A DNA stretch of 64,000 nt from the NCBI RefSeq assembly GCF_009674605.1, contig NZ_WKJO01000001.1, positions 1,674,001-1,738,000 on the forward strand. The letters run 5' to 3'. A program made the position numbers and the translations under genes. The notes beneath the pieces were generated by a model, which was given only the letters and a program-made list of their open reading frames with translations, had not been told where the DNA came from and searched no databases. Positions within the stretch are counted from its first letter, which is position 1. Every line of letters starts with the position of its first letter. This stretch comes from Haloferax litoreum (GTDB taxonomy: Archaea > Halobacteriota > Halobacteria > Halobacteriales > Haloferacaceae). Of the stretch, positions 1 to 64,000 are shown one piece after another.

Positions 1-1543
1 TGATTGTCACGGTGTAGCTTCCGCTTCCACTGTAACTGTCGACGAGGACAGTCAGGTCGGTGGACGTATCAGGGTTGTCGATGACAATCTGTTCGGTACT
101 GTCCGTCGACCACGAGCGGTAGTCGTAGTTGTTCGTCGTCGGGCACTGTCCCGACCCTTCATCGACGTACAGGTCGAAGTCGGCGTCCGACGGACCGCTG
201 AGGTCGACGACCACCTGCGACGGTGAACTGTACTCCCACGCGTACGACCAGCAGTCGGAGTCTGACGACGAGGTGAGCGAGTCGTCGACGGTAGACGTCG
301 TCGAAGACCCGCCGGACCCGCCGCCACCGCCGGGTTGGGTTTCGACGGCGTTGGCCGCGTCGACGCGGCCCGCACCCTGTTCGGTGTCTTTGAGACCGAT
401 GTCGACTGCGGTGTTCTTCAAGTGACTCCGCAGGTCGGCCGGAGACATATCGTACTGGGCGAGGGCGAGACCGGCGACGCCCGAGACGACGGGTGTCGCC
501 ATCGAAGTGCCCGATATCTCCTTGTACTCGGTGCTGGTCGTCCAACACGAGAGGACGTTCGTCCCCGGTGCCGCAAGGTCGATTTCTGGCCCGTAGTTGG
601 AGTAGTTCGCCAGTGACCCGTCGGGGTCGAGAGCGGAGATAGCCACACACTCGCTGTACGCTGCGGGGTACGAGACGTTTCGTCGGCCGTCGTTTCCGGC
701 GGCGGCGACGACGAGCGACCCCTGCTGGGTCGCGTACGAGACGGCGTTCTTCATCGTCGACGTGTAGCCACCACCACCGAGTGAGAGGTTGATGACGTCT
801 GCACCGTTGTCTGCTGCCCACTCGATTGCGTCTGCGATGTCGCTCGTCGAACCGCTTCCCGATTCGGAGAGTGCGCGGCCGGAGAGGAGCGAAGAATTAC
901 TGATGCCACCGATTCCTTCGTCGTTGTCGGTTGTCCCGGCGGCGATACCTGCAACGTGGGTTCCGTGATACTCGTCTGCGAGTACGTCCGGATACGGGTC
1001 GTCGTCCGTATCGACGAAGTCGTACCCTTTGTCCGTGCCGAACTGCGCAGAGAGGTCGGGGTGGTCGTACTTGACGCCCTGGTCGACCACGGCGATTGTC
1101 ACGTTGGAACTCCCGAGTGTGGTGTCCCACGCGACGTCGGCGTTGACCTGTTGGGGTGCGTACTGACTTCCGTACTGTGGGTCGTTCGTCGTGTAGAGCG
1201 CTTCGTGGGTTGCGTTGCGCTCGGCGTACTTCACGTGTTTCCGACTCGTGATAGCCGAGATGAAGTTCTCGGACGCCTCGTCGGACGCTTCATCGGGGAA
1301 TTCGACCGCGACGTACCCGAGGGTCTTGTTCTCGTGAACGACTCGTGCCTTACCGGGGAGGTGCTCTTCGACTACTCGACGCGGACTGCCTGCGGCCTTC
1401 GAGACACCGACGAGAACTTCGTTCTCTTTGGGTCCCGGAGACCGACCGGGGGTTGCGGTTGTCACACCCGCCATGCCGGTGAGCCCCGCCGCAGCGGAGA
1501 GCTTCAAGAATGCCCGTCTGTTGAACGTTGGGTTGCCTGTCAT
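1..1543 (-). CDS. Halolysin-like secreted subtilase (S8 family), C-terminus cut by window edge
   Basis: Extracellular serine endoprotease of the halolysin type. At least 514 codons are present and the C-terminal end lies outside the window. The N-terminus carries a Tat signal (NRRAFLK, residues 8-14, followed by an Ala/Gly-rich hydrophobic stretch), so the protein should be exported folded. An inhibitor-like propeptide covers roughly residues 40-115. The catalytic triad is visible: Asp154 (VVDQG), His193 (YHGTHVAG) and Ser347 (SGTSMATP), with oxyanion Asn284 (AAGND). A Gly/Ser linker at about 408-418 leads to a PPC-like C-terminal beta domain rich in Asp, Ser and Tyr, as in known halolysins. 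Start chosen at the ATG directly before the Tat signal. The gene is divergent from the NYN gene, across about 220 bp of AT-richer promoter sequence. Confidence 0.93.
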   Translation of the reverse strand, partial: MTGNPTFNRRAFLKLSAAAGLTGMAGVTTATPGRSPGPKENEVLVGVSKAAGSPRRVVEEHLPGKARVVHENKTLGYVAVEFPDEASDEASENFISAITSRKHVKYAERNATHEALYTTNDPQYGSQYAPQQVNADVAWDTTLGSSNVTIAVVDQGVKYDHPDLSAQFGTDKGYDFVDTDDDPYPDVLADEYHGTHVAGIAAGTTDNDEGIGGISNSSLLSGRALSESGSGSTSDIADAIEWAADNGADVINLSLGGGGYTSTMKNAVSYATQQGSLVVAAAGNDGRRNVSYPAAYSECVAISALDPDGSLANYSNYGPEIDLAAPGTNVLSCWTTSTEYKEISGTSMATPVVSGVAGLALAQYDMSPADLRSHLKNTAVDIGLKDTEQGAGRVDAANAVETQPGGGGGSGGSSTTSTVDDSLTSSSDSDCWSYAWEYSSPSQVVVDLSGPSDADFDLYVDEGSGQCPTTNNYDYRSWSTDSTEQIVIDNPDTSTDLTVLVDSYSGSGSYTVTI

Positions 1544-1725
1544 AGGCACACACATCTCAGATGGATGTAATAATATGTGTTATGTTGACTGAAATCTATA
1601 TTTCACCATAGTTTTCAGACGTATTTCATAGTTTGGTGCAAAAACCGGACAATTATCTAAGAACTGGTCGCAAAACGATACCCCTGGTTCCCCGAGACGG
1701 CGGGAGAAACACGGGGGACGAGCCT

Positions 1726-1738
1726 CGAAATTTATAAA
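1726..1738 (+). promoter_or_regulatory. BRE/TATA promoter of the NYN gene
   Basis: CGAAATTTATAAA matches the haloarchaeal BRE plus TATA pattern. It lies 24-36 bases before the ATG at 1762, which places transcription initiation at or next to the start codon. This implies a leaderless mRNA and argues against the GTG at 1750 as start. Confidence 0.7.
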
Positions 1739-1761
1739 CACGAAACGGGGTGAGGGGATGT

Positions 1762-2241
1762 ATGGACCTCTTGCGGCGGTTGTTCGCTTCCGGCGCCTCC
1801 CCGTCGGGGCGAGTCGCCCTCTTCGTCGACGGACCGAACGTCCTTCGCGACGAGTTCGACGTGGACCTCGACGACATCCGTGAGGCGGCGCGGGCCCTCG
1901 GCGGACAGTTGAGTGCGACTCGACTCTATCTCGACGAACACGCGACTCCCGGACTGATTCAGGCGGCCGAAGCGCGCGGGTTCGAAGTCATCGTCACCAG
2001 CGGCGACGTGGACGTCAAACTCGCCGTCGACATGACTCGATTCGCAGTCGAAGGCCGGGCAGAGGTCATCGCCATCGCCTCACGAGACACCGACTTCAAG
2101 CCCGCACTCGAGACGGCGAACGAGTACGGACTCCGAACCGTCGCCATCGCCCCCGGCAGTTACGGCCGGTCCGACGCCCTCCAGAACGCGGCGACCTACG
2201 CCGTCACGCTCGACGAACTGGCGGGCCCCCGTAGCGACTAA
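1762..2241 (+). CDS. NYN-domain (PIN-like) putative RNase, TIGR00288-like
   Basis: A 159-residue protein of the archaeal NYN family, whose members have a PIN-like nuclease fold and are thought to act on RNA. Acidic motifs typical of the active site are present: FVDGPNVLRDEFDVD near the N-terminus, SGDVDVKLAVDMT in the middle and ASRDTDFKPAL towards the end. The last is the conserved (S/G)xDxDF element. No membrane segments or extra domains. The start is set by the TATA box 24-36 bases upstream. The RNA substrate is not known from the sequence. Confidence 0.85.
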   Translation: MDLLRRLFASGASPSGRVALFVDGPNVLRDEFDVDLDDIREAARALGGQLSATRLYLDEHATPGLIQAAEARGFEVIVTSGDVDVKLAVDMTRFAVEGRAEVIAIASRDTDFKPALETANEYGLRTVAIAPGSYGRSDALQNAATYAVTLDELAGPRSD

Positions 2242-2354
2242 CCACTTCGCGGGGCTGAACACGCGTCTCGCACCGTCGACTGCTCGCCGCTCGAACACGT
2301 CCACGGCGCGTCCCGAACGGTTCGCTTTTTTCCCGGCCGGCCGACCACTCGACC

Positions 2355-3203
2355 ATGCAGGAGTTCGACACGCCGGTGCTGGACAACCACCTCCACCTCG
2401 ACCCGGACCACGGGCGCGGTGTCGAGGCGGTCGAGGACTTCGCCCGAAGCGGCGGGACGCACCTCCTCGTCGTGAACAAACCGTCGTGGCTCTTGGGCCA
2501 CGAAGTCGAGACGGGCGCGGACTTTCGCCCCGTCTTCGAGACGACCATCGAGGTGGTGCGCGAGGCGTCCGAGATTCTCGACGGCCGAGCGTGGCCCGTC
2601 CTCGGCGTCCACCCGGGACTCGTCTCGAAACTCGTCGACGACAGAGGATACGACCCGGAGGACGCCCGCGACCTGATGTGCGCCGGACTCGACACTGCCG
2701 CCGAGTTCGTCCGCGCGGGCGGCGCACTCGCCCTGAAGTCAGGGCGACCCCACTACGACGTGACCGACGCCGTCTGGGACGCCTCGAACGAGGTACTCAA
2801 GCACGGACTGGACCTCGCCGCCGACTGTGACTGTGCACTCCAACTCCACACAGAGTCGACGACAGACCTCTCGGACGTGGCGTCGTGGGCCGACGAACGC
2901 GGGGTCCCGCGTGAGCGTGTCGTCAAGCATTACGCGCAAGGTCACCTCGTCGGCGGGACGCCGAGCGTGATGAGCGACAGGGACCGCCTCGAAGTGGCCG
3001 TCGAGCGAGGCGACCCGTTCCTCATGGAGACCGACTTCATCGACGACCCCGACCGCCCCGGCGCGGTGATGGGTCCGAAGACGGTTCCTCGCCGAGTGGA
3101 CTGGATGCTCGACGAAGGGTACGACGCCGCGGTTCGGAACGCGCACGTCGAGACGCCCGAACTCGTCTACGACATCGACACCGAGGCGACGCTCGACAGG
3201 TAA
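2355..3203 (+). CDS. TatD-related metal-dependent hydrolase
   Basis: A 282-residue amidohydrolase-superfamily protein of the archaeal TatD-like group. The N-terminal metal motif HxH is seen at His12/His14 (LDNHLHLD). Further likely ligands are the His of VLGVHPG, the His residues of LQLHTES and VVKHYAQG, and the Asp of METDFID. The order is that of a TIM-barrel metallohydrolase with two metal ions. True TatD proteins are 3'-5' exonucleases; whether this archaeal branch acts on nucleic acids is inference. It stands alone, about 110 bp after the NYN gene. Confidence 0.85.
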   Translation: MQEFDTPVLDNHLHLDPDHGRGVEAVEDFARSGGTHLLVVNKPSWLLGHEVETGADFRPVFETTIEVVREASEILDGRAWPVLGVHPGLVSKLVDDRGYDPEDARDLMCAGLDTAAEFVRAGGALALKSGRPHYDVTDAVWDASNEVLKHGLDLAADCDCALQLHTESTTDLSDVASWADERGVPRERVVKHYAQGHLVGGTPSVMSDRDRLEVAVERGDPFLMETDFIDDPDRPGAVMGPKTVPRRVDWMLDEGYDAAVRNAHVETPELVYDIDTEATLDR

Positions 3204-3328
3204 TCGACGCGACCGGCCTGCACCACGGCGACACGGTGACGTCCGTGCTGTCCTCCGGCACGCCCCGGGGTCGCATGCAGTACATCCGATAAGAAAGGCA
3301 TTTGAGTCCGGCACGGGAGGATGTAGGT

Positions 3329-3922
3329 ATGACCGAGGCCGAGGAACGATACTACTCCCCGGAACGCTGGCAGAACTGGTTGACACGCGTCGAAGAAGAG
3401 GACCTGGACCTCGAAAGCGAAGAGACCGGGCGCCTCCTGATGAACATCCAGAACGACGCGGCAATCGCAATCGCGAAGATTCTGGCCGCGTACGACGACG
3501 GCACGCTCGACCAAGAAGAGGCACTCGACGAACTCGCCACCGTCCACGACATCGTCATGGCGGAAGCCGAGTTCGAATCCGAGAACGAAGAAGGCGAGAT
3601 TCTCATCGGCAGCGTCCAGACGAGTCTCACCTGTGCCTTCTTCACGGCTGAAGAGTACCTCGTCGCGGGTCCTGCCGACCTCGAAGACGACCTGGAGGCG
3701 TACGTTCTCGCCGCCGCGGACGCCGAGAAGGCAGACGACCTCGACGCCGCACTGGGTTACATCGTGCAGATGGGGACGAACGTCGTCGCCGGCGAGGAAC
3801 TCGACATCACCGTCCTCGACGACATCGAGTTCGGCCTCGTCACGGAGTGGGTCGACGGTATCGAGAGTCTCCAGAGCGGTCTCTCGGAACCCGAAGTCGT
3901 CGAAGAAGAAGAAGAAAACTAG
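3329..3922 (+). CDS. DUF2150 family haloarchaeal protein
   Basis: A 197-residue very acidic soluble protein with the N-terminal signature of DUF2150 (YYSPERWQNWLTRVEEEDLD, then LLMNIQNDAAIAIAKIL). Predicted mostly helical, ending in a run of six Glu and an Asn. No catalytic motif is recognisable and the function is unknown. An ATG at 3329 preceded by GGGAGG (3315-3320) is the best start. A T-rich run at about 3958-3966 after the stop probably terminates its transcript. Confidence 0.8.
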   Translation: MTEAEERYYSPERWQNWLTRVEEEDLDLESEETGRLLMNIQNDAAIAIAKILAAYDDGTLDQEEALDELATVHDIVMAEAEFESENEEGEILIGSVQTSLTCAFFTAEEYLVAGPADLEDDLEAYVLAAADAEKADDLDAALGYIVQMGTNVVAGEELDITVLDDIEFGLVTEWVDGIESLQSGLSEPEVVEEEEEN

Positions 3923-3988
3923 ACTCGGCCGTCTCATGTTTACGTAACTGTAGGAGTCTTTTTCCCCTTTCAGTTACCTTCGGATTAT

Positions 3989-6136
3989 ATGACCTTCCGG
4001 GGGGACGAGCGCGCAGTCACTGTCCAAGTCGGAGCAGTGCTGCTGTTCGGAATCATCGTCATCTCGATGTCGATGTACCAGGCGTCCGTCGTCCCGAACC
4101 AGAACGAGCAAGTCGAGTTCCAACACAATCAAGACGTTCACGACGACTTCGTCTCGCTCCGTGGCACCCTCATCGAGAGCGCGGCCGAGTCAACGACCCG
4201 CCCAGCAACTGTCACACTCGGCACGCGCTATCCGAGTCGGGCGCTGTTCGTCAATCCAGGACCTGTCACAGGGACACTCGAAACACGCACACTTGGCATC
4301 GTCGCCATCTCGAACGTCAGTACGAGTGAAGACGAGACAGACGACTACGTGACCGACGACGCCCTCTCGTTCACGACGAACTCGGTAGAGTACCGGCCGA
4401 GTTACAACGTACTCCAGAACTCGCCGTCAACGGTCTACGAGAACACTGTTGCGTACAATCGATTCGAGAACGGGTACAACGGGACGCTCACTGAGCAGAC
4501 GCTGGTCGACGGCCGGTCGATATCGCTGGTTCTCGTCTCCGGAAACTACTCCGAAAACGGTGTCGGGACCGCGACGTTCGACGCACGGGCGGTGAGTCCA
4601 GCGCTGCGGACGGTGTCGGTTACCAACAACTCTTCCGATCGAAACGTGACGATTACCGTGCCGACGAAACTCTCGACGGCCGACTGGGAGTCGATTCTGG
4701 ACGAATCTGGGGAATTAGACGGGTCGGGTGACGACTCGAACGACGCCTACGTCCACGATGTTCGCAACGGAACTGGCGATAGCGTCGTCCTGGTCATGGA
4801 ACGCGGTGAGACCTACAATCTCCAGATTGGGAATGTTGGGGTCGGGTCAGGTGGCAACACCCCGTCGGCACACTATCTTACGGTCGTGGATTCGAGTAGT
4901 TCGTCGGTGACGTTCGAGGTCCGAGACCAATACAACAATCCGGTTAGTGGTGCGACACTGAACGCGACGGTGCTCCCTGCAACGACGCTCTCGGCACAGG
5001 GAGAGACGGGGTCCGCACTCACTGGGCTTCGAACAGACGCTCGGGGGCAGATACCCGTCTCGCTCGACTCACCGACAGCAGGGACGTACACAGTGCAAGC
5101 GAGCATCGACCGCAACCCTGCGACTGACCCCTTCGATGCGTCTCGCCGTCAGGAAGCGAACGCCGACGTCGTCGTTAACAGTGCTGGCACTGGCCCGGGT
5201 ACTGGAACGTCTGGACCATATGACGTGACGTGGGACGGGGGCGCGATGGATGCGGCCGGCGGGAGTGCGGTCGATTACTACAGTGCGAACGACACGGTCG
5301 TCGTCGACAGCAGTAGCATCTCACAGGTCGACGGGGTCGTCGACGTGGTGGACAGCGACAGTGGTGACCAGGTCGCGAACGTGAGTGTCGACTTCGCGAC
5401 GAACGATTCGTCGGTGTTGACAAGTGGATTAGATACGGATGTGACCGATGGGAGCGGTGTCGCGACCACGACAATTTCGGTCGTAGACGGCGTTGCGACA
5501 GCGTACGCAACGGCAGGTGGGTCGTTTGATACCCTCCACGTCAAAGTTGTCTCGGCGACTGGAGGCGGCGGTGGCGGGGGGTCCGGAGATGCATGGCAAG
5601 ATACCAACGAAAACGGTGTCCAAGACGCAGGCGAAGCAGTCGACATCAGTGACGGCCAGTTCGACAACTCAAGCGTGGACCTGTACGTCGAACAGGACGC
5701 GAGCGACGTGACGGCAGACACCATCAACCTAAACGCGAAGAACATCATCTTAGAACCGAACTTCACCGCCCAATCGAGTGGGAACGGGGACAAGATAGTG
5801 ATAACCGCGGCTGATTCGGTCGTCATCGACGGTGCAACCCTCGAAACGTCCGGATCGAACGCGGACGTGTCGATTACCGCCGGTGGGAGTATCTCGGCAA
5901 TCGGAACCACGGTTCGGACGCAGAACCAGGGTGACATCTCGGTAGATGCCGGCGGAAATATCACTGCCAGCCAGTCGACGCTTGACGCGAGTAATAAAGG
6001 CGAAATTACGCTGGACGCCGGTGGTAACATCGTCATCCGGAACGCGGTGGTCTCTGGCGACGACGGGGTCACGTACACGGCCGGTGGGACGGTCGATGAT
6101 TCCGGAACCGACTATTCCGGTGGGCAATCACCGTAG
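3989..6136 (+). CDS. Large surface protein with pilin-type signal, Ig-like domain, Ca-binding-like loop and beta-helix-like tail
   Basis: A 715-residue secreted protein. The N-terminus (GDERAVTVQVGAVLLFG) resembles a class III archaeal pilin signal, with a probable cleavage after the Ala before VTVQVG and then a hydrophobic segment. The next 280 residues are Thr/Ser/Asn-rich with many N-glycosylation sequons. An Ig-like (Big_1-type) region covers about 300-400. A Gly-rich linker at about 525-533 leads to DTNENGVQDAGE (538-549), a dockerin/SdrD-like calcium loop. Residues about 575-700 are short repeats with the period of a right-handed beta helix (VSITAGGSISAIGTT, ISVDAGGNITASQST, ITLDAGGNIVIRNAV), like filamentous adhesins. 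Likely anchored by the pilin-like helix and involved in adhesion; the function is inferred. Confidence 0.75.
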   Translation: MTFRGDERAVTVQVGAVLLFGIIVISMSMYQASVVPNQNEQVEFQHNQDVHDDFVSLRGTLIESAAESTTRPATVTLGTRYPSRALFVNPGPVTGTLETRTLGIVAISNVSTSEDETDDYVTDDALSFTTNSVEYRPSYNVLQNSPSTVYENTVAYNRFENGYNGTLTEQTLVDGRSISLVLVSGNYSENGVGTATFDARAVSPALRTVSVTNNSSDRNVTITVPTKLSTADWESILDESGELDGSGDDSNDAYVHDVRNGTGDSVVLVMERGETYNLQIGNVGVGSGGNTPSAHYLTVVDSSSSSVTFEVRDQYNNPVSGATLNATVLPATTLSAQGETGSALTGLRTDARGQIPVSLDSPTAGTYTVQASIDRNPATDPFDASRRQEANADVVVNSAGTGPGTGTSGPYDVTWDGGAMDAAGGSAVDYYSANDTVVVDSSSISQVDGVVDVVDSDSGDQVANVSVDFATNDSSVLTSGLDTDVTDGSGVATTTISVVDGVATAYATAGGSFDTLHVKVVSATGGGGGGGSGDAWQDTNENGVQDAGEAVDISDGQFDNSSVDLYVEQDASDVTADTINLNAKNIILEPNFTAQSSGNGDKIVITAADSVVIDGATLETSGSNADVSITAGGSISAIGTTVRTQNQGDISVDAGGNITASQSTLDASNKGEITLDAGGNIVIRNAVVSGDDGVTYTAGGTVDDSGTDYSGGQSP

Positions 6137-6230
6137 GTTTCGACCTCATAGAGCAAGAGGCCTGAGTATTCGACGAACGACGTAACTCCCTATCGACAAA
6201 ACCATATGCCCCCACTCTGAAGAATCATCC

Positions 6231-7568
6231 ATGACTTCCGTCGGCATCGACGCCATCGAGATTCGGACGGGTAAACTGGTTTTAGACCTCCCCAACACCT
6301 TCGCGCCGGTGAAGGGCGAAGACCCAGAGAAGTACACCAAGGGCCTCGGCCTCTATACGTCGTCGTTCCCCGACGTGTACGAGGACATCGTCACGATGGG
6401 AGCGAACGCCGCCAAGGCGCTGATGGAGCGAAAGGGTCTCACCCCTGAGGATATCGGCCGCATCGACGTGGCGACCGAATCCGCGTTCGACAACTCCAAG
6501 CCGGTGTCGACGTACATCTCGGGCTGCCTCGAACAGGTGTTCGAGGGCGACTTCCGCCACGCGAACAAGGGCGAGCGCAAGTTCGCGTGTATCGCGGGGA
6601 CCCAGAGCCTCGACGACGCGTACAACTGGATTAAGGCCGGACGCAACCGTGGCCGTGCAGCACTCGTCATCGCAACCGACACCGCACTCTACGAACGTGG
6701 TGACCCCGGCGAGGCGACGCAGGGTGCCGGTGCCGTCGCGATGCTCATCGACGAAGACCCTGACCTCGTCGAACTCTCGACGGAGCAGGGCTACGGCAGC
6801 ATGGACGAGACGGACTTCCTCAAACCGAACCAGCAGTTCCCGTCCGTCGACGGCAAGCGCTCCATGCAGGTTTACCTCGCACGCATGCGCGAGGCCCTCG
6901 AAGATTACGAGAGCGTCGCGGGTCGAACCCACCCCGACGACTTCGAGTACATCCCGTTCCACACGCCGTTCCCCGGCATGGTCCGAAAGGCCGCGCTCCT
7001 CGGGTTCCGTCACATGAGCCGTGGGACGGAAATCGAAGACGACCTCGCCAGCGAAATCGGTCGTCAGCCACGTGAGGACGACTTCGAGACGTGGGACGAC
7101 TACGAAGAGGCCATCCGCGCCTACATGGACGACCTGAAGACGACCGAACAGTACCGCGACTGGTACACCCGCGTCATCGAACCGACGCTCGACATCTCTA
7201 GCCGCGTCGGTAACTGGTACACTGGGTCCGTCCACATCGCGCGTCTGTCGGCGCTGAAGGCGGCCGCCGAAGAAGGCAAGGAGATGACCGGCAAGAAGCT
7301 CCTCGTCGGTTCCTACGGCTCTGGCGCACAGGCCGAGATTCACGCCGAGACGGTTCAGGAGACGTGGCTCGACGAAATCGAGGCAGTCGACGTCGACTCC
7401 CAACTCGCAGAGCGAACCGAGATTTCGTTCGACGACTACGAACTCATCCACGACGTGCACAACCACGAGAAGGAAATCGAAGTCGAGGAGTTCACCCAAC
7501 CCGAAGGCGAGTTCGTCTTCACTGGCTGGGGTCGCATGAACGAGCGTCGCTACGAGTACGTGGAGTAA
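6231..7568 (+). CDS. hmgB: Hydroxymethylglutaryl-CoA synthase
   Basis: A 445-residue HMG-CoA synthase condensing acetyl-CoA and acetoacetyl-CoA to HMG-CoA, the second step of the mevalonate pathway that supplies isoprenoids for archaeal ether lipids and carotenoids. Catalytic residues are evident: Glu83 (ATESAFDNSK), Cys120 (RKFACIAGT, acetylated nucleophile) and His244 (IPFHTPFPGM). The length and sequence resemble the eukaryotic/bacterial type found in haloarchaea rather than the shorter common archaeal type. A CATATG element at 6203-6208 sits where a TATA box would give a leaderless transcript from the ATG at 6231. Confidence 0.96.
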   Translation: MTSVGIDAIEIRTGKLVLDLPNTFAPVKGEDPEKYTKGLGLYTSSFPDVYEDIVTMGANAAKALMERKGLTPEDIGRIDVATESAFDNSKPVSTYISGCLEQVFEGDFRHANKGERKFACIAGTQSLDDAYNWIKAGRNRGRAALVIATDTALYERGDPGEATQGAGAVAMLIDEDPDLVELSTEQGYGSMDETDFLKPNQQFPSVDGKRSMQVYLARMREALEDYESVAGRTHPDDFEYIPFHTPFPGMVRKAALLGFRHMSRGTEIEDDLASEIGRQPREDDFETWDDYEEAIRAYMDDLKTTEQYRDWYTRVIEPTLDISSRVGNWYTGSVHIARLSALKAAAEEGKEMTGKKLLVGSYGSGAQAEIHAETVQETWLDEIEAVDVDSQLAERTEISFDDYELIHDVHNHEKEIEVEEFTQPEGEFVFTGWGRMNERRYEYVE

Positions 7569-7856
7569 CGCGACCCGCCGCGTTCACACGACAACCGGGT
7601 CTCTGAGGCCGCAACCGAGCGACCACTTCTCTCTTCTTGACCACAATCGCGGTCAGTACGTTCTTCGTGGTGACCTCCTCGCGTCAGTGTGGATGAGCGA
7701 ACGTGGCCCCGCCTGCGAGGTGTCCTCGCGTTGGTGCGACGATGGTCGTCAGTCGCCGACGTCGTATCTCTCGACGAGGCCACCGACTGCTTCGACGTGG
7801 ATTTGCTCCGACTCGGCGTCGGTGAGTTATCCTGTGGTGAAATACTGAACTCGGCT

Positions 7857-8168
7857 TCAGAACGACCGAACTTCGTCGGGAAGTGCCGTCCACGACTCCG
7901 CCGGGTCGCCTCCGCGGTCGTCGTAGAACTTTCGCCCGATGTAATCGTCGCTGAGGTTCCCGATAATCGTCGTGTACAGGTCGTTCGCGGAGTCGAACGT
8001 CGCCGTCCCGAGCGGTGTGAGAATCGTCTCGATAGTCTCAGAATCCTCGACATCCGGCGCGTCGACTTCGACGTCACCGATTCGTTCGACGACGCCGTCG
8101 ATATCGACCGGGTACGCCAGTTCGTCGTCGAGGTAGGCTGAGAGTTCTTGGAACTCCATACCGGTCAT
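7857..8168 (-). CDS. DUF5789 family small haloarchaeal protein
   Basis: A 103-residue acidic protein. The middle and end match the DUF5789 pattern (RIGDVEVDAPDVEDSETIETIL, then a TPLGTATFDSANDLYTTIIG region and YDDRGGDP). Function unknown. The start is taken at ATG 8168 (MTGMEFQEL); ATG 8159 is equally possible, while an upstream GTG at 8216 adds a basic stretch that does not fit the family. The 288 bp to HMG-CoA synthase hold only the possible remnant at 7749-7826. Confidence 0.75.
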   Translation of the reverse strand: MTGMEFQELSAYLDDELAYPVDIDGVVERIGDVEVDAPDVEDSETIETILTPLGTATFDSANDLYTTIIGNLSDDYIGRKFYDDRGGDPAESWTALPDEVRSF

Positions 8169-8260
8169 ACCACGCGAGCGCCTTTCGGCTTTTTTCGCAC
8201 TCTCGAAGATACTCACGAGAACCGGGCAAAGTCGAGAGAACCGCAGCGGTCGGAGCGACG

Positions 8261-8968
8261 TTACGGGAGTTTCCGCAGGTCTTCGAGCATCTCTTCTAAG
8301 TCGCGGTTCGTCACCGCGAGGCCGAATCCGTCGATAGTCGCGAGCGACGGGGCGTGTTCCCAGAGTTCGTCTTCAGTGAGTCCGTGGAGGACGACAGCGT
8401 TCGGCGTCGGCGTGACGACGCGCATCGCGACCAGTGGGGACTCGCCACGAGTGACGCCGGTGAAGACGAGTGCGCGACTCGTGGACTGGCCGTAGAGTCG
8501 GTAGAACTCTTCCGATGAGAGGCGCGTGATGGCCTGAATACTGTTGATGACGGTGTGACCGCTGATTCGGTCCTGGTCGCCGTCGACGATTTTGGTCGCC
8601 CCGATGGCGTCGTAGAACGTGTCCAGCGGGATAGAAGTCGGGTACTCGCGGAGGTCCTGGACGATGTCGCTTTCGAACCCTGCGGAGAGGACGCGCGCGT
8701 ACTGTCGGATGCGACTGCCGCCTCGCGCCTCGTCGATGTCGAGCAGTGCTTCGACCATCCGACGGATGACGCCGATGCCGGGACTCTCGCGGCGGCCACT
8801 CTCGTAGTCCGAGACGACCGACGACGAGACGTCGAGTTGCTCGGCGAGGGCAGTCTGTGAGATGTCGAAGTCGGTACGCCACTTTCTGAGCGTCGCACCG
8901 GGGTCGTCAGAGAGGGTTATCTCTCCCGCGATTCGGCGGGCGAGGTCGTCGCGTGGGGCCGCGGTCAT
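8261..8968 (-). CDS. HTH transcriptional regulator (COG1709-like)
   Basis: A 235-residue cytoplasmic DNA-binding protein. An XRE-type helix-turn-helix occupies about residues 25-85 (WRTDFDISQTALAEQLDVSS, then SDYESGRRESPGIGVIRR). It is followed by a C-terminal domain (SIPLDTFYDAIGATKIVDGD ... ALVFTGVTRGESPLVAMRVV) conserved in COG1709 archaeal regulators. The start ATG at 8968 is preceded by GGAGGTG, which fixes it over the longer frame beginning at 9025. The ligand and targets are unknown; the nearby HMG-CoA synthase gene makes a lipid-related role a guess only. Confidence 0.85.
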   Translation of the reverse strand: MTAAPRDDLARRIAGEITLSDDPGATLRKWRTDFDISQTALAEQLDVSSSVVSDYESGRRESPGIGVIRRMVEALLDIDEARGGSRIRQYARVLSAGFESDIVQDLREYPTSIPLDTFYDAIGATKIVDGDQDRISGHTVINSIQAITRLSSEEFYRLYGQSTSRALVFTGVTRGESPLVAMRVVTPTPNAVVLHGLTEDELWEHAPSLATIDGFGLAVTNRDLEEMLEDLRKLP

Positions 8969-9181
8969 CGGCCGCACCTCCATACGACGGGCGGGTAAGA
9001 CATGGGGTAACGTGCGGGAGTCCACCGCAAAAGAGTGTCGAAAGTGGTAGTCGTCGCCTGACGAACTCGCTGAGGATAGAAGTGGAGGACTCTGTGGAGA
9101 TACTCAGAATTTGACAGGTGTGGCGTGACACAGACAGAGGGTGTACGTAGCAGATGTACTCGCGAGAAAGAACGTGTTGCC

Positions 9182-9349
9182 CTACGTAGTAACCGCATCC
9201 CGAACGAGACGAGGGAGGATACCTCCACCGACGATAATTACGAGAATTCTCAACCACATTGGTGAATCGGTAAACAGATGAATTGCGATGAGTACCCCAA
9301 TTGTGAGAACTCCGAACAGAATGAATATTTGATGTTCGCGGGAGACCAT
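9182..9349 (-). CDS. 55-residue two-helix membrane microprotein
   Basis: A short reading frame from ATG 9349 to TAG 9182. The product begins MVSREHQIFILFGVLTIGVL and has two hydrophobic helices (about 8-24 and 33-48) separated by a short polar turn containing FTDSPMW, ending PRLVRDAVTT. The composition (basic ends, two clean transmembrane segments) is far from that of a random frame. No family recognised and no expression evidence. The DNA is AT-richer than the surrounding genes. Confidence 0.55.
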   Translation of the reverse strand: MVSREHQIFILFGVLTIGVLIAIHLFTDSPMWLRILVIIVGGGILPRLVRDAVTT

Positions 9350-9565
9350 TCGTTCGAAAATTACTGATGAGCAACTAATACGTGATGGTCGTCAAGATGA
9401 TCTTTCTAATACGAACGCACCCTTTTGATACTGATACATATGCGCGCTCTATTCAGCACGGCTCCGAAAAAGTATCAGGAATAACGAAATCCGACAGGAC
9501 CAAGCGAAGCGAATCCGAGTGAACCCCACGGAAACCTCAAGTTCGTCCGATGGAGACTGTGTGGT

Positions 9566-10204
9566 ATGCCATCGACCCTCGTTCACGTCGCCGTCGGCGG
9601 CCTCGTCGGGGTGGCACTTCTCGGTCGCTGGTTCGACTCGCGGAGTCTCGCTGTCGTCCTCGTCGCAGCGATGATTCCGGACCTCGACTCGTTCACGAGT
9701 ACACTCGTTCCCGGAAGCCATCGGTCACTCCTGCACACGCTCTTCTTGCCGTTGGTGCTCGTCGCACTCGTCGTCTACGACACGCGTCTCCGCGACGAGT
9801 CGGTAATTCGTGAGCGGTGGGGCATCCGCGGCGTCGTCGTCGCGTGGGTTGCAATCGCTGCGCTCCTCGGCGGCGGTATCATGCCGGACCTCTTTTCGAA
9901 CGGTGTCAATGCCTTCTACCCCCTCCACGACACCTTCTACGCCATCAACGGGGAGGCACTGTGGTCGAACACGCGCGGATTCGTCCAGACGTTCGTCGAA
10001 CTCCACCCCGAGTCGCCACCGCCGACGACCCAGACACTCCACTACAGCACTGTCGTGGACCCCTCTCCGGGTGCTGAACCCGAGAACGTCGAACGAATCG
10101 CACCGCTTGCCTCGTCAGGTCTGGAACTCATGCTCGTCGTCCTCGGCGGGGGCGTCGTCGCGGGGCGACTGCTCCTCGAACGGGTCCAACCCCCAGTGCA
10201 GTAA
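9566..10204 (+). CDS. YdjM/DUF457-like membrane protein (putative metal-dependent hydrolase)
   Basis: A 212-residue integral membrane protein of the YdjM/LexA-regulated inner-membrane hydrolase group. The N-terminus MPSTLVHVAVGGLVG contains the conserved His. IPDLDSF and the following SHRSLLHT carry the Asp and His residues expected to bind metal. About four to five hydrophobic segments are predicted, with an extracellular loop at 110-165 containing several Tyr and Pro residues. The reaction is unknown for the whole family. Confidence 0.8.
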   Translation: MPSTLVHVAVGGLVGVALLGRWFDSRSLAVVLVAAMIPDLDSFTSTLVPGSHRSLLHTLFLPLVLVALVVYDTRLRDESVIRERWGIRGVVVAWVAIAALLGGGIMPDLFSNGVNAFYPLHDTFYAINGEALWSNTRGFVQTFVELHPESPPPTTQTLHYSTVVDPSPGAEPENVERIAPLASSGLELMLVVLGGGVVAGRLLLERVQPPVQ

Positions 10205-10276
10205 GGTTCGTCGTCGCTTCCGCGACGACACTCTCGACTCCGAGGGTTCATAACCGATGACGGCGCACCGCCTCTC

Positions 10277-10798
10277 ATGAGCGACACACCCGACGGCGTG
10301 GCGGTTCGTCCCTACGACCCGGCGGACGCCGAGGCGTTCTGGGAACTCAAGCGCGGGTTCGAACTCGGTATCGGCGAGGGAACCGGTGGCGACGACAAGC
10401 GCTCCAAATACGAAGCGAAACTCACCGACGACTACCGAACACGGTATCTCACGTGGGTCGAACGCTGTTCGACCGACGACCCCGGATGTGTCGTCGTCGC
10501 GGAAGCGACGACAGACGGCGAGACGGACGAACTCGTCGGCTACGCCTTCGTGCTCCCCGAGGAGATGACGTTCATCTGGGACGCGGCGGTTCTCAACGAG
10601 ATATTCCTCGCGCCAGCGTACCGAGGGACCGGCGTCGCCGACGAACTCATGCAGGCCGTTCTCGACCACGCGCGGTCACAGGACCTCCCACTGGACCGGA
10701 TGGTCCTCGACGTGGACGAAGCGAACGACAGAGCGCGAGCGTTCTACGACCGGTACGGGTTCGACCACTGGGGCGAACTCGTCGCTCGGGACCTCTGA
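10277..10798 (+). CDS. GNAT family N-acetyltransferase
   Basis: A 173-residue single-domain GNAT acetyltransferase. Motif A for acetyl-CoA binding is visible as FLAPAYRGTGVADELMQAVL, followed by the motif B region RMVLDVDEANDRARAFYDRYGF. The first 60 residues are the variable substrate-binding part. Substrate unknown. It starts at an ATG about 70 bp after the YdjM-like gene and may be cotranscribed with it. Confidence 0.88.
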   Translation: MSDTPDGVAVRPYDPADAEAFWELKRGFELGIGEGTGGDDKRSKYEAKLTDDYRTRYLTWVERCSTDDPGCVVVAEATTDGETDELVGYAFVLPEEMTFIWDAAVLNEIFLAPAYRGTGVADELMQAVLDHARSQDLPLDRMVLDVDEANDRARAFYDRYGFDHWGELVARDL

Positions 10799-10849
10799 GC
10801 GAGGGGTGGGCGGGTCCACTCTGCCGGTAACAGAGCGTGCTTTCCGACG

Positions 10850-11431
10850 CTATCGAAGTGCTGTGGCGAGTCCTCCGCCGAAGGAACCCAATGCGAGCGG
10901 GTACACCGCTCCGGCGAGGAGCGCGGCGGTCACTGGGTCCGGGCGAGCGACAGCGTCGCCAATCGAGACGGTGAACAGAACGATTCCCGCGAGTGCGACG
11001 GGCAGGTAGCCGAGTACCGTCGTCGCCCCAGCGAGTGCACCGGATTTCACGGACGACTGACCACTGACGATGGCCACGACGGCCCCTGCGGCGAGCAACG
11101 CGACGACCGGAACGACGTAGAGGGCCGGAGAGAACGCCTCGACACTCTCGATGAGGTTGGCCGAGGACGTGGTCCCGAAGAGTCCCGGAAACGTCGTCGT
11201 GGTACCGTGGGCGTTCAGGAACACCCACCCGACGACTTTCCACGTTGCGAGGTCGGACCCGAGGGCTTCGAGAACCTGACTCGCCGTCGAATTCTCGATG
11301 GGAGCGGCGGTGACGAGGTACGTCGCCAGATACGCGAGGACGGCGGTGCCGAAGCCAAAGAGTCCCCCGATACCGGCGGTTCGGAGTGTCGATTGTGACG
11401 ATTCGGAGACCGATTCTGGTGCCACTGACAT
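10850..11431 (-). CDS. Haloarchaeal multi-pass membrane protein of unknown function
   Basis: A 193-residue protein with about five hydrophobic helices: 18-38, 55-75 (weaker), 98-118, 127-150 and 160-182. An extracellular-looking loop rich in Thr and Gly (NAHGTTTTFPGLFGTT) lies between the first helices. No domain recognised. Start chosen at ATG 11431 (MSVAPESVSES), with a TTTATC element about 35 bases upstream. The longer frame to 11746 antisenses the amidohydrolase gene and is rejected. Confidence 0.7.
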   Translation of the reverse strand: MSVAPESVSESSQSTLRTAGIGGLFGFGTAVLAYLATYLVTAAPIENSTASQVLEALGSDLATWKVVGWVFLNAHGTTTTFPGLFGTTSSANLIESVEAFSPALYVVPVVALLAAGAVVAIVSGQSSVKSGALAGATTVLGYLPVALAGIVLFTVSIGDAVARPDPVTAALLAGAVYPLALGSFGGGLATALR

Positions 11432-11563
11432 GGTGTCGGGCCGGTCGTCTGTCTCGGATAAATACCTCGTGGCCGTCGTGTGGGGTGGTCCCATCACTCG
11501 GAGGTAGCCGAAACCACTGGTGGAGGGGGCACGTTCAAGTCCTGTGGCCCGATACCGGGTAGC

Positions 11564-12736
11564 ATGCTGCTCCGCGACGGCCGAGTTATCGATGGCGGGC
11601 GCTCCCCCGACGAGAGAGACGTGCGAGTCGACTCCGAGACTGGACGCATCGTCTCGGTCGGTGACCTCGACCCGAACCGCCACGAACGCGTCGTCGACCT
11701 CTCCGGGAAGACGGTTACACCCGGATTGGTCGACGCGCACGTCCACTTTTCGCTGTCCGGAGAGCGGAGCGTCGAAGACGTCGTCGCACTATCGACGCCG
11801 CAACTCACACTGGTCGAAGCACGGAACGCCCGCAAGACGCTCGAAGCGGGCGTTACCGGAGTTCGAGTGATGGGGGCACGCGACATCGATGTCGTCCTCA
11901 AACGGGCCGTCGACGCAGGCGACGTGCCGGGGCCACGGATGGTCGCCAACTGCCGGTCCATCACGATTACCGGCGGGCACGGCCACCACATGGGTCGCGA
12001 GATAGACGGCGCGGACGACGCTCGTCGGGCGGTTCGAGAGCAGGTCAAACGCGGTGCTGACTTCATCAAGTTCATGACGACCGGTGGGGTGACGACGCCG
12101 GGGAGCGACCCGGGAGCAGTCGCTCTCACCGACGAGGAACTCCACGCCCTCGTGGACGAAGCCCACAGACGCGGCGTCCACACGGCGACCCACGCCCACG
12201 GTGCCGACGGAATCAAAGCCGCCATCAGAGCGGGTGTGGACACGGTCGAACACGGCACGTTCCTCGACGACGAGGCTGTCGACCTGTTTCTCGAACACGA
12301 CGTGACGCTCGTCCCGACGCTCTCGGCCCCGTACCACATCTCCCGCAACACCGAAGCGGCGACCAGAGAGGACGTGTCGAAAGTGGATTTCGTCTACGAC
12401 AGACACCTCGAATCGTTCCGGAAGGCAGTCGACGCGGGCGTCACCATCGCCGGCGGCACCGACGCGGGGACGCCCTTCAACTACCACGGCGGCAACGCCT
12501 CGGAGATACAGTTCATGGCGCAACACGGGATGGACCCAATCGATGCCATCCGGGCGATGACCGAGACGGCCGCAGACGCCATCGGCCTAGAGGGGTGCGG
12601 CGTCGTCGAACCCGACGCTCACGCCGACTTGCTGGTCTTCGACGACGACCCACTGTCGGACCTCACGGTTCTGAACGACCCGTCGGCCGTGCTGAAAGGT
12701 GGTCGCGTCGTCTCTGGGACGTTGCCGGAGAACTGA
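11564..12736 (+). CDS. Amidohydrolase family protein (prolidase/imidazolonepropionase-like)
   Basis: A 390-residue metal-dependent amidohydrolase. The HxH motif is in VDAHVHFSL. Other expected ligands are seen: Lys of DFIKFMTTGG (carboxylated lysine position), His of HTATHAHG and VEHGTFLDD, and Asp of IAGGTDAGTPF. The small composite beta domain is formed by the N-terminus (LRDGRVIDGG) and the C-terminus (HADLLVFDDDPL ... VLKGGRVV). The sequence resembles the Xaa-Pro dipeptidase/imidazolonepropionase-like branch; the true substrate cannot be told. Start at ATG 11564, directly before the conserved first beta strand. Confidence 0.88.
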   Translation: MLLRDGRVIDGGRSPDERDVRVDSETGRIVSVGDLDPNRHERVVDLSGKTVTPGLVDAHVHFSLSGERSVEDVVALSTPQLTLVEARNARKTLEAGVTGVRVMGARDIDVVLKRAVDAGDVPGPRMVANCRSITITGGHGHHMGREIDGADDARRAVREQVKRGADFIKFMTTGGVTTPGSDPGAVALTDEELHALVDEAHRRGVHTATHAHGADGIKAAIRAGVDTVEHGTFLDDEAVDLFLEHDVTLVPTLSAPYHISRNTEAATREDVSKVDFVYDRHLESFRKAVDAGVTIAGGTDAGTPFNYHGGNASEIQFMAQHGMDPIDAIRAMTETAADAIGLEGCGVVEPDAHADLLVFDDDPLSDLTVLNDPSAVLKGGRVVSGTLPEN

Positions 12737-12745
12737 GAGACCGAC

Positions 12746-13387
12746 TTACAGGACGTCGCTCGCGTCCCAGTAGAACTCGGCGTCGTACTCGCCGCCGGTC
12801 GTCTCCCGCCACTCCTCACGGGAGACACTGTACCGGAGTTCGTCGACAGGGTTGCCGTCGACGATGATACTGTTCCGGTCACGGCCGTCGAGACGCCCGC
12901 CCAGCGCGCCCATGTACTTCTCGATTGCTCGCTGTGACTTCTCGTTCGCGGCGACGTGTGAGACTTCGACGACTTCCAGGTCGAGAACGTCGAACCCGAG
13001 TGCGACGAGCGCCGCCGCCCGTTCGCCGGAGTAGCCACGGCCCCAGAACTGTGGTCGAATCCACAGGCCCAGTTGGCCGACTCGACGGTCCCACTTCGTG
13101 TGGAGGCCACCGAACCCAGCGAGTTGGCCACCGCCATCTTCGCTCTCGCGCGTGTAGACGGCGTAGTCGGCGCTCTCGGCGTCGTTCCACGACGACTCGC
13201 CGCGGTCGAGGAACTCCTTCGTCACCTTCGGAGTCTCGTGACGCGACCACGGCATGAACCGGGTGACGTCGTCGATTTCGGGGGCCGAACACAGGTCGTA
13301 CACCTCGTAGACATCGAGGTACGTCGGGAGTCGGGCGACCAGTCGAAGACGCTCCGTCTCGACGACTTCAGGGTAGAAGTCACTCAT
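12746..13387 (-). CDS. RimJ/RimL-type GNAT acetyltransferase, downstream copy
   Basis: A 213-residue acetyltransferase of the RimJ/RimL type, which modify protein N-termini or small amines. The beginning VVETERLRLVARLP and the acetyl-CoA loop FWGRGYSGERAAALVALGFD are diagnostic, followed by VSHVAANEKSQRAIEKY. It overlaps the upstream paralogue by 8 bases (ATGAGTGA), so the two are translationally coupled. The two proteins are clearly related along the full length. Confidence 0.88.
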   Translation of the reverse strand: MSDFYPEVVETERLRLVARLPTYLDVYEVYDLCSAPEIDDVTRFMPWSRHETPKVTKEFLDRGESSWNDAESADYAVYTRESEDGGGQLAGFGGLHTKWDRRVGQLGLWIRPQFWGRGYSGERAAALVALGFDVLDLEVVEVSHVAANEKSQRAIEKYMGALGGRLDGRDRNSIIVDGNPVDELRYSVSREEWRETTGGEYDAEFYWDASDVL

Positions 13388-14021
13388 CGTCGCCCTCCCA
13401 GCGGAATTCGGCGTTGTACTCGCCGTCAGTGGCGTCGTACCACTGGTCGCGCGTCACCGAGTAGGTGCGCGTGTCGCGGGGGGTACCGTCCATATCGACC
13501 ACGTCGTTTCTGAAGTGGCCGTCGTACTGCCCGCCGAACCGGTCGACGTACTTCTCGATGGCGCGAACCGAGTTGTCGTTCTCCGGGAGGGCGGCGGCGT
13601 ACGCGACTTCGAGGTCCAACAGGTCGAAGACGGCGGCGAAGAACGCGGCGGCACGCTCACCCGAATAGCCGCGGCCCCAGAACTTCTTTCTGAGCCACAA
13701 CCCGAAGACGGCGCGGCGGTTGTCCCACTCGGGGTGGAACCCCGCCGTGCCAGCGAACTCGCCTGCGCCGTCTTCGCCCTCGCGAGGGAAGATGGCGTAG
13801 ATGGCGTTCTTCGCCGACTCGTGTTGTTCTTCGGCCTGCTGGAAGAAGTCGAACGCCTCTTTCGGCGTCTGGTGGGGATTCCACGTCACGTACTCCGTCT
13901 CTTCTTCGATGGTGTCCGACCGCGACGCGGCGAAGTAGTCGTAGGCGTCCAACGGGTCGACAACCTCCCGCGACAGGGCACGAAGCCGAAGCCGCGGGGT
14001 GACAATTTCGTCGGGGAACAT
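13380..14021 (-). CDS. RimJ/RimL-type GNAT acetyltransferase, upstream copy
   Basis: A 213-residue paralogue of the following gene, with the same length and the same landmarks: FPDEIVTPRLRLRALSREVV at the start, LRKKFWGRGYSGERAAAFF for acetyl-CoA binding, and DNSVRAIEKYVDRFGGQYDG. Start at ATG 14021. The C-terminal end runs into the start of the downstream copy through an ATGAGTGA overlap. Tandem duplication followed by divergence is the simplest explanation. Substrates unknown. Confidence 0.88.
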   Translation of the reverse strand: MFPDEIVTPRLRLRALSREVVDPLDAYDYFAASRSDTIEEETEYVTWNPHQTPKEAFDFFQQAEEQHESAKNAIYAIFPREGEDGAGEFAGTAGFHPEWDNRRAVFGLWLRKKFWGRGYSGERAAAFFAAVFDLLDLEVAYAAALPENDNSVRAIEKYVDRFGGQYDGHFRNDVVDMDGTPRDTRTYSVTRDQWYDATDGEYNAEFRWEGDDE

Positions 14022-14112
14022 GGAACAGATGGCACTCGGAGCGAGTTAATAAGTTTTCTGAACATTGACATATGTGGGCACACTCCGTGTTAGATGTTCT
14101 CGAAGCGGTGAA

Positions 14113-15402
14113 TCAGTCGTCTAACTGCGGACTCCCACGCTCTGTCCCGACCGACGATTCGTAGTCGCCGAACTCGGGGTGCGTCTCGCGCATCCAGACG
14201 AGTGCGATACCGCCAGAGACGAACATCGCGGCGGCGGTGACGTAGAACGCCATCTGGACCGAGACGAGGTCGGCCGCGACGCCGATGAGGATGGCACCAA
14301 AGCCGTAGCCAGCGTCGCGCCACATCCGGTAGACGCCGAGTCCAGTCGCCCGCCACGTCGGGTGTGCGGCGTCGCCGACGACGGTAATCAAGTTCGGATA
14401 CAACAGCGCCATTCCCACGCCGGTGATGCCTGCGGTCACCATCCACGGGAGATATCCCGAGACGAACGTCGTCGCGAGGACACCCGCACCGGCGAGGAAC
14501 ATCCCGGCGACCACCGGTGGACGGCGACCGATGTCGTCGGCGAGTTTTCCGGTGTAGAGCTGGAGAACGCCCCAGACACCGCCGTAGACGCCCACGACCC
14601 CCCCGACTTCCACGACGGAGAGCCCCGAGGACGTGAGGTACAGTGGGTAGGCAATCCAGACGAGGGCGTCCACGAACTTCTCGACACTCCCCGCTTGTGC
14701 GGCGGCGAACAGCGTCTTGTCACCCCACGTCGCGCGCTTCAAAATCTCGGCGAACGGGAGGTTCGCATCGGCTTCCTCGGTGCTCCCCGACGCCTTCGCC
14801 TCTGCTTCGGCGTACGGAAGCGTCTCTTCGACGAAGAAGAGAGCGACGACGAGGCCAACGAGGACGACGCCGACGAGGAAGACGAACGGTGCGGGTCGGA
14901 GGCCGTACTGCCCGGCGATGATTCCCGTCACCCACGACCCGACGGCGACGCCGCCGTAGCCGAAGGCTTCGTCGAGGCCGACGGCGAGTCCACGGCGTTC
15001 ACTCCCTGCGAGGTCTATCTTCGCGTTGACGCTCATACTCCACGCGAGTCCCTGATTGACGCCGAGGAGGACGTTCCCGACGGTCACCCACCACCAGTTC
15101 GGCGCGTAGATGAGGACGAGCGGAATCGGCAGTGCGACGACCCACCCGGCGACGAGAATCGGCTTTCTCCCGTACGTCTCGGCCCACTTGCCCCCGTAGA
15201 GGTTGAGGAGGGCCTTCACGAACCCGAAACTCACCACGAACGACCCGATGACGAGGACCGATTCGACGCCGAGCACGTCTCTTCCGAGGATGGGGACGAC
15301 GTTTCGTTCCGACCCAATCGTCAGTCCGACGGCGAACACCGTAAGCAACTGGAGGACGAACTGCTGCCAGTTCTCGCGGAGTCCCTGGACGTAGCCTGCC
15401 AT
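14113..15402 (-). CDS. MFS transporter
   Basis: A 429-residue major facilitator superfamily carrier with 12 hydrophobic segments. MFS loop motifs are present: GGKWAETYGRKPILVAGW after helix 2 and TGKLADDIGRRPPVVAGMF after helix 8. A charged central loop at about 195-225 (EAEAKASGSTEEADANLPF) separates the halves. The C-terminus is an acidic/polar tail. The substrate is not deducible; haloarchaeal relatives are usually called drug or sugar efflux carriers without proof. It stands alone. Confidence 0.88.
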   Translation of the reverse strand: MAGYVQGLRENWQQFVLQLLTVFAVGLTIGSERNVVPILGRDVLGVESVLVIGSFVVSFGFVKALLNLYGGKWAETYGRKPILVAGWVVALPIPLVLIYAPNWWWVTVGNVLLGVNQGLAWSMSVNAKIDLAGSERRGLAVGLDEAFGYGGVAVGSWVTGIIAGQYGLRPAPFVFLVGVVLVGLVVALFFVEETLPYAEAEAKASGSTEEADANLPFAEILKRATWGDKTLFAAAQAGSVEKFVDALVWIAYPLYLTSSGLSVVEVGGVVGVYGGVWGVLQLYTGKLADDIGRRPPVVAGMFLAGAGVLATTFVSGYLPWMVTAGITGVGMALLYPNLITVVGDAAHPTWRATGLGVYRMWRDAGYGFGAILIGVAADLVSVQMAFYVTAAAMFVSGGIALVWMRETHPEFGDYESSVGTERGSPQLDD

Positions 15403-15480
15403 CTGTGTGCAGGTAGTTCAGAGAGTCTCGTACTAATAGTGTTCGATAGTCACACTACTCTGCACAGTCGCTCTGTCTCG

Positions 15481-15957
15481 TTACTGGCCGGCCGTGGCAC
15501 TCGCAGCGGAGACTCGCTTCGAAAACTGCGCGCCTGCCCGGTCGTAGGCTTCGTCGAGCAGTGGTCGAAGAACCGACTCGACTGTCGTTTCGGACGGTGA
15601 GACGATGCTCACCCACCCTGCCCACCCGTAGACTGGATGCGGATGCAGTTCGTCGAGGGCCGTGAAGTCGTGTCCGGTGTCCACAACGCCGCCTTTCGGT
15701 GGGCGCTCCGGGCGAGCGCCGAACAACCGCCGATAGGTGGCATCGCCGATGCCGAGGTTCACGCGCCAGACACCGTCGCGGTACAGGTGCGATGCAGCGT
15801 CGTTCTCGCTGTCACGGTCTTTGACGGTCACGAAGTAGGTTCCGCGAGGGAGTCGCCCACCGGGGTTGTAAAAGAGGCCCTGTTCGCCCCACGCCTCGTC
15901 GACGACGACGTCGTCGTATCGGTCTGAAACGTACCTGCGGAAGTCGTCCGGAGTCAC
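15481..15957 (-). CDS. DUF6194 family protein
   Basis: A 158-residue soluble protein matching DUF6194: DFRRYVSDRYDDVVVDEAWG, FYNPGGRLPRGTYFVTVKDR, DGVWRVNLGIGDATYRRLFG and HPVYGWAGWVSIVSPSETTV. The family is found in bacteria and haloarchaea and has no known activity. The start is uncertain: GTG 15957 (MTPDDFRR) agrees with family lengths, while the open frame reaches 16518 without support. Its upstream neighbour 16008-16469 lies close by on the same strand. Confidence 0.75.
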   Translation of the reverse strand: MTPDDFRRYVSDRYDDVVVDEAWGEQGLFYNPGGRLPRGTYFVTVKDRDSENDAASHLYRDGVWRVNLGIGDATYRRLFGARPERPPKGGVVDTGHDFTALDELHPHPVYGWAGWVSIVSPSETTVESVLRPLLDEAYDRAGAQFSKRVSAASATAGQ

Positions 15958-16007
15958 ACACAGTGGACGCGCTCTGAGAGCGTCAATCTTCCCGCGACGG
16001 ATGGCAC

Positions 16008-16469
16008 CTACTGAAGCCACTCTCGTCTCCACTCGGCGAGTCGTACCCTCGTCGGTGAATCCTCGGGAGCACCGGCGACGAACACACCCACGTGGACGAG
16101 TGCGAGGGCGACGTTCGTCGCCCACCAGAATCCGAGTGGCGCGAGTGCGAGTTGAAACGCGGCACCGACGAGGAGACTCACACGTGCATCGCTCCCGCCG
16201 CGAAGCAGCGTGACTCCCAAGAGTGCCTCGAACACGACGAGAATCGCGAGGAGTCCGTCGAGGTTGGGGAGGACGATACCGCTCCAGAGCGTGCGGTAGG
16301 TGTCGAACACGATGTACTGTGTAATCTCGCCGTACACGTCGGGTGCCCGGAGTCCGAGGTAGACGTGGACGAGAGCGCCACCGACGTAGGTCAGCCCCAA
16401 CAGGAGGCGAACACCGACGGTCACTCGTGTTCTCCATCGGCGTCCTGAGTGGGCTGACGTGGATTTCAT
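16008..16469 (-). CDS. Four-helix membrane protein, unknown
   Basis: A 153-residue protein with a basic N-terminus (SGRRWRTRVTVGVRLLLG) and about four transmembrane helices (20-40, 70-88, 96-113, 118-135). The layout (LTYVGGALVHVYLGL, then a soluble-looking segment EITQYIVFDTYRTLWSGIVL) is reminiscent of small DoxX-like membrane proteins, but no motif proves this. About 50 bp upstream of the DUF6194 gene, in possible operon with it. Confidence 0.7.
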   Translation of the reverse strand: MKSTSAHSGRRWRTRVTVGVRLLLGLTYVGGALVHVYLGLRAPDVYGEITQYIVFDTYRTLWSGIVLPNLDGLLAILVVFEALLGVTLLRGGSDARVSLLVGAAFQLALAPLGFWWATNVALALVHVGVFVAGAPEDSPTRVRLAEWRREWLQ

Positions 16470-16591
16470 CGGAACTCTCGGTAGTGGGTTGGTTCGTCTG
16501 GTGGGTAAGCCCTGTCAAGTCCTCTCACGGAGTAAGAATCACGTGTGGACTATTTGTCGCGTCGGTGCCTCTAGGTAGGGGGTGGCTGGGA

Positions 16592-16984
16592 TTGAACTGG
16601 GAGAGACTCGTCGCAGTGTACGCGCTGGTAGTTGGCGTCGCGATACTCGGCCTGTGGGGAGGGCTCATCGTGACGAATCAGACGACTGAGTTCCGGACAG
16701 AGCCATTTTCGATGTTTACACACCTCGTCGCTGAGGGACTGACAGCCGTGGCCCTCCTCGGCGCGGGAATCGGCCTCGTTCGCGGCACCGTGTGGGCACG
16801 CCCGCTTAGCCTCGTCGCGTTCGGGTTGTTACTCTACGCCGTCATCAACAGCGCTGGGTACTACGCGCAAATCGGAGAAATCGGCCCGATGCTCGTGTTT
16901 TCTGTGCTCGCGTTCACGACGGTGGTCGCGCTGGGATGGTCGTTGATGGATGCTCGGTACGAGACGAGACGGATATCGTGGTAG
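16592..16984 (+). CDS. Small membrane protein, unknown
   Basis: A 130-residue protein with four predicted transmembrane helices (7-27, 47-67, 75-95, 101-120), beginning MNWERLVAVYALVVGVA if TTG 16592 is used. A GTG at 16565 would add nine residues. The open frame reaches back to 16343, but that part has a random-looking basic composition and overlaps the divergent gene. A proline-rich/acidic loop contains TTEFRTEPFSMFTH. No family recognised. Confidence 0.55.
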   Translation: MNWERLVAVYALVVGVAILGLWGGLIVTNQTTEFRTEPFSMFTHLVAEGLTAVALLGAGIGLVRGTVWARPLSLVAFGLLLYAVINSAGYYAQIGEIGPMLVFSVLAFTTVVALGWSLMDARYETRRISW

Positions 16985-17095
16985 CACGAACTCGTGATGC
17001 GTGCTCCCAAGGCGCCTTGTGACGGTTCTTGAGGGGTGGGAACCATCTGATATCTCCTTAGAGATAGTCGTCGACTGTACAGTTGGTGAGTAGTG

Positions 17096-17767
17096 ATGAC
17101 CCAGATGCAGCGTGAAACAGTTCGCGTCAGTGCGATTCGGACGGTACTCAGCGACGGCCGGTCCCTCGCTGGAGTCCTCTTTTTCGCCCTCGCAGCACAG
17201 TTCATGACCGTAATCATGCTCGCGGCGGCGATGGTTCCCGGATACGACTTCAACGCCGCGGCTATCAGTGACCTCGGTGTCTTCCCCGAGACGGCGATGC
17301 TGTTCAACGTCTCGCTCGTCGTGGTCGGGGTGTTCAACCTCCTCGGCGGGTACGCGTTCTACCGGACGCACGGCAAGCGCTGGTTGTTCGCCCTCTTCGG
17401 CGTCGCCGGCCTCGGGGCCATCGTCGCGGGCCTCTTCCCACTCGGAACGTCTGACCTCCACAGCCTCGGCGCGTTGCTCGCGTTCCTGTTCTTCAACCTG
17501 CAGGCAATCGGGAGTGCGACCCGAGCAGAGGGTCCGATGAAGGTCCTCTCGGTCCTCCTGGGTCTCGCTGGCCTCGTCTTCGTCGTCCTCATGGTCGTCG
17601 GCGACGGCGGCAACACCGCCGTGTTCGGCCCAATCGGCCACGGCGGAACCGAGCGCATGATTGTCTACCCCCCGATGATGTGGCTCGTCGCGTTCGGTGG
17701 GTACCTCATGGCGTCCACTGATGGGCAGGCTACCACTGCCGACACGACCCCTGCTGGCGCTGACTGA
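17096..17767 (+). CDS. DUF998 family membrane protein
   Basis: A 223-residue protein with six hydrophobic helices and the DUF998 pattern: a first helix, then DFNAAAISDLGVFPETAMLFN, then YAFYRTHGKRWLFAL and GLFPLGTSDLHSLGALLAF. The His in LHSLGALLAF is conserved in the family. DUF998 proteins are integral membrane proteins of unknown function. ATG 17096 is preceded by GGTGAG (17085-17090), a fair ribosome binding site; GTG 17093 adds one residue. It lies 120 bp ahead of the serine hydrolase gene on the same strand. Confidence 0.82.
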   Translation: MTQMQRETVRVSAIRTVLSDGRSLAGVLFFALAAQFMTVIMLAAAMVPGYDFNAAAISDLGVFPETAMLFNVSLVVVGVFNLLGGYAFYRTHGKRWLFALFGVAGLGAIVAGLFPLGTSDLHSLGALLAFLFFNLQAIGSATRAEGPMKVLSVLLGLAGLVFVVLMVVGDGGNTAVFGPIGHGGTERMIVYPPMMWLVAFGGYLMASTDGQATTADTTPAGAD

Positions 17768-17887
17768 CGGTCGTTTCGACCGGTCACGCGGTGCGCCCGC
17801 ACCGCTTCAGGCACCCCTCCGTTCGGCCCTCCTCACAGAGACACAGACTCCTCCCACACAGAGACACCCCACACCAAGATTCAGATT

Positions 17888-19867
17888 ATGACCCTCGCCC
17901 CTACCCGACTCCTCGTCGTCCTCACACTGGTCCTCGCAGTCGCGAGTACGCCCGTGCTCGCCTCCGTCGCCGGGCCGACTGCACCACCTGTAGACTATGC
18001 AGCCACGTCCACGGGACCCCCGCAGATTGACGCCGATTCTATCGACACCGACGAGTTCGAGACGTGGCTCGACGACACGATGGCCACACAACTCGAATCG
18101 TATCACGTGCCCGGTGCAGCGGTAGTCCTCGTCCAAGACGGCGAGGTAGTTCTCGCCAAGGGATACGGCTACGCTGACGTCGAGTCCGAGGCACCTATCG
18201 TCGCGAACGAGACGGTCTTCGGCGTCGGGTCCACGTCGAAACTCGTCACGTGGACGGCCGTGATGCAAGGTGTCGAAGACGGACGACTCGAACTCGACCG
18301 AGACGTGAACGACTACCTGACTGAGTCGCCCGTCACTGTCCCACCGACGTACCCTGAGCCGATTACGCTCGAACACCTCGGCACTCACACTGCTGGCTAC
18401 GAGGACACCTTCGGCGGGACGCTCGTCGACGACCCGAGCGACCTGCGACCACTCGGAGACGTTCTCGCCGAGAACCAACCGAACCGCGTCCGTCCACCGG
18501 GTGAGTCCGTCGCCTACTCGAACTACGGCGCTGGACTCGCCGGTCACGTCGTCGCCGAGGAGTACGAGACGACGTTCACAGACTACGTCGAGGACAACAT
18601 CTTCACCCCGCTGGAGATGCGCGACAGTACCTACGACCAACCCGTTCCCGACCGCCTCCAGCCACGACTGTCGAACGGGTACGTCTACCAGAACGGCGAG
18701 TACGTCGCACAAGAGCCCCAAATTTGGGGCATCGCACCACAGGGCGGAGCCATGCGTTCGACGGCGACGGACATGGGGAACTTCATGCTCGCGTATCTCG
18801 ACAACGGACAGTTCGGCTCGGAACGTATCCTCGAAGCCGACACCGTCGCCGAGATGCATCGGAAGCACGTCGTGAAAGCACCCGACGCGCCCGAACTCAA
18901 CGGCATGGCATACGGGTTCATCGAGATGGACCGCAACGACGAACGCATCGTCGGCCACTGGGGAGACACGGCTTACTTCAGGAGTCTCCTCGCACTCTAC
19001 CCGGAACGCGACACCGGTCTGTTCGTCGTCTACAACTCGCCCGGCGGACACGACGCCCGATTCGAACTTCTGCAAGCGTTCACCGACCGGTACTACCCGC
19101 GCTCCGAGACGCCAGTCGTCGACCCCCCGGCAGGGGCGGCAGACCGGGCAGCCCAACTGACCGGTGATTACCGCTCGTTGACCGTCTCGGAGTCGTCGTG
19201 GCACCGTGTTCTCGGCGTGATGACGCGCACGGTCACGGCCGGAACGGCCGACAACGGGTATCTCACGACGCAACGACTCGGTGGAGAGCAACGAACGTGG
19301 GTCGAACTCCGACCAGATGTCTACGAGGAAGTCGGCGGACAGGAGAAACTCGTCTTCCAACGCGACGACGAGGGCCGGGCGACGCATCTGTACTTCGGGA
19401 ACTTCGGTCCGGCGACGTACGAACGCGTCCCGTGGTACGAGTCGCTACTCGTCGTCGAGGGAACGCTCGCCGGCGGTATCCTCGCGTTCGTCTCTATGCT
19501 CCTGCTGTGGGTCGGAGGGTTCGTCTGGCGACGTGTTCGCGGCCGGGAGCGTCCGAGCGAGCGCGAACGCGTCTCTCGCTGGCTACTGGGCGTGACGAGT
19601 CTGCTGTGGGTCGCCACCGTGGTCATCTTCGTCTTGGCGTGGCTGAACTTCAACGCCGAAGTCGCCTCACCGTCGCTGGCGCTCCGAGTGGGGAGACTCC
19701 TCCCGTACGTCGCCCTCGTCGGGACACTCGGGGCGGTGGTCGCAACCGCCCTCGCGTGGCGCGATAGCTACTGGACGACGCCCGTCAGAATCCACTACGC
19801 CGTGGTGACACTCGCCGCGGTACTCGTCGCGTGGCAACTGTCGCTACTGCGCATCCTCCCGCTCTGA
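17888..19867 (+). CDS. Membrane-anchored beta-lactamase/class C-family serine hydrolase
   Basis: A 659-residue exported protein. Residues 1-27 are a Sec-type signal. The catalytic domain (about 55-390) belongs to the beta-lactamase class C/D-Ala-D-Ala carboxypeptidase/esterase family: Ser115-x-x-Lys118 (GSTSKL), Tyr210-x-Asn212 (YSNYGAG), and a later HWGDTAYF element in place of the KTG triad. A beta-rich lipocalin-like region (about 415-510) follows. At least four C-terminal hydrophobic helices (about 525-655) anchor it. Archaea lack peptidoglycan, so a peptidase or esterase role is more likely than beta-lactam resistance; this is inference. Confidence 0.87.
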   Translation: MTLAPTRLLVVLTLVLAVASTPVLASVAGPTAPPVDYAATSTGPPQIDADSIDTDEFETWLDDTMATQLESYHVPGAAVVLVQDGEVVLAKGYGYADVESEAPIVANETVFGVGSTSKLVTWTAVMQGVEDGRLELDRDVNDYLTESPVTVPPTYPEPITLEHLGTHTAGYEDTFGGTLVDDPSDLRPLGDVLAENQPNRVRPPGESVAYSNYGAGLAGHVVAEEYETTFTDYVEDNIFTPLEMRDSTYDQPVPDRLQPRLSNGYVYQNGEYVAQEPQIWGIAPQGGAMRSTATDMGNFMLAYLDNGQFGSERILEADTVAEMHRKHVVKAPDAPELNGMAYGFIEMDRNDERIVGHWGDTAYFRSLLALYPERDTGLFVVYNSPGGHDARFELLQAFTDRYYPRSETPVVDPPAGAADRAAQLTGDYRSLTVSESSWHRVLGVMTRTVTAGTADNGYLTTQRLGGEQRTWVELRPDVYEEVGGQEKLVFQRDDEGRATHLYFGNFGPATYERVPWYESLLVVEGTLAGGILAFVSMLLLWVGGFVWRRVRGRERPSERERVSRWLLGVTSLLWVATVVIFVLAWLNFNAEVASPSLALRVGRLLPYVALVGTLGAVVATALAWRDSYWTTPVRIHYAVVTLAAVLVAWQLSLLRILPL

Positions 19868-19944
19868 ACAGCATTCGACTACCCATTAGAGTACACTACA
19901 CCAATGAACCACACACCACGATTCGACTGTCGGAGGAACCGCCG

Positions 19945-20832
19945 ATGATACTGCAACGAATCCGCGAGTTCGTCGCGGCCAGACCGGTCGCGTCGTTCTT
20001 CGGTCTCGCGTACGGATTCTCGTGGCTCGCGTGGGCACCGGTCGCGCTCGGAGCAGACGAACCCTTGCGGACGATTAGTTTCGTCCTCGGTGGCTTCGGC
20101 CCGGCACTCGCTGGTGCCGTCGCCACGTGGCTTGCGGGCGACTCTGTCCGTGCGTGGGCGGGACAAATCGTCCACTGGCGCGTCGCCCCACGCTGGTACC
20201 TCGTGGCGTTCGCGCTCCCACTCGTGGTCGTCGCACTCGCGAGTCTCGGACTCGCGTTCGGAGGCCACGAAGTCGACATCGGCCTGCTGTCCGGCCGCGT
20301 TGTGGCGGTCCTCAGCGGGTTCGTGTTCGTCGCGCTGGTCGGCGGCGGGAACGAAGAACCGGGGTGGCGCGGCTTTGCCCTCCCACGGCTTCAAGAGCGG
20401 TACTCCCCGATTCAGGCGACGCTCGTCCTCGGCGTCGTCTGGGCGTTCTGGCACCTCCCCCTGCTGGCCACCGGTCCTTCGGCCATCTCCGGGACGGAGT
20501 CGTTACTGGCCGAACTCCCCCTCATCGTCGCGCGTATCCTGAACATCGTCGGCGTCGCGTTCCTCCTGACGTGGGTCTACAACGGTACAGGGGAGAGCGT
20601 CCTCGTCGCGTTGCTCGCCCACGCCGGGTTCAACACGGCGAACAGCACGCTCGTCCCCCTCCCGTTCGAGGCGCTCAACGGGGACGCCGCGACGGCCGTC
20701 CTCGTCGCGGGCACCGTTGCGGTTTGGGTCGTCGCCATCCTCCTCGTCGTCCTCACGCGGGGCCGACTCGGATACGATGCCGATGGTGCGACACACCTCT
20801 CGACGGGCGACGTGTCGACGACGGCAGATTGA
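19945..20832 (+). CDS. CPBP family intramembrane glutamic/metalloprotease
   Basis: A 295-residue multi-pass membrane protease of the CAAX/bacteriocin-processing (CPBP/ABI) family. Motif 1 is EEPGWRGF (Glu137, Glu138, Arg142), motif 2 is FWHLP (His170) and motif 3 is HAGFNTAN. About eight hydrophobic helices. ATG 19945 is preceded by GGAGG (19932-19936), which sets the start. The next gene begins at its stop codon (TGATG), so the two are coupled. Members cleave prenylated or signal-like peptides in membranes; the substrate here is unknown. Confidence 0.9.
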   Translation: MILQRIREFVAARPVASFFGLAYGFSWLAWAPVALGADEPLRTISFVLGGFGPALAGAVATWLAGDSVRAWAGQIVHWRVAPRWYLVAFALPLVVVALASLGLAFGGHEVDIGLLSGRVVAVLSGFVFVALVGGGNEEPGWRGFALPRLQERYSPIQATLVLGVVWAFWHLPLLATGPSAISGTESLLAELPLIVARILNIVGVAFLLTWVYNGTGESVLVALLAHAGFNTANSTLVPLPFEALNGDAATAVLVAGTVAVWVVAILLVVLTRGRLGYDADGATHLSTGDVSTTAD

Positions 20833-21377
20833 TGTCGTCCGTTGTCGCCACCGAATCCCTCGCGTGGATGTGGCTTCTCCCGGTCAGTTGGCTGGTCCAC
20901 GACGTCGAGGAGATTCTCACAATCGAGCGATGGTCTCGGCGGTCCACACGGTGGGTCGAGACGAACGAGATTTCCGGACTCCAGCGTCGCCTCGTCGACA
21001 TGCTCGCGACGACACGGCGACAGTTCAGCATCGCCGTCGGCATCGTCGGCATCGTGTTCGTCGTGGCGACCATCGCCGGTGTGTCCGACCTCACAGGCGT
21101 CGGTATTCTCGTCTACACCGCGATGCTCGGCGGGTACTTCGCCCACGCGTTCGTCCACCTCGGGCAATCGCTCGTCGTTCGCGGATATACGCCGGGCGTC
21201 GTCACCGCCGTCGTCGTGGTGATTCCAGCATCACTCGCCCTCTATCGTCGTCTCTTCAGCACCGGACTCGTCGGTCTGAAGACGGCCACCGTCACGGGAA
21301 TCGTCGGTGTTGTGCTCTTCGTCCCGGTCGTCGTCGGGGCCGGACGACTCGCCGGGCGAATCGCGGGCGAGCAGTGA
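20832..21377 (+). CDS. HXXEE domain membrane protein
   Basis: A 181-residue membrane protein with the defining HxxEE motif near the N-terminus (His23, Glu26, Glu27 in VHDVEEILTIERW) and a second conserved region GGYFAHAFVHLGQS. About five helices, with the motifs predicted near membrane faces. The His/Glu pattern suggests a metal site, perhaps hydrolytic, but the family has no proven function. The start overlaps the CPBP stop by one base, so cotranslation and a shared role are likely. Confidence 0.83.
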   Translation: MSSVVATESLAWMWLLPVSWLVHDVEEILTIERWSRRSTRWVETNEISGLQRRLVDMLATTRRQFSIAVGIVGIVFVVATIAGVSDLTGVGILVYTAMLGGYFAHAFVHLGQSLVVRGYTPGVVTAVVVVIPASLALYRRLFSTGLVGLKTATVTGIVGVVLFVPVVVGAGRLAGRIAGEQ

Positions 21378-21430
21378 GCAGAGACTGACGCTCCGGAACC
21401 ACTAAACGCGTCTCGTTCCTTCTGCCGGTA

Positions 21431-22882
21431 ATGGTAGATTGGACGGAGAAGTACCGCCCATCGACGCTCTCCGAGGTGCGCGGGAACAACAAGGCTCGCG
21501 ACGCTCTCGCATCGTGGGCCAAGTCGTGGGACGACCACCGGGAGGCAGTCGTCGTCCACGGCAGTCCGGGCATCGGAAAGACCTCCGCCGCCCACGCACT
21601 CGCGGCGGACATGGGGTGGGAGACGGTCGAGTTGAACGCCTCGGACCAGCGAACCGGCGACGTCATCGAACGGTTCGCCGGTCGCGCCGCGAAGAACGCC
21701 ACGCTCGCAGGTTCCTCGTCGGGAACCTCCACCCGGCAGTTGGTCATCCTCGACGAGGCGGACAACATCCACGGCAACTACGACCGCGGCGGGGCGAGTG
21801 CCGTGACGAAACTCGTCAAGTCGTCGAGTCAGCCCATCGTCCTCATCGCCAACGAGTTCTACGACATGAGTCGCGGCCTACGGAACGCCTGCCAAGAGAT
21901 AGAGTTCCGCGACGTCTCGTCGCGTTCTATCGTCCCCGTCCTCCGCGACATCTGTCGGAAAGAGGGTCTCGAATTCGAATCTGCGGCGCTCGAACGCATC
22001 GCCGACATGAACAGCGGCGACCTGCGCTCTGCGGTCAACGACCTGCAAGCCATCGCCGAAGGGCGTGACCAGATTACTGAAGAAGACGTTGTCATGGGCG
22101 ACCGGGACCGCTCGGTCGGTCTCTTCGAGTTCCTCGATTCGGTCCTCAAAGAGAAGTCCGCACAGGAGGCGCTGTACACCGCCTACGACGTAGACGAGAC
22201 GCCAGACGACCTCACGAAGTGGATAGAGGACAAGGTCTCACTCGTCTACGAACCGGACGAACTCGCCCGCGCCTACGAGTTCCTCGCCAACGCCGACCGC
22301 TGGCTTGGTCGCGTTCGCGCCTCGCAGAACTACTCGTACTGGCGCTACGCGACGGACAACCTCGCTGCCGGCGTCGCCGCCTCCCGTGACCGGACGCGCG
22401 GCGGATGGACGCGCTACGGTGGCGCACCGTACCGCTCGACGCGGAACAAGACACGTGACACCGTCGTTCGGAAGATTGCGGAGAAGGGCGGATTCAGCAT
22501 GGCGACGGCCCGCCGCGAAGTCTTACCGTACCTCTCCGCGCTGACTCACCACTGCAAACCGCGCGAACTCACCGTCGCCATGGCGGCGTACTACGGGTTC
22601 GACGAATCGCACATCTCGTTCGTCACCGGTAGTGGTGAGACGACGAACAAGGTCCAGTCAATCGTCGAGGACGCAGAAACACTCCGGGAGGAACTCGTCG
22701 AAGAACACGCCGGCGGCGCGTTCGCCGGGATGGAAGATATCGAGACGACAGACGGCGTCGGCGACGACGCTGGCGGCGACACGGACGACGTACTCGACAG
22801 AGACGACGGGGGCGACGACAGTGAACCCGAACCGGCGTCGGCGACTGACGACGGCCAGTCCGGACTCTCGGACTTCATGTGA
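21431..22882 (+). CDS. rfcL: Replication factor C large subunit
   Basis: A 483-residue AAA+ clamp-loader large subunit. It works with RfcS subunits to open and load the PCNA ring at primer ends. Walker A is GSPGIGKT (44-51), Walker B is LVILDEADN. The C-terminal collar domain covers about 230-400 (KWIEDKVSLVYEPDELARAY, WLGRVRASQNYSYWRYATD). A long acidic, disordered tail (420-475) ends in QSGLSDFM, a PCNA-interacting (PIP) box at the extreme C-terminus. No intein is present, unlike in some haloarchaeal replication genes. It stands about 50 bp after the HXXEE gene. Confidence 0.96.
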   Translation: MVDWTEKYRPSTLSEVRGNNKARDALASWAKSWDDHREAVVVHGSPGIGKTSAAHALAADMGWETVELNASDQRTGDVIERFAGRAAKNATLAGSSSGTSTRQLVILDEADNIHGNYDRGGASAVTKLVKSSSQPIVLIANEFYDMSRGLRNACQEIEFRDVSSRSIVPVLRDICRKEGLEFESAALERIADMNSGDLRSAVNDLQAIAEGRDQITEEDVVMGDRDRSVGLFEFLDSVLKEKSAQEALYTAYDVDETPDDLTKWIEDKVSLVYEPDELARAYEFLANADRWLGRVRASQNYSYWRYATDNLAAGVAASRDRTRGGWTRYGGAPYRSTRNKTRDTVVRKIAEKGGFSMATARREVLPYLSALTHHCKPRELTVAMAAYYGFDESHISFVTGSGETTNKVQSIVEDAETLREELVEEHAGGAFAGMEDIETTDGVGDDAGGDTDDVLDRDDGGDDSEPEPASATDDGQSGLSDFM

Positions 22883-22955
22883 GTCACCTCGTCCTCGTCG
22901 GACGGGGCAGTTTGTGACGGGGGGCCGAGAGTTTTTGTAGGATACCGGCTGACCC

Positions 22956-24023
22956 ATGCGTATGCGTGCCGCAGTCCTCCGCGAACATGGTGAACCACTC
23001 GACGTGACAGACGTTCCCGCGCCGACACTCGACCCCGAGGGTGTCGTCGTCGACGTGGAGGCGTGCGGCATCTGTCGAAGCGACTGGCACGCGTGGATGG
23101 GCCACGGTGAGTGGGCAAACGATGCAGTGGACCCGGGGCAGATTCTCGGTCACGAACCTGCTGGGCGGGTCGTCGAAGTCGGTGAGCGCGTCGAGACGAT
23201 TCGAGAAGGTGACCGCGTCGCACTTCCGTTCAACCTCGCCTGCGGGTCGTGTGGGTACTGCCGAACTGGGCACGGAAACGTCTGTACGGGCGACCATCCG
23301 CACGCCCTCGGGTTCGAACAGACGGCGCAGGGCGCGTTCGCCGAACAGGTACACCTCCCGTCGGCGGACTACAACGCGATTCGACTCCCGGACGGCGTCG
23401 ACTCGCGCGATGTCGCGGCGCTCGGATGCCGGTTCATGACCGCGTACAACGCGCTCGACGCTCGTGCGGGACTCCGTGCAGGAGAGTGGGTCGCCATCCA
23501 CGGGTGCGGCGGCGTCGGTCTCTCGGCAATACAGGTTGCGAACGTCCTCGGCGCGCGCGTCGTCGCCGTCGACGTGCGTGAGGAAGCGCTCGACGTGGCC
23601 GCAGACCTCGGTGCGGAGGTTCTCGTGAACGCGGCCGAAGACGACGCAGTCGGAGCGGTTCGTGACGCCACAGACGGCGGCGCACACGTCTCGGTCGATG
23701 CGCTGGGCGTGGCGGAGACGTGTCGGAACTCCGTTCGGTCGGTCAGGCCGCGTGGGACACACGTACAGGTCGGATTGACCACGGACGAAGAGCGAGGTGC
23801 GGTTTCGCTCCCGACCGATTGGATGACACGACACGAAGTGTCGTTCCTCGGTGCGCGCGGCATGCCGCCGACGGACGCCACGGACCTCCTGTCACTCTTG
23901 GCGTCCGACGCGGTGGACCCCGGGTCACTCGTGACCAAGACGGTGTCTCTGGAGGAGGTTCCCGAGCGACTGGCGGCGATGACCGACTACGATACCGTCG
24001 GCGTCGAAGTGATGGTGCTGTAG
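22956..24023 (+). CDS. Zinc-dependent alcohol dehydrogenase (MDR family)
   Basis: A 355-residue medium-chain dehydrogenase. The catalytic zinc site uses Cys37 (ACGICRSD) and His66-Glu67 (GHEPAG). The structural zinc loop is CGSCGYCRTGHGNVC. The Rossmann motif is GCGGVGLSAIQVAN, followed by VVAVDVREEAL, whose Asp after the second strand points to NAD(H) rather than NADP(H). Substrate unknown; haloarchaeal relatives oxidise alcohols or polyols. A second ATG six bases downstream could serve equally well. Confidence 0.9.
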   Translation: MRMRAAVLREHGEPLDVTDVPAPTLDPEGVVVDVEACGICRSDWHAWMGHGEWANDAVDPGQILGHEPAGRVVEVGERVETIREGDRVALPFNLACGSCGYCRTGHGNVCTGDHPHALGFEQTAQGAFAEQVHLPSADYNAIRLPDGVDSRDVAALGCRFMTAYNALDARAGLRAGEWVAIHGCGGVGLSAIQVANVLGARVVAVDVREEALDVAADLGAEVLVNAAEDDAVGAVRDATDGGAHVSVDALGVAETCRNSVRSVRPRGTHVQVGLTTDEERGAVSLPTDWMTRHEVSFLGARGMPPTDATDLLSLLASDAVDPGSLVTKTVSLEEVPERLAAMTDYDTVGVEVMVL

Positions 24024-24100
24024 GAAGGTGTGATTCGAACGCGGATGTGAAGTCCTGCCTTCGAGACCAGTGTCGAGCGATGCCACCGCTGTTGGCGACT

Positions 24101-24334
24101 CTACGCAGTCGGCGTCAGGACGCGGTTGGACGCCGCCTCGTCGTCTTCGTCCAGACCTTGCCAGACCGTGGTGCCACAGTCGGGACAGTCGATGGTCTCG
24201 ACGCGTTCGCCGTTCATCTCTGTCGGCCAGTCGCCGATGTCGCCGGCGCGACCACAGGTCTGGCAGAACAAGACCGTCTTCCGTCGGGTCGTATCGGGCG
24301 GGTCGGTACTGAATGCGCGGGGAGAGGGGTTCAT
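24101..24334 (-). CDS. Zinc-ribbon microprotein
   Basis: A 77-residue protein with one zinc ribbon made of two CxxC knuckles (FCQTCGRAG and DCPDCGTTVW) separated by about 25 residues. Short basic N-terminus and acidic C-terminus (DEDDEAAS). ATG 24334 gives the haloarchaeal-like start MNPSPRAF. Such single-ribbon proteins are very common in haloarchaea and are often regulatory or protein-binding; no function is known here. Confidence 0.72.
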   Translation of the reverse strand: MNPSPRAFSTDPPDTTRRKTVLFCQTCGRAGDIGDWPTEMNGERVETIDCPDCGTTVWQGLDEDDEAASNRVLTPTA

Positions 24335-24434
24335 GCCGGAGAGAAGCGGTGGTCCCGGCAATAAGCTTGTTGGATAGTTGTCGGGTGTGTGCCCGACTAA
24401 CCCACCTCAGAGTCGCGTCTCGGTGTGGCCGCTC

Positions 24435-25163
24435 TCAGAGAATCTTCGAGAGGAACTGCTTGCCCCGGTCGGTCTTCGGGTTCTCGAAGAACACTTCGGG
24501 CGGGGAGTCTTCGACGACGCGTCCGTCGGCCATGAGGACGACGCGGTCACCGACTTCGCGGGCGAACCCCATCTCGTGGGTGACGACGAGCATCGTCATG
24601 CCCTCGTCGGCGAGTCCGTGCATGACTTCGAGCACTTCCCCGACGAGTTCGGGGTCGAGCGCGCTCGTCACCTCGTCGAAGAGCATCACGCGTGGGTCCA
24701 TCGCCAGTGCGCGGGCGATGGCGACGCGCTGTTGCTGCCCACCCGAGAGTTGGTTCGGGTAAGAGTCCGACTGTGTGGCGAGTCCGACCCGGTCGAGGAG
24801 CGTCTCCGCCCGCTCTGTAGCGGTCGATTCGTCGAGGCCTTTGACTTTCGTCGGTGCGAGTGACACGTTCTCCAGTGCCGTCTTGTGCGGGAAGAGGTTG
24901 AAACTCTGGAACACCATCCCGATACGCTGACGCAGGTGGTTGATGTCCGCGTCGGGGTCCGAGATGGACGTTCCGTCGAGACGAATCTCGCCGTTCTGAA
25001 TCTCTTCGAGGCGGTTCGCACAGCGAAGGAGCGTCGATTTGCCCGACCCGGAGGGGCCGATGATGACACACACTTCGCCCTCTTCGACGTTCAGGTCGAT
25101 GTCCTTGAGGACGTGCGTGTCGCCGAAGTACTTGTCCACCCCTTCGAATTCGAGGAGACTCAT
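24435..25163 (-). CDS. Polar amino acid ABC transporter ATPase
   Basis: A 242-residue ATP-binding subunit of the GlnQ/HisP group. Walker [10 protein letters not shown], signature [15 protein letters not shown], Walker [16 protein letters not shown] and the H-loop [11 protein letters not shown] are intact. [16 protein letters not shown] is the Q-loop region typical of polar amino acid importers. The start overlaps the permease stop (ATGA), so ATPase and permease are translationally coupled. Third gene of the operon. Confidence 0.95.
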
Positions 25164-25993
25164 CGGCGGTCACCTCCCCAGTCGGAGCGCGCTTCGAGGT
25201 AGCGAACCACCTTGCCGAGCGGCAGGGTGATGCCGAGGTAGGCGATGGCGACGAGCAGAATCGGCGTCCACGGGTCGAACGTCGCGGAGTTGATCTGGCG
25301 GAACGCGCTGATGAGTTCCGGGACAGCGATGACCGTCAGCAGTGACGTGTCCTTCACGAGGATGACCTGGTCGTTGCCGATTGCGGCGAGTGCGTTGCGC
25401 CACGCCTGTGGGAGGACGACTTCACGCATCGCTTGAACGTACGACATCCCGAGCGAACGGGCGGCCTCCATCTGGCCTTCCGGGACGGCGTTGATACCGC
25501 CACGGACTGCCTCACCGACGTACGCGGCGTGGTTGAGCGTCAAGCCGATGATGGCGGCTGGAATCGCCCAGTTCGGGATGGGGAACTGGCCCGGCGGCCA
25601 GAACGCGGGGATGCCGAAGAAGATGACGATGAGTTGGAACAGCAGTGGCGTCCCGCGGAAGAACTCGACGTACCCGCTCGCGACGGTGTTGGTGATGCGA
25701 GTCTTCGAGACGCGGCCGAGGCCGACGAAGATGCCGGCGATGATAGAGAGGAAGCTTCCTGCGAGGAAGATACCGAGGACGAGCAGGTAGGCTTCGATGA
25801 ACTGCGGATAGATAATCTCGACGAACAGGTCGAAGTCGACCTGTGTGAAAATGATGGCACCGATGAACAGGCCCACGACCAGTGTGAACAGTGAGGCGAA
25901 CGCCGCGCCCGCAAATTTGAGCGTCTTGTCGTTCAAAAACTGCTCTTGGAACTCCTCGTCAGAAGTTCTCCCGTCTGAGTATGATTCAGCCAT
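25160..25993 (-). CDS. Polar amino acid ABC transporter permease
   Basis: A 277-residue permease of the HisM/GlnP group. After a charged N-terminal stretch there are about five to six helices. The family signature [14 protein letters not shown] and the EAA loop [20 protein letters not shown], which contacts the ATPase, are present. It functions as a homodimer or with an unlinked partner, since only one permease gene lies in the operon. It sits 48 bp downstream of the binding-protein gene. Confidence 0.95.
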
Positions 25994-26041
25994 TGGTAAT
26001 GGTTAACACAGTGTTTGTATAAAAACGGGTGGTGCGTCGAT

Positions 26042-26854
26042 TTAGCCCGAGAAGTACTTCGAGTAAATCTCGTCGTACGTCCCGTTGTCTTTGATGGTCG
26101 CGAGCGCGCCGTTGACCTCTTCGCGAAGGTCATCGTCGTCCTTGCGGAAGCCGATACCGTACTCCTCGACGGTGAGGGTGAGGTACGGCGGTGCATCCTT
26201 CCCGGCCTCTGAGGCAGCGCCTTCGCCTTCGAGGAACTTGACGTCGTCTTCGCGCTCGTTGACGAATTCGGCGTTGACCGTGTTGTCGTTGACGACTGCG
26301 ACGACCTGGTTGTTGATGAGCGCGTCGAACGCGCCGTTGACTTGGTCGTAGCGCTGGATGGTCAGGTCGCCACCGAACTCTTCTTTGAGTGCGTCGGCCG
26401 CACCTGCGCCGGTCGTTCCCTTCTGGACACCGACCGTCTTGCCTTTGAGGTCCTCTTTCGAAGAGATGTCGCCGTTCTTGAGGACGATGATGGTCTGGTA
26501 CGCGGTGAAGTACGGGTCGGAGAAGTCGATTTTCTCCGCGCGTTCTTCCGTGATGGTCATCGCGGACATGATGACACGGAAGTTCCCGTTGTTCAGCGAC
26601 GGGATGATGCCGTCGAAGCTCGTCTTCTGGAACTCGTGTTCGTAGCCGAGTTCGTCGCCGAAGACGGCCTGTGCGATGTCGACGTCGAAACCGGTGAGTT
26701 CGCCATCGGTCGTCTCCCACTCGAACGGACGGTACGGGATGTCCGAGCCGATGGTAATCGTTTCACTGCCGCCACCGCCGCCGCCGAGACACCCGGCCAG
26801 CGTGAACGTGGCCGCAGAGCCTGCAGCGCCCTTGAGATAGGTACGACGTTTCAT
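26042..26854 (-). CDS. Amino acid ABC transporter substrate-binding lipoprotein
   Basis: A 270-residue solute-binding protein family 3 member. The N-terminus MKRRTYLKGAAGSAATFTLA is a twin-arginine lipoprotein signal with Cys22 after LAG, followed by a Gly-rich linker. The binding fold begins TITIGSDIPYRPFEW and contains GELTGFDVDIAQAV and GKTVGVQKGTTG, as in glutamine/histidine-type receptors. The longer frame to 26971 is rejected because a TATA element at about 26881-26886 supports a leaderless start at ATG 26854. First gene of the importer operon. Confidence 0.94.
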   Translation of the reverse strand: MKRRTYLKGAAGSAATFTLAGCLGGGGGGSETITIGSDIPYRPFEWETTDGELTGFDVDIAQAVFGDELGYEHEFQKTSFDGIIPSLNNGNFRVIMSAMTITEERAEKIDFSDPYFTAYQTIIVLKNGDISSKEDLKGKTVGVQKGTTGAGAADALKEEFGGDLTIQRYDQVNGAFDALINNQVVAVVNDNTVNAEFVNEREDDVKFLEGEGAASEAGKDAPPYLTLTVEEYGIGFRKDDDDLREEVNGALATIKDNGTYDEIYSKYFSG

Positions 26855-26875
26855 AACAGGCCACAGGTAGCACAC

Positions 26876-26895
26876 CACCGTATAACACTTCTTCG
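26876..26895 (-). promoter_or_regulatory. Promoter of the amino acid importer operon
   Basis: On the minus strand CGAAGAAGTGTTATACGG combines a BRE-like purine stretch with TTATAC about 28 bases before ATG 26854, the spacing of a leaderless haloarchaeal promoter. Confidence 0.6.
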
Positions 26896-27013
26896 ATACG
26901 CGACTCCATTCACACAACTTTTGGTGAAAATTGCCTCTAAATGAGTTGAATGAATAGAAATGGCGCGACAATCTACACAGAACACAAACAAACTCTAATC
27001 AGTGAGATATCTG

Positions 27014-27038
27014 TTCAACTAATAGCTGATTAGTTGAA
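27014..27038. repeat. Perfect 10-bp inverted repeat, candidate operator or terminator
   Basis: TTCAACTAAT and ATTAGTTGAA form a perfect inverted repeat around AGCTG. A half-site-like AGTTGAAT recurs at about 26944-26951, nearer the importer promoter. It lies 160 bp upstream of the importer start and 77 bp downstream of heme A synthase, both on the minus strand. It could be an operator for the importer or a hairpin at the end of the ctaA transcript. Confidence 0.5.
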
Positions 27039-27114
27039 TCTCTGAGAAACGGTCGTGTCATGGCAAGCAGGAGTCGATTCCGTCTCGTGTCGCCTTGCGC
27101 CGCCGCCGACGGAT

Positions 27115-27948
27115 TCAGTCGGCGTCGTTAGTGACGGTGTCCCGCGGCACCGGGAGGCCACCACGGACGACGAGAGCGGCGGCGACGACGAGGACGAGTG
27201 CGGCGACTGTTCCGCCGAGGTGGGCCAGTTGGAGCGTCGGACCGTACACCTGTCTGCCGGCGATGAGTAAGGCGACGACGACGACGCTCGCGGGTGCGGT
27301 GATGAATCTGAGACGCCCGTACACGTCGGCACGGGTGGTGTGAGCGGCACTCGCCCAGAGTGTCGCGGCGACGAGGGCGGCGTAGGTTGCGAGGCCGACG
27401 ACGTAGTAGGTGGCCTGCGTCAGGGGGCCGAACGAGACGAAACTGTGTGGTGCGAGGACGAGCATGATGGGTGCGCCGACGAGTGCGACGCGGATGGCGT
27501 CGGCGACGCGGGGAATCCCACGGTCGGCGAGGCCCCACGCGGCGGCGGCGACAACGGCCGTGAAGATGGACGTGGCAACGACGTAGTGCGCGGTGAGGAT
27601 GACCCACTCGTATTCGGTGACGGTGAGTGCGCCGAGGACGATTTGGAACGGGAGAATCACGGTCGCGACGACGAGTGCCCAGCGGACCCGCGCTTGGACG
27701 CCTTCGCGCCACGCTTTCACCGTCGTCCCGAGGATGAGGAACCCGGTGAGCATGGCGACGAGGCGGTGGAACCACTCGATGAAACTGCCCCAGTTGGCGG
27801 GGAACAGGCCCAGGAACCCGTCACAGAACGGCCAGCGACCGGCACACGTGAGACCGGCACCCGAGGCGGCGGTGTAGACCCCGAGGACCATCAGGATGCC
27901 CGTCATCGCGGCGGCCCCCGCGAGGAGGCGGCGAAGCCGAGGTGTCAT
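27115..27948 (-). CDS. ctaA: Heme A synthase (COX15/CtaA family)
   Basis: A 277-residue integral membrane protein converting heme O to heme A for aa3-type terminal oxidases. Eight hydrophobic helices are predicted. The N-terminal half carries the cysteine pair Cys35/Cys42 (LTCAGRWPFCDG) and Glu58/His61 (EWFHRLVA). Further heme-ligand candidates are His in LTAHYVVA, APHSFVSF and LQLAHLGG. This is the CtaA pattern in the compact haloarchaeal length. Start at ATG 27948. Confidence 0.9.
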   Translation of the reverse strand: MTPRLRRLLAGAAAMTGILMVLGVYTAASGAGLTCAGRWPFCDGFLGLFPANWGSFIEWFHRLVAMLTGFLILGTTVKAWREGVQARVRWALVVATVILPFQIVLGALTVTEYEWVILTAHYVVATSIFTAVVAAAAWGLADRGIPRVADAIRVALVGAPIMLVLAPHSFVSFGPLTQATYYVVGLATYAALVAATLWASAAHTTRADVYGRLRFITAPASVVVVALLIAGRQVYGPTLQLAHLGGTVAALVLVVAAALVVRGGLPVPRDTVTNDAD

Positions 27949-28031
27949 ACGCGGGGGTCAGGCCTGCGCGAACTTATATCTCGTAGGTACGTGGTTCGAA
28001 AAGCCATCAGTTTGTCAGTTCGTAGAGGGCG

Positions 28032-29003
28032 TCACACTGCGTCGATGTGCAGGTCGACGACGCGCCCTGTTTCGTCGATTGTCACGTCGATTCGGTCACC
28101 ATCGACAGCGGCGCTGACCCGGATTTCGAGCGGGTCTTCGGAGGCGACGCGCCGTTCGAGGATGGTCTTCGAGACGGTGAGCCAGTCGTGGCCCCACACG
28201 TCGTCGTGGCCACGCTCGTGATAGAACGCCTCTGCGGACGGGTGAGTGAACATCTGGCTCTCGCACGGAATCTCGAAGTTCATGTGGCAGATGTCGCAGA
28301 TGTGGTGGAACCGAATCGGGAATATCGTGTGACACGTCGAACACACGTGGCCGTCGGGAGCATCGTGACTCTCACAAATCGACGGTGTGATGCTGACCGT
28401 CCCGGTACACTCGGGACAGACACCCTCCATCATCGTCTGGAACTTGTGATTAATCCAGATTTGTTGTGCTTCGTAGACCTGCTTCAGTGACCGATGTCTC
28501 AGACCGGTCGGCGGGAGAAACTCCGTCGCACTCAGGCATCCGCGTGGCATCCCAACCGTCTGGAATGCGCCTTCACAGGCGGTGCACCGGACGGCCAAGA
28601 AGTCCAGCGTTCGTTCGGTCCCGTACTCGAGTACGACCTGCCCACCACACAGCGGACAGGGGTCGTCGACGGGTTCGGAGTCGAACACGACGTCGCCACC
28701 GAACGACTCCGCCAGGACGGTTCTCATAGTCCGTTCGCCCGCCCGCGTGATGACGTACCCGTCTTCGGTCCGATGGACGAACTCGTCGAGCAGCTGTTTG
28801 AGGTGGTAGTTGAACTGTGATCCATCTTTCACCCCGACCCGTCTCCGTAGTTCTGCGAACGAGAGCGTCTGCTGTGGGATGTGTTCAGTCGGCTCTCGTT
28901 CTTTCCAGAGTTCGTGCAGAATCCCGAGTCGGGTCTGGTGGCCGAGGGCCGCAAAGGCTGCCTCCGGGCCGGTGCCCGCGCCTCGTGATATATGGACTGC
29001 CAA
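28032..29003 (-). CDS. Winged-helix regulator with multiple zinc knuckles
   Basis: A 323-residue ArsR-like DNA-binding protein. The winged helix covers about residues 12-95 (FAALGHQTRLGILHELWK, then QFNYHLKQLLDEFV). It is followed by Cys-rich ribbons: CPLCGG with CTAC, CPECTG, CSTCHTIFP and HHICDICHMNFEIPC, making several putative zinc sites. A C-terminal beta region (ISAAVDGDRIDVTIDETG-like) closes the protein. The start is an unusual TTG at 29003, chosen because AGGTGAG lies 6-12 bases upstream. A TTTATT at about 29052-29057 may be the TATA box. The signal sensed is unknown. Confidence 0.83.
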   Translation of the reverse strand: MAVHISRGAGTGPEAAFAALGHQTRLGILHELWKEREPTEHIPQQTLSFAELRRRVGVKDGSQFNYHLKQLLDEFVHRTEDGYVITRAGERTMRTVLAESFGGDVVFDSEPVDDPCPLCGGQVVLEYGTERTLDFLAVRCTACEGAFQTVGMPRGCLSATEFLPPTGLRHRSLKQVYEAQQIWINHKFQTMMEGVCPECTGTVSITPSICESHDAPDGHVCSTCHTIFPIRFHHICDICHMNFEIPCESQMFTHPSAEAFYHERGHDDVWGHDWLTVSKTILERRVASEDPLEIRVSAAVDGDRIDVTIDETGRVVDLHIDAV

Positions 29004-29261
29004 TGCGTCTCACCTGATTACTCTTGGCCATGAGACACGTTAACAGTTGTCAATAAAACACGACCGTTTGTGATTTTCACTGTCACACGCGTGCTGCGTT
29101 CAGTGACACATCACCGCCGTCGTCACGAGCGCACATATTTGGAACTCGATATGTATGACAAGACTCCGATGTAAATCAATTTCAGTTCAGGTATTGATAG
29201 AAATGTTTTTCAGCGAACATATTTCCCCACGACGAGCGTACATCTGACTGGGGGGAAAGAG

Positions 29262-29704
29262 ATGAAGCAAGTGTGGCTCACGAGGGGGTTCGTGACGCTC
29301 TGTGTGGTGTGTGGTCTCCTCGTCGCCGGTGTCGGGCCGGTGGCGGCGGATGAAATAGCAACTGGGGACGCGGTGCCGTGCGACCTCCTATTCGAATCAG
29401 CGTACGCGGAAATCGATTCGCTCACGGCGGGGGTGTTGGTCGACTACGACAACGAAGTGGACGTAATCGCGTCGGTTCAGGCGATTGCGTCCCAACTCGC
29501 TTTCGACGCCGAACGGAACGAATGTTCGCCTGCATCGACGACTGCACCGGTGAACTAGCCGTCCGCTGGCGGCGACTCGTTTTCTGAGAAGCCGGTTCAA
29601 GCGGTGACGCTCACCGCCGAAGAACAGACTGTCGAAGCGTTCGGCAGGGATATCACCGACCTGTCGGCCAAGGCGCGGGCGGAATTCCGCGCAAGGACGA
29701 CCTG
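29262..29704 (+). pseudogene. Decayed secreted-protein gene (nonsense plus probable frameshift)
   Basis: The first 98 codons encode a clear Sec signal (residues 1-29, ending VAAD) and an acidic mature part with two Cys. A TAG at 29556-29558 stops the frame, but the same frame continues with haloarchaeal-type codons for 48 more residues (SFSEKPVQAVTLTAEEQTVE ...) to TGA 29702. From about 29672 another frame stays open and acidic (EAVDFFTDDADDDTAL) up to the next gene, suggesting a frameshift as well. No family recognised. The first part could still be expressed as a 98-residue secreted protein. Confidence 0.5.
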
Positions 29705-29839
29705 AGCGGTACTATTCGGGGGGAAGCGGTCGATTTTTTCACAGACGATGCCGACGACGACACCGCGCTTTCGTCGCCACGCACGGTCACCCCAGAGACG
29801 AGTCGTCCCATTCAAGTCTGTTCAGTTGGACCGCGGGAT

Positions 29840-30946
29840 ATGAACGAGCGACTCGCATCTCGGGCCGAGCGACTCGACGCGTACCTCGACGACCACGACG
29901 TCGAGGCCGTCTGGTTCGCCCGCCCGAACTCGTTTGCGTGGCTTCTCGGTGGGGACAACGTCGTCGACCGTGACTCGCCGGTCGGCGTCGCCGCCGCAGG
30001 GTACGACGGCGACGAGTTCCACGTCGTGACCGACAACATCGAAGCGACCCGCCTCCTCCACGAAGAAGTCCCGCACGAGGACGTTCGAATCCACCAGTAC
30101 CAGTGGTACGAAGGCTCTCTGGCCTCGGGCGTCGCCACCGTCTCACCGACGCCGGCAGCGGCCGATTTCGACGTTCCGGGCTTCGCCGACGTGGACGCCG
30201 CTGAACTCCGGCAACCACTCTCTGACGACGATATCGACGCGTATCGGGAACTCGGCCGCGACGTGGCGAGCGCCGTCGAACGGGTGTGTCGGGAACTCGA
30301 ACAGGAAGATTTGGAGACTGAAGTCGCCTCGGGTCTCCGGGTCACGCTCGGAGCCATGGGCATCGAGACGCCCGTCACCCTCGTCGGCGGCAGTCGACGC
30401 GCCCAGAAGTACCGCCACTACACGCCGAAACAGGAACGCCTCGGTGACTACGCCCTCGTCTCCGTCACGGCCCAGCGAGACGGCCTCTACGCGAGTTGTA
30501 CGCGGACCGTCGCATTCGACGCACCCGACTGGCTGGAGTCGCGTCACGAGAAGACGATGCGCGTCGAGACGAACGCACTCGCGGCGACACAGCGAGTAGC
30601 AGACGACGGTGGAACCGCCGGCGACGTGTTCGACGCCATCCGCGACGCCTACGACGCCGTCGGAGAGTCCGACGAGTGGTTGAACCACCATCAGGGAGGT
30701 GCCGCCGGGTTCGCCGGACGCGAGTGGTTCGCGAAACCCGATGCCGACGACCCAGTTCTCGAACCGATGGGCTACGCCTACAACCCGACCATCGAGGGCG
30801 CAAAGAGCGAGGACACCGTTCTCGTCACCGGCGACGACGTCGAAGTACTGACCACGACGGGGCAGTGGCCGACGCAGACTGTCACGGACGAGACCGGTTC
30901 GGTCGAACTCGAACGGCACGGAATCCTTCACCTCGATACGGAATAA
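29840..30946 (+). CDS. M24-like (Xaa-Pro peptidase homologue) protein with altered metal site
   Basis: A 368-residue protein with the creatinase N-terminal domain (1-130) and the M24 pita-bread fold. Compared with prolidase, the two metal Asp residues are replaced by Ser (VIDLG becomes LVSVTA, NSDITR becomes YASCTR), and the first metal Glu (TIEPG) becomes Asn (AYNPT). The His (NHHQGG) and last Glu (KSEDTVLV) remain. The HHQGG/NPTIxGxKSEDT pattern marks a subfamily common in haloarchaea and usually annotated as Xaa-Pro peptidase. Catalysis by the usual dinuclear mechanism is doubtful; a creatinase-like metal-free hydrolase or a binding role is possible. Confidence 0.85.
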   Translation: MNERLASRAERLDAYLDDHDVEAVWFARPNSFAWLLGGDNVVDRDSPVGVAAAGYDGDEFHVVTDNIEATRLLHEEVPHEDVRIHQYQWYEGSLASGVATVSPTPAAADFDVPGFADVDAAELRQPLSDDDIDAYRELGRDVASAVERVCRELEQEDLETEVASGLRVTLGAMGIETPVTLVGGSRRAQKYRHYTPKQERLGDYALVSVTAQRDGLYASCTRTVAFDAPDWLESRHEKTMRVETNALAATQRVADDGGTAGDVFDAIRDAYDAVGESDEWLNHHQGGAAGFAGREWFAKPDADDPVLEPMGYAYNPTIEGAKSEDTVLVTGDDVEVLTTTGQWPTQTVTDETGSVELERHGILHLDTE

Positions 30947-31077
30947 TTTTCGGCCCGGTTTGGCTCGGACACCCCGTCGACACCCGCCCGCCGTCTGGCG
31001 GGAATTCGACGCCCGTCGAAATCAATATTCGACGGTGTTGGATAGTTTTTTCCCCTCTGCGTGAGGAGGTGTGAACC

Positions 31078-33333
31078 ATGGGACTGGACGACGACTCACG
31101 GGACTATCACCGGCAAGACCCGCCGGGTAAAATCGAGATTGCGACGACAAAACCGACGAACACACAGCGAGACCTGAGCCTCGCGTATTCGCCCGGCGTG
31201 GCGGCACCGTGCCGTGACATCGCGGACGACGAAGACGCAGCGTACGAGTACACCTCGAAGGGCAACCTCGTCGGTGTCGTCTCGAACGGGACGGCCGTCC
31301 TCGGCCTCGGAGATATCGGCGCACAGGCGTCCAAACCCGTCATGGAGGGGAAGGGCGTCCTGTTCAAGCGCTTCGCCGACATCGACGTGTTCGACGTCGA
31401 ACTCGACATCACCGACGTGGACGACTTCGTCGCCGCCACGAAGGCCATGGAACCGACGTTCGGGGGCATCAACCTCGAAGACATCAAAGCGCCGGAGTGC
31501 TTCGAAATCGAGCAACAACTCCGCGAGCAGATGGACATCCCCGTCTTCCACGACGACCAGCACGGCACGGCCATCATCTCCGGTGCCGCCCTGCTCAACG
31601 CGGCGGACATCGTCGACAAGGACCTCGACGACCTCGAAATCGTCTTCTCTGGTGCGGGCGCGTCTGCGCTCGCGACGGCACGGTTCTACGTCTCACTCGG
31701 GGCGAAGAAAGAGAACATCACGATGTGCGACTCCTCGGGTATCATCACCGAGTCGCGTGTCGAGGCGGGCGACGTCAACAAGTACAAAGCCGAGTTCGCT
31801 CAGCCAGTCGACGAGGGTGACCTCGCGGACGCGATGGCCGGTGCGGACGTGTTCGCCGGCCTCTCCGTCGGCGGCATCGTCTCCCAAGAGATGGTCCGGT
31901 CGATGGCGAACGACCCAATCATCTTCGCGATGGCGAACCCGGACCCCGAAATCACCTACGAGGACGCCAAGAGTGCCCGCGACGACACGGTCATCATGGC
32001 GACGGGTCGCTCTGACTACCCGAATCAGGTGAACAACGTCCTCGGGTTCCCGTTCATCTTCCGCGGCGCACTCGACGTGCGTGCGACGGAGATAAACGAG
32101 GCCATGAAGCGTGCCGCCGCCGAGGCACTCGCCGAACTCGCCCGACAGGACGTGCCCGACGCCGTCGTCAAAGCCTACGGCGACCACCCACTCCAGTTCG
32201 GTCCCGACTACCTCATCCCCAAACCGCTGGACCCCCGCGTGCTGTTCGAAGTCGCACCCGCCGTCGCACAGGCGGCGATGACCTCCGGTGCCGCCCGCAA
32301 GCGCCTCGACATGAACGAGTACCGCGAACGCCTCGAAGCGCGTCTCGGGAAGTCCCGCGAGATGATGCGCGTCGTCCTCAACAAGGCGAAGTCGAACCCC
32401 AAGCGTGTCGCTCTCGCCGAAGGGTCCAACGAGAAGATGATTCGCGCGGCCTACCAGATGCAAGAAGAGGGTATCGCCCACCCCATCCTCATCGGTAACA
32501 CGAAGGTCATCCTCCGGAAGGCCGAGGAACTGGGCCTCGACTTCGACCCCACCATCGCCAACCCGCGTGACGGCGAGTGGGACCACTACGCCGACCGACT
32601 GTACGACCTCCGCAAGCGCAAGGGCCTCACGGAATCTGAGGCCGCAGAACTCGTCCGCCGCGACTCCAACTACTTCGCCAGCGTCATGGTGGAGATGGGC
32701 GACGCCGACGCGATGCTCACGGGGCTGACTCACCACTACCCCGGTGGACTTCGCCCGCCGCTACAGGTCATCGGCACGGCCGAAGACGCGAACTACGCCG
32801 CCGGTGTCTACATGATGACGTTCAAGAACCGCGTCGTCTTCTGCGCCGACACGACGGTCAACCTCGACCCCGACGAGGAGATTCTCGCAGAGATTACGAA
32901 ACACACGGCCGAACTGGCCCGTCGGTTCAACGTCGAACCGCGCGCCGCACTCCTGTCGTACTCCAACTTCGGCAGTGTCCGCAACGAGGGCACCGCCAAA
33001 CCCCGCGACGCGGCCAATCTGCTGCAAGACGACCCAGAGGTGGACTTCCCCGTCGACGGCGAGATGCAGGCCGACACGGCACTCGTCGAAGACATCCTCA
33101 CAGGGACCTACGACTTCTCGGACCTCGACGAACCGGCGAACGTCCTCGTGTTCCCGAACCTCGAAGCGGGCAACATCGGCTACAAACTCCTCCAGCGCCT
33201 CGGCGGCGCAGAGGCCATCGGCCCGATGCTCGTCGGCATGAACAAGCCAGTGCACGTCCTCCAGCGCGGTGACGAAGTGAAGGACATCGTCAACCTCGCG
33301 GCGACAGCCGTCGTCGACGCGCAAGAGGAGTAA
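31078..33333 (+). CDS. maeB: NADP-type malic enzyme with phosphotransacetylase-like domain
   Basis: A 751-residue fused protein. The N-terminal malic enzyme part (about 1-410) decarboxylates malate to pyruvate with reduction of NAD(P). It contains the catalytic Tyr ([11 protein letters not shown]), Lys ([11 protein letters not shown]), metal-binding EQQ...FHDDQHGTA and the nucleotide fold [16 protein letters not shown]. The C-terminal part (about 425-750) is a phosphate acetyltransferase-like domain ([18 protein letters not shown] ... [19 protein letters not shown]), as in MaeB proteins where it binds acetyl-CoA and regulates activity. It links the TCA cycle with gluconeogenesis and lipid precursor supply. 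Confidence 0.96.
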
Positions 33334-33616
33334 CGTTCTCCGTTTTTTGTCCACCGTGAGACGACTTGCGTCTCACGAGCCTTCGTTCGCGACCGCTCAC
33401 AGAGGCAGACTTTTGCGACGAGGGTGAGCGGAGCGACCCCCCGGAAACGATGGTCGTCAACGGGTTCTGGTGTCCTCCCAACAGGTGGGGACATTGGGGC
33501 TGTTGCTCGTCATCGGTCTCCGGTTGACGAGTCGAGGAGTTGGAGTCTGAGAACGCGAGAGACTGCCGTGACCGCCCGTGTTTTCGGTCCGAGTAAAGCG
33601 GACCAAACGGGAGACG
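33334..33616. other. Intergenic region with a T-run and hairpin
   Basis: The convergent genes maeB and the RNase H-like gene are separated by 283 bp without a credible reading frame. T6 at 33343-33348 just after the maeB stop is a likely archaeal terminator. A perfect 8-bp hairpin (GTGAGACG, loop ACTTG, CGTCTCAC) follows at 33356-33376. Confidence 0.55.
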
Positions 33617-34252
33617 CTAGTCGTCGCTTGCGTGCCCTTCGCACCGCGATGGTGGGAGATAACTCACGTCGTTGTCCGATTCGAATCCGAGTGGTTCCGG
33701 GAGCACACATCGGTCTGGTTTCCGATTGACGTGTTCGTACTCTCTCGGTGAGTTCGCGAGTGGATGTGCCGGGTTCTCCCGACTGTCGATGCGGGCGGCG
33801 CGGACTTCCCCGAAGCCGGCGATTCGCGCTTGAATCCCCCGCCAGTGGTGTTCACTGCCTGTGGGGACGACGATTCGTTTCGGCGACTTCCAGTCGGGGT
33901 GGTCTCCGGCGAGCACCGCGTTGTTGACGTTCGCGGCCAGGTCGTCGTGGTCGACGAGGACGCCGACCCGGGCACCCGGCGGTGCACGGTGGGCGAGTAC
34001 GTCTAACCCGAGGTGGAGCGCGCGATACTCGGAGATATTGTTGTTCGGCGCAACGTCTTGGAATGCGATACGGGCGACTCGCTCGCCGTCACGGGTCTCT
34101 ATTACGACACCGAGTCCGCCGCCGTTCGGTCGATACGACCCGTCCGTCGCGACGTAGAAGTGACGGTGATGGGTCCGCGGCGGGTGCGCGATGTGCGGCG
34201 TTGGCGACTCGTCGAACAGGTCCCTGAGGGTGGGACGGCCGGTCACGGCCAT
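33617..34252 (-). CDS. RNase H-like (type 1) protein
   Basis: A 211-residue protein with the RNase HI fold at about 35-180. Active-site positions: Asp in YVATDGSYRPNGGG, Glu in NISEYRALHLGL and Asp in VLVDHDD. The fourth position, normally Asp in the RxxNxxADxLA motif, appears as His (RENPAHPLA). RNase HI enzymes remove RNA from RNA-DNA hybrids. The C-terminal 40 residues are Arg/Asp-rich and not part of the core. A CTTATTA on the minus strand about 28 bases upstream of ATG 34252 supports a leaderless start. Confidence 0.82.
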   Translation of the reverse strand: MAVTGRPTLRDLFDESPTPHIAHPPRTHHRHFYVATDGSYRPNGGGLGVVIETRDGERVARIAFQDVAPNNNISEYRALHLGLDVLAHRAPPGARVGVLVDHDDLAANVNNAVLAGDHPDWKSPKRIVVPTGSEHHWRGIQARIAGFGEVRAARIDSRENPAHPLANSPREYEHVNRKPDRCVLPEPLGFESDNDVSYLPPSRCEGHASDD

Positions 34253-34403
34253 ACGAATCGTTCCGCGATGGGAGCTAATAAGCGTACCCCGTGTTGGAGG
34301 TGGGAGCACACTATGTTATATGGTACCGATATATAGAGTCGGTTCTGAAGATTCGCCGTCCGTAGGCAATGGATATAAGAACGACCGACTCAATCTACCT
34401 GCG

Positions 34404-35993
34404 ATGACTGATAACAATTCACATATTGGCAGGCGAACGTATCTCAAGTTAGCAGGGGGCGCAGCAGCGTCTGCCGCACTCGCGGGATGTGCGGGTGGCG
34501 GCGGTGAAGAGACGACCACCACACCGACGCCGGAAGAGACGAGTGAGCCGTTCGACGTGACGATTACGCAGGGCCAGATGCCCTCCGGTCTCGACCCGCA
34601 GGACCACCGTGAGACGCCGACAGACATCGTCGTCCTGCACGCGTACGAAGGTGTACTGACTCGTGACGCCGTCGGTGCCGTCCAGCAGGCACTCTCGACG
34701 AACTACGAGCGAATCGAGGGCGAAAACGCCGTGCGGTTCGATATCCGCGAGGGCGTCACCTTCCACAACGGCGACGAACTCACTCCCGAAGACGTTGCCT
34801 ACAGCATCAACCGCGTCGTGGACGAGAACGTCGGCTTTGCGAGTCCGCAGAGCGACCAACTCGCCGGGGTCGCCGGCGCAGAGGTCATCGAAGGCGAGAG
34901 GGCCGTCAAGGTCAACAACACGTCGCTCAATCCCATCGTGTTCTCCGAGTTCGCGACCTACCTCGACGTCATGCAGCAGTCGTGGGTCGAAGAGAACGAC
35001 AAGGCGTTCATCAGCCAGAACATGAACGGCACGGGTCCGTTCCAACTCGACTCCTACACCGAAGACGAGGAAGTCGTCCTCACGCGCTACGAGGACTACT
35101 GGCAGGACCCCGCCGCAGTCGATACGCTCACGTTCCGCGCCGCGTCCGAGGCGAGTACGCGCGTGAACCAACTCCTGCAAGGCGAGACGGACGTCATCGT
35201 CAACGTCCCGCCGCAGGAGGTCGAGCGTGTCAACAACTCCGAAGGTGCGCGGGTCGCCGCAGCACCGTCCACGCGTATCATCTACAACGCGATGCGCTAC
35301 GACCTCGAACCGTTCGACTCGGTCGAGTTCCGGCAAGCGATGAACTACGCCATCGACTTAGAGAGCATCGTTCAGAACGTCCTCGGTGGGTTCGGTGCCG
35401 CGACGAGTCAACCGACGCTCCCCGAGTTCGTCGGCCACAACGCCGACCTCGACCCGTACCCGTACGACCCGGACCAGGCAGAACAACTCGTCGAAGACTC
35501 CGGCTACGCCGGTGCGGAAATCGAGCTTCACACGCCGGTCGGTCGCTACCTGAAAGACCTCGAAATAGCGCAGGCAGTCGCCGGCTACATCGACGAACTC
35601 CCGAACGTGACGGCGACGGTTCGCCAACGCGACTTCGGGTCCCTCGTCGACGAACTCCTCGCGGGGTCCATCGAGGCGCGTCCGCCGTGGTTCCTCATCG
35701 GTTGGGGTGAAGCAACCTTCGACGGTGGCCTCGTCATGCAGGCGCTTCTCGCATCTGACGGGACGCTCACGACCTGGCAGAACGAAGAGTTCGACTCACT
35801 CCTCGAACAGGCCGGCAACCAATCTGGCGACGAACGCGATGCGACGCTGCAAGAAGCCAACGCGCTGGCGCACGAAGAGTGTCCGTGGATCTTCCTGAAC
35901 CAACAGTTCAGTGTCTACGGTGTCAACGACTCCATCGCGTGGGAGGCCCGCTCCGACGAGCGTATCGATGTGTACGACATGAGCCAGAAGTAG
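34404..35993 (+). CDS. dppA: Peptide ABC transporter substrate-binding lipoprotein
   Basis: A 529-residue solute-binding protein family 5 member. The Tat lipoprotein signal (GRRTYLKLAGGAAASAALAG) ends at Cys29, followed by a Thr/Glu-rich linker. Family landmarks are FDIREGVTFHNGDELTPEDV, NGTGPFQLDSYTEDEEVVL and FRQAMNYAIDLESIV. It captures di- or oligopeptides outside the cell for the downstream permeases. ATG 34404 is the only start that leaves the Tat motif near the N-terminus. First gene of the dpp operon, four bases before dppB. Confidence 0.93.
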   Translation: MTDNNSHIGRRTYLKLAGGAAASAALAGCAGGGGEETTTTPTPEETSEPFDVTITQGQMPSGLDPQDHRETPTDIVVLHAYEGVLTRDAVGAVQQALSTNYERIEGENAVRFDIREGVTFHNGDELTPEDVAYSINRVVDENVGFASPQSDQLAGVAGAEVIEGERAVKVNNTSLNPIVFSEFATYLDVMQQSWVEENDKAFISQNMNGTGPFQLDSYTEDEEVVLTRYEDYWQDPAAVDTLTFRAASEASTRVNQLLQGETDVIVNVPPQEVERVNNSEGARVAAAPSTRIIYNAMRYDLEPFDSVEFRQAMNYAIDLESIVQNVLGGFGAATSQPTLPEFVGHNADLDPYPYDPDQAEQLVEDSGYAGAEIELHTPVGRYLKDLEIAQAVAGYIDELPNVTATVRQRDFGSLVDELLAGSIEARPPWFLIGWGEATFDGGLVMQALLASDGTLTTWQNEEFDSLLEQAGNQSGDERDATLQEANALAHEECPWIFLNQQFSVYGVNDSIAWEARSDERIDVYDMSQK

Positions 35994-35996
35994 TCG

Positions 35997-36995
35997 ATGT
36001 CACTGTCGAGGTTCCTCATCAAACGCTCGCTCCAGGGCCTGTTCGTCATCTGGGGGGTCATCACCGTGGTCTTCGGACTGCGGTTCATCTCGCCGGGTGA
36101 CCCGGCGAACGTCCTGTTGCCCCCGGACGTCGACCCCGAGGTCAGAGCGCAGGTCATCGCCGAACTCGGGTTGAACGAACCCCTGTACGTGCAGTACTGG
36201 GACTTCGTCTCGGGCATCCCGGTCGGCGACCTTGGCCTGTCGCTCGTGACGCGGACGCCAGTCGCAACTCGCGTCATCACGAAACTGCCGGCGACACTCG
36301 AACTCGCGATTGCGGCGACCATCGTCGCGGTCATCATCGCGATTCCGTTGGGCGTCGTCTCGGCGACGCGACGACACCAACCCGCCGACTACAGCGCGAC
36401 GGTGTTCTCGCTCGTCGGCATCAGTACGCCGAACTTCTGGCTGGGCGTGATGCTCATCCTCGTCCTCGCCGTGCAACTCAACTTGTTCCCGACGAGTCAG
36501 CGACCCATCGGCATCGATGGAATCGTGTTGCTCCTCGTCGGTGGGAACCTCAGCGCTGCATTCGACGGGTTCACCACGTGGGTGTGGCACATCACACTTC
36601 CCGCAATCACGCTCGGAACCTACTTCACCGCGCTCATCACGCGCCTCACTCGAAGCGGGATGCTCGACCAACTGGGTCAGACGTACGTTCGAGCGTCGCG
36701 AGCGAAAGGACTCCCAGAGACACTCGTCCGCTACAAGCACGCGCTTCGAAACACACTCATCCCGGTCATCACCGTCATCGGTCTCCAACTCGGTACCCTC
36801 ATCGGCGGGGCCGTCATCACGGAGGCCGTCTTCGCGTGGCCGGGACTGGGGACGCTCATCATCAACAGCATCAACGCACGCGACTGGCCGGTCTTACAGG
36901 GGTCGCTCATCGTCGTCGCGGTTGGATTCGTCCTCGTAAACATCCTCGTAGACGCGCTGTACGCCTACGTCAACCCACAGGTGGCATACGATTGA
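35997..36995 (+). CDS. dppB: Peptide ABC transporter permease DppB
   Basis: A 332-residue permease with six helices. The N-terminus MSLSRFLIKRSLQGLFVIWG is typical of the DppB/OppB family, as is the long external loop at 30-95 with FISPGDPAN. The EAA motif RASRAKGLPETLVRYKHALR contacts the ATPases. It starts four bases after the dppA stop and pairs with DppC to form the channel. Confidence 0.95.
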   Translation: MSLSRFLIKRSLQGLFVIWGVITVVFGLRFISPGDPANVLLPPDVDPEVRAQVIAELGLNEPLYVQYWDFVSGIPVGDLGLSLVTRTPVATRVITKLPATLELAIAATIVAVIIAIPLGVVSATRRHQPADYSATVFSLVGISTPNFWLGVMLILVLAVQLNLFPTSQRPIGIDGIVLLLVGGNLSAAFDGFTTWVWHITLPAITLGTYFTALITRLTRSGMLDQLGQTYVRASRAKGLPETLVRYKHALRNTLIPVITVIGLQLGTLIGGAVITEAVFAWPGLGTLIINSINARDWPVLQGSLIVVAVGFVLVNILVDALYAYVNPQVAYD

Positions 36996-37011
36996 ACCAG
37001 GTCGTTAATCG

Positions 37012-38076
37012 ATGATATCGGAACGAACACGCAGAAACCTTCGCCGGGAACTCCAGCGAAGTCTTCTCGCGAAGATTGGCATCGTCGTCGTCGTCTTCAT
37101 GCTGGCGATGGCCATCTTCGCGCCGTTTATCTCGCCGTATAGTCCGGGACAACAGAATCTCGAAAACGCACGTCAACCCCCCATCGGATTCAGCACGAAA
37201 GAGACGAAGGAGGTGACGAAGATGGAAAACGGGAGCGTCGTCATCGAAAACGGGCAAGTCGTCACTGAAGAACAGACCGTGTACACGAACGCGACGTTCG
37301 CCCATCCGCTCGGTACCGACGGAAACGGGAGAGACATCCTCTCTCGCATCATCTACGGTGCCCGCACGTCCATCCTCGTCGGTCTCTTCGGAACCTCGCT
37401 CGCCGCGCTCATCGGCGTCCTCGTCGGTCTGTCCGCAGGGTTCTACCGCGGACGCGTCGACGATGTGTTGATGCGCGGGGCAGACATCATGCTCGCGTTC
37501 CCGTCGCTCGTCCTCGCAATCGCCCTCGTGGGTGTGTGGGGACAGGCGCAGGCACCCATCCCCGACCCGTTCGTCGTCTCCGGTATCGCACCCGCGTTCC
37601 GGTCCGCCGTCGGGTTGCCGACGGGCATGCCAGAGACCGTCGTTCTTCCCGGGACGGTCATCGTTGTCGTCGCTCTCGTCAACTGGGTGTGGTTCGCCCG
37701 CGTCTCACGCGGTGAAGCACTCTCGATACGGGAAGAAGAATACGTGAAAGCCGCACGTGCCCTCGGCGCAAGCGACGGGCGGACGGTGCTCCGACACGTC
37801 CTCCCCAACGCAATCACGCCCATCCTCGTCCTCGCGACGATTCAGGTGGCCGCGATTATCCTCCTCGAATCCGCACTGTCGTTCCTCGGGTTCTCGGGGG
37901 CCGACGTGTCGTGGGGCTTCGACATCGCACTCGGTCGGCAGTACCAGTCGACTGCGTGGTGGATATCGACGATGCCGGGTCTCGCCATCGTGGTGACGGT
38001 CATCGGCTTGAACCTCGTCGGCGATTGGCTCAGAGACGCACTCGACCCCGGCATCGAGGGAGAGGGAGGTGTCTGA
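37012..38076 (+). CDS. dppC: Peptide ABC transporter permease DppC
   Basis: A 354-residue permease of the OppC/DppC type. A positively charged N-terminus precedes the first helix. A loop of about 60 residues (about 45-105) ending in ATFAHPLGTDGNGRDILSRI is diagnostic. The EAA motif is EEEYVKAARALGASDGRTVL. The loop before the HPLGTD motif is extended and polar (TKMENGSVVIENGQVVTEEQ), as seen in haloarchaeal members. Gap to dppB 16 bp; its stop is one base before dppD. Confidence 0.95.
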   Translation: MISERTRRNLRRELQRSLLAKIGIVVVVFMLAMAIFAPFISPYSPGQQNLENARQPPIGFSTKETKEVTKMENGSVVIENGQVVTEEQTVYTNATFAHPLGTDGNGRDILSRIIYGARTSILVGLFGTSLAALIGVLVGLSAGFYRGRVDDVLMRGADIMLAFPSLVLAIALVGVWGQAQAPIPDPFVVSGIAPAFRSAVGLPTGMPETVVLPGTVIVVVALVNWVWFARVSRGEALSIREEEYVKAARALGASDGRTVLRHVLPNAITPILVLATIQVAAIILLESALSFLGFSGADVSWGFDIALGRQYQSTAWWISTMPGLAIVVTVIGLNLVGDWLRDALDPGIEGEGGV

Positions 38077-38077
38077 G

Positions 38078-39244
38078 ATGGCAGACCCAATCCTGAAAGT
38101 CCGTGACCTTACGACCCGATTCTTCACCGAAGAGGGACAGGTCAACGCCGTCGAACACGTCTCGTTCGACGTCGAAGACGGGGAGATATTCGGCATCGTC
38201 GGCGAGTCCGGGTCCGGCAAGTCGGTCACCGCACTGTCGGTCATCGACCTCATCGAGTCTCCCGGCCGTGTGACCGAGGGAGAAATCTGGTACCGCAACG
38301 AGACGCTCGCAGACGAGTTCCGGGGGTCCATTCCCGACGCCGTCGACGGCGACTTCGTGGACGTTCGACGACTCCCGAAAGGCGTCCGCCGGTCGCTCCG
38401 TGGACCGTCGTTCAGCATGGTGTTCCAAGACCCGATGAGCAGTTTCAACCCCTCGCTCACCGTCGGCGAGCAAATCGCCGAAGCGGTCGAGGTGCAGCGC
38501 CGAGCGCGGGCCAACCCGCGAAGAACTCGGTCACGGACGCAGGGATACGGCCTCGGGAAACTCGTCGCCGACACGCTCCTTCCATCGCAGAGCTACGTCT
38601 CCGACGAGAGCATGAACCGAGCGGTCGAACTCTTAGACCAAGTCGGCATCCCCGACCCTGAGGACCGCGCCGAAGAGTATCCCCACCAATTCTCCGGTGG
38701 GATGCTCCAGCGGGCGATGATTGCGCAGGCCCTCGCCGGCGAACCCGACATCCTCGTCGCCGACGAACCGACGACGGCGCTCGACGTGACGATTCAAGCG
38801 CAGATTCTCAACTTACTCCGCGACCTGCAAGAACACGAGGGGATGAGCATCCTGATGATTACCCACGACTTGGGCGTCATCGCCCGGATGTGCGACCGCG
38901 TGGGCGTCATGTACGCGGGTGAAATCGTCGAGCGAGGTCCGCTTGCGGACATCTTCGACAACCCGGTTCACCCGTACACGCAGGGGCTTCTCGGGTCGAT
39001 ACCCGACGTGGACGACCCCTCGACGCGCCTCGAACCCATCTCGGGGAACGTGCCGAGTCTCATCGACTCGGAGATGCCGAACGCGTGTTACTTCGCCGAC
39101 CGATGTCCCAACGCCATGAACGACTGCCTGACCCGGATTCCGGAGTACGAACTCGACGGCCGACACAGTGTTCGCTGTGTCCTCGCCGAACGAGAGTACG
39201 ACCCGAACGACGCCATCGACACGGAGGTGTACGCCGATGACTGA
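38078..39244 (+). CDS. dppD: Peptide ABC transporter ATPase DppD
   Basis: A 388-residue ATPase. Walker [10 protein letters not shown], signature [15 protein letters not shown], Walker [15 protein letters not shown] and the H-loop ITHDLGV are intact. An insertion of about 45 residues between the Q-loop and signature is haloarchaeal in character. The C-terminal oligopeptide-transporter domain has its Cys motif ([15 protein letters not shown] ... RCVLAE), which binds an Fe-S cluster in characterised relatives. ATG 38078 is preceded by GGAGGTG, so the in-frame GTG at 38069 is not the start. Confidence 0.94.
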
Positions 39245-39308
39245 ACGAAGTGAAGCATCGTCGTGCTCACCGGAACGGAGTTTCGGGGGTGTACGCCGAT
39301 GACTGAAC
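39226..39308 (+). repeat. 21-bp direct repeat duplicating the dppD stop / dppF start junction
   Basis: The 21 bases at 39226-39246 recur exactly at 39288-39308 (core GTGTACGCCGATGACTGAA). The first copy holds the dppD stop (TGA 39242-39244) overlapping an ATG at 39237. The second copy holds the dppF start ATG 39299. The 41 bases in between encode nothing recognisable. The offset of 62 bp is out of frame, so the first ATG gives only a 21-codon mini-frame. Confidence 0.85.
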
Positions 39309-40630
39309 CACTCCTCGAAGTGCGTGACCTCCAGAAGTATTACTTCGAACGAGACACGTTCGTCGACTCGCTCCTCGGCCGAGAGCGTCGAAGTGTCAAA
39401 GCAGTCGATGGCATCTCGTTCGACATCCAACCCGGTGAGACGCTCGGACTCGTCGGTGAGTCCGGGTGTGGGAAGTCCACGACTGGTGAGACACTCCTCC
39501 GTCTCCGCGAGGCGACCGGCGGGTCGGTTCGGTTCGACGGGGAGAACGTCTTCGAGATGGATTCGGACGAACTCAAGGCGTTCCGTAAAGACGCCCAAAT
39601 CGTCTTTCAGGACCCCTTTTCCAGTCTCGACCCCCGGATGACCATCGGCGACATCATCGCCGAACCGTTGAAGATTCACGGTATCCCGGAAGGCGCAGGC
39701 GACCAGTCCAAACGGGAGTGGCGACGTGACAAGGCCGGTGAGTTACTGGAACGCGTCGGTCTCTCGGCGAACCAACTCGACCGGTATCCGCACGAGTTCT
39801 CCGGCGGGCAACGCCAGCGCATCGGTATCGCGCGGGCACTCGCGCTCGAACCCGATTTCATCGTCCTCGACGAACCGGTCTCGGCGCTCGACGTGTCCGT
39901 GCAGGCGCAAGTGCTGAATCTCCTCGACGACTTACAGGATGACTTCGGCCTCACGTACCTCTTCATCGCCCACGACCTTTCGGTCGTCCGGCACATCTGT
40001 GACCGCGTCGCGGTGATGTACCTCGGAAACATCGTCGAACTCGGCCCGACTGACGAACTGTTCGAGTCACCGAAGCACCCCTACACGCAGGCACTTCTGG
40101 AGAGCGTCCCCCGCCCCTCGACTGCCGAACACGGCCGTCGCGTGGAGGCTCTCTCTGGTGACGTGCCGTCACCGCGAAATCCACCGTCTGGGTGTCGGTT
40201 CCGAACGCGGTGCCCGAAAGTCATCCCACCTGACGACCTGAACATCGACCAGGCGACGTATCGGGCCGTCATGGACCTCAGAGACGCCCTCGTCGTCGGT
40301 GACGTCAACCCAGACCACATCTGGGACGCGGCAGACCCTGAACGTGTCGACGAAGAGGCGTTCATCGCGGAGGCACGGTCACGACACGTCGACGCCGAAC
40401 TTCGAGGAGAGGTGGCCGGCGTGGTCGATACCGCGCTCGGACACCTCGCAGAGGGCGACGAGGAACGCGCCCGAGAGACGCTTCAGCGTCGCTTCGAGAG
40501 TCCGTGTGAGACGCGCCGCCCCGCCGTCGGCGACGCGCCTCACCCCGCCGCGTGCCACCTCTTCGAGGGGTCCAACGAGGTGACGGTCATCGAGACGGAC
40601 GCGGGCGCGGCAATCGAAGCAGACGACTGA
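39299..40630 (+). CDS. dppF: Peptide ABC transporter ATPase DppF
   Basis: A 443-residue ATPase completing the importer. Walker [10 protein letters not shown], signature [15 protein letters not shown], Walker [15 protein letters not shown] and the H-loop FIAHDLSV are intact. The C-terminal Cys motif is split: GCRFRTRCP near residue 305 is separated by about 95 helical, charged residues from the matching SPC ... ACHLF near 402-417. The start is taken at the ATG in the second copy of the junction repeat; the upstream frame to 39263 lacks support. Last gene of the operon. Confidence 0.93.
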
Positions 40631-40739
40631 GCGGCCCCCGGACTTTTTTTGAGACGAATCGTCCCTTCGATGTCCGTCGGATTCCGGCGAAACGACCCCC
40701 CATCGAAACGTTCAGGCCCCCACCGACCACATCACCGCT

Positions 40740-41675
40740 GTGACACGGTACCGCAATCTCGGACTCTTCATGGTCCTCGCCGCTATCTGGGGGTCTGCCT
40801 TCATGGCTATCAAGGCCGGACTGGAGTTCTTCCCACCGGTCCTCTTCGCCGCCCTCCGCTACGACGTGGCCGGGGTCATCATGCTCGTCTACGCTGTCTA
40901 CGCCACTGACTCACCGCTTCCACGCAGTCGTGCAGACTGGACAGAAGTGACCATCGGGGCCGTCTTCCTCATCGCGGCGTATCACGCCCTGCTGTTCGTC
41001 GGTGAGACGGACCCTGCGGTGACGAGTGCTGCTGCTGCCGTCATCGTGAGTCTCAGTCCGGTCCTTACGACCGGGTTCGCACGAGTGCTCCTCCCAAGTG
41101 AACGACTGACCCCACTCGGTGTCGTCGGGTTACTCCTCGGACTCGTCGGTGTCGCCGTCCTCTCCGAACTCGACCCGAGCAACTTGCTCGCTGGCGGCAC
41201 CGTCGCCAAACTCCTCATCTTCGGCGCGGCGGCGGCGTTCGCCTTCGGGTCGGTCCTCACCCGCCGTATCGACTCCGACATGCCGATAGAGACGATGGAA
41301 GCGTGGTCGATGCTCGGTGGCGCACTGCTGATGCACGCCATCTCCCTCGGGATGCGGGAGTCGTTCGCCGACGTGGTGTTGAACACGGAATCGATTCTCG
41401 CACTCGCGTACCTGTCGCTGGCGGCGAGTGCAATCGGCTTTCTCATCTACTTCGACCTGCTCGAACGCCTCGGCCCAATCGAAATCAACCTCGTCTCGTA
41501 CGTCGCGCCTATCTTCGCGGCACTCGCCGGATGGGCCTTCCTCGACGAGGTCCCGACTCTCGCCACGGGCGGCGGGTTCGCACTCATCTTCCTCGGGTTC
41601 GTCCTGCTGAAACGCGGTGCCATTCGACGTGAACTCCGCCACCGATTCGGTAGTGGTGCCACGCCGACCGACTGA
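40740..41675 (+). CDS. EamA/DMT family transporter
   Basis: A 311-residue drug/metabolite transporter with ten predicted helices in two EamA repeats (about 5-140 and 155-295). The N-terminal repeat has the typical AAIWGSAFMAIKAGLEFFPP. The second repeat ends FALIFLGFVLLKRG. It probably exports a metabolite or amino acid; the substrate is unknown. It begins with GTG 40740, since no ATG is available near the first helix. About 110 bp after the dpp operon. Confidence 0.88.
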   Translation: MTRYRNLGLFMVLAAIWGSAFMAIKAGLEFFPPVLFAALRYDVAGVIMLVYAVYATDSPLPRSRADWTEVTIGAVFLIAAYHALLFVGETDPAVTSAAAAVIVSLSPVLTTGFARVLLPSERLTPLGVVGLLLGLVGVAVLSELDPSNLLAGGTVAKLLIFGAAAAFAFGSVLTRRIDSDMPIETMEAWSMLGGALLMHAISLGMRESFADVVLNTESILALAYLSLAASAIGFLIYFDLLERLGPIEINLVSYVAPIFAALAGWAFLDEVPTLATGGGFALIFLGFVLLKRGAIRRELRHRFGSGATPTD

Positions 41676-41690
41676 GCGAAGTCCTGCAGA

Positions 41691-41972
41691 TTACTCGTCG
41701 AGACGCTCGACCGATTCGACGTCGCCGACCATCGACCACCCGTCTTCGCCGGGGGCCTGTCTGCCGACGATGACTGCCTCGTTGTCCTCCGTCGTCGCAA
41801 ATCGATACAGTGCGTCGTCTCCCTCGCGTGTCCCCTCCGCTTGAAACTCTGTCTGGAAGAACTCCGCACTCTGAAGGGTGAACCGCCCCTGCAACTCCTC
41901 GTCGACGACGAGGTACATCGCGTTCGGGTGGATGTTGTACATGCGCTTGGCGACGCGATTGAGGTCGGACAT
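41691..41972 (-). CDS. Small haloarchaeal protein of unknown function
   Basis: A 93-residue acidic soluble protein beginning MSDLNRVAKRMYNIHPNAMY and containing ELQGRFTLQSAEFFQTEF. Predicted alpha/beta; no known motif. ATG 41972 is used; the extension to 42062 has a different composition. Convergent with the DMT transporter, with only 15 bp between the stops. Confidence 0.65.
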   Translation of the reverse strand: MSDLNRVAKRMYNIHPNAMYLVVDEELQGRFTLQSAEFFQTEFQAEGTREGDDALYRFATTEDNEAVIVGRQAPGEDGWSMVGDVESVERLDE

Positions 41973-42390
41973 GGTTCGGCAGTCGTGCCGACGGAGTAAA
42001 TCGATAGGGGAAGTGGGTTTGGGTCGGTCGAACCAGTGAGCAGTCACTCCAGCGGCATACACTGGCGTCGAAAACCCCGGAAAAGCGCGCTCCGACCGTA
42101 CTTTGGCCGTTCCTAATTCGACGCTCGAAGCGGTCGGTGTCTCGTGGTTTGTCTCTGTCTAACGTCACGATAGTGCTAGATATTCAGGGGTTCGAAATAG
42201 TTCAATATTACAGACAATTATATCGAACAAAAACGTTAGAAGCGCCGATAAACTGTCCAGAGTCCTCTCGACAGACGATAAAATTTCACATTTATCAGAA
42301 TATCACGAGTAAACGAGGATGAAATGAAGCGAATTCTCGCACCTAATTATGACCCCTCCCGCCGTCATAGAGAACGCAGGTTCCCCCGCT
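41973..42390. other. AT-rich intergenic region
   Basis: About 420 bp between divergently oriented small genes. Bases about 42160-42350 are much richer in A+T than the surroundings. A 61-codon plus-strand frame at 42137-42322 has a non-haloarchaeal composition and is not called. The region must hold promoters for both neighbours. Confidence 0.5.
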
Positions 42391-42657
42391 ATGTCAAACT
42401 CGTCAACCAACCTCCCACGCGAACGTCTCTCCGACCTCCGAGAGATGGTCGCAAACGAACAGCAACTTCCAATCGGTGTCCGCCTCGTCGCAGCGCCACT
42501 CAGATTCGTCGGCTTCTGGGCCGCCGTCGCCCTCCCATTTCTGTACGTTCCACTCCTGTTTGGTGGGCTCGAAGCCAGCGAACTCACTGTCTTCGTAGCG
42601 CTCGTCGCACTGAACGCACTCGCCCTCGTCATCGGTCACAACTACGCGCGTTCGTAA
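42391..42657 (+). CDS. 88-residue membrane protein
   Basis: Starts MSNSSTNLPRERLSDLREMV and has two hydrophobic helices (about 36-57 and 64-83) after a charged amphipathic N-terminus, with a short positively charged end (HNYARS). Unknown function. ATG 42349 would add 14 residues; CTAATT at about 42340 could be a TATA box for initiation between the two ATGs, which favours 42391. Confidence 0.6.
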   Translation: MSNSSTNLPRERLSDLREMVANEQQLPIGVRLVAAPLRFVGFWAAVALPFLYVPLLFGGLEASELTVFVALVALNALALVIGHNYARS

Positions 42658-42769
42658 ACTCGCGTTGCCCTCCACTGACCGACGTTTTTCGCCGTCCTAT
42701 TCTCCCGTTAATCTGGACAGTCAGCCGTGAATCGAGGTTCTTTACCGCGCACCGTTCGTCGAGTCGAGT

Positions 42770-43753
42770 ATGTCGCTCGAGATGGTCCCGTTGGGACGAA
42801 CCGGAACGAGCGTTTCGGAGATTGCGTTCGGAACGTGGCGATTCGGCCGACAGAACGACACCGGTGAGGTGGAAGTCGACGCCGAACGGGCGCATCGACT
42901 CCTCGACGCCTACGCTGCTGCGGGTGGGAATTTCATCGACACCGCAGACATGTACGGCGATGGCGCGAGCGAATCGTTCATCGGTGACTGGCTTTCGACT
43001 CGCGACAGGGAGGACTTCGTCGTCGCGTCGAAGATATTCTGGCCGACGCGCGAGGACGCCAACGGCCGTGGTCTCAACCGGAAGCACCTCCGCCGGCAAA
43101 TCGACACCATCCTCGACAGACTCGGGACCGACTACGTGGACCTGCTGTACATCCACCGCTGGGACGACAACACCCCAGTCGACGAGTTCATGCGCACGCT
43201 CGACCAGTTCGTCCGCGACGGGAAGGTGAACTACCTCGGAACTTCCACGCTCGAACCCAACGCGTGGAAGGTGGTCAAGGCGAACGAACTCGCGGACAAG
43301 CGCGGGTACGAACCGTTCCGCATCGCTCAACCTCGGTACAACGTGGTCAATCGGGAAGTCGAAGGCAACTACCTCGACATGTGTGCGGACTACGACATCG
43401 GCGTCATCCCATGGTCGCCGCTCGCCGGTGGGTTCCTCACCGGCAAGTACGCCCGCGACGAGGCACCACCGGCAGACTCCCGCGCCGCGAACGACCAGCG
43501 GTTCGCGGACTCCTACCTCACGTCGGAGAACTTCGACGCACTCGACGCCGTGGAGTCTGTCTCCGACGAAGTCGGGGCTTCGCCCGCGCAAGTGAGTCTC
43601 GCGTGGTTGATGCACCACCCACAGGTTACCGCGCCCATCATCGGTGCTCGTACGGTCGACCAACTCGAAGAGAACCTCGTCGCCGCCGGTGTAGACCTCT
43701 CGGCCGACCAGTTCGAGCGTCTCTCGGCCGCGAAACGACACCTCACGGTGTGA
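42770..43753 (+). CDS. Aldo/keto reductase
   Basis: A 327-residue TIM-barrel oxidoreductase with the complete catalytic tetrad Asp57, Tyr62 (DTADMYGDG), Lys88 (VASKIFW) and His129 (YIHRWDD). The C-terminal cofactor site APIIGARTVDQLEENL is that of NADP(H)-dependent members. The sequence resembles the YajO/PdxI-like bacterial group. Substrate unknown; it reduces aldehydes or ketones in the cytoplasm. Monocistronic or first in a short run with the DUF1684 gene. Confidence 0.92.
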   Translation: MSLEMVPLGRTGTSVSEIAFGTWRFGRQNDTGEVEVDAERAHRLLDAYAAAGGNFIDTADMYGDGASESFIGDWLSTRDREDFVVASKIFWPTREDANGRGLNRKHLRRQIDTILDRLGTDYVDLLYIHRWDDNTPVDEFMRTLDQFVRDGKVNYLGTSTLEPNAWKVVKANELADKRGYEPFRIAQPRYNVVNREVEGNYLDMCADYDIGVIPWSPLAGGFLTGKYARDEAPPADSRAANDQRFADSYLTSENFDALDAVESVSDEVGASPAQVSLAWLMHHPQVTAPIIGARTVDQLEENLVAAGVDLSADQFERLSAAKRHLTV

Positions 43754-43801
43754 ACGTCTCAAACCGTCAGGTGTAGGTGTGGTCGGTGGATACCACCGTC
43801 C

Positions 43802-44368
43802 ATGACCGACGACGCGTTCGACCCCGAGGCATACGTCGCCGAACTGCGCGAGAAGCGACGCGAGAAAGACGACTTCTTCGACTCGCATCCACAGTCACCG
43901 ATTCCACCGGCAGAACGCGACGCCTTCGACGGTCTGGACTACTTCGACCCCGACCCGGACTACCGCGTGTCTGCCACCGTCGAGACGCACGCCGACCCTG
44001 AACCGGTCGTGATGGACACCTCGGCGGGACGCGAAGTTCGGTACCTTCGCGTCGCGACCTTCCACTTCGAACTGCGGGACACCGACCTCGAACTCGGGGC
44101 GTACCAGCAGGAACACGACGACTCGCCGACGCTCTTCGTGCCTTTCCGCGACAAGACGACGGGTCAGCAGACCTACGACGGTGGCCGGTACATGGAACTC
44201 ACCCCGGACGTGCCGCTTTCGGACCTCGACGATATCGTCGTGGACTTCAACCTCGCGTACAACCCGTTCTGCGCGTTCACGGACACCTTCGACTGTCCGC
44301 TGCCGCCCGAAGAGAACTGGCTGTCCGTCGTCGTGCCCGCGGGCGAGAAGAAGTACGAGTCCCCGTAG
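43802..44368 (+). CDS. DUF1684 family protein
   Basis: A 188-residue soluble protein matching DUF1684. The N-terminal pattern EKRREKDDFFDSHPQSPIPP is followed by AFDGLDYFDPDPDYR. The core has HFELRDTDLELGAYQ, LFVPFRDKTTGQQTYDGGRY and the terminal part VVDFNLAYNPFCAF ... PLPPEENWLSVVVPAGEKKY. The two Cys and the ends are conserved in the family, but no biochemical function is known. It lies 48 bp after the aldo/keto reductase. Confidence 0.88.
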   Translation: MTDDAFDPEAYVAELREKRREKDDFFDSHPQSPIPPAERDAFDGLDYFDPDPDYRVSATVETHADPEPVVMDTSAGREVRYLRVATFHFELRDTDLELGAYQQEHDDSPTLFVPFRDKTTGQQTYDGGRYMELTPDVPLSDLDDIVVDFNLAYNPFCAFTDTFDCPLPPEENWLSVVVPAGEKKYESP

Positions 44369-44417
44369 CGAGCAAAAGCGCAAGTTCCATATTCTCCTGT
44401 TCCGGAGAGGCTACCAT

Positions 44418-44606
44418 ATGGGACTGTTCAGTTCGCGCAACGCGCTCATCGGAATGGCGCTGATGGTCGTCGGAACCCTCGCAATGCTTCCCTCCTTGCT
44501 GCCAGGCGCTACACAAGTGATGTCGTACGCCCTCGTGTTCGGCGCGGCGGCGCTCACCTTCGGGACGTGGCTCGTCGGCACGTCTGAAGGCGGTCGACCG
44601 GTCTAA
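44418..44606 (+). CDS. 62-residue membrane protein
   Basis: Two hydrophobic helices (about 9-27 and 34-52) after MGLFSSRNALIGMALMVVGT; short C-terminal tail EGGRPV. No family recognised. The CATATG around the start and about 50 bp spacing from the DUF1684 stop fit either a short leader or cotranscription. Confidence 0.65.
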   Translation: MGLFSSRNALIGMALMVVGTLAMLPSLLPGATQVMSYALVFGAAALTFGTWLVGTSEGGRPV

Positions 44607-44659
44607 GGCCGAAGCTCGTTGTGGCTATCGGCGTCGAAAAAATCGAATTTTAGCGGCTT

Positions 44660-45145
44660 TTACGCGTCCGGTCCGCTCCACTTCTGGAGCGTCGCGGAGT
44701 TCGAACCACTCTCGGAGGTCCAGACGATGGAGAAGGTCTGGTCGCTTAGGTCCTTATCACTCGTTGTGTTGTAAGCCTTGATGGACGTACCGGCAGAGAT
44801 TTTGTCGTCTGCGGCATAGCCCCACTCAGTGAAAGCGTTCGACGTTCCGTTGTTGTTGGGGGCGTTCGTCACAGAGTAGTTCTGGTTGGACTTGAGCGAG
44901 ATGCTCGACGCCACGATTGATTCACCGCTTTCGTGGGTCACCGTGAACACGTCTTGGCCGCCGTCAGTGTCCTGGAAGTCGAACGAGAAAGACGCCTGCG
45001 GAGCGGTCTCGCTCACTTGGTCACCGAGACCGAGGACGAACGTCCCGATGACGGCCGCCAAGATGACCGTAATTGCTACCATCAGGATAACCCCGATGAC
45101 TGGCGATACCGCGTCGTCGTCTGTGAGTAAGTCTTTGAAGTTCAT
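44660..45145 (-). CDS. Archaeal type IV pilin, third gene of the cluster
   Basis: A 161-residue prepilin. The signal ends at DDDA before [20 protein letters not shown], the conserved H-domain of haloarchaeal PilA proteins, cleaved by the prepilin peptidase. The mature domain is Asn/Ser/Thr-rich with sequons, and ends [20 protein letters not shown], nearly the same as its two neighbours. Pilins of this family assemble adhesive pili for surface attachment. ATG 45145 (MNFKDLL) is used; the extra N-terminal residues to 45181 do not fit prepilins. 103 bp separate it from the middle gene. Confidence 0.9.
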   Translation of the reverse strand: MNFKDLLTDDDAVSPVIGVILMVAITVILAAVIGTFVLGLGDQVSETAPQASFSFDFQDTDGGQDVFTVTHESGESIVASSISLKSNQNYSVTNAPNNNGTSNAFTEWGYAADDKISAGTSIKAYNTTSDKDLSDQTFSIVWTSESGSNSATLQKWSGPDA

Positions 45146-45248
45146 AATTACTGAATGTACGCTCTTCTGAATATTCAGCATAATTGAACCTAAAGCTACC
45201 GGGGTTAGTTATCGAAGAAAACGGGTGACGGAAAGAGTTGCTTCCTGC

Positions 45249-45719
45249 TTAGGCGTTCGGTCCGCTCCACTTCTGGAGGGTGGCGGAGTTCGAGCCTCCC
45301 TCAGAGGTCCAGACGATGCGGACCGTCGCATTGGCGAGGTCACCGGAGTTCTGTTCAATAACGGTGGCGCTCTTGCCTGCTGTGATTTCACTGTCACCAG
45401 TGATTGAATTCCAAGTGCCGGTCTTCGCGCTTGCACCTACGAGGGGTGATCCAGAGGAGTCGTTCAGCGCCACCGTCGAACTGACGTTAACGAGGTTGGC
45501 ATCAATCGACGTCCCACTTTCGTGCGTTACCGTGAGTGCCGTGCCGTTATAATCGAAGCCAAAGCTTGCTTGCGGCGATGTTTGGTTGACTTGGTCACCG
45601 AGGCCGAGGACGAACGTCCCGATGACGGCAGCGAGGATGACGGTAATCGCAACCATCAGGATGACACCGATAACCGGCGACACCGCGTCGTCGTCAGCGA
45701 GGAGTTGTTTGAAATTCAT
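45249..45719 (-). CDS. Archaeal type IV pilin, second gene of the cluster
   Basis: A 156-residue prepilin starting [19 protein letters not shown] and carrying the same H-domain as its neighbours. The C-terminus RIVWTSEGGSNSATLQKWSG matches the other two. The middle section differs, as expected for pilins under diversifying selection. Its start codon directly follows the TAA of the first pilin gene with no spacer, so it must be translated from the same mRNA. Confidence 0.9.
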   Translation of the reverse strand: MNFKQLLADDDAVSPVIGVILMVAITVILAAVIGTFVLGLGDQVNQTSPQASFGFDYNGTALTVTHESGTSIDANLVNVSSTVALNDSSGSPLVGASAKTGTWNSITGDSEITAGKSATVIEQNSGDLANATVRIVWTSEGGSNSATLQKWSGPNA

Positions 45720-46151
45720 TTATCCGTTGTAGGTCCACTTCTGGAGGGTGGATGAAGTACTACCACTTTCAGAGGTCCAGACGATGCGGACGGTGTCTCC
45801 ATCGGCGAATGCTGCATCAGGACTAATAACTGCTGACTCGCCTGCACTAACTTTGTTGTCAGCACCAGCGGTGAACGACGCAGATGAAATATTGTCTCCA
45901 GTAATGTTCAACTGGCTAGCAGGAATCGCTTCACCACTTTCGTGAGTGATTGTGAAGTTATTACCGGTAGTGCCACTATCGTAATCGAAGCTGAAACTCG
46001 CCTGCGGTGCCGTCTCGCTCACTTGGTCACCGAGACCGAGGACGAACGTCCCGATGACGGCCGCCAAGATGACGGTGATTGCAACCATCAGGATGACCCC
46101 GATGACTGGACTGACTGCACGGTCTTCTGTGAAGAGATTTTTGAGTTGCAT
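45720..46151 (-). CDS. Archaeal type IV pilin, first gene of the cluster
   Basis: A 143-residue prepilin. [20 protein letters not shown] has the classic R-A/V cleavage context, then the H-domain [20 protein letters not shown]. The mature part is short and ends [23 protein letters not shown] 46151 selected; the frame upstream to 46214 is His/Arg-rich and not coding. The minus-strand TTTAAG at about 46290-46295 may be the TATA box, giving a leader of roughly 110 bases. Confidence 0.9.
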
Positions 46152-46395
46152 TGGTTGTCCGACACCCGGACGGTACGGTTGATGCCGGACGCACTGGTGC
46201 GCTCTGTGTCGCACGAGGAGGGGTCGACCCCTCGCTCCCTGCCCGGTTTCCGTCGCGGTGTGTCTAATCGATTGGTTACTCTGGGGTTACTTAAAGATGG
46301 GTGCCAAATTAATGGGATGTTACACGGTAGATATCATCGATTAATATACTCTTTATACTGTCTTTAAGTCCTGAAGGTCACCCCAAATGTCTCAG

Positions 46396-46413
46396 TTGGA
46401 TTACCTAATCCAA
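46396..46413. promoter_or_regulatory. Perfect 18-bp palindrome, candidate operator
   Basis: TTGGATTA-CC-TAATCCAA is a perfect inverted repeat with 8-bp arms, itself enclosed by CCCCAA (46381) and TTGGGG (46416). It lies about 100 bp upstream of the proposed pilin TATA box and about 580 bp upstream of the S-layer start. A dimeric regulator site is a reasonable guess. Confidence 0.5.
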
Positions 46414-46835
46414 AATTGGGGGGTCGATCTGGCGTCTCTGCGCCGCCGGGCGAGCTCGATGAGGGTCAGATGTGCCATCGGTAGCAACAGATTACAACGG
46501 AACGTCTGTTTTATCACTCTCGCGTGCGGGCGCGCGAGAACTATTGAATACGCTCCTACGTGTCTAACGTCGAAAGCGACTCCCGTCGCGCGCGGGCCGT
46601 CGCGCAGAACAAACACGGGCACCAACCGGCCGTCAGAGAGCGCAATCGCTCGAAATGTTGTGTCGTCGAGAACGAGTTCGCTCCCGGCGAACCGGGAGCG
46701 TCGTTCCTACCCAAGGTTGCGTGCGCACGCGCTTTCTATTGAATAGATTCCCACATAAATGCTTTGTGGGTTATATCCCCTTCTCGGCGTCTGTACCTCA
46801 CGTATGTTAACGTTCCGTGAGAGTTCAATCACACA

Positions 46836-46846
46836 AAGTATTTACC
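46836..46846 (+). promoter_or_regulatory. csg: Candidate S-layer gene promoter
   Basis: AAAGTATTTAC resembles a BRE/TATA pair. Initiation about 25 bases downstream would give a leader of roughly 125 bases, similar in size to the 111-base leader reported for the Halobacterium surface glycoprotein gene. The TTATAT at 46771-46776 is an alternative upstream promoter. Confidence 0.45.
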
Positions 46847-46991
46847 GCGAAGGCTCAACAGGTCCAACCGTACCCCTGCCCATGGAGGCATCTGTGAGTA
46901 CCCCGCCTCGGCCCGGGTTCATCCCCGGCTTGGTTACGTCCGAGGGTCGACGAAAACGATGTCCCCGACTGCAACACCCATCAAATCAACA

Positions 46992-49670
46992 ATGACACGC
47001 AATAAGCAAATCCGTGCAGTACTTCTCGCTGCGCTGATGGTCTTCTCGGTTTTCGCCGGGACCGTCGCGCTTTCGGGAACTGCTGCTGCGGCTGCGACTA
47101 ACGTCACTGGTACCGCGTCTGGCGACACGGTGCTTGTGAACGCGACGCTCGCCGGAACCGAAGACAACGCGACAGCGTATGTCGACACGAACGGTAACGG
47201 CAACTTCGACGCAGGCGAACCGAACACTGTAAACAGCTCCCTCGGCACCGCAACGGAACTCAATGAGTCCGTTGACGTCAGCGGCGTTGCCGGCGGCACC
47301 TACACTGTTGGTGTCGTCACTAACGTCGACGACGCATCCGAATCCGACGATCAGGGTGCCTCTGTCACCATCGACGACGGTGAATCGCCTGAGCTCATCT
47401 CGGCAGTTCACTACGAACAGCCCGGTGGACAGGCAGTCCTCGAACTGTCGTTCTCCGAGGAAGTCGTTGACACGAACACCATCCAGCTCTACCAGGACGA
47501 GAGCCCAGTTAGCGCGACCTACACCCAGAACAACAAGGGTCAGGTCGTTGCACAGACGTCCTCCCTCCTCACTGGTGACCTCGAAGTCAACCTCGAAGAT
47601 GTCGAGGACACTGACGGGAACTCTGTCACCGGTCTCGACGGCGACGAAAACGCGACCGTTACCGTCGCAACCGTGACGGTTGACGGCGACGCTGGTACTA
47701 TCGGCACCACCGACGCATACCAGGGCGAAACGGTTGCCGTCACGAACGACACGCTTGACGTCTCGGTCTCCATCGAGTCCGACGACAGCCAGGACGACAA
47801 CGAAGGCTTCTTCCGCTCCGGTTCCACCGGCGCGACGTCCGCTGTCTACACGTTCGACACGACCGACCGCGAGACGGAGCGCTACAACGTCTCCTTCGGC
47901 GGTTCCGTCGTTGAGAAGGTCCAGGTCCGTGACCTCGGCCTCGACGTCACTGTCGACGACCTGAACATCACCGACGAGGAATCCATCGAGGGTACGGCCT
48001 CCTCGAACGCGGGCGAACGCATTATCGAAGTCAACGTCCTCGACGATGATGGCGACGAAGAATTCTCCACTGGCGAAGTCGAACTCGACGGCCAGGGTGA
48101 ATACGACTTCGACATCAACGTCACGGCTGAAGACATCGACACCGGCGACTACACGGTCGAAGTTGTCGACAAAGGCTCCGGCGTCAGCGTCGAGTCCGAC
48201 ACGGTTACCATCTCGGAAGCCGCAGACGGCTCGGCTGACTTCGCGACCAGCGTCGTCACCGACCAGCGTGGTGACGTCTTCGCGATTCCTGTCTCGCTCG
48301 ACAACACTGACATCGCAACCGTCACCATCGGTACGGAAGAACAGGGTTACCTGGCTAACGTCACCGTTGAGGACGGCGACTCCGACGGCGAAGTCATCCT
48401 CCTCTGGGACAGTTCCGAATCCACCAACAACAACGTGGACACTGTCTTCGACGTTGACGACAGCGACGACGACATCCTGACGACTGGCGACGACGCAACC
48501 GACATCACGAACAACACCTCCGACCTCATCGACTCCGGTGACTACGACCTCGAAGTCCGCACCGGTCGGTCGGCTGGTGACGCAGACAACGTCGCAACCC
48601 TCGTCATCGAGGAAGCTGGCGTCCAGACCGTCCAGACCTGGACGGCAGCTGGCAGCGCGAGCTTCAAGGACCTCGACGACGTGAACGCGGCACTCGAAGA
48701 CAGCGAACTCACGCAGGACGACCAGATCGCCTTCGGCGACAAGGTCATCGTCCAGATTGTCGCCCCCGGCCTCGAAGGCTTCACGGGCGCTCAGGACGAC
48801 GAGACGCCGAACTTCTTCGCAACCTCGAACGGTTACGACGATTCCTACCGTCTCACCATCAACCAGACCAACCCTGGTCCGAACCGTGACCCCAAGATTC
48901 TCAACGTGAGCGACGCCTCTGTCGTCGCTGACGGTGACAACGACACCTACTTCGTCGTCTTCAACACGGACGAAATCGACGCAGTCCGTGACTCCGACGA
49001 CGACGGTGTCTACGACTCCAACGACCCCGCCGCGACGCTCGAAGACGACGACGCATTCAACGTCGAATTCAAGCTCGTCGGTGAGGACGACGTCTCTAGC
49101 AACCTCGCACTCGTTGAGGACAACGTCACCATGATGGACTCCTACGAGCACATCGAGGGCGAGCACGACACGGACGCCGACCCGATCAACGTGACGAACG
49201 CTGAGAACCAGACTGTCTCTGGTACCTCGAACGTCGCGCCCGGTACGGAACTCACCGTCCGCATCAAGTCCGACGGCGACACCCAGCCGCGCTTCCTCAA
49301 GACGGCGACCGTCGTCGTCTCCGAGAACAACACGTTCTCCACGGACTTCGACTTCAGTGAGCAGAACCTCGGCGACACGTTCCTCGTGACTGTCTCCGGT
49401 GGCGAAGCTGACGAAGTTGAGGCAGACGGCAACGTCGTCGAAGCAGTCGAGACCACGGAGGAGACCACCGAGGAAACCACCGAGGAAACGACTGAAGAGA
49501 CGACTGAGGAGACCACCGAAGAGACGACTGAGGAAACGACCGAGGAAACCACCGAGGCAACCACCACCGCGGCTGAAGAGACGACCGAGTCTCAGACGCC
49601 CGGCTTCGGTGTTGTTGTCGCCCTCGTCGCCCTCGTCGCCGCTGCGCTCCTCGCAGTCCGCCGCGACTAA
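46992..49670 (+). CDS. csg: S-layer surface glycoprotein with PGF-CTERM anchor
   Basis: An 892-residue cell-surface glycoprotein expected to form the S-layer. A Sec signal (MTRNKQIRAVLLAALMVFSV ... SGTAAAA) is followed by a highly acidic beta-rich ectodomain with many Asn-x-Ser/Thr sequons. A spacer of eight TTEE units plus TTEA precedes PGFGVVVALVALVAAALLAV, the PGF-CTERM tripartite signal processed by archaeosortase A for lipid anchoring. The layout is that of the haloarchaeal major surface glycoprotein. The ATG at 46992 fits the conserved signal start; ATG 46959 is possible. Codons are strongly biased, as in highly expressed genes. Confidence 0.93.
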   Translation: MTRNKQIRAVLLAALMVFSVFAGTVALSGTAAAAATNVTGTASGDTVLVNATLAGTEDNATAYVDTNGNGNFDAGEPNTVNSSLGTATELNESVDVSGVAGGTYTVGVVTNVDDASESDDQGASVTIDDGESPELISAVHYEQPGGQAVLELSFSEEVVDTNTIQLYQDESPVSATYTQNNKGQVVAQTSSLLTGDLEVNLEDVEDTDGNSVTGLDGDENATVTVATVTVDGDAGTIGTTDAYQGETVAVTNDTLDVSVSIESDDSQDDNEGFFRSGSTGATSAVYTFDTTDRETERYNVSFGGSVVEKVQVRDLGLDVTVDDLNITDEESIEGTASSNAGERIIEVNVLDDDGDEEFSTGEVELDGQGEYDFDINVTAEDIDTGDYTVEVVDKGSGVSVESDTVTISEAADGSADFATSVVTDQRGDVFAIPVSLDNTDIATVTIGTEEQGYLANVTVEDGDSDGEVILLWDSSESTNNNVDTVFDVDDSDDDILTTGDDATDITNNTSDLIDSGDYDLEVRTGRSAGDADNVATLVIEEAGVQTVQTWTAAGSASFKDLDDVNAALEDSELTQDDQIAFGDKVIVQIVAPGLEGFTGAQDDETPNFFATSNGYDDSYRLTINQTNPGPNRDPKILNVSDASVVADGDNDTYFVVFNTDEIDAVRDSDDDGVYDSNDPAATLEDDDAFNVEFKLVGEDDVSSNLALVEDNVTMMDSYEHIEGEHDTDADPINVTNAENQTVSGTSNVAPGTELTVRIKSDGDTQPRFLKTATVVVSENNTFSTDFDFSEQNLGDTFLVTVSGGEADEVEADGNVVEAVETTEETTEETTEETTEETTEETTEETTEETTEETTEATTTAAEETTESQTPGFGVVVALVALVAAALLAVRRD

Positions 49671-49686
49671 CGACGCTCACTAACCA

Positions 49687-49710
49687 CCGGGACCTTCCCG
49701 GCCCTTTTCC
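49687..49710 (+). terminator. Hairpin terminator after the S-layer gene
   Basis: CCGGGA-CCT-TCCCGG forms a 6-bp perfect stem 17 bases after the stop, followed by CCCTTTTCC. Plausible transcription end for a highly expressed gene. Confidence 0.6.
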
Positions 49711-50421
49711 ATTCTTTCGACGCCACACAGACAGCGACAGCGCTCGTCTGATGCGCCAGCTGCATCGGTGACTGGCGGGTAACTGTGTGTTCGACTCAGT
49801 AAGATGTGTCACCGAACTTCTACCGAATGTCGTGGCTCACTATCGGCCACAGAGTCGAGTCGAGCAGGTCACACCGTGCGACGCTGAGACGACTCAGTCG
49901 TGTCCAGACAGACGAGTCGCACCGTTGGCTGAGTTCGTCACTGTTCTCTCGACGACCACGCGCTCCGATGGACAGCAGGTACGTCCACACGAGCGCTCCT
50001 GACTCACGACTGAGTGTCAGAGTCCGACCACCTCGACTGAAACTCCAGACGACCAGCGAGAAGCGTGACAGCGCAGCGAGAGTCATGACTGTCTTCACTG
50101 TCGTCGTGACTGAGTCGTCTCCCGACCGCCGGTCTGGCTATGCCAGTCGCGCACGTCCGCTCCTCTTGACGTGAGGGGACACAGCGACGACCAGAAGGCG
50201 TGTGAGTCGAACGCCCGTCGTCAGCACGGCCGAGACACGCCCAGCCAGCGTCATTCACGGTGAGTCGACGAAGGTGACGACACTGTCTCGCTCGCGTCAC
50301 GGTGGCCGCAACGCTTGCGGAACGCCCAGCGATGCTACTTCTCGGTCGAGCGTACCGAGCGACGAGTCGAGAAAAGAAATCGATTGATAGCCGGTCAGTC
50401 GACCGGACCGTGCCTACCCGT
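49711..50421. other. Gene-free region rich in GACTSAGTC-type motifs
   Basis: About 710 bp between the convergent S-layer and ribonucleotide reductase genes. No frame has haloarchaeal composition. Short motifs of the form GACTCAG/CTGAGTC recur many times, including the palindrome ACGACT-C-AGTCGT at 49889-49901 and a related copy near 50105-50120. It does not match conserved elements of RNase P or SRP RNA that I could recognise. Confidence 0.5.
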
Positions 50422-53400
50422 TCAGCACTCGGACCAGCCGCAGTTCTGGCAGGTCTTACAGCCTTCGGAGTAGTAGAGGTTCATCTCACCACACTCGGGA
50501 CACTCGGGGCTCTCACCGGCCGCAAGCAGGTCGGCAGTCGCGTCCTGCTTGGGTTCGGTCGAGTCGTCGGAACCGGCGTCGACGGCGACGCCACCGTCGG
50601 TGTCGGTTCCCTCGGCCTCTGCGGCCTCAGCTTCGACTTCGGTCAGGTTCTTCTGGCGCGGGTAGCCCTTGTCGATGTCGCCGTTGAGGTAGCGGCGCAT
50701 CGCGGTGCCGATGGCGTCCGGGATGGAGTTGATCTGTTCACCCTTGTCCCAGGCGACCTTCGGACTGCGGATACCCTTCAGTTCGTTCGCAATCTCTTCG
50801 GGGTCGACGCCCGAGCGGAGCGACGTGGAGACAGTCTTGGCGAGTGCCTCGGTGAAGGACGCCGTGAAGCCACCGGAGTTGCCGATGTTGGCGAACAGTT
50901 CGAACGGTTCGCCGTCCTCGTCTTCGTTGATGTTGACGTAGAGTTTCCCGTAGCCCGTGTCGATGCGCTGGGTGACGCCGTAGAGCACGTCCGGACGGGG
51001 GCGCTTCTTGCCGACGTCGCTGGGCGAGTCGGCGAAGGCGAGTTCGAGTTCGCTGCCGATGAGGTCTGCGGCCTCTTCGCTCTCGAGGAACGCTTCCACG
51101 TCGCCGAACACGTCGCGAATCTGCGAGACGATGGCCTCGGCGGCCTCTTCGTCGTCGGAGAACTCGGTGTTCTTCGCGCGCGTCGTGAGCACCTGCTTCG
51201 AGCGCGTGCCGTCGCGGTAGACGGTGACGCCCTTGCCGCCGTGGTCGTAGATGTAGCGGTAGACTTCGTCCATGTCCTCTTTCGAGGCACTGTTCGGGAA
51301 GTTACACGTCTTCGAGATGGCGGAGTCGACGCCCTTCTGGAGCGCACACTGGACGCTCGCGTGTTCGAGACCGGTCAGGTCGGCCGTGACGACGAACAGT
51401 TCGGAGATGGCGTCCGGAACCGACGAGAGCGAGGAGACGCCGTCGAACTCGTTGTTGGCCATCTGTTCTTGCGCCTCGCGCTTGACGGCCTCGACGTCGA
51501 TGTCGTTGGCCTCCAGCACGCGGAGGAAGTAGTCGTCGAACTCGACGAGCATCTCGTCGCCCTGCACGTCGTCGGAGACGTTCTTGTAGTAGGCGACGTT
51601 GTAGATGGGTTCACAGCCACCGGTGGTGTTCGACACCATCGAGGTGGTGCCCGTCGGGGCGATGGTCGTCGTGTTGTGGTTCCGGATGGGGAAGCCGTCC
51701 TCCCAGTCGTCGGCGGACTGGCCGGTGTGGTGTTCGAACCACTCGCGGTACTCGGTCGGGTTTGCGTACTTGGAGTCGTCCCACGCCTCGAACGACCCGC
51801 GTTCTTCGGCGAGTTCGTGCGAGGCCCACTTGGACTGGTGGTTGATGTGGGTCATGAGTTGGCGCGCAATCTCGTTTCCTTCGTCGGAGCCGTAGCGGAC
51901 GCCGAGTTGGATGTAGAGTTGCGCGAGGCCCATGATTCCGAGGCCAATCTTCCGGAGTTCGCGGACCTTCTCTTCTATCTTCTCGACCGGGAAGTCCGAC
52001 ATCGTGACGACGTTCTCGAGGAAGCGCGTCCCGTTCTCGATGCGGTAGTCGAACTCGCCCCAGTCGACGGCGTCTTCGAGGAAGGCGTCGACGGCGGCCG
52101 ACAGGTCGTCGTACTCGTCACCGTGCTGGTCGTACCAGACGCGCCAGTCGGGCGACTCGGTGTCGACGAGCGTCGAGAGGTTGATGTGGCCGAGGTTACA
52201 CGCCTCGTACTCTTCGAGTGGTTGCTCGCCGCACGGGTTCGTCGCGAGGATGCGGTGGTCGGGGTGTTTCTCGACGTCGAAGGAGTGTTCCTTGTTCGCG
52301 CGTTCGAGGTAGACGACGCCGGGTTCGCCGTTCTCCCACGCACCGTCGATAATCTGGTCCCAGATTTTGACCGCGGGGATGGACAGCACTTCGCCGACTT
52401 CGACGTACTCGCCGAGACCGAACATCTCGTAGATTTCTTTGGTCTCGGGCGTGGCGACGTGTGGTTCTTCCGTGCGCGGGTTCGTGAAGACGAACTCCTC
52501 GTCGTTGTACAGCGCTTCCATGAAGCCGTCGGTGATACCGACAGAGATGTTGAAGTTCGAGAGGTGGCCTTCGACGGCGTTGCGGAGGTGCTTGGGGACG
52601 CGCCCGTCCTCGTCGATGAGTTCGCGTGCCTCTTCGAGAGCGTCGGCGAACTTCGTGTGCGTGAAGTCGTCGGGGTCGTTCAGGCGCAGCGTGTGCGCGA
52701 GCGAGACGTCCTTGTTCTTCGCGTGGAGGAACTGGATGATGTCGGGGTGGGAGACGCGCATGACGCCCATCTGTGCGCCGCGGCGGGCACCACCTTGCGC
52801 GATGGTCTCACACATCTGGTCGAACGTCCGCATGAACGTGATGGGGCCGGAGGCGATACCGCCGGTCGAACCGACTGCGTCGCCGTAGGGGCGGAGTTTC
52901 CAGAACGCGTAGCCCATGCCACCGCCGGACTGGAAGACCTCTGCGGCCTCCTTCGCGGTCTGGTGGATGTCGGTGATGTCGTCGCCAGGTGAGTCGACGA
53001 AACACGCCGAGAGTTGCTGGAGTTCGTCGCCAGCGTTCATCAGGGTCGGCGAGTTCGGCATGAACGAGAGTTGTTCCATCATGTCCTGGAACTCCTCGCG
53101 CTTTTCGACGACGACGTCACGAACTTCCTCGGGAAGTTTGGGGACGAGCGTCTCGTAGGCGAACTTGTTGACGTTGTAGATAGAGAGGGTCGCCTCGGCG
53201 TCCGTGTCGTCGGCGGTGACACCCTTGCCGAAGACTTCTTCGGCGAGTTCGTCGCGCCGCGGGTGGTCGGGCTTGACGAGGTCGGGTGTGACGGTAATCT
53301 CGATGTCGCGCTGTTCGGCCTCGAAGACGGCCTCTGCGAGGGCGATGTTCTTCGCGACGCGCGGGAAGAGGTCCTCTTGTGTCTCGATGAGGTCGCCGTT

Positions 53401-53535
53401 GGCGTCCTTGCGAAGATAACGCGCGGGCAGGATGTTGTTGTAGGCATTTCCGGTCATCCGTTCCGCGAGCGTCTCGCCTTCGGTCCGTTTGACCGGCAGG
53501 ACGAGTTCGTCGGTGGAGAGTTCTGCGTCGCTCAT
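50422..53535 (-). CDS. nrdJ: Adenosylcobalamin-dependent (class II) ribonucleoside-diphosphate reductase
   Basis: A 1037-residue class II ribonucleotide reductase making deoxynucleotides with coenzyme B12. Landmarks: QQLSACFVDSP (first redox Cys), NPCGEQPLEEYEACNLGHIN (radical Cys, Glu and second redox Cys region), the substrate loop RRGAQMGVMRVSHPDI and APTGTTSMVSNTTGGCEP. The C-terminus carries a zinc-ribbon-like CPECGEMNLYYSEGCKTC with further Cys pairs, which reduce the active site via thioredoxin. ATG 53535 (MSDAELST) is preceded by GGAGG at 53545-53549 on the minus strand. No intein. Confidence 0.96.
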   Translation of the reverse strand: MSDAELSTDELVLPVKRTEGETLAERMTGNAYNNILPARYLRKDANGDLIETQEDLFPRVAKNIALAEAVFEAEQRDIEITVTPDLVKPDHPRRDELAEEVFGKGVTADDTDAEATLSIYNVNKFAYETLVPKLPEEVRDVVVEKREEFQDMMEQLSFMPNSPTLMNAGDELQQLSACFVDSPGDDITDIHQTAKEAAEVFQSGGGMGYAFWKLRPYGDAVGSTGGIASGPITFMRTFDQMCETIAQGGARRGAQMGVMRVSHPDIIQFLHAKNKDVSLAHTLRLNDPDDFTHTKFADALEEARELIDEDGRVPKHLRNAVEGHLSNFNISVGITDGFMEALYNDEEFVFTNPRTEEPHVATPETKEIYEMFGLGEYVEVGEVLSIPAVKIWDQIIDGAWENGEPGVVYLERANKEHSFDVEKHPDHRILATNPCGEQPLEEYEACNLGHINLSTLVDTESPDWRVWYDQHGDEYDDLSAAVDAFLEDAVDWGEFDYRIENGTRFLENVVTMSDFPVEKIEEKVRELRKIGLGIMGLAQLYIQLGVRYGSDEGNEIARQLMTHINHQSKWASHELAEERGSFEAWDDSKYANPTEYREWFEHHTGQSADDWEDGFPIRNHNTTTIAPTGTTSMVSNTTGGCEPIYNVAYYKNVSDDVQGDEMLVEFDDYFLRVLEANDIDVEAVKREAQEQMANNEFDGVSSLSSVPDAISELFVVTADLTGLEHASVQCALQKGVDSAISKTCNFPNSASKEDMDEVYRYIYDHGGKGVTVYRDGTRSKQVLTTRAKNTEFSDDEEAAEAIVSQIRDVFGDVEAFLESEEAADLIGSELELAFADSPSDVGKKRPRPDVLYGVTQRIDTGYGKLYVNINEDEDGEPFELFANIGNSGGFTASFTEALAKTVSTSLRSGVDPEEIANELKGIRSPKVAWDKGEQINSIPDAIGTAMRRYLNGDIDKGYPRQKNLTEVEAEAAEAEGTDTDGGVAVDAGSDDSTEPKQDATADLLAAGESPECPECGEMNLYYSEGCKTCQNCGWSEC

Positions 53536-54072
53536 CTTACTGTCCCTCCTGCCCGACTCGTGTCGGGGCATCGGTGTGTCGTAGACTTCGTGAAGTTCCG
53601 CTCATTGTGACGATATTGGTGTGTGGGGCGTGGTCGGTTAAGGCTTCGGACTCCGGGGCGTTTCACCCCCGAAACTATCACATTTTGTGCAGTTTTGAGG
53701 AAGGCGAACGACCGGGTCCGAAACGCACATTTTTTCTAGAGGTGACCAGAGCACATAACGGTAGTCAGAGCGGAGCGGAAGTGAAATAATGCGTCGTATA
53801 ATCGCATTACAACGTGGCGATATGCAGTAGAACGCGAGGGGGGACGAACGGGCGCTGAAACTGTCACATGGGGGTGTGTCCCGCATTCGAGTGACGAATA
53901 TAAAGGAACTCCTGACTGAACGAGCCTCAAGAAGTATCAGAATTCGTATGTTGGGTAATTCCCCGTGCGTGAAGGGGCTAAAATCCGCAGTTTCGGGCGG
54001 TCGAACGCGGCCGAAAACGCGCGACGGTATCGTGCCACAAACTTATTCGCCTCGCCGGTACCATATTCGGGT
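53536..54072. other. Intergenic region upstream of nrdJ
   Basis: 537 bp between divergent genes, with no credible frame. An inverted repeat TAATGCG (53787-53793)/CGCATTA (53803-53809) encloses TCGTATAAT. The surrounding stretch has a near copy at about 61022-61044. A CTTATT at about 54041 probably is the TATA box of the next gene. Confidence 0.5.
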
Positions 54073-54285
54073 ATGGTACTTTCCCCCCTCGTCCTCGTAC
54101 CGTTGCAACTCGGCGGGTTCTTCGCCGGTCCACTCGGACAACTGTTGTTAGTAGTCATCGCCGTCGGCGTCGTCGTCCTCGTCGGCCGAATGGTGTTGAA
54201 AATCGCGTGGCGACTCGTCACCATCGCGGCGGTCATCATCGCCGTGTTGCTCTTGCTGTCGTTCTTCGGCATCAACGTCCTCTGA
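54073..54285 (+). CDS. 70-residue membrane protein
   Basis: Starts MVLSPLVLVPLQLGGFFAGP and contains two hydrophobic helices (about 20-38 and 45-66) around a short basic segment GRMVLKIAWRL. No family recognised; comparable two-helix microproteins are common in haloarchaea. CTTATT about 30 bases upstream supports ATG 54073 as the leaderless or near-leaderless start. Convergent with trpG. Confidence 0.65.
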   Translation: MVLSPLVLVPLQLGGFFAGPLGQLLLVVIAVGVVVLVGRMVLKIAWRLVTIAAVIIAVLLLLSFFGINVL

Positions 54286-54353
54286 GCAGAGAACCAGCGA
54301 CGACGCCCCGACTCTGGGCGTTTGGACTGTGGGCGTCGGCGTCTACGTCTCGA

Positions 54354-54968
54354 CTACGCCACGTCGAACCCAGCGACAGCAGACAAGAAGTTTCTGACGA
54401 CGCCGTGTCCCGACCCAGTGAGGACGCTCTCTGGGTGGAACTGGACGCACTCTATCGGGTAGTCTCGGTGCCGCACACCCATCACGAGCGACTCACCCTC
54501 GTGGTCGGTGGTCGCCGTCACGTCGAAACAGTCGGGGATTTCGGTGGCGACGAGCGAGTGGTAGCGACCTGCGTGGAACCCTGCTTCGAGGTTCGTGAAG
54601 ACGCCGCTGCCGTCGTGGTCGATGGGGAACGCCTTCCCGTGAATCGGCGACGGTGCGTGACCGATTGTGCCGCCGTAGGCGTAGACTGCCGCTTCGAGGC
54701 CGAGACAGACCCCGAGCGTCGGAATCTCTGTCGAGAGTTCTGTGAGTACCTCGTTCGTCACGCCCACGTCGCGGTCGTTCTTCGGGTGTCCCGGCCCCGG
54801 CGAGATGACGATGGCGTCGGGGTCGAGGGCGCGAATCTCGTCGAGTGACGCGGTGTTCTTTCGAACCTCGATGTCGAGTGGTTCGCCATCGACTGTCTGT
54901 TCGGAGAAGTACTCCACGAGGTTGTACGTGAACGAGTCGAAGTTGTCGACGACGACGAGACGCGTCAT
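54354..54968 (-). CDS. trpG: Anthranilate synthase glutamine amidotransferase subunit
   Basis: A 204-residue class I glutamine amidotransferase supplying ammonia to TrpE. The nucleophile is Cys in LGVCLGLEAAVY, and His and Glu come from CVQFHPES. The N-terminal VVVDNFDSFTYNLVEYF and SPGPGHP oxyanion region are standard for TrpG/PabA. Its ATG overlaps the trpE stop (ATGA). Last gene of the trpDFEG operon. Confidence 0.95.
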   Translation of the reverse strand: MTRLVVVDNFDSFTYNLVEYFSEQTVDGEPLDIEVRKNTASLDEIRALDPDAIVISPGPGHPKNDRDVGVTNEVLTELSTEIPTLGVCLGLEAAVYAYGGTIGHAPSPIHGKAFPIDHDGSGVFTNLEAGFHAGRYHSLVATEIPDCFDVTATTDHEGESLVMGVRHRDYPIECVQFHPESVLTGSGHGVVRNFLSAVAGFDVA

Positions 54969-56581
54969 CGGGTCACCCCCGTCGCTTCGGCCTCTGAGTC
55001 CGCTGGTTCGTCCTCGGTGTCCGAGGGTTCGTACTCGATTCGCCGAACCGCTTCGAGGACGCCGCCCATCTTCTGTTCGGTCTCGTCGTACTCCGAGGCG
55101 GGGTCGGAGTCGGCGACGATGCCCGCGCCGGCGCGGACGGTTATCTCGTCTTCGTGGCCGTCGGTTTCGACTGTCGCGGTCCGGATGACGATTGCCATGT
55201 CGGCGTCGCCGGTCCACGAGTAGTAACCGACGCCACCGCCGTAGACGCCGCGAGGTTCGTCTTCGAGGTCGTCGATAATCTCCATCGCGCGGACCTTCGG
55301 GGCACCGGTGAGCGTCCCTGCGGGGAACGTCGCTCGGGTGGCGTCGAAAGAGTCGTAGTCGGCGTCGAGTGACCCGGAGACGGTCGATTCGATGTGCTGG
55401 ACGTGGCTGTACTTGATGACGCTCATGAACTCTTCGACGCGGACGCTCCCGGGCGTCGAGACCCGGCGCACGTCGTTGCGGCCGAGGTCCACGAGCATCG
55501 TGTGTTCGGCGCGTTCCTTGGCGTCAGCGAGGAGTTCGCCGGCGAGGCGACGGTCCTCGACTGGTCCAGACCCGCGGGGGCACGTGCCGGCGATTGGGTT
55601 GACGACGACGCGTTCGCCGCGCACCGAGACCAGCGTCTCGGGACTCGCCCCCACGACGCGCCGGTCGCCGTGGCGGAGCAGGTACATGTAGGGGGAAGGG
55701 TTGACCTCACGGAGCGAGGCGTACAGACCGACTGGGTCGACCTGTCCACGGAGTTTCCGGGTGCGCGAGAGGACTCCTTGGTAGATGTCGCCGTCGCGGA
55801 CGTGTTCTTTGGTCTTCCTGACTGCGGCCTCGTAGGACGCACGTGACCCTGCTTCCTCGTCGGTTCGCTCGAACCCACCGAGGACGGGGTCGTCTGCAGA
55901 TTCGAGTGCCGTTGCGACGGCCTCGACTTCGTCGACGACGGCGTCGTACACGTCCGTGGAGTCGTCGTCCGGGGTGACGACCGGCGTACAGACGAGTTTC
56001 ACCGTGTCTTCGACGTGGTCGAACGCGAGCGTCCGGGTCGTCAACACGAACTCGGCGTCCGGGTCGTCCGTGTCGGGTCTGTCGCGGCCGACTTCGTCCA
56101 ACCAGAGGTCGTAGACGGCCTCGTAGGCGAGGAAGCCGACCAGTCCGCCGGTGAGCGTCTGGCGGTCCCGCTCGGGGAAGTTGACGCGCGGGAGGTCCGG
56201 GAGTGCGCCGCGAAGCGAGTCGAGTACGTCGCCCTCGGCATCACGGATAAACGACGCCGCTGGGCCGCCGAGGTCGGTCACCTCGGTTCCATCTGGGCCG
56301 ACCGTGACGACTGCTTCGGGGTCGTACCCGACGAACGAGAAGCGTGCGTGCGAGTCGGCGGTGGCCGCAGGCGACGAGAACGCCCCTTGCGGGTTGCTGG
56401 ACGAGACTTTCTCTGCGCTCTCCAGGAGGAACCCGTAGTCGCTCCGGTCGGCGAGTGCGGTGTACGCGGCGAGTGGGTCGATGTCCACGTCGAGGTCGGT
56501 CACGAGGTGCGTGACGACGGGTTCGTCGTAGTCGGCGAGTTCTTCGGCGAAGGTGTCGCGGGCAGTCTCTGGTCGTGTCAC
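54965..56581 (-). CDS. trpE: Anthranilate synthase component I
   Basis: A 538-residue chorismate-utilising enzyme forming anthranilate from chorismate with ammonia from TrpG. Conserved elements: LLESAEKVSSSNPQG near the N-terminus (the LLES feedback tryptophan site), then SPYMYLLRHGDRRVVGASPE, IAGTCPRG, LGRNDVRRVSTPGSV and GTLTGAPKVRAMEIIDDLE. The C-terminal tail is acidic and non-conserved. Overlaps trpF and trpG by ATGA on both sides, indicating tight coupling. Confidence 0.96.
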   Translation of the reverse strand: MTRPETARDTFAEELADYDEPVVTHLVTDLDVDIDPLAAYTALADRSDYGFLLESAEKVSSSNPQGAFSSPAATADSHARFSFVGYDPEAVVTVGPDGTEVTDLGGPAASFIRDAEGDVLDSLRGALPDLPRVNFPERDRQTLTGGLVGFLAYEAVYDLWLDEVGRDRPDTDDPDAEFVLTTRTLAFDHVEDTVKLVCTPVVTPDDDSTDVYDAVVDEVEAVATALESADDPVLGGFERTDEEAGSRASYEAAVRKTKEHVRDGDIYQGVLSRTRKLRGQVDPVGLYASLREVNPSPYMYLLRHGDRRVVGASPETLVSVRGERVVVNPIAGTCPRGSGPVEDRRLAGELLADAKERAEHTMLVDLGRNDVRRVSTPGSVRVEEFMSVIKYSHVQHIESTVSGSLDADYDSFDATRATFPAGTLTGAPKVRAMEIIDDLEDEPRGVYGGGVGYYSWTGDADMAIVIRTATVETDGHEDEITVRAGAGIVADSDPASEYDETEQKMGGVLEAVRRIEYEPSDTEDEPADSEAEATGVTR

Positions 56582-57243
56582 GCGGGCACCTCCTCGTGGT
56601 TCTCGCCGTCCCGACAGGCGGCCTTGGCCTCGCTGACGAAGGTGTGAATCGCGTCGTGGTCTTTCACGCCGCCGGAGGATTCGACGCCGCTGGCGACGTC
56701 GACACCGTCAGGAGAGACAGTCCGAACCGCGTCGGCGACGTTGTTCGGCGTCAACCCGCCGGCGAGAATCACGGGAACGTCGACTGCGTCCGCGAGTTCC
56801 TGTGTGGCCTCCCAATCGTGCGTCTGTCCGGTTCCACCGGCACCCGAGTCGGATGGGGTGTCGACGAGAATCGCGTCGACGGCGGGTGCGATGGCGCGCG
56901 CACGCGACAGGTTCGTCGCTTCCACGACGGGAACGACGCGGACACGCTCGTATCGGAGCGCGGTGAGTTCGTCTGCCGAGAAATCGGCGTGCAGTTGGAG
57001 GACGTCGGGGCGGACTTCGGCCACGAGTTCGCGAGCGCGGGCGACCGAGTCGGGCATCGTCACGAGGACCGTCGAGAGGAACGGCGGTGCCGAGTCGAAC
57101 AGTTCGCGAGCGCGGGTCGGCGTCACCTCACGCGGGGTATCGACGGGCACGTCGCAGATAGTACCGACAGCGTCCGCACAGGCAGACGCGACGACGTCGA
57201 GGTCGGTCTCGGTGGTGACTCCGCAGATTTTCACACGGGTCAT
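56578..57243 (-). CDS. trpF: Phosphoribosylanthranilate isomerase
   Basis: A 221-residue TIM barrel starting MTRVKICGVTTETDLD, with the catalytic Cys in KICG and the later catalytic Asp in ILVDTPSDSGAGGTG. Phosphate binding is by VILAGGLTPNNVADAV and GVDVASGVESSGGVKD. It converts N-(5'-phosphoribosyl)anthranilate to CdRP. One base separates it from the trpD stop; it overlaps trpE by four bases. The longer frame upstream to 57639 is antisense to trpD codons and not real. Confidence 0.95.
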   Translation of the reverse strand: MTRVKICGVTTETDLDVVASACADAVGTICDVPVDTPREVTPTRARELFDSAPPFLSTVLVTMPDSVARARELVAEVRPDVLQLHADFSADELTALRYERVRVVPVVEATNLSRARAIAPAVDAILVDTPSDSGAGGTGQTHDWEATQELADAVDVPVILAGGLTPNNVADAVRTVSPDGVDVASGVESSGGVKDHDAIHTFVSEAKAACRDGENHEEVPA

Positions 57244-57244
57244 C

Positions 57245-58240
57245 TCACGCCTCCCGGAGTGCGTCGAGTTTCGCTGCTGCGGACCCGGTATCGATGGCGT
57301 CGCGCGCGACGTCGACCCCCTCTTCGAGCGAGTCTGCGAGGTCGGCGACGTAGATGGCCGCGCCCGCGTTGGCGAGGATGAGGTCACGCTTGGCACCGGT
57401 GACGTCCCCGGAGAGGATTCCTTCGAGGTCGCGGGCGTTCTCCTGTGGCGACCCGCCAGCGACGGCGTCGATTGGGGCCTGTTCGAGACCGAGGTCAGCA
57501 GGCGTGAGCGTGTACTCGACGACGTCGTCGCCGTCGACTTCGGCGACGGTAGTCGCGTCGTGGAGGGCGATTTCGTCCATTCCGGACCCGTGGACGACGA
57601 GGGCGCGTTCGACGGGCATGTGCGAGAGTGCGTTGGCAATCATGGGAACGAGGTCCGGGTCGTAGACACCGAGAACCTGTGCGTCTGCACCCGCGGGGTT
57701 CGTCAGGGGGCCGAGCACGTTGAAGATGGTCCGCATACCGAGTTCCTTCCGCGGGCCGATGACGGCTTTCATCGCGGGGTGGAACACGGGAGCGAGCATG
57801 AATCCGACACCGTTGTCGTCGATACACCGTTCGACCGATTCGGGGTCCGCTTCGACGTCGACGCCGGCGACTTCGAGCACGTCGGCACTCCCAGAAGACG
57901 AAGAGACGGAGTAGTTTCCGTGCTTGGCCACCGCGGCACCCGCGCCGGCGGCCACGAGTGCACTCGTCGTCGAGACGTTGATGGTGTTGTAGTCGTCGCC
58001 GCCGGTTCCGCAGGTGTCCACGAGTGGGTCACGTGACGGGTCGATAGTCAACGCGGCGTCGCGCATCCCCTGTGCGAACCCGGCGATTTCGGCTTCGGTC
58101 TCTCCTTTCGCCCGAAGCGCAGTGAGCAGAGCGCCGATTTGCGCCTCCGTCGCCTCTTCGAAGACGGCGCGCGCGGCGTCTCGCGCCTCCTCGACGCTCA
58201 AGTCAGAACCAGCAGTGACGCGTTCGATGTAACCTTGCAT
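57245..58240 (-). CDS. trpD: Anthranilate phosphoribosyltransferase
   Basis: A 331-residue enzyme transferring the phosphoribosyl group of PRPP to anthranilate. The PRPP loop is DTCGTGGDDYNTINVST, followed by AKHGNYSVSSSSGSADVLE and the anthranilate-site Arg in GPRKELGMRTIFNVLGPL. First gene of trpDFEG. A TGTAC-containing palindrome lies 31-52 bases upstream of the start, indicating operator-type control. No leader peptide with Trp codons is visible. Confidence 0.96.
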   Translation of the reverse strand: MQGYIERVTAGSDLSVEEARDAARAVFEEATEAQIGALLTALRAKGETEAEIAGFAQGMRDAALTIDPSRDPLVDTCGTGGDDYNTINVSTTSALVAAGAGAAVAKHGNYSVSSSSGSADVLEVAGVDVEADPESVERCIDDNGVGFMLAPVFHPAMKAVIGPRKELGMRTIFNVLGPLTNPAGADAQVLGVYDPDLVPMIANALSHMPVERALVVHGSGMDEIALHDATTVAEVDGDDVVEYTLTPADLGLEQAPIDAVAGGSPQENARDLEGILSGDVTGAKRDLILANAGAAIYVADLADSLEEGVDVARDAIDTGSAAAKLDALREA

Positions 58241-58270
58241 TGATAATCACCAGTGTACGTGTTCGAGATA

Positions 58271-58292
58271 CAATGTACAAATTCGTACATTG
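58271..58292. promoter_or_regulatory. Candidate trp operator (TGTAC palindrome)
   Basis: CAATGTAC and GTACATTG form a perfect 8-bp inverted repeat around AAATTC. A further GTGTAC lies at about 58253-58258. The element is 31-52 bases upstream of trpD, at core-promoter distance. TGTACA-type TRP boxes are the sites of the TrpY repressor in Methanothermobacter; use of the same motif here is inference. Confidence 0.6.
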
Positions 58293-58479
58293 ACTTAAGG
58301 GTGTCGGGCTGGCGAAAATCGCCGCCACTGGAGGGTTTCACACAGACCGAATCGGCGGCGTGAGACGGTGGGAGTGCACTGTGCTGGGAATCGCCGCACG
58401 TGGTCCGATTCGAAAGCTTAAATTGTACCCCCGGACAACGGAGAGATGCGTCCGAACGGGCGTGGGAAGCACCGTAACC

Positions 58480-58554
58480 GGGTTGGTGGTCTAGTCTGGT
58501 TATGACACCTCCTTGACATGGAGGAGGCCGGCAGTTCAAATCTGCCCCAACCCA
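58480..58554 (+). tRNA. tRNA-Val (GAC), copy 1
   Basis: A full cloverleaf: acceptor GGGTTGG/CCAACCC, anticodon stem CCTCC/GGAGG with loop TTGACAT (anticodon GAC, valine), and T-arm GGCAG-TTCAAAT-CTGCC. Discriminator A; CCA is not encoded. 75 bases, no intron. Confidence 0.96.
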
Positions 58555-58598
58555 CTACACTTCCCACGCTTTCGGAGTTCGACGATGTTCGCAACACC

Positions 58599-58673
58599 GG
58601 GTTGGTGGTCTAGTCTGGTTATGACACCTCCTTGACATGGAGGAGGCCGGCAGTTCAAATCTGCCCCAACCCA
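58599..58673 (+). tRNA. tRNA-Val (GAC), copy 2
   Basis: Identical in all 75 bases to copy 1, which lies 119 bases upstream. The immediate 3' flanks (CTAC) are shared and the rest of the spacer is unrelated. Recent tandem duplication or gene conversion is likely. Confidence 0.96.
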
Positions 58674-58756
58674 CTACTTTCTCGCGGCGAATTACCTCCC
58701 AAGCACCGCGTAGCGTGTGCTCGGTGCTATGCGTCGCGTGTAATCGTGCCGCGGGG

Positions 58757-58806
58757 CAGATTTGAACCAGCGAGCGACTGCAAGGAGCGAGTGAGGTTCA
58801 AATCTG
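58757..58806. repeat. Inverted repeat made of tRNA T-arm sequence
   Basis: CAGATTTGAACC (58757-58768) and GGTTCAAATCTG (58795-58806) form a perfect 12-bp inverted repeat. Both arms match the T-arm of the neighbouring tRNA-Val genes (GTTCAAATCTG), one in each orientation. Flanking segments at about 58688 and 58824 (GAATTACCTCCC, each followed by a similar stretch) are direct repeats. This looks like the debris of integration or recombination at a tRNA end. Confidence 0.6.
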
Positions 58807-58908
58807 TTCACCCGCTGTTCACGACGAATTACCTCCCGAACACTGCGTGGCGGTACGAGCGAGATTCTCATCTACTCCACCACTCACACCGACTGAAAAA
58901 GACGCGAC

Positions 58909-59742
58909 TCAGATGTCGTGAACCACGTCGGACGGGTCCATGTTCTGTTCGTCAAGGTAGACGTTGACCTGATACTGCGACACGTCGTAACCGAGATTTA
59001 ACCTCTCGACGGACCCACTGAAGCGGTATCGGTCACCGAGGAAGTTGCTTCCTCCGGCGTTTGCGGGTCGTGGTCCCGTCGTGTCGGCAGCAGTCATCGT
59101 CCCGTCACCGTTGTCTGTCGGTACGTCGTCTGAATCCGCAGCGAAGTCGCCTCCTTCGGTGTCCGGGACGAGGTCACCCTCGACCAGCAGTTCGTACTCG
59201 GTGGGCCCGTTCGCAGTAATCATAATCGTTCGCTCTCTCCCGAGGACGAACCCCTGTCGTTGTGGTTCGTACGGACTCGAGAGGAATTCGTCGAGATACA
59301 CGTACGCGTCGGACCCCGGTTCGGGTTCGACGTCCAGCCGCTGGACGTACCCGACCACGCGGAACCGGTCGCCGAGGAAGTTGTTCTCGCCCGCATCTTC
59401 GGGCCGTGGACCGGTTTCGTCGCGTGCCCCCACGTTGGCCGGCCCATCGGGGTCGAACACCGTGTCGTCGGAATCCGCCGAGAAGTCCCCGAATCTCGTG
59501 TCGGCTTCGAGCGTCCCGTTCACGGTGAAATCGTAGTCGACAGGCCCGTTTGCCGTAATCATCAGCGTGTGCATTGGCGACGACTCGGTCTGGGTACTCA
59601 CGGACCCCACGACGGTTGGAAGTGTGAACGCCGACCCCCCGATTCCGATGGCCGCCGTCTTCAGCACCGCTCGTCGGTTCAGTCGCCGGCCCGCACTCTC
59701 TGGTGGCCTCGACAGGCTGTGCGTTATGCTATCACTGCGCAT
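58909..59742 (-). CDS. Tat-exported protein with two copies of one domain
   Basis: A 277-residue secreted protein. The twin-arginine signal (AGRRLNRRAVLKTAAIG) is followed by two homologous units of about 95 residues, at about 57-160 and 168-270. Each has MITANGP..Y, an acidic (G)DF.ADSDD segment, TGPRP..AG..NFLGDR(F/Y)R and a closing VYLDE. The general form (a beta domain ending VYLDE) is like the haloarchaeal extracellular domains often ending VYLNGE. No enzyme motif or membrane anchor is seen. ATG 59742 follows an AT-rich TATATTATTT stretch. Function unknown. Confidence 0.8.
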   Translation of the reverse strand: MRSDSITHSLSRPPESAGRRLNRRAVLKTAAIGIGGSAFTLPTVVGSVSTQTESSPMHTLMITANGPVDYDFTVNGTLEADTRFGDFSADSDDTVFDPDGPANVGARDETGPRPEDAGENNFLGDRFRVVGYVQRLDVEPEPGSDAYVYLDEFLSSPYEPQRQGFVLGRERTIMITANGPTEYELLVEGDLVPDTEGGDFAADSDDVPTDNGDGTMTAADTTGPRPANAGGSNFLGDRYRFSGSVERLNLGYDVSQYQVNVYLDEQNMDPSDVVHDI

Positions 59743-59903
59743 AAATAATATAACAATGCAATTACACATAAGCGTATTTCACCGCAGACAGAACTACACC
59801 AAAATAACGACAAGATGTGTGTCAAATCGGGTTACGGTACGTTCTGGTAGGGTTTCACGACTCGGCGTCGTGTGGAGAAATTGTATCGAAGACTGATATG
59901 TTT

Positions 59904-60380
59904 CTAATCGTCTGCCGGCACGAGTTCTGGGGTGGAGAACGTACGCCGACGGTAGACGTGTGCAATCTGGAGGACGACCGCGTATCCGAGGACGGCGAGG
60001 GCGACGGCGAGAATCGCGTTGCCGAGGAGTTGCCGAAGGACGATATCGACGCCCGAGTCGAGCGATACGTCGGCGACAGTAGCACCGGGAACGGGACCGA
60101 GGAGGTACGAACCCAGCCAGAAACTCGCGCCGTAGACGGCCCACTTGACCGGTGGGTTGAACACGACGAGCGTCGCGACGAGTGCGAGTTTGCTCGCGCG
60201 CTCGACGAAGTATGCAATGAGGGCGAAGAGTGCAATTGCAGTGCCTGCGGTCGGCATCGCCACGACGAACACACCGAAGGCGAAACTCGCGGCGATTTCG
60301 TGGGGCGTGTGGTCCGCCGCGAATGCTCGCTCGATTCCCGTCCACACGCGGTCGCGAACCGAGGCTACTCTCTCGCGCAC
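59904..60380 (-). CDS. DUF2062 domain membrane protein
   Basis: A 158-residue membrane protein with the DUF2062 pattern: an amphipathic basic N-terminus (RERVASVRDRVWTGIERAF), then HEIAASFAFGVFVVAMPTAG and a helix pair ending in FNPPVKWAVYGASFWLGSYL. About four helices. Function unknown; in bacteria the domain is sometimes attached to glycosyltransferases. The start is GTG 60380, since no ATG is nearby in frame. Confidence 0.82.
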   Translation of the reverse strand: MRERVASVRDRVWTGIERAFAADHTPHEIAASFAFGVFVVAMPTAGTAIALFALIAYFVERASKLALVATLVVFNPPVKWAVYGASFWLGSYLLGPVPGATVADVSLDSGVDIVLRQLLGNAILAVALAVLGYAVVLQIAHVYRRRTFSTPELVPADD

Positions 60381-60439
60381 AGGTAAGGGCTAGATGCCGG
60401 TGAACAGTATCAATCCTTCGCCGTGCGGGACGGTAACAG

Positions 60440-60877
60440 TTATCTGAATCTCCGGTCCGACTCCCACTTCTCTTTGAGTTCGACCATCTGGCCGACGCCC
60501 CGGGCGACGTCAGAGATGTGAAAAGCGATGTCGGTGGCCGTGATGATACCGACCATCTCCGCGCCGTCGACGACGACCAGTTTCTTGACGCGCCCGTCGC
60601 GCATCTTCTGGGCGGCGACACGACTCGTCGAGTCCGGACGAACCCACTTTATCGGGTTCGACATGATTGCTCGCGTCGGAATCTCCGCCAACGGTTTGCC
60701 ACTCGCGACACCCGCGCGGAGTACGTCGGATTCAGTGACGATTCCCGCCGGTCCACCGTCTGTACTCACGACGACGCTCCCAGCGCCCTTACTGAGCATC
60801 AGACGCGCACAATCGGCGACGCTGGTGTTCAATCCGACAGTCGCCACATCCTCTGTCATGATTTCGTCCACGCGCAT
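60440..60877 (-). CDS. CBS-pair domain protein
   Basis: A 145-residue protein made of two CBS motifs (about 8-58 and 70-122): IMTEDVATVGLNTSVADCAR with GSVVVSTDGGPAGIVTESD, then IMSNPIKWVRPDSTSRVAAQ with KKLVVVDGAEMVGIITATD. Stand-alone CBS pairs bind adenine nucleotides or SAM and act as energy sensors on partner proteins, none of which is identifiable here. Confidence 0.92.
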   Translation of the reverse strand: MRVDEIMTEDVATVGLNTSVADCARLMLSKGAGSVVVSTDGGPAGIVTESDVLRAGVASGKPLAEIPTRAIMSNPIKWVRPDSTSRVAAQKMRDGRVKKLVVVDGAEMVGIITATDIAFHISDVARGVGQMVELKEKWESDRRFR

Positions 60878-61216
60878 CGTTATGCACCAGCAGGTGGTCG
60901 CTGTCGGTCAATCGAGTGCGTACGGTAGCCCGTAAAGTTCCGATTTTGATACTCAGCTGTAATATCAGTCGAGACGTGCGCGTCACGCAGACGCATCGAA
61001 GAGGAGAACCGCAGCGTCGCTGGCGTCGTAATCGCATTACGTGGGGACGGCATGCCCCCTACAACGACAGTTTCGTCCATTAGCGAGACTAACCGGAATG
61101 GAGCGGATAAATCCGTGCATCTGAATATCATCACCGATAATATATGGAGCCTCGCTCGGTTCTCCCAGTTTCGATGCGAGCGGCAACGATACAGCTGTTG
61201 AACGCTAGCAATCCAC
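60878..61216. other. Intergenic region, no gene seen
   Basis: 339 bp upstream of divergent genes. A minus-strand frame (60880-61545) is basic and non-haloarchaeal and is rejected. The stretch at about 61022-61044 is a near copy of one in the nrdJ upstream region. AT-rich bases at 61125-61144 (GATAATATATGG) are probably a promoter for the next gene. Confidence 0.5.
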
Positions 61217-61513
61217 ATGGATATTGGTCTCCGACTCCTCGTCGCAGGGTTCTGCATCGTTGCGCCGTCGCTCCTGTTCGTCGGGTTCGTCCGTGTCCTC
61301 GACAGCATGCGAAACGACGCCCTCGTCGAACGCGTCCTCGACAGACTCGACGAAGATATCGACGGCACAGGGACGACAGTCGACCCAACGACGTTTCTAC
61401 GAACGGCACAGGAGAAGTCGCGAGAGAAGATGACCACGTGTCCAGAGTGTAGCGTCCCGAACACAGTCGAGAGCGTGCGGTGTGGATTCTGTGGGACGAG
61501 ATTGCATCGGTAG
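61217..61513 (+). CDS. Membrane-anchored zinc-ribbon protein
   Basis: A 98-residue protein beginning MDIGLRLLVAGFCIVAPSLL, a single transmembrane helix. A charged linker (LVERVLDRLDEDIDGTG) is followed by a C-terminal zinc ribbon CPECSVPNTVESVRCGFC. The ribbon is predicted on the cytoplasmic side. Unknown function; the domain order suggests a small membrane-tethered adaptor. Confidence 0.72.
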   Translation: MDIGLRLLVAGFCIVAPSLLFVGFVRVLDSMRNDALVERVLDRLDEDIDGTGTTVDPTTFLRTAQEKSREKMTTCPECSVPNTVESVRCGFCGTRLHR

Positions 61514-61549
61514 CCGGGTCGAGACGCCCTGTGCGGGCGGGCCACCGTC

Positions 61550-61924
61550 CTACTGGACGACGAACTCGGTCGACCGGTCGGGATTGACGCCGTGAAACAA
61601 CGGTTCGAACGACCCCGCTTCGGTCGGGTCTTCGAGGAGCGTCTCCATCAGTTCGTCTTCGAGTTCGTGAAGCGGATGTGTCGATTTCGCTCTCGCTTCG
61701 ACCAACTGTTCGAAGTCTTCAGCCTCGATGTACCACACGAGGTAGTCGTACTCGTCCCCGTACTCGACGAACAGTGAGAGCGTCTGGAGGGTCTCTTCGT
61801 CCCAAATCGCACGGACGCCGTCTCTGTCTTCTCGTGCTTCTGTGCGCAACTCGTCGACCCACTCGAACACCGCATCCGTCTTTCCCGGTTTGATTCGCTG
61901 TTTTCGGACGAACGTATCTACCAT
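61550..61924 (-). CDS. DUF6176 family protein
   Basis: A 124-residue acidic protein beginning MVDTFVRKQRIKPGKTDAVF and containing LFVEYGDEYDYLVWYIEAED and THPLHELEDELMETLL. It matches DUF6176, whose fold is probably a dimeric ferredoxin-like alpha/beta barrel. No known activity. ATG 61924. Convergent with the membrane zinc-ribbon gene, with about 36 bp between stops. Confidence 0.82.
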   Translation of the reverse strand: MVDTFVRKQRIKPGKTDAVFEWVDELRTEAREDRDGVRAIWDEETLQTLSLFVEYGDEYDYLVWYIEAEDFEQLVEARAKSTHPLHELEDELMETLLEDPTEAGSFEPLFHGVNPDRSTEFVVQ

Positions 61925-62008
61925 GGAAATGATGTGGGTTGGTTGACAGTAAACGTGCCGGCCGCGTCGCTCTTCGAGGTGGAAAAATCGAGAAGTGAGT
62001 CCGAAGAC

Positions 62009-62878
62009 TTAGAGGAAGTCTTCGATGTGGTCGGCGACTTCGTTCGGGGTGTCGCCGACGGGGACGCCCGCGTCGTTCAGGGCGTTGATTTTGGACTCTG
62101 CCGTGCCGGTCCCGGACCCGGAGACGATAGCGCCGGCGTGACCCATGCGCTTGCCCGGCGGTGCCGTGCGGCCGGCGATGAAGCCAGCGACGGGCGTGTC
62201 CATGTTCTCGGCGATGAACTTCGCCGCCTGCTCTTCGTCTTCGCCACCAATCTCACCGCACATGACGACGGCGTGCGTGTCGGGGTCGTTCTCGAACGCT
62301 TCGAGGGCGTCGACGAACGACGTGCCGATGATTGGGTCGCCGCCGATACCGATGGCGGTGGTCTGACCGATGCCGCGCTCGGTCAGGTTCGAGACGACCT
62401 GGTACGTGAGCGTACCGGAGCGCGAGACGAGACCGACGTTCCCCTCTTCGAAGATGTTGCCGGGGAGGATGCCGAGTTTGGCCTCGCCGGGCGTGATGAT
62501 ACCCGGACAGTTGGGGCCGATGAGGCGCGTGTCGACTTCGGACAGGCGCTTGTTCACCTTGGCCATGTCCTGCGTCGGGACGCCCTCGGTGATGGCCACG
62601 ACGAGGTCGAGGTCCGTGTCGAGTGCCTCGAAGATGGCGTCGCCAGCGAACGCCGGCGGGACGAACACGACAGACGCGTTTGCGTCTTCCTCTTCGACTG
62701 CTTCGGAGACGGTGTCGTAGACGGGAACACCTTCGACTTCCTGCCCGCCCTTGCCGGGGACCGCACCGGCGACGACGTTCGTGCCGTACTCCATCATCTG
62801 CTGGGTGTGGAAGCGGCCTTCCCCACCGGTGATACCCTGTACAACTACGCGCGTGTCGTCGTCGACGAAAATACTCAT
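62009..62878 (-). CDS. sucD: Succinate-CoA ligase, alpha subunit
   Basis: A 289-residue subunit of the TCA-cycle enzyme that couples succinyl-CoA cleavage to nucleoside triphosphate formation. The CoA-binding Rossmann region has [16 protein letters not shown] and [14 protein letters not shown]. The phosphorylated histidine is His247 in [16 protein letters not shown], and SRSGTLTY belongs to the conserved core. Its ATG overlaps the sucC stop by ATGA. Start at 62878. Confidence 0.97.
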
Positions 62879-64000
62879 TGGGACACCTCCTGTGCGTTCT
62901 CGACAGCACGCTGGACAGCGTCTTCCAGCGTCCCCTCGACCTGTACGAGTTCCGTGTTCAGAATCTCCATCCCCTCTTCGGCGTTCGTGCCTGCGAGGCG
63001 GACGACGACCGGTTTCGGAATCTCGTCGAAGCTCTCGAGTGCCTCGTTGATACCCTTGGCAACCTCGTCACCGCGGGTGATTCCGCCGAAGATGTTGAAG
63101 ACGACGGAGTCGACGTTCTCGTCGGAGAAGACCATGTCCAACGCGTTCGCCACGCGTTCGGCCTTCGCGCCGCCACCGATGTCGAGGAAGTTGGCGGGTG
63201 TGCCACCGAAGTAGTCCACGAGGTCGAGCGTCGTCATGACGAGACCGGCACCGTTGCCGATGATACCGACGTTGCCCGACAGACGGACGTAGTCGAAGCC
63301 GTATTCGCCAGCCTTGGCTTCGAGTTCGTCCTCGTAGGAGTCTTCTTCCATCGCCGCGAGGTCCTCGTGGCGGAAGAGTGCGTCGTCGTCGATGTTCATG
63401 ACGGCGTCCGCAGCGACGACGTCGCGGTCCGACGTGATCATGACCGGGTTGATTTCGATGTCGGACGCGTCGTTGGCCTCGTAGAGGTCGTAGAGCGTCG
63501 AGAGGAACGAGGCGACGTCGAAGGCCACGTCACGTGGGATGCCCGCGTCGAAGACGAGTTTGCGGGCTTGATACGGGTGCAGACCGAACGCGGGGTCGAC
63601 GTGTTCGCGTGCGATTGCGTCGGGGTTCTCCTCGGCGACTTCCTCGATGTTGACGCCACCTTCGGTCGAGACCATCGCGACGGGCTTGCCCGCGCTCCGG
63701 TCCATCGTGACACCGACGTAGAGTTCGTTCTCGAAGTCGACGCCCGCTTCGACGAGCACCTGCTCGACGGTGTAGCCCTTGAGGTCCATCCCGAGGATGT
63801 CCTCTGCGGCCTGCCGGGCCTCGTCTTCGTCCATGGCGATCTTGATACCGCCGGCCTTGCCACGCCCACCGACGTGAACTTGCGCTTTGATAGCCGCGGG
63901 GTATCCGATGTCCTCGACCGCCTCCATGACCTCGTCTACAGACGACGCGAGACGGGACTCTGGGACCGGAATCCCTGCCTCTGCGAAGATATTCTTCGCC
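62875..64000 (-). CDS. sucC: Succinate-CoA ligase, beta subunit, N-terminus cut by window edge
   Basis: At least 374 residues; only about the first seven residues are missing beyond the right edge. The ATP-grasp part begins [17 protein letters not shown] and contains [18 protein letters not shown]. Metal and nucleotide sites include [19 protein letters not shown]. The C-terminal CoA-ligase part has [20 protein letters not shown] and [14 protein letters not shown]. First gene of the sucCD operon, overlapping sucD by four bases. Confidence 0.97.

Follow-up and report, generated by a model that had tools for sequence, protein, structure and literature searches.

Among the closest described systems, M24B prolidases and Xaa-Pro aminopeptidases carry five canonical metal ligands, Asp-Asp-His-Glu-Glu, and creatinase shows that the M24 fold also exists in a metal-free form. 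Spt16 and EBP1 are eukaryotic binding modules. EBP1 is described in the accessible text of one report as a non-peptidase with the M24 fold (PMC11266112). The gene studied here lies within a 64,000-nucleotide stretch of the Haloferax litoreum genome (G000:C1:1674001-1738000; hereafter, the window). Its product is annotated in databases as an Xaa-Pro dipeptidase or aminopeptidase and belongs to what we call the HHQGG family, after a motif in the region of the former active site.

The initial annotation of this open reading frame was correct in its coordinates, strand, length and frame, and the reading frame is real (Table 1). The 368-aa protein matched the Pfam M24 profile (PF00557) at 37.7 bits against a cut-off of 23 (E=2.4e-9); its Creatinase_N match was below the cut-off. 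Pfam detected no second domain, and neither SMP-30, PF10282 nor GalM (PF01263) gave a Pfam match at E-values up to 1. Against the PepQ equivalog profile NF040821 of NCBIfam, the protein scored 24.9 bits, with a cut-off of 630 bits. Orthologues in five Haloferax loci are 85–98% identical to the window protein, the copy in Haloferax profundi standing at 98%. A normal fold had been presumed, and AlphaFold2, run on a 17-row alignment, returned the M24 pita-bread fold with a mean pLDDT of 80.7, although the loop formed by residues 286–294, at the former active site, was modelled at a pLDDT below 50. Prolidases and Xaa-Pro aminopeptidases were the best Foldseek matches of the predicted fold, with creatinase, EutD/DoeA and Spt16 lower in the list, an order that is no evidence against creatinase-like chemistry. 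The best prolidases superimposed in VIA-align with Z-scores of 22–24 at 2.3–2.5 Å over ~215 residues of the catalytic domain (about 120–365). By profile match and predicted fold, the window protein is a member of the M24 superfamily.

The phmmer alignment with the Pyrococcus furiosus (Pfu) prolidase 1pv9 placed Ser208, Ser219, Gly287, Asn315 and Glu324 at the five ligand positions. The same Ser-Ser-Gly-Asn-Glu set was obtained with hhalign, comparing a 34-row family alignment with seven canonical haloarchaeal prolidases (probability 98.7, E=4e-16), and with MAFFT, in 51 of 51 rows. The motif HHQGG pairs with HSLGH or HRTGH of prolidases in both phmmer and hhalign, and Arg294 stands opposite the second catalytic His (Pfu H291). 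Following the 1pv9 ligand numbering, we take Pfu H280 to be a non-ligand His and Pfu H284 to be the metal His; the first His of HHQGG is opposite the former and Gly287 opposite the latter. The replacement of both metal Asp residues by Ser (S208 and S219) and of the first metal Glu by Asn (N315), proposed in the initial annotation, was thus recovered by phmmer and hhalign, and the last metal Glu is indeed kept. The metal His had also been counted as retained, which is wrong: because the first His of HHQGG pairs with the non-ligand His and the ligand position is occupied by Gly287, four of the five ligands are lost rather than three, and E324 is the sole survivor. Three other M24 proteins of the same genome have the full ligand set. 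Two further ones deserve separate mention: L003 (G000:C1:464203-464883, minus strand), with Gly, Glu, His, Glu and Ser at the ligand positions, looks non-canonical from its sequence, and L006 (G000:C1:648063-648530, plus strand), with Ser, Ala, Gly, Arg and Thr in the MAFFT alignment, seems to be a second possible case of metal-site loss, affecting all five ligands.

Table 1. Positions in the window of the HHQGG gene, its diagnostic residues and its conserved neighbours
Feature	Window positions	Strand	Evidence
HHQGG-family M24-fold protein, 368 aa	29840..30946	+	ORF, Pfam M24, predicted fold, Haloferax orthologues
R192-H193 (YRHYTP), with H193 present in all 34 rows of the broad-family alignment	30413..30418	+	alignments
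Ser208, position of first metal Asp	30461..30463	+	phmmer, MAFFT, hhalign
Ser219, position of second metal Asp	30494..30496	+	phmmer, MAFFT, hhalign
H283-H284-Q285-G286-G287 motif, G287 replacing the metal His; motif unchanged across archaea and bacteria	30686..30700	+	alignments, hhalign
Arg294, position of prolidase second catalytic His	30719..30721	+	phmmer, MAFFT, hhalign
N315-P316, Asn at first metal Glu position	30782..30787	+	phmmer, MAFFT, hhalign
K322-S323-E324, E324 the only metal-ligand position retained	30803..30811	+	phmmer, alignments, hhalign
ctaA (heme A synthase family, COX15-CtaA), the closest conserved divergent gene in many haloarchaea	27115..27948	-	Pfam, synteny
Downstream neighbour, a malic enzyme carrying a phosphotransacetylase domain	31078..33333	+	NCBIfam, synteny

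Eleven residues (S208, S219, H283, H284, Q285, G286, G287, R294, N315, K322 and E324) are invariant in all 51 rows of the haloarchaeal alignment, a regularity that chance would be far from producing. The ligand replacements noticed in one sequence extend to every haloarchaeal member aligned. These 51 rows are those remaining after removal of L031 and L032, whose match was split over two frames, of the repeat sequences L033–L035 and of the window copy itself (L007). The gene was detected in 223 of 293 Halobacteriales genomes (201 of the 255 good ones), and dN/dS values of 0.06–0.16 in eight of eight Haloferax pairs indicate purifying selection. Given the invariance in 51 rows, the presence in 201 of 255 good genomes and these dN/dS values, the ligand replacement is no local decay. 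In a phylum-wide sample, 39 of 294 genomes carried the gene, all but one within Halobacteriales. The exception, a distant member of the same phylum (L102; E=7.8e-52), lies on a 3,314-base contig (G352:C37), where contamination is possible, and groups with Pantoea in a quick tree (support 84).

Beyond the haloarchaeal chromosomes, tblastn searches against plasmids revealed family members in Thermus, Deinococcus, Pantoea and haloarchaeal plasmids, and a second search added Nostoc and Gloeothece. No relative was found in viral contigs. Invariant in the 34 rows of the broad alignment are W34, G37, E68, R71, E75, W89, E159, L181, R187, H193, P196, G215, R222, Y271, the HHQGG motif, R294, P300, N315, P316, K322, E324 and T326. 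S208 and S219 vary outside haloarchaea, yet none of 23 broad-family rows has Asp at either position. In a quick tree, in which the outgroup branches are long, the HHQGG proteins separate as one clade (SH-aLRT 99) from five M24 paralogues encoded in the same genome.

The window copy is of the ctaA/malic-enzyme type and lies outside any sugar operon. Two open reading frames separate ctaA from the HHQGG gene, a small Haloferax ORF at 29262-29558 on the plus strand, possibly secreted and with no Pfam match, and a DUF7347/DUF7351 protein at 28032-29003 on the minus strand, whose match to an HTH domain is weak; neither gave a tblastn match in the 20 regions compared for synteny. Further downstream, the ORF at 33617-34309, tentatively labelled RNase H, gave no Pfam match. 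We compared 38 of 39 haloarchaeal regions (in L136 the target was missed by the gene caller), picked to spread over families, with a second set deliberately drawn mostly from outside the ctaA synteny; genes were called with a home-made caller and the neighbours of HHQGG were annotated in part. A divergent ctaA neighbour, often with malic enzyme, was present in 17 regions, malic enzyme without ctaA in one, sugar or lactone genes in 13 (L092, L095, L121–L125, L127, L128, L130, L132, L133 and L140) and none of these in seven. The conserved ctaA pairing might have pointed to a role in heme A synthesis, but it was not seen in the other haloarchaeal families or the bacterial regions examined and is therefore treated as inherited gene order.

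The clearest cases among the 13 sugar regions are L140, L125 and L132. In L140, the HHQGG gene stands between KDG-aldolase-like and gluconate/galactonate-dehydratase-like genes, both below their cut-offs, and a KDG kinase gene above that of NF041332; in L125, it is accompanied by a KDG kinase (over the cut-off) and a KDPG aldolase. It adjoins a Gfo6 xylose dehydrogenase gene (over the NF041392 cut-off) in L132 and occurs with Gfo/Idh/MocA and GH13 genes in L092 and L121. A PF10282 or SMP-30 lactonase gene was found near HHQGG in two places, L133 and the plasmid locus L118.

Among 18 plasmid regions, taken from two tblastn searches with 37 matching plasmid records each and including four Thermus and two Pantoea regions that are not independent, 17 had sugar genes within 5–9 kb of HHQGG, judged by product names. 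Some of these labels depend on a single gene (malQ in L111, glucoamylase in L112) or on genes named as transporters, regulators and oxidoreductases (L106 and L119); the one locus lacking sugar genes, L115, is a ctaA-type copy. Six control regions around canonical plasmid prolidases comprised one sugar-acid cluster, two with trehalose-phosphate synthesis and three with neither, that is, one of six with sugar genes, or three of six if trehalose-6-phosphate synthesis counts. In Thermus, the gene order is xylF, permease, ATPase, ROK, xylA, xylB, HHQGG and Gfo/Idh/MocA, with an SDR gene added in two of three cases. The Deinococcus locus has an aldehyde dehydrogenase beside a fucose/tagatose cluster, and the Pantoea locus reads ROK, MFS, GMC oxidoreductase, HHQGG and SDR. 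Haloarchaeal plasmids have arabinofuranosidases, sugar-binding-domain proteins, sugar ABC transporters, MR/MLE, FAH and Gfo6 nearby. The cyanobacterial genes, on a Gloeothece plasmid (L112) and a Nostoc plasmid (L111), are near a glucoamylase gene or adjoin malQ, and a type I-D CRISPR-Cas locus lies close to one of the two.

The HHQGG gene also co-occurs with glucose dehydrogenase, scored as present at a PF16912 match of E<1e-70, with weaker matches scored absent. Of 99 Halobacteriales genomes, 57 carried both genes, nine only HHQGG, six only the dehydrogenase and 27 neither (Fisher P=3e-11, a count uncorrected for phylogeny, like the two that follow). The corresponding figures were 52, eight, five and 15 in 80 good genomes (P=6e-7) and 19, two, three and 10 when genera were scored by majority (P=1e-4). 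Urease, used as a control family, showed no co-occurrence with HHQGG (P=1). Known lactonases, surveyed as the SMP-30 and PF10282 families, were uncommon in the 99 genomes: SMP-30 gave strong matches in 11 (19 including partial ones) and PF10282 was present in seven. Canonical aldose 1-epimerase (GalM) was detected in none of them at E 1e-10, though many carry glucose dehydrogenase. Among the 63 dehydrogenase-positive genomes, 53 lacked both SMP-30 and PF10282, and 47 of these 53 have HHQGG. HHQGG is also present in each of the 10 that have a known lactonase; together with L133 and L118, this does not suggest simple mutual replacement. For haloarchaeal glucose catabolism, the accessible part of one study reports no recognizable gluconolactonase and suggests a novel mechanism (PMC3404096), and a pentonolactonase of Haloferax volcanii is cited in the accessible parts of two others (PMC9795676 and PMC8551123).

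Taken as a whole, these observations make it probable, if only just, that HHQGG proteins are an undescribed M24-fold family in which the canonical metal site is gone and a polar pocket acts on a carbohydrate substrate, putatively an aldose or aldonolactone. In place of the lost dinuclear metal site, the family would use a conserved polar pocket formed by H193, H283, H284, R294, N315, K322 and E324, probably joined by E68, R71, E75 and W89 of the N-terminal domain. The sugar role suggested by gene context is well supported for the family as a whole and less so for the window copy, which is of the ctaA type like those at 17 of the 38 loci; the seven loci with neither kind of neighbour, the six dehydrogenase-positive genomes without HHQGG, the nine HHQGG genomes without a strong dehydrogenase match and the low-confidence loop at residues 286–294 also count against the carbohydrate explanation. 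As the leading candidate reaction, we tentatively propose hydrolysis of a sugar lactone, which aldose 1-dehydrogenases would supply and the HHQGG protein would open as an aldonolactonase, filling the gluconolactonase gap of the haloarchaeal semi-phosphorylated Entner–Doudoroff pathway. Against a lactonase, the xylA–xylB route of Thermus needs none and lactones also open spontaneously. The remaining weight within the sugar reading is divided between an aldose 1-epimerase (mutarotase) and other steps of sugar metabolism, and a mutarotase would fit the xylA/xylB and malQ/glucoamylase contexts as well as the absence of GalM. In its most specific form, which is a doubtful proposal, the family would turn an M24 fold devoid of the canonical metal site into a new class of enzyme that hydrolyses sugar lactones (or acts as an aldose mutarotase). 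It would provide the long-missing gluconolactonase-type step of the semi-phosphorylated Entner–Doudoroff and related pathways in haloarchaea, and the sugar clusters of cyanobacteria, Thermus, Deinococcus and Pantoea would share it.

The main competitor, to which we give a minor but serious chance, is that the protein is a pseudoenzyme without catalysis, in line with the binding protein offered as an alternative in the initial annotation. It would be an M24 module that binds sugars or proteins and serves as metabolite sensor or as scaffold for sugar or central carbon enzymes. The loss of four ligands and the variety of partners, from ctaA and malic enzyme to many sugar enzymes, agree with this, as does EBP1, said in the accessible text to retain only two of the five ligands (PMC11266112); however, the dense set of invariant polar residues (H193, HHQGG, R294, N315, K322 and E324 in 34 of 34 rows) better suits a pocket for catalysis or tight ligand binding, and there is no second domain according to Pfam. 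It is also unlikely that the sugar neighbourhoods are simply where accessory genes live and that the core haloarchaeal copy, including that of the window, works in a different pathway. The ctaA and malic enzyme synteny of the window, shared by many genera, and the one to three of six prolidase controls with sugar genes speak for such a division, but the copies in L092, L121, L125 and L140, from other families and about 56–62% identical to that of the window, are located amid sugar genes, and the association recurs in Thermus, Deinococcus and Pantoea. A rather improbable reading keeps the protein a metalloenzyme, with H193, H283, H284 and E324 as a new mononuclear site for hydrolase or isomerase chemistry, possibly on sugars, and so overlaps the carbohydrate-pocket explanation as to substrate. 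Three invariant His and one invariant Glu in the region of the old site would suit it, although the second His of HHQGG is at a non-ligand position and the loop was modelled at low confidence. That the protein is a genuine Xaa-Pro peptidase, as databases have it, is very unlikely: the fold and weak family-level matches are offset by the invariant replacement of four of five ligands, the PepQ score far under its cut-off and the three M24 proteins with intact ligands in the same genome. The central doubt of the initial annotation about a routine Xaa-Pro metallopeptidase is therefore upheld, as each aligned haloarchaeal member has only one of the five ligands left; the broad family and its link to sugar catabolism go beyond what could be noticed there.

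Most haloarchaeal genomes thus carry a gene annotated as a peptidase whose metal site is gone family-wide and whose company is sugar catabolism, and this gene is a concrete single-gene candidate for the missing gluconolactonase step. If the carbohydrate reading is true, sugar chemistry would join the repertoire of the M24 fold and many database entries would be corrected. We found no published description of the HHQGG protein in the literature on M24 proteins and haloarchaea, H. volcanii lactonases and Thermus xylose genes, in a search that covered few subscription papers. The Thermus xylose genes are described in one paper whose accessible part does not name the HHQGG gene (PMC5292009). The H. 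volcanii orthologue is perhaps HVO_2435, which adjoins the malic enzyme HVO_2436, a tentative assignment given that this species has two malic enzymes (PMC7746861) and that the ORF at 33617-34309 has no Pfam match; HVO_1309, an M24 gene whose 5′ UTR is spliced (PMC7714728), was also considered as a possible equivalent.

In comparison with known systems, the HHQGG protein shares with M24B prolidases and Xaa-Pro aminopeptidases (1pv9, PepQ) the two-domain layout, the pita-bread fold, the His that opens the HxxGH region and the final metal Glu, and differs in having Ser, Ser, Gly and Asn for Asp, Asp, His and Glu and Arg for the second catalytic His. The creatinase-like enzyme suggested in the initial annotation is half sustained: the protein does have an M24 fold without the metal site, and the ligand loss suggests that it binds no metal, but creatinase (1chm, 1kp0, 7yto), compared by fold alone, is a structural match (Z about 20) no closer than prolidases, and no creatine-related genes were named in the neighbourhoods examined. 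The ectoine hydrolase EutD/DoeA (6yo9, 6twk), likewise compared by fold alone, is an M24-fold small-molecule hydrolase with Z-scores of about 20–21, and differs in that no ectoine genes were named near HHQGG. With SMP-30/gluconolactonase and the PF10282 lactonase, which are beta-propeller folds, the HHQGG protein would have only the proposed pathway position in common. The Spt16 N-domain, among its structural matches, exemplifies the M24 fold in a non-peptidase; unlike Spt16 and EBP1, the HHQGG family is found in metabolic gene clusters.
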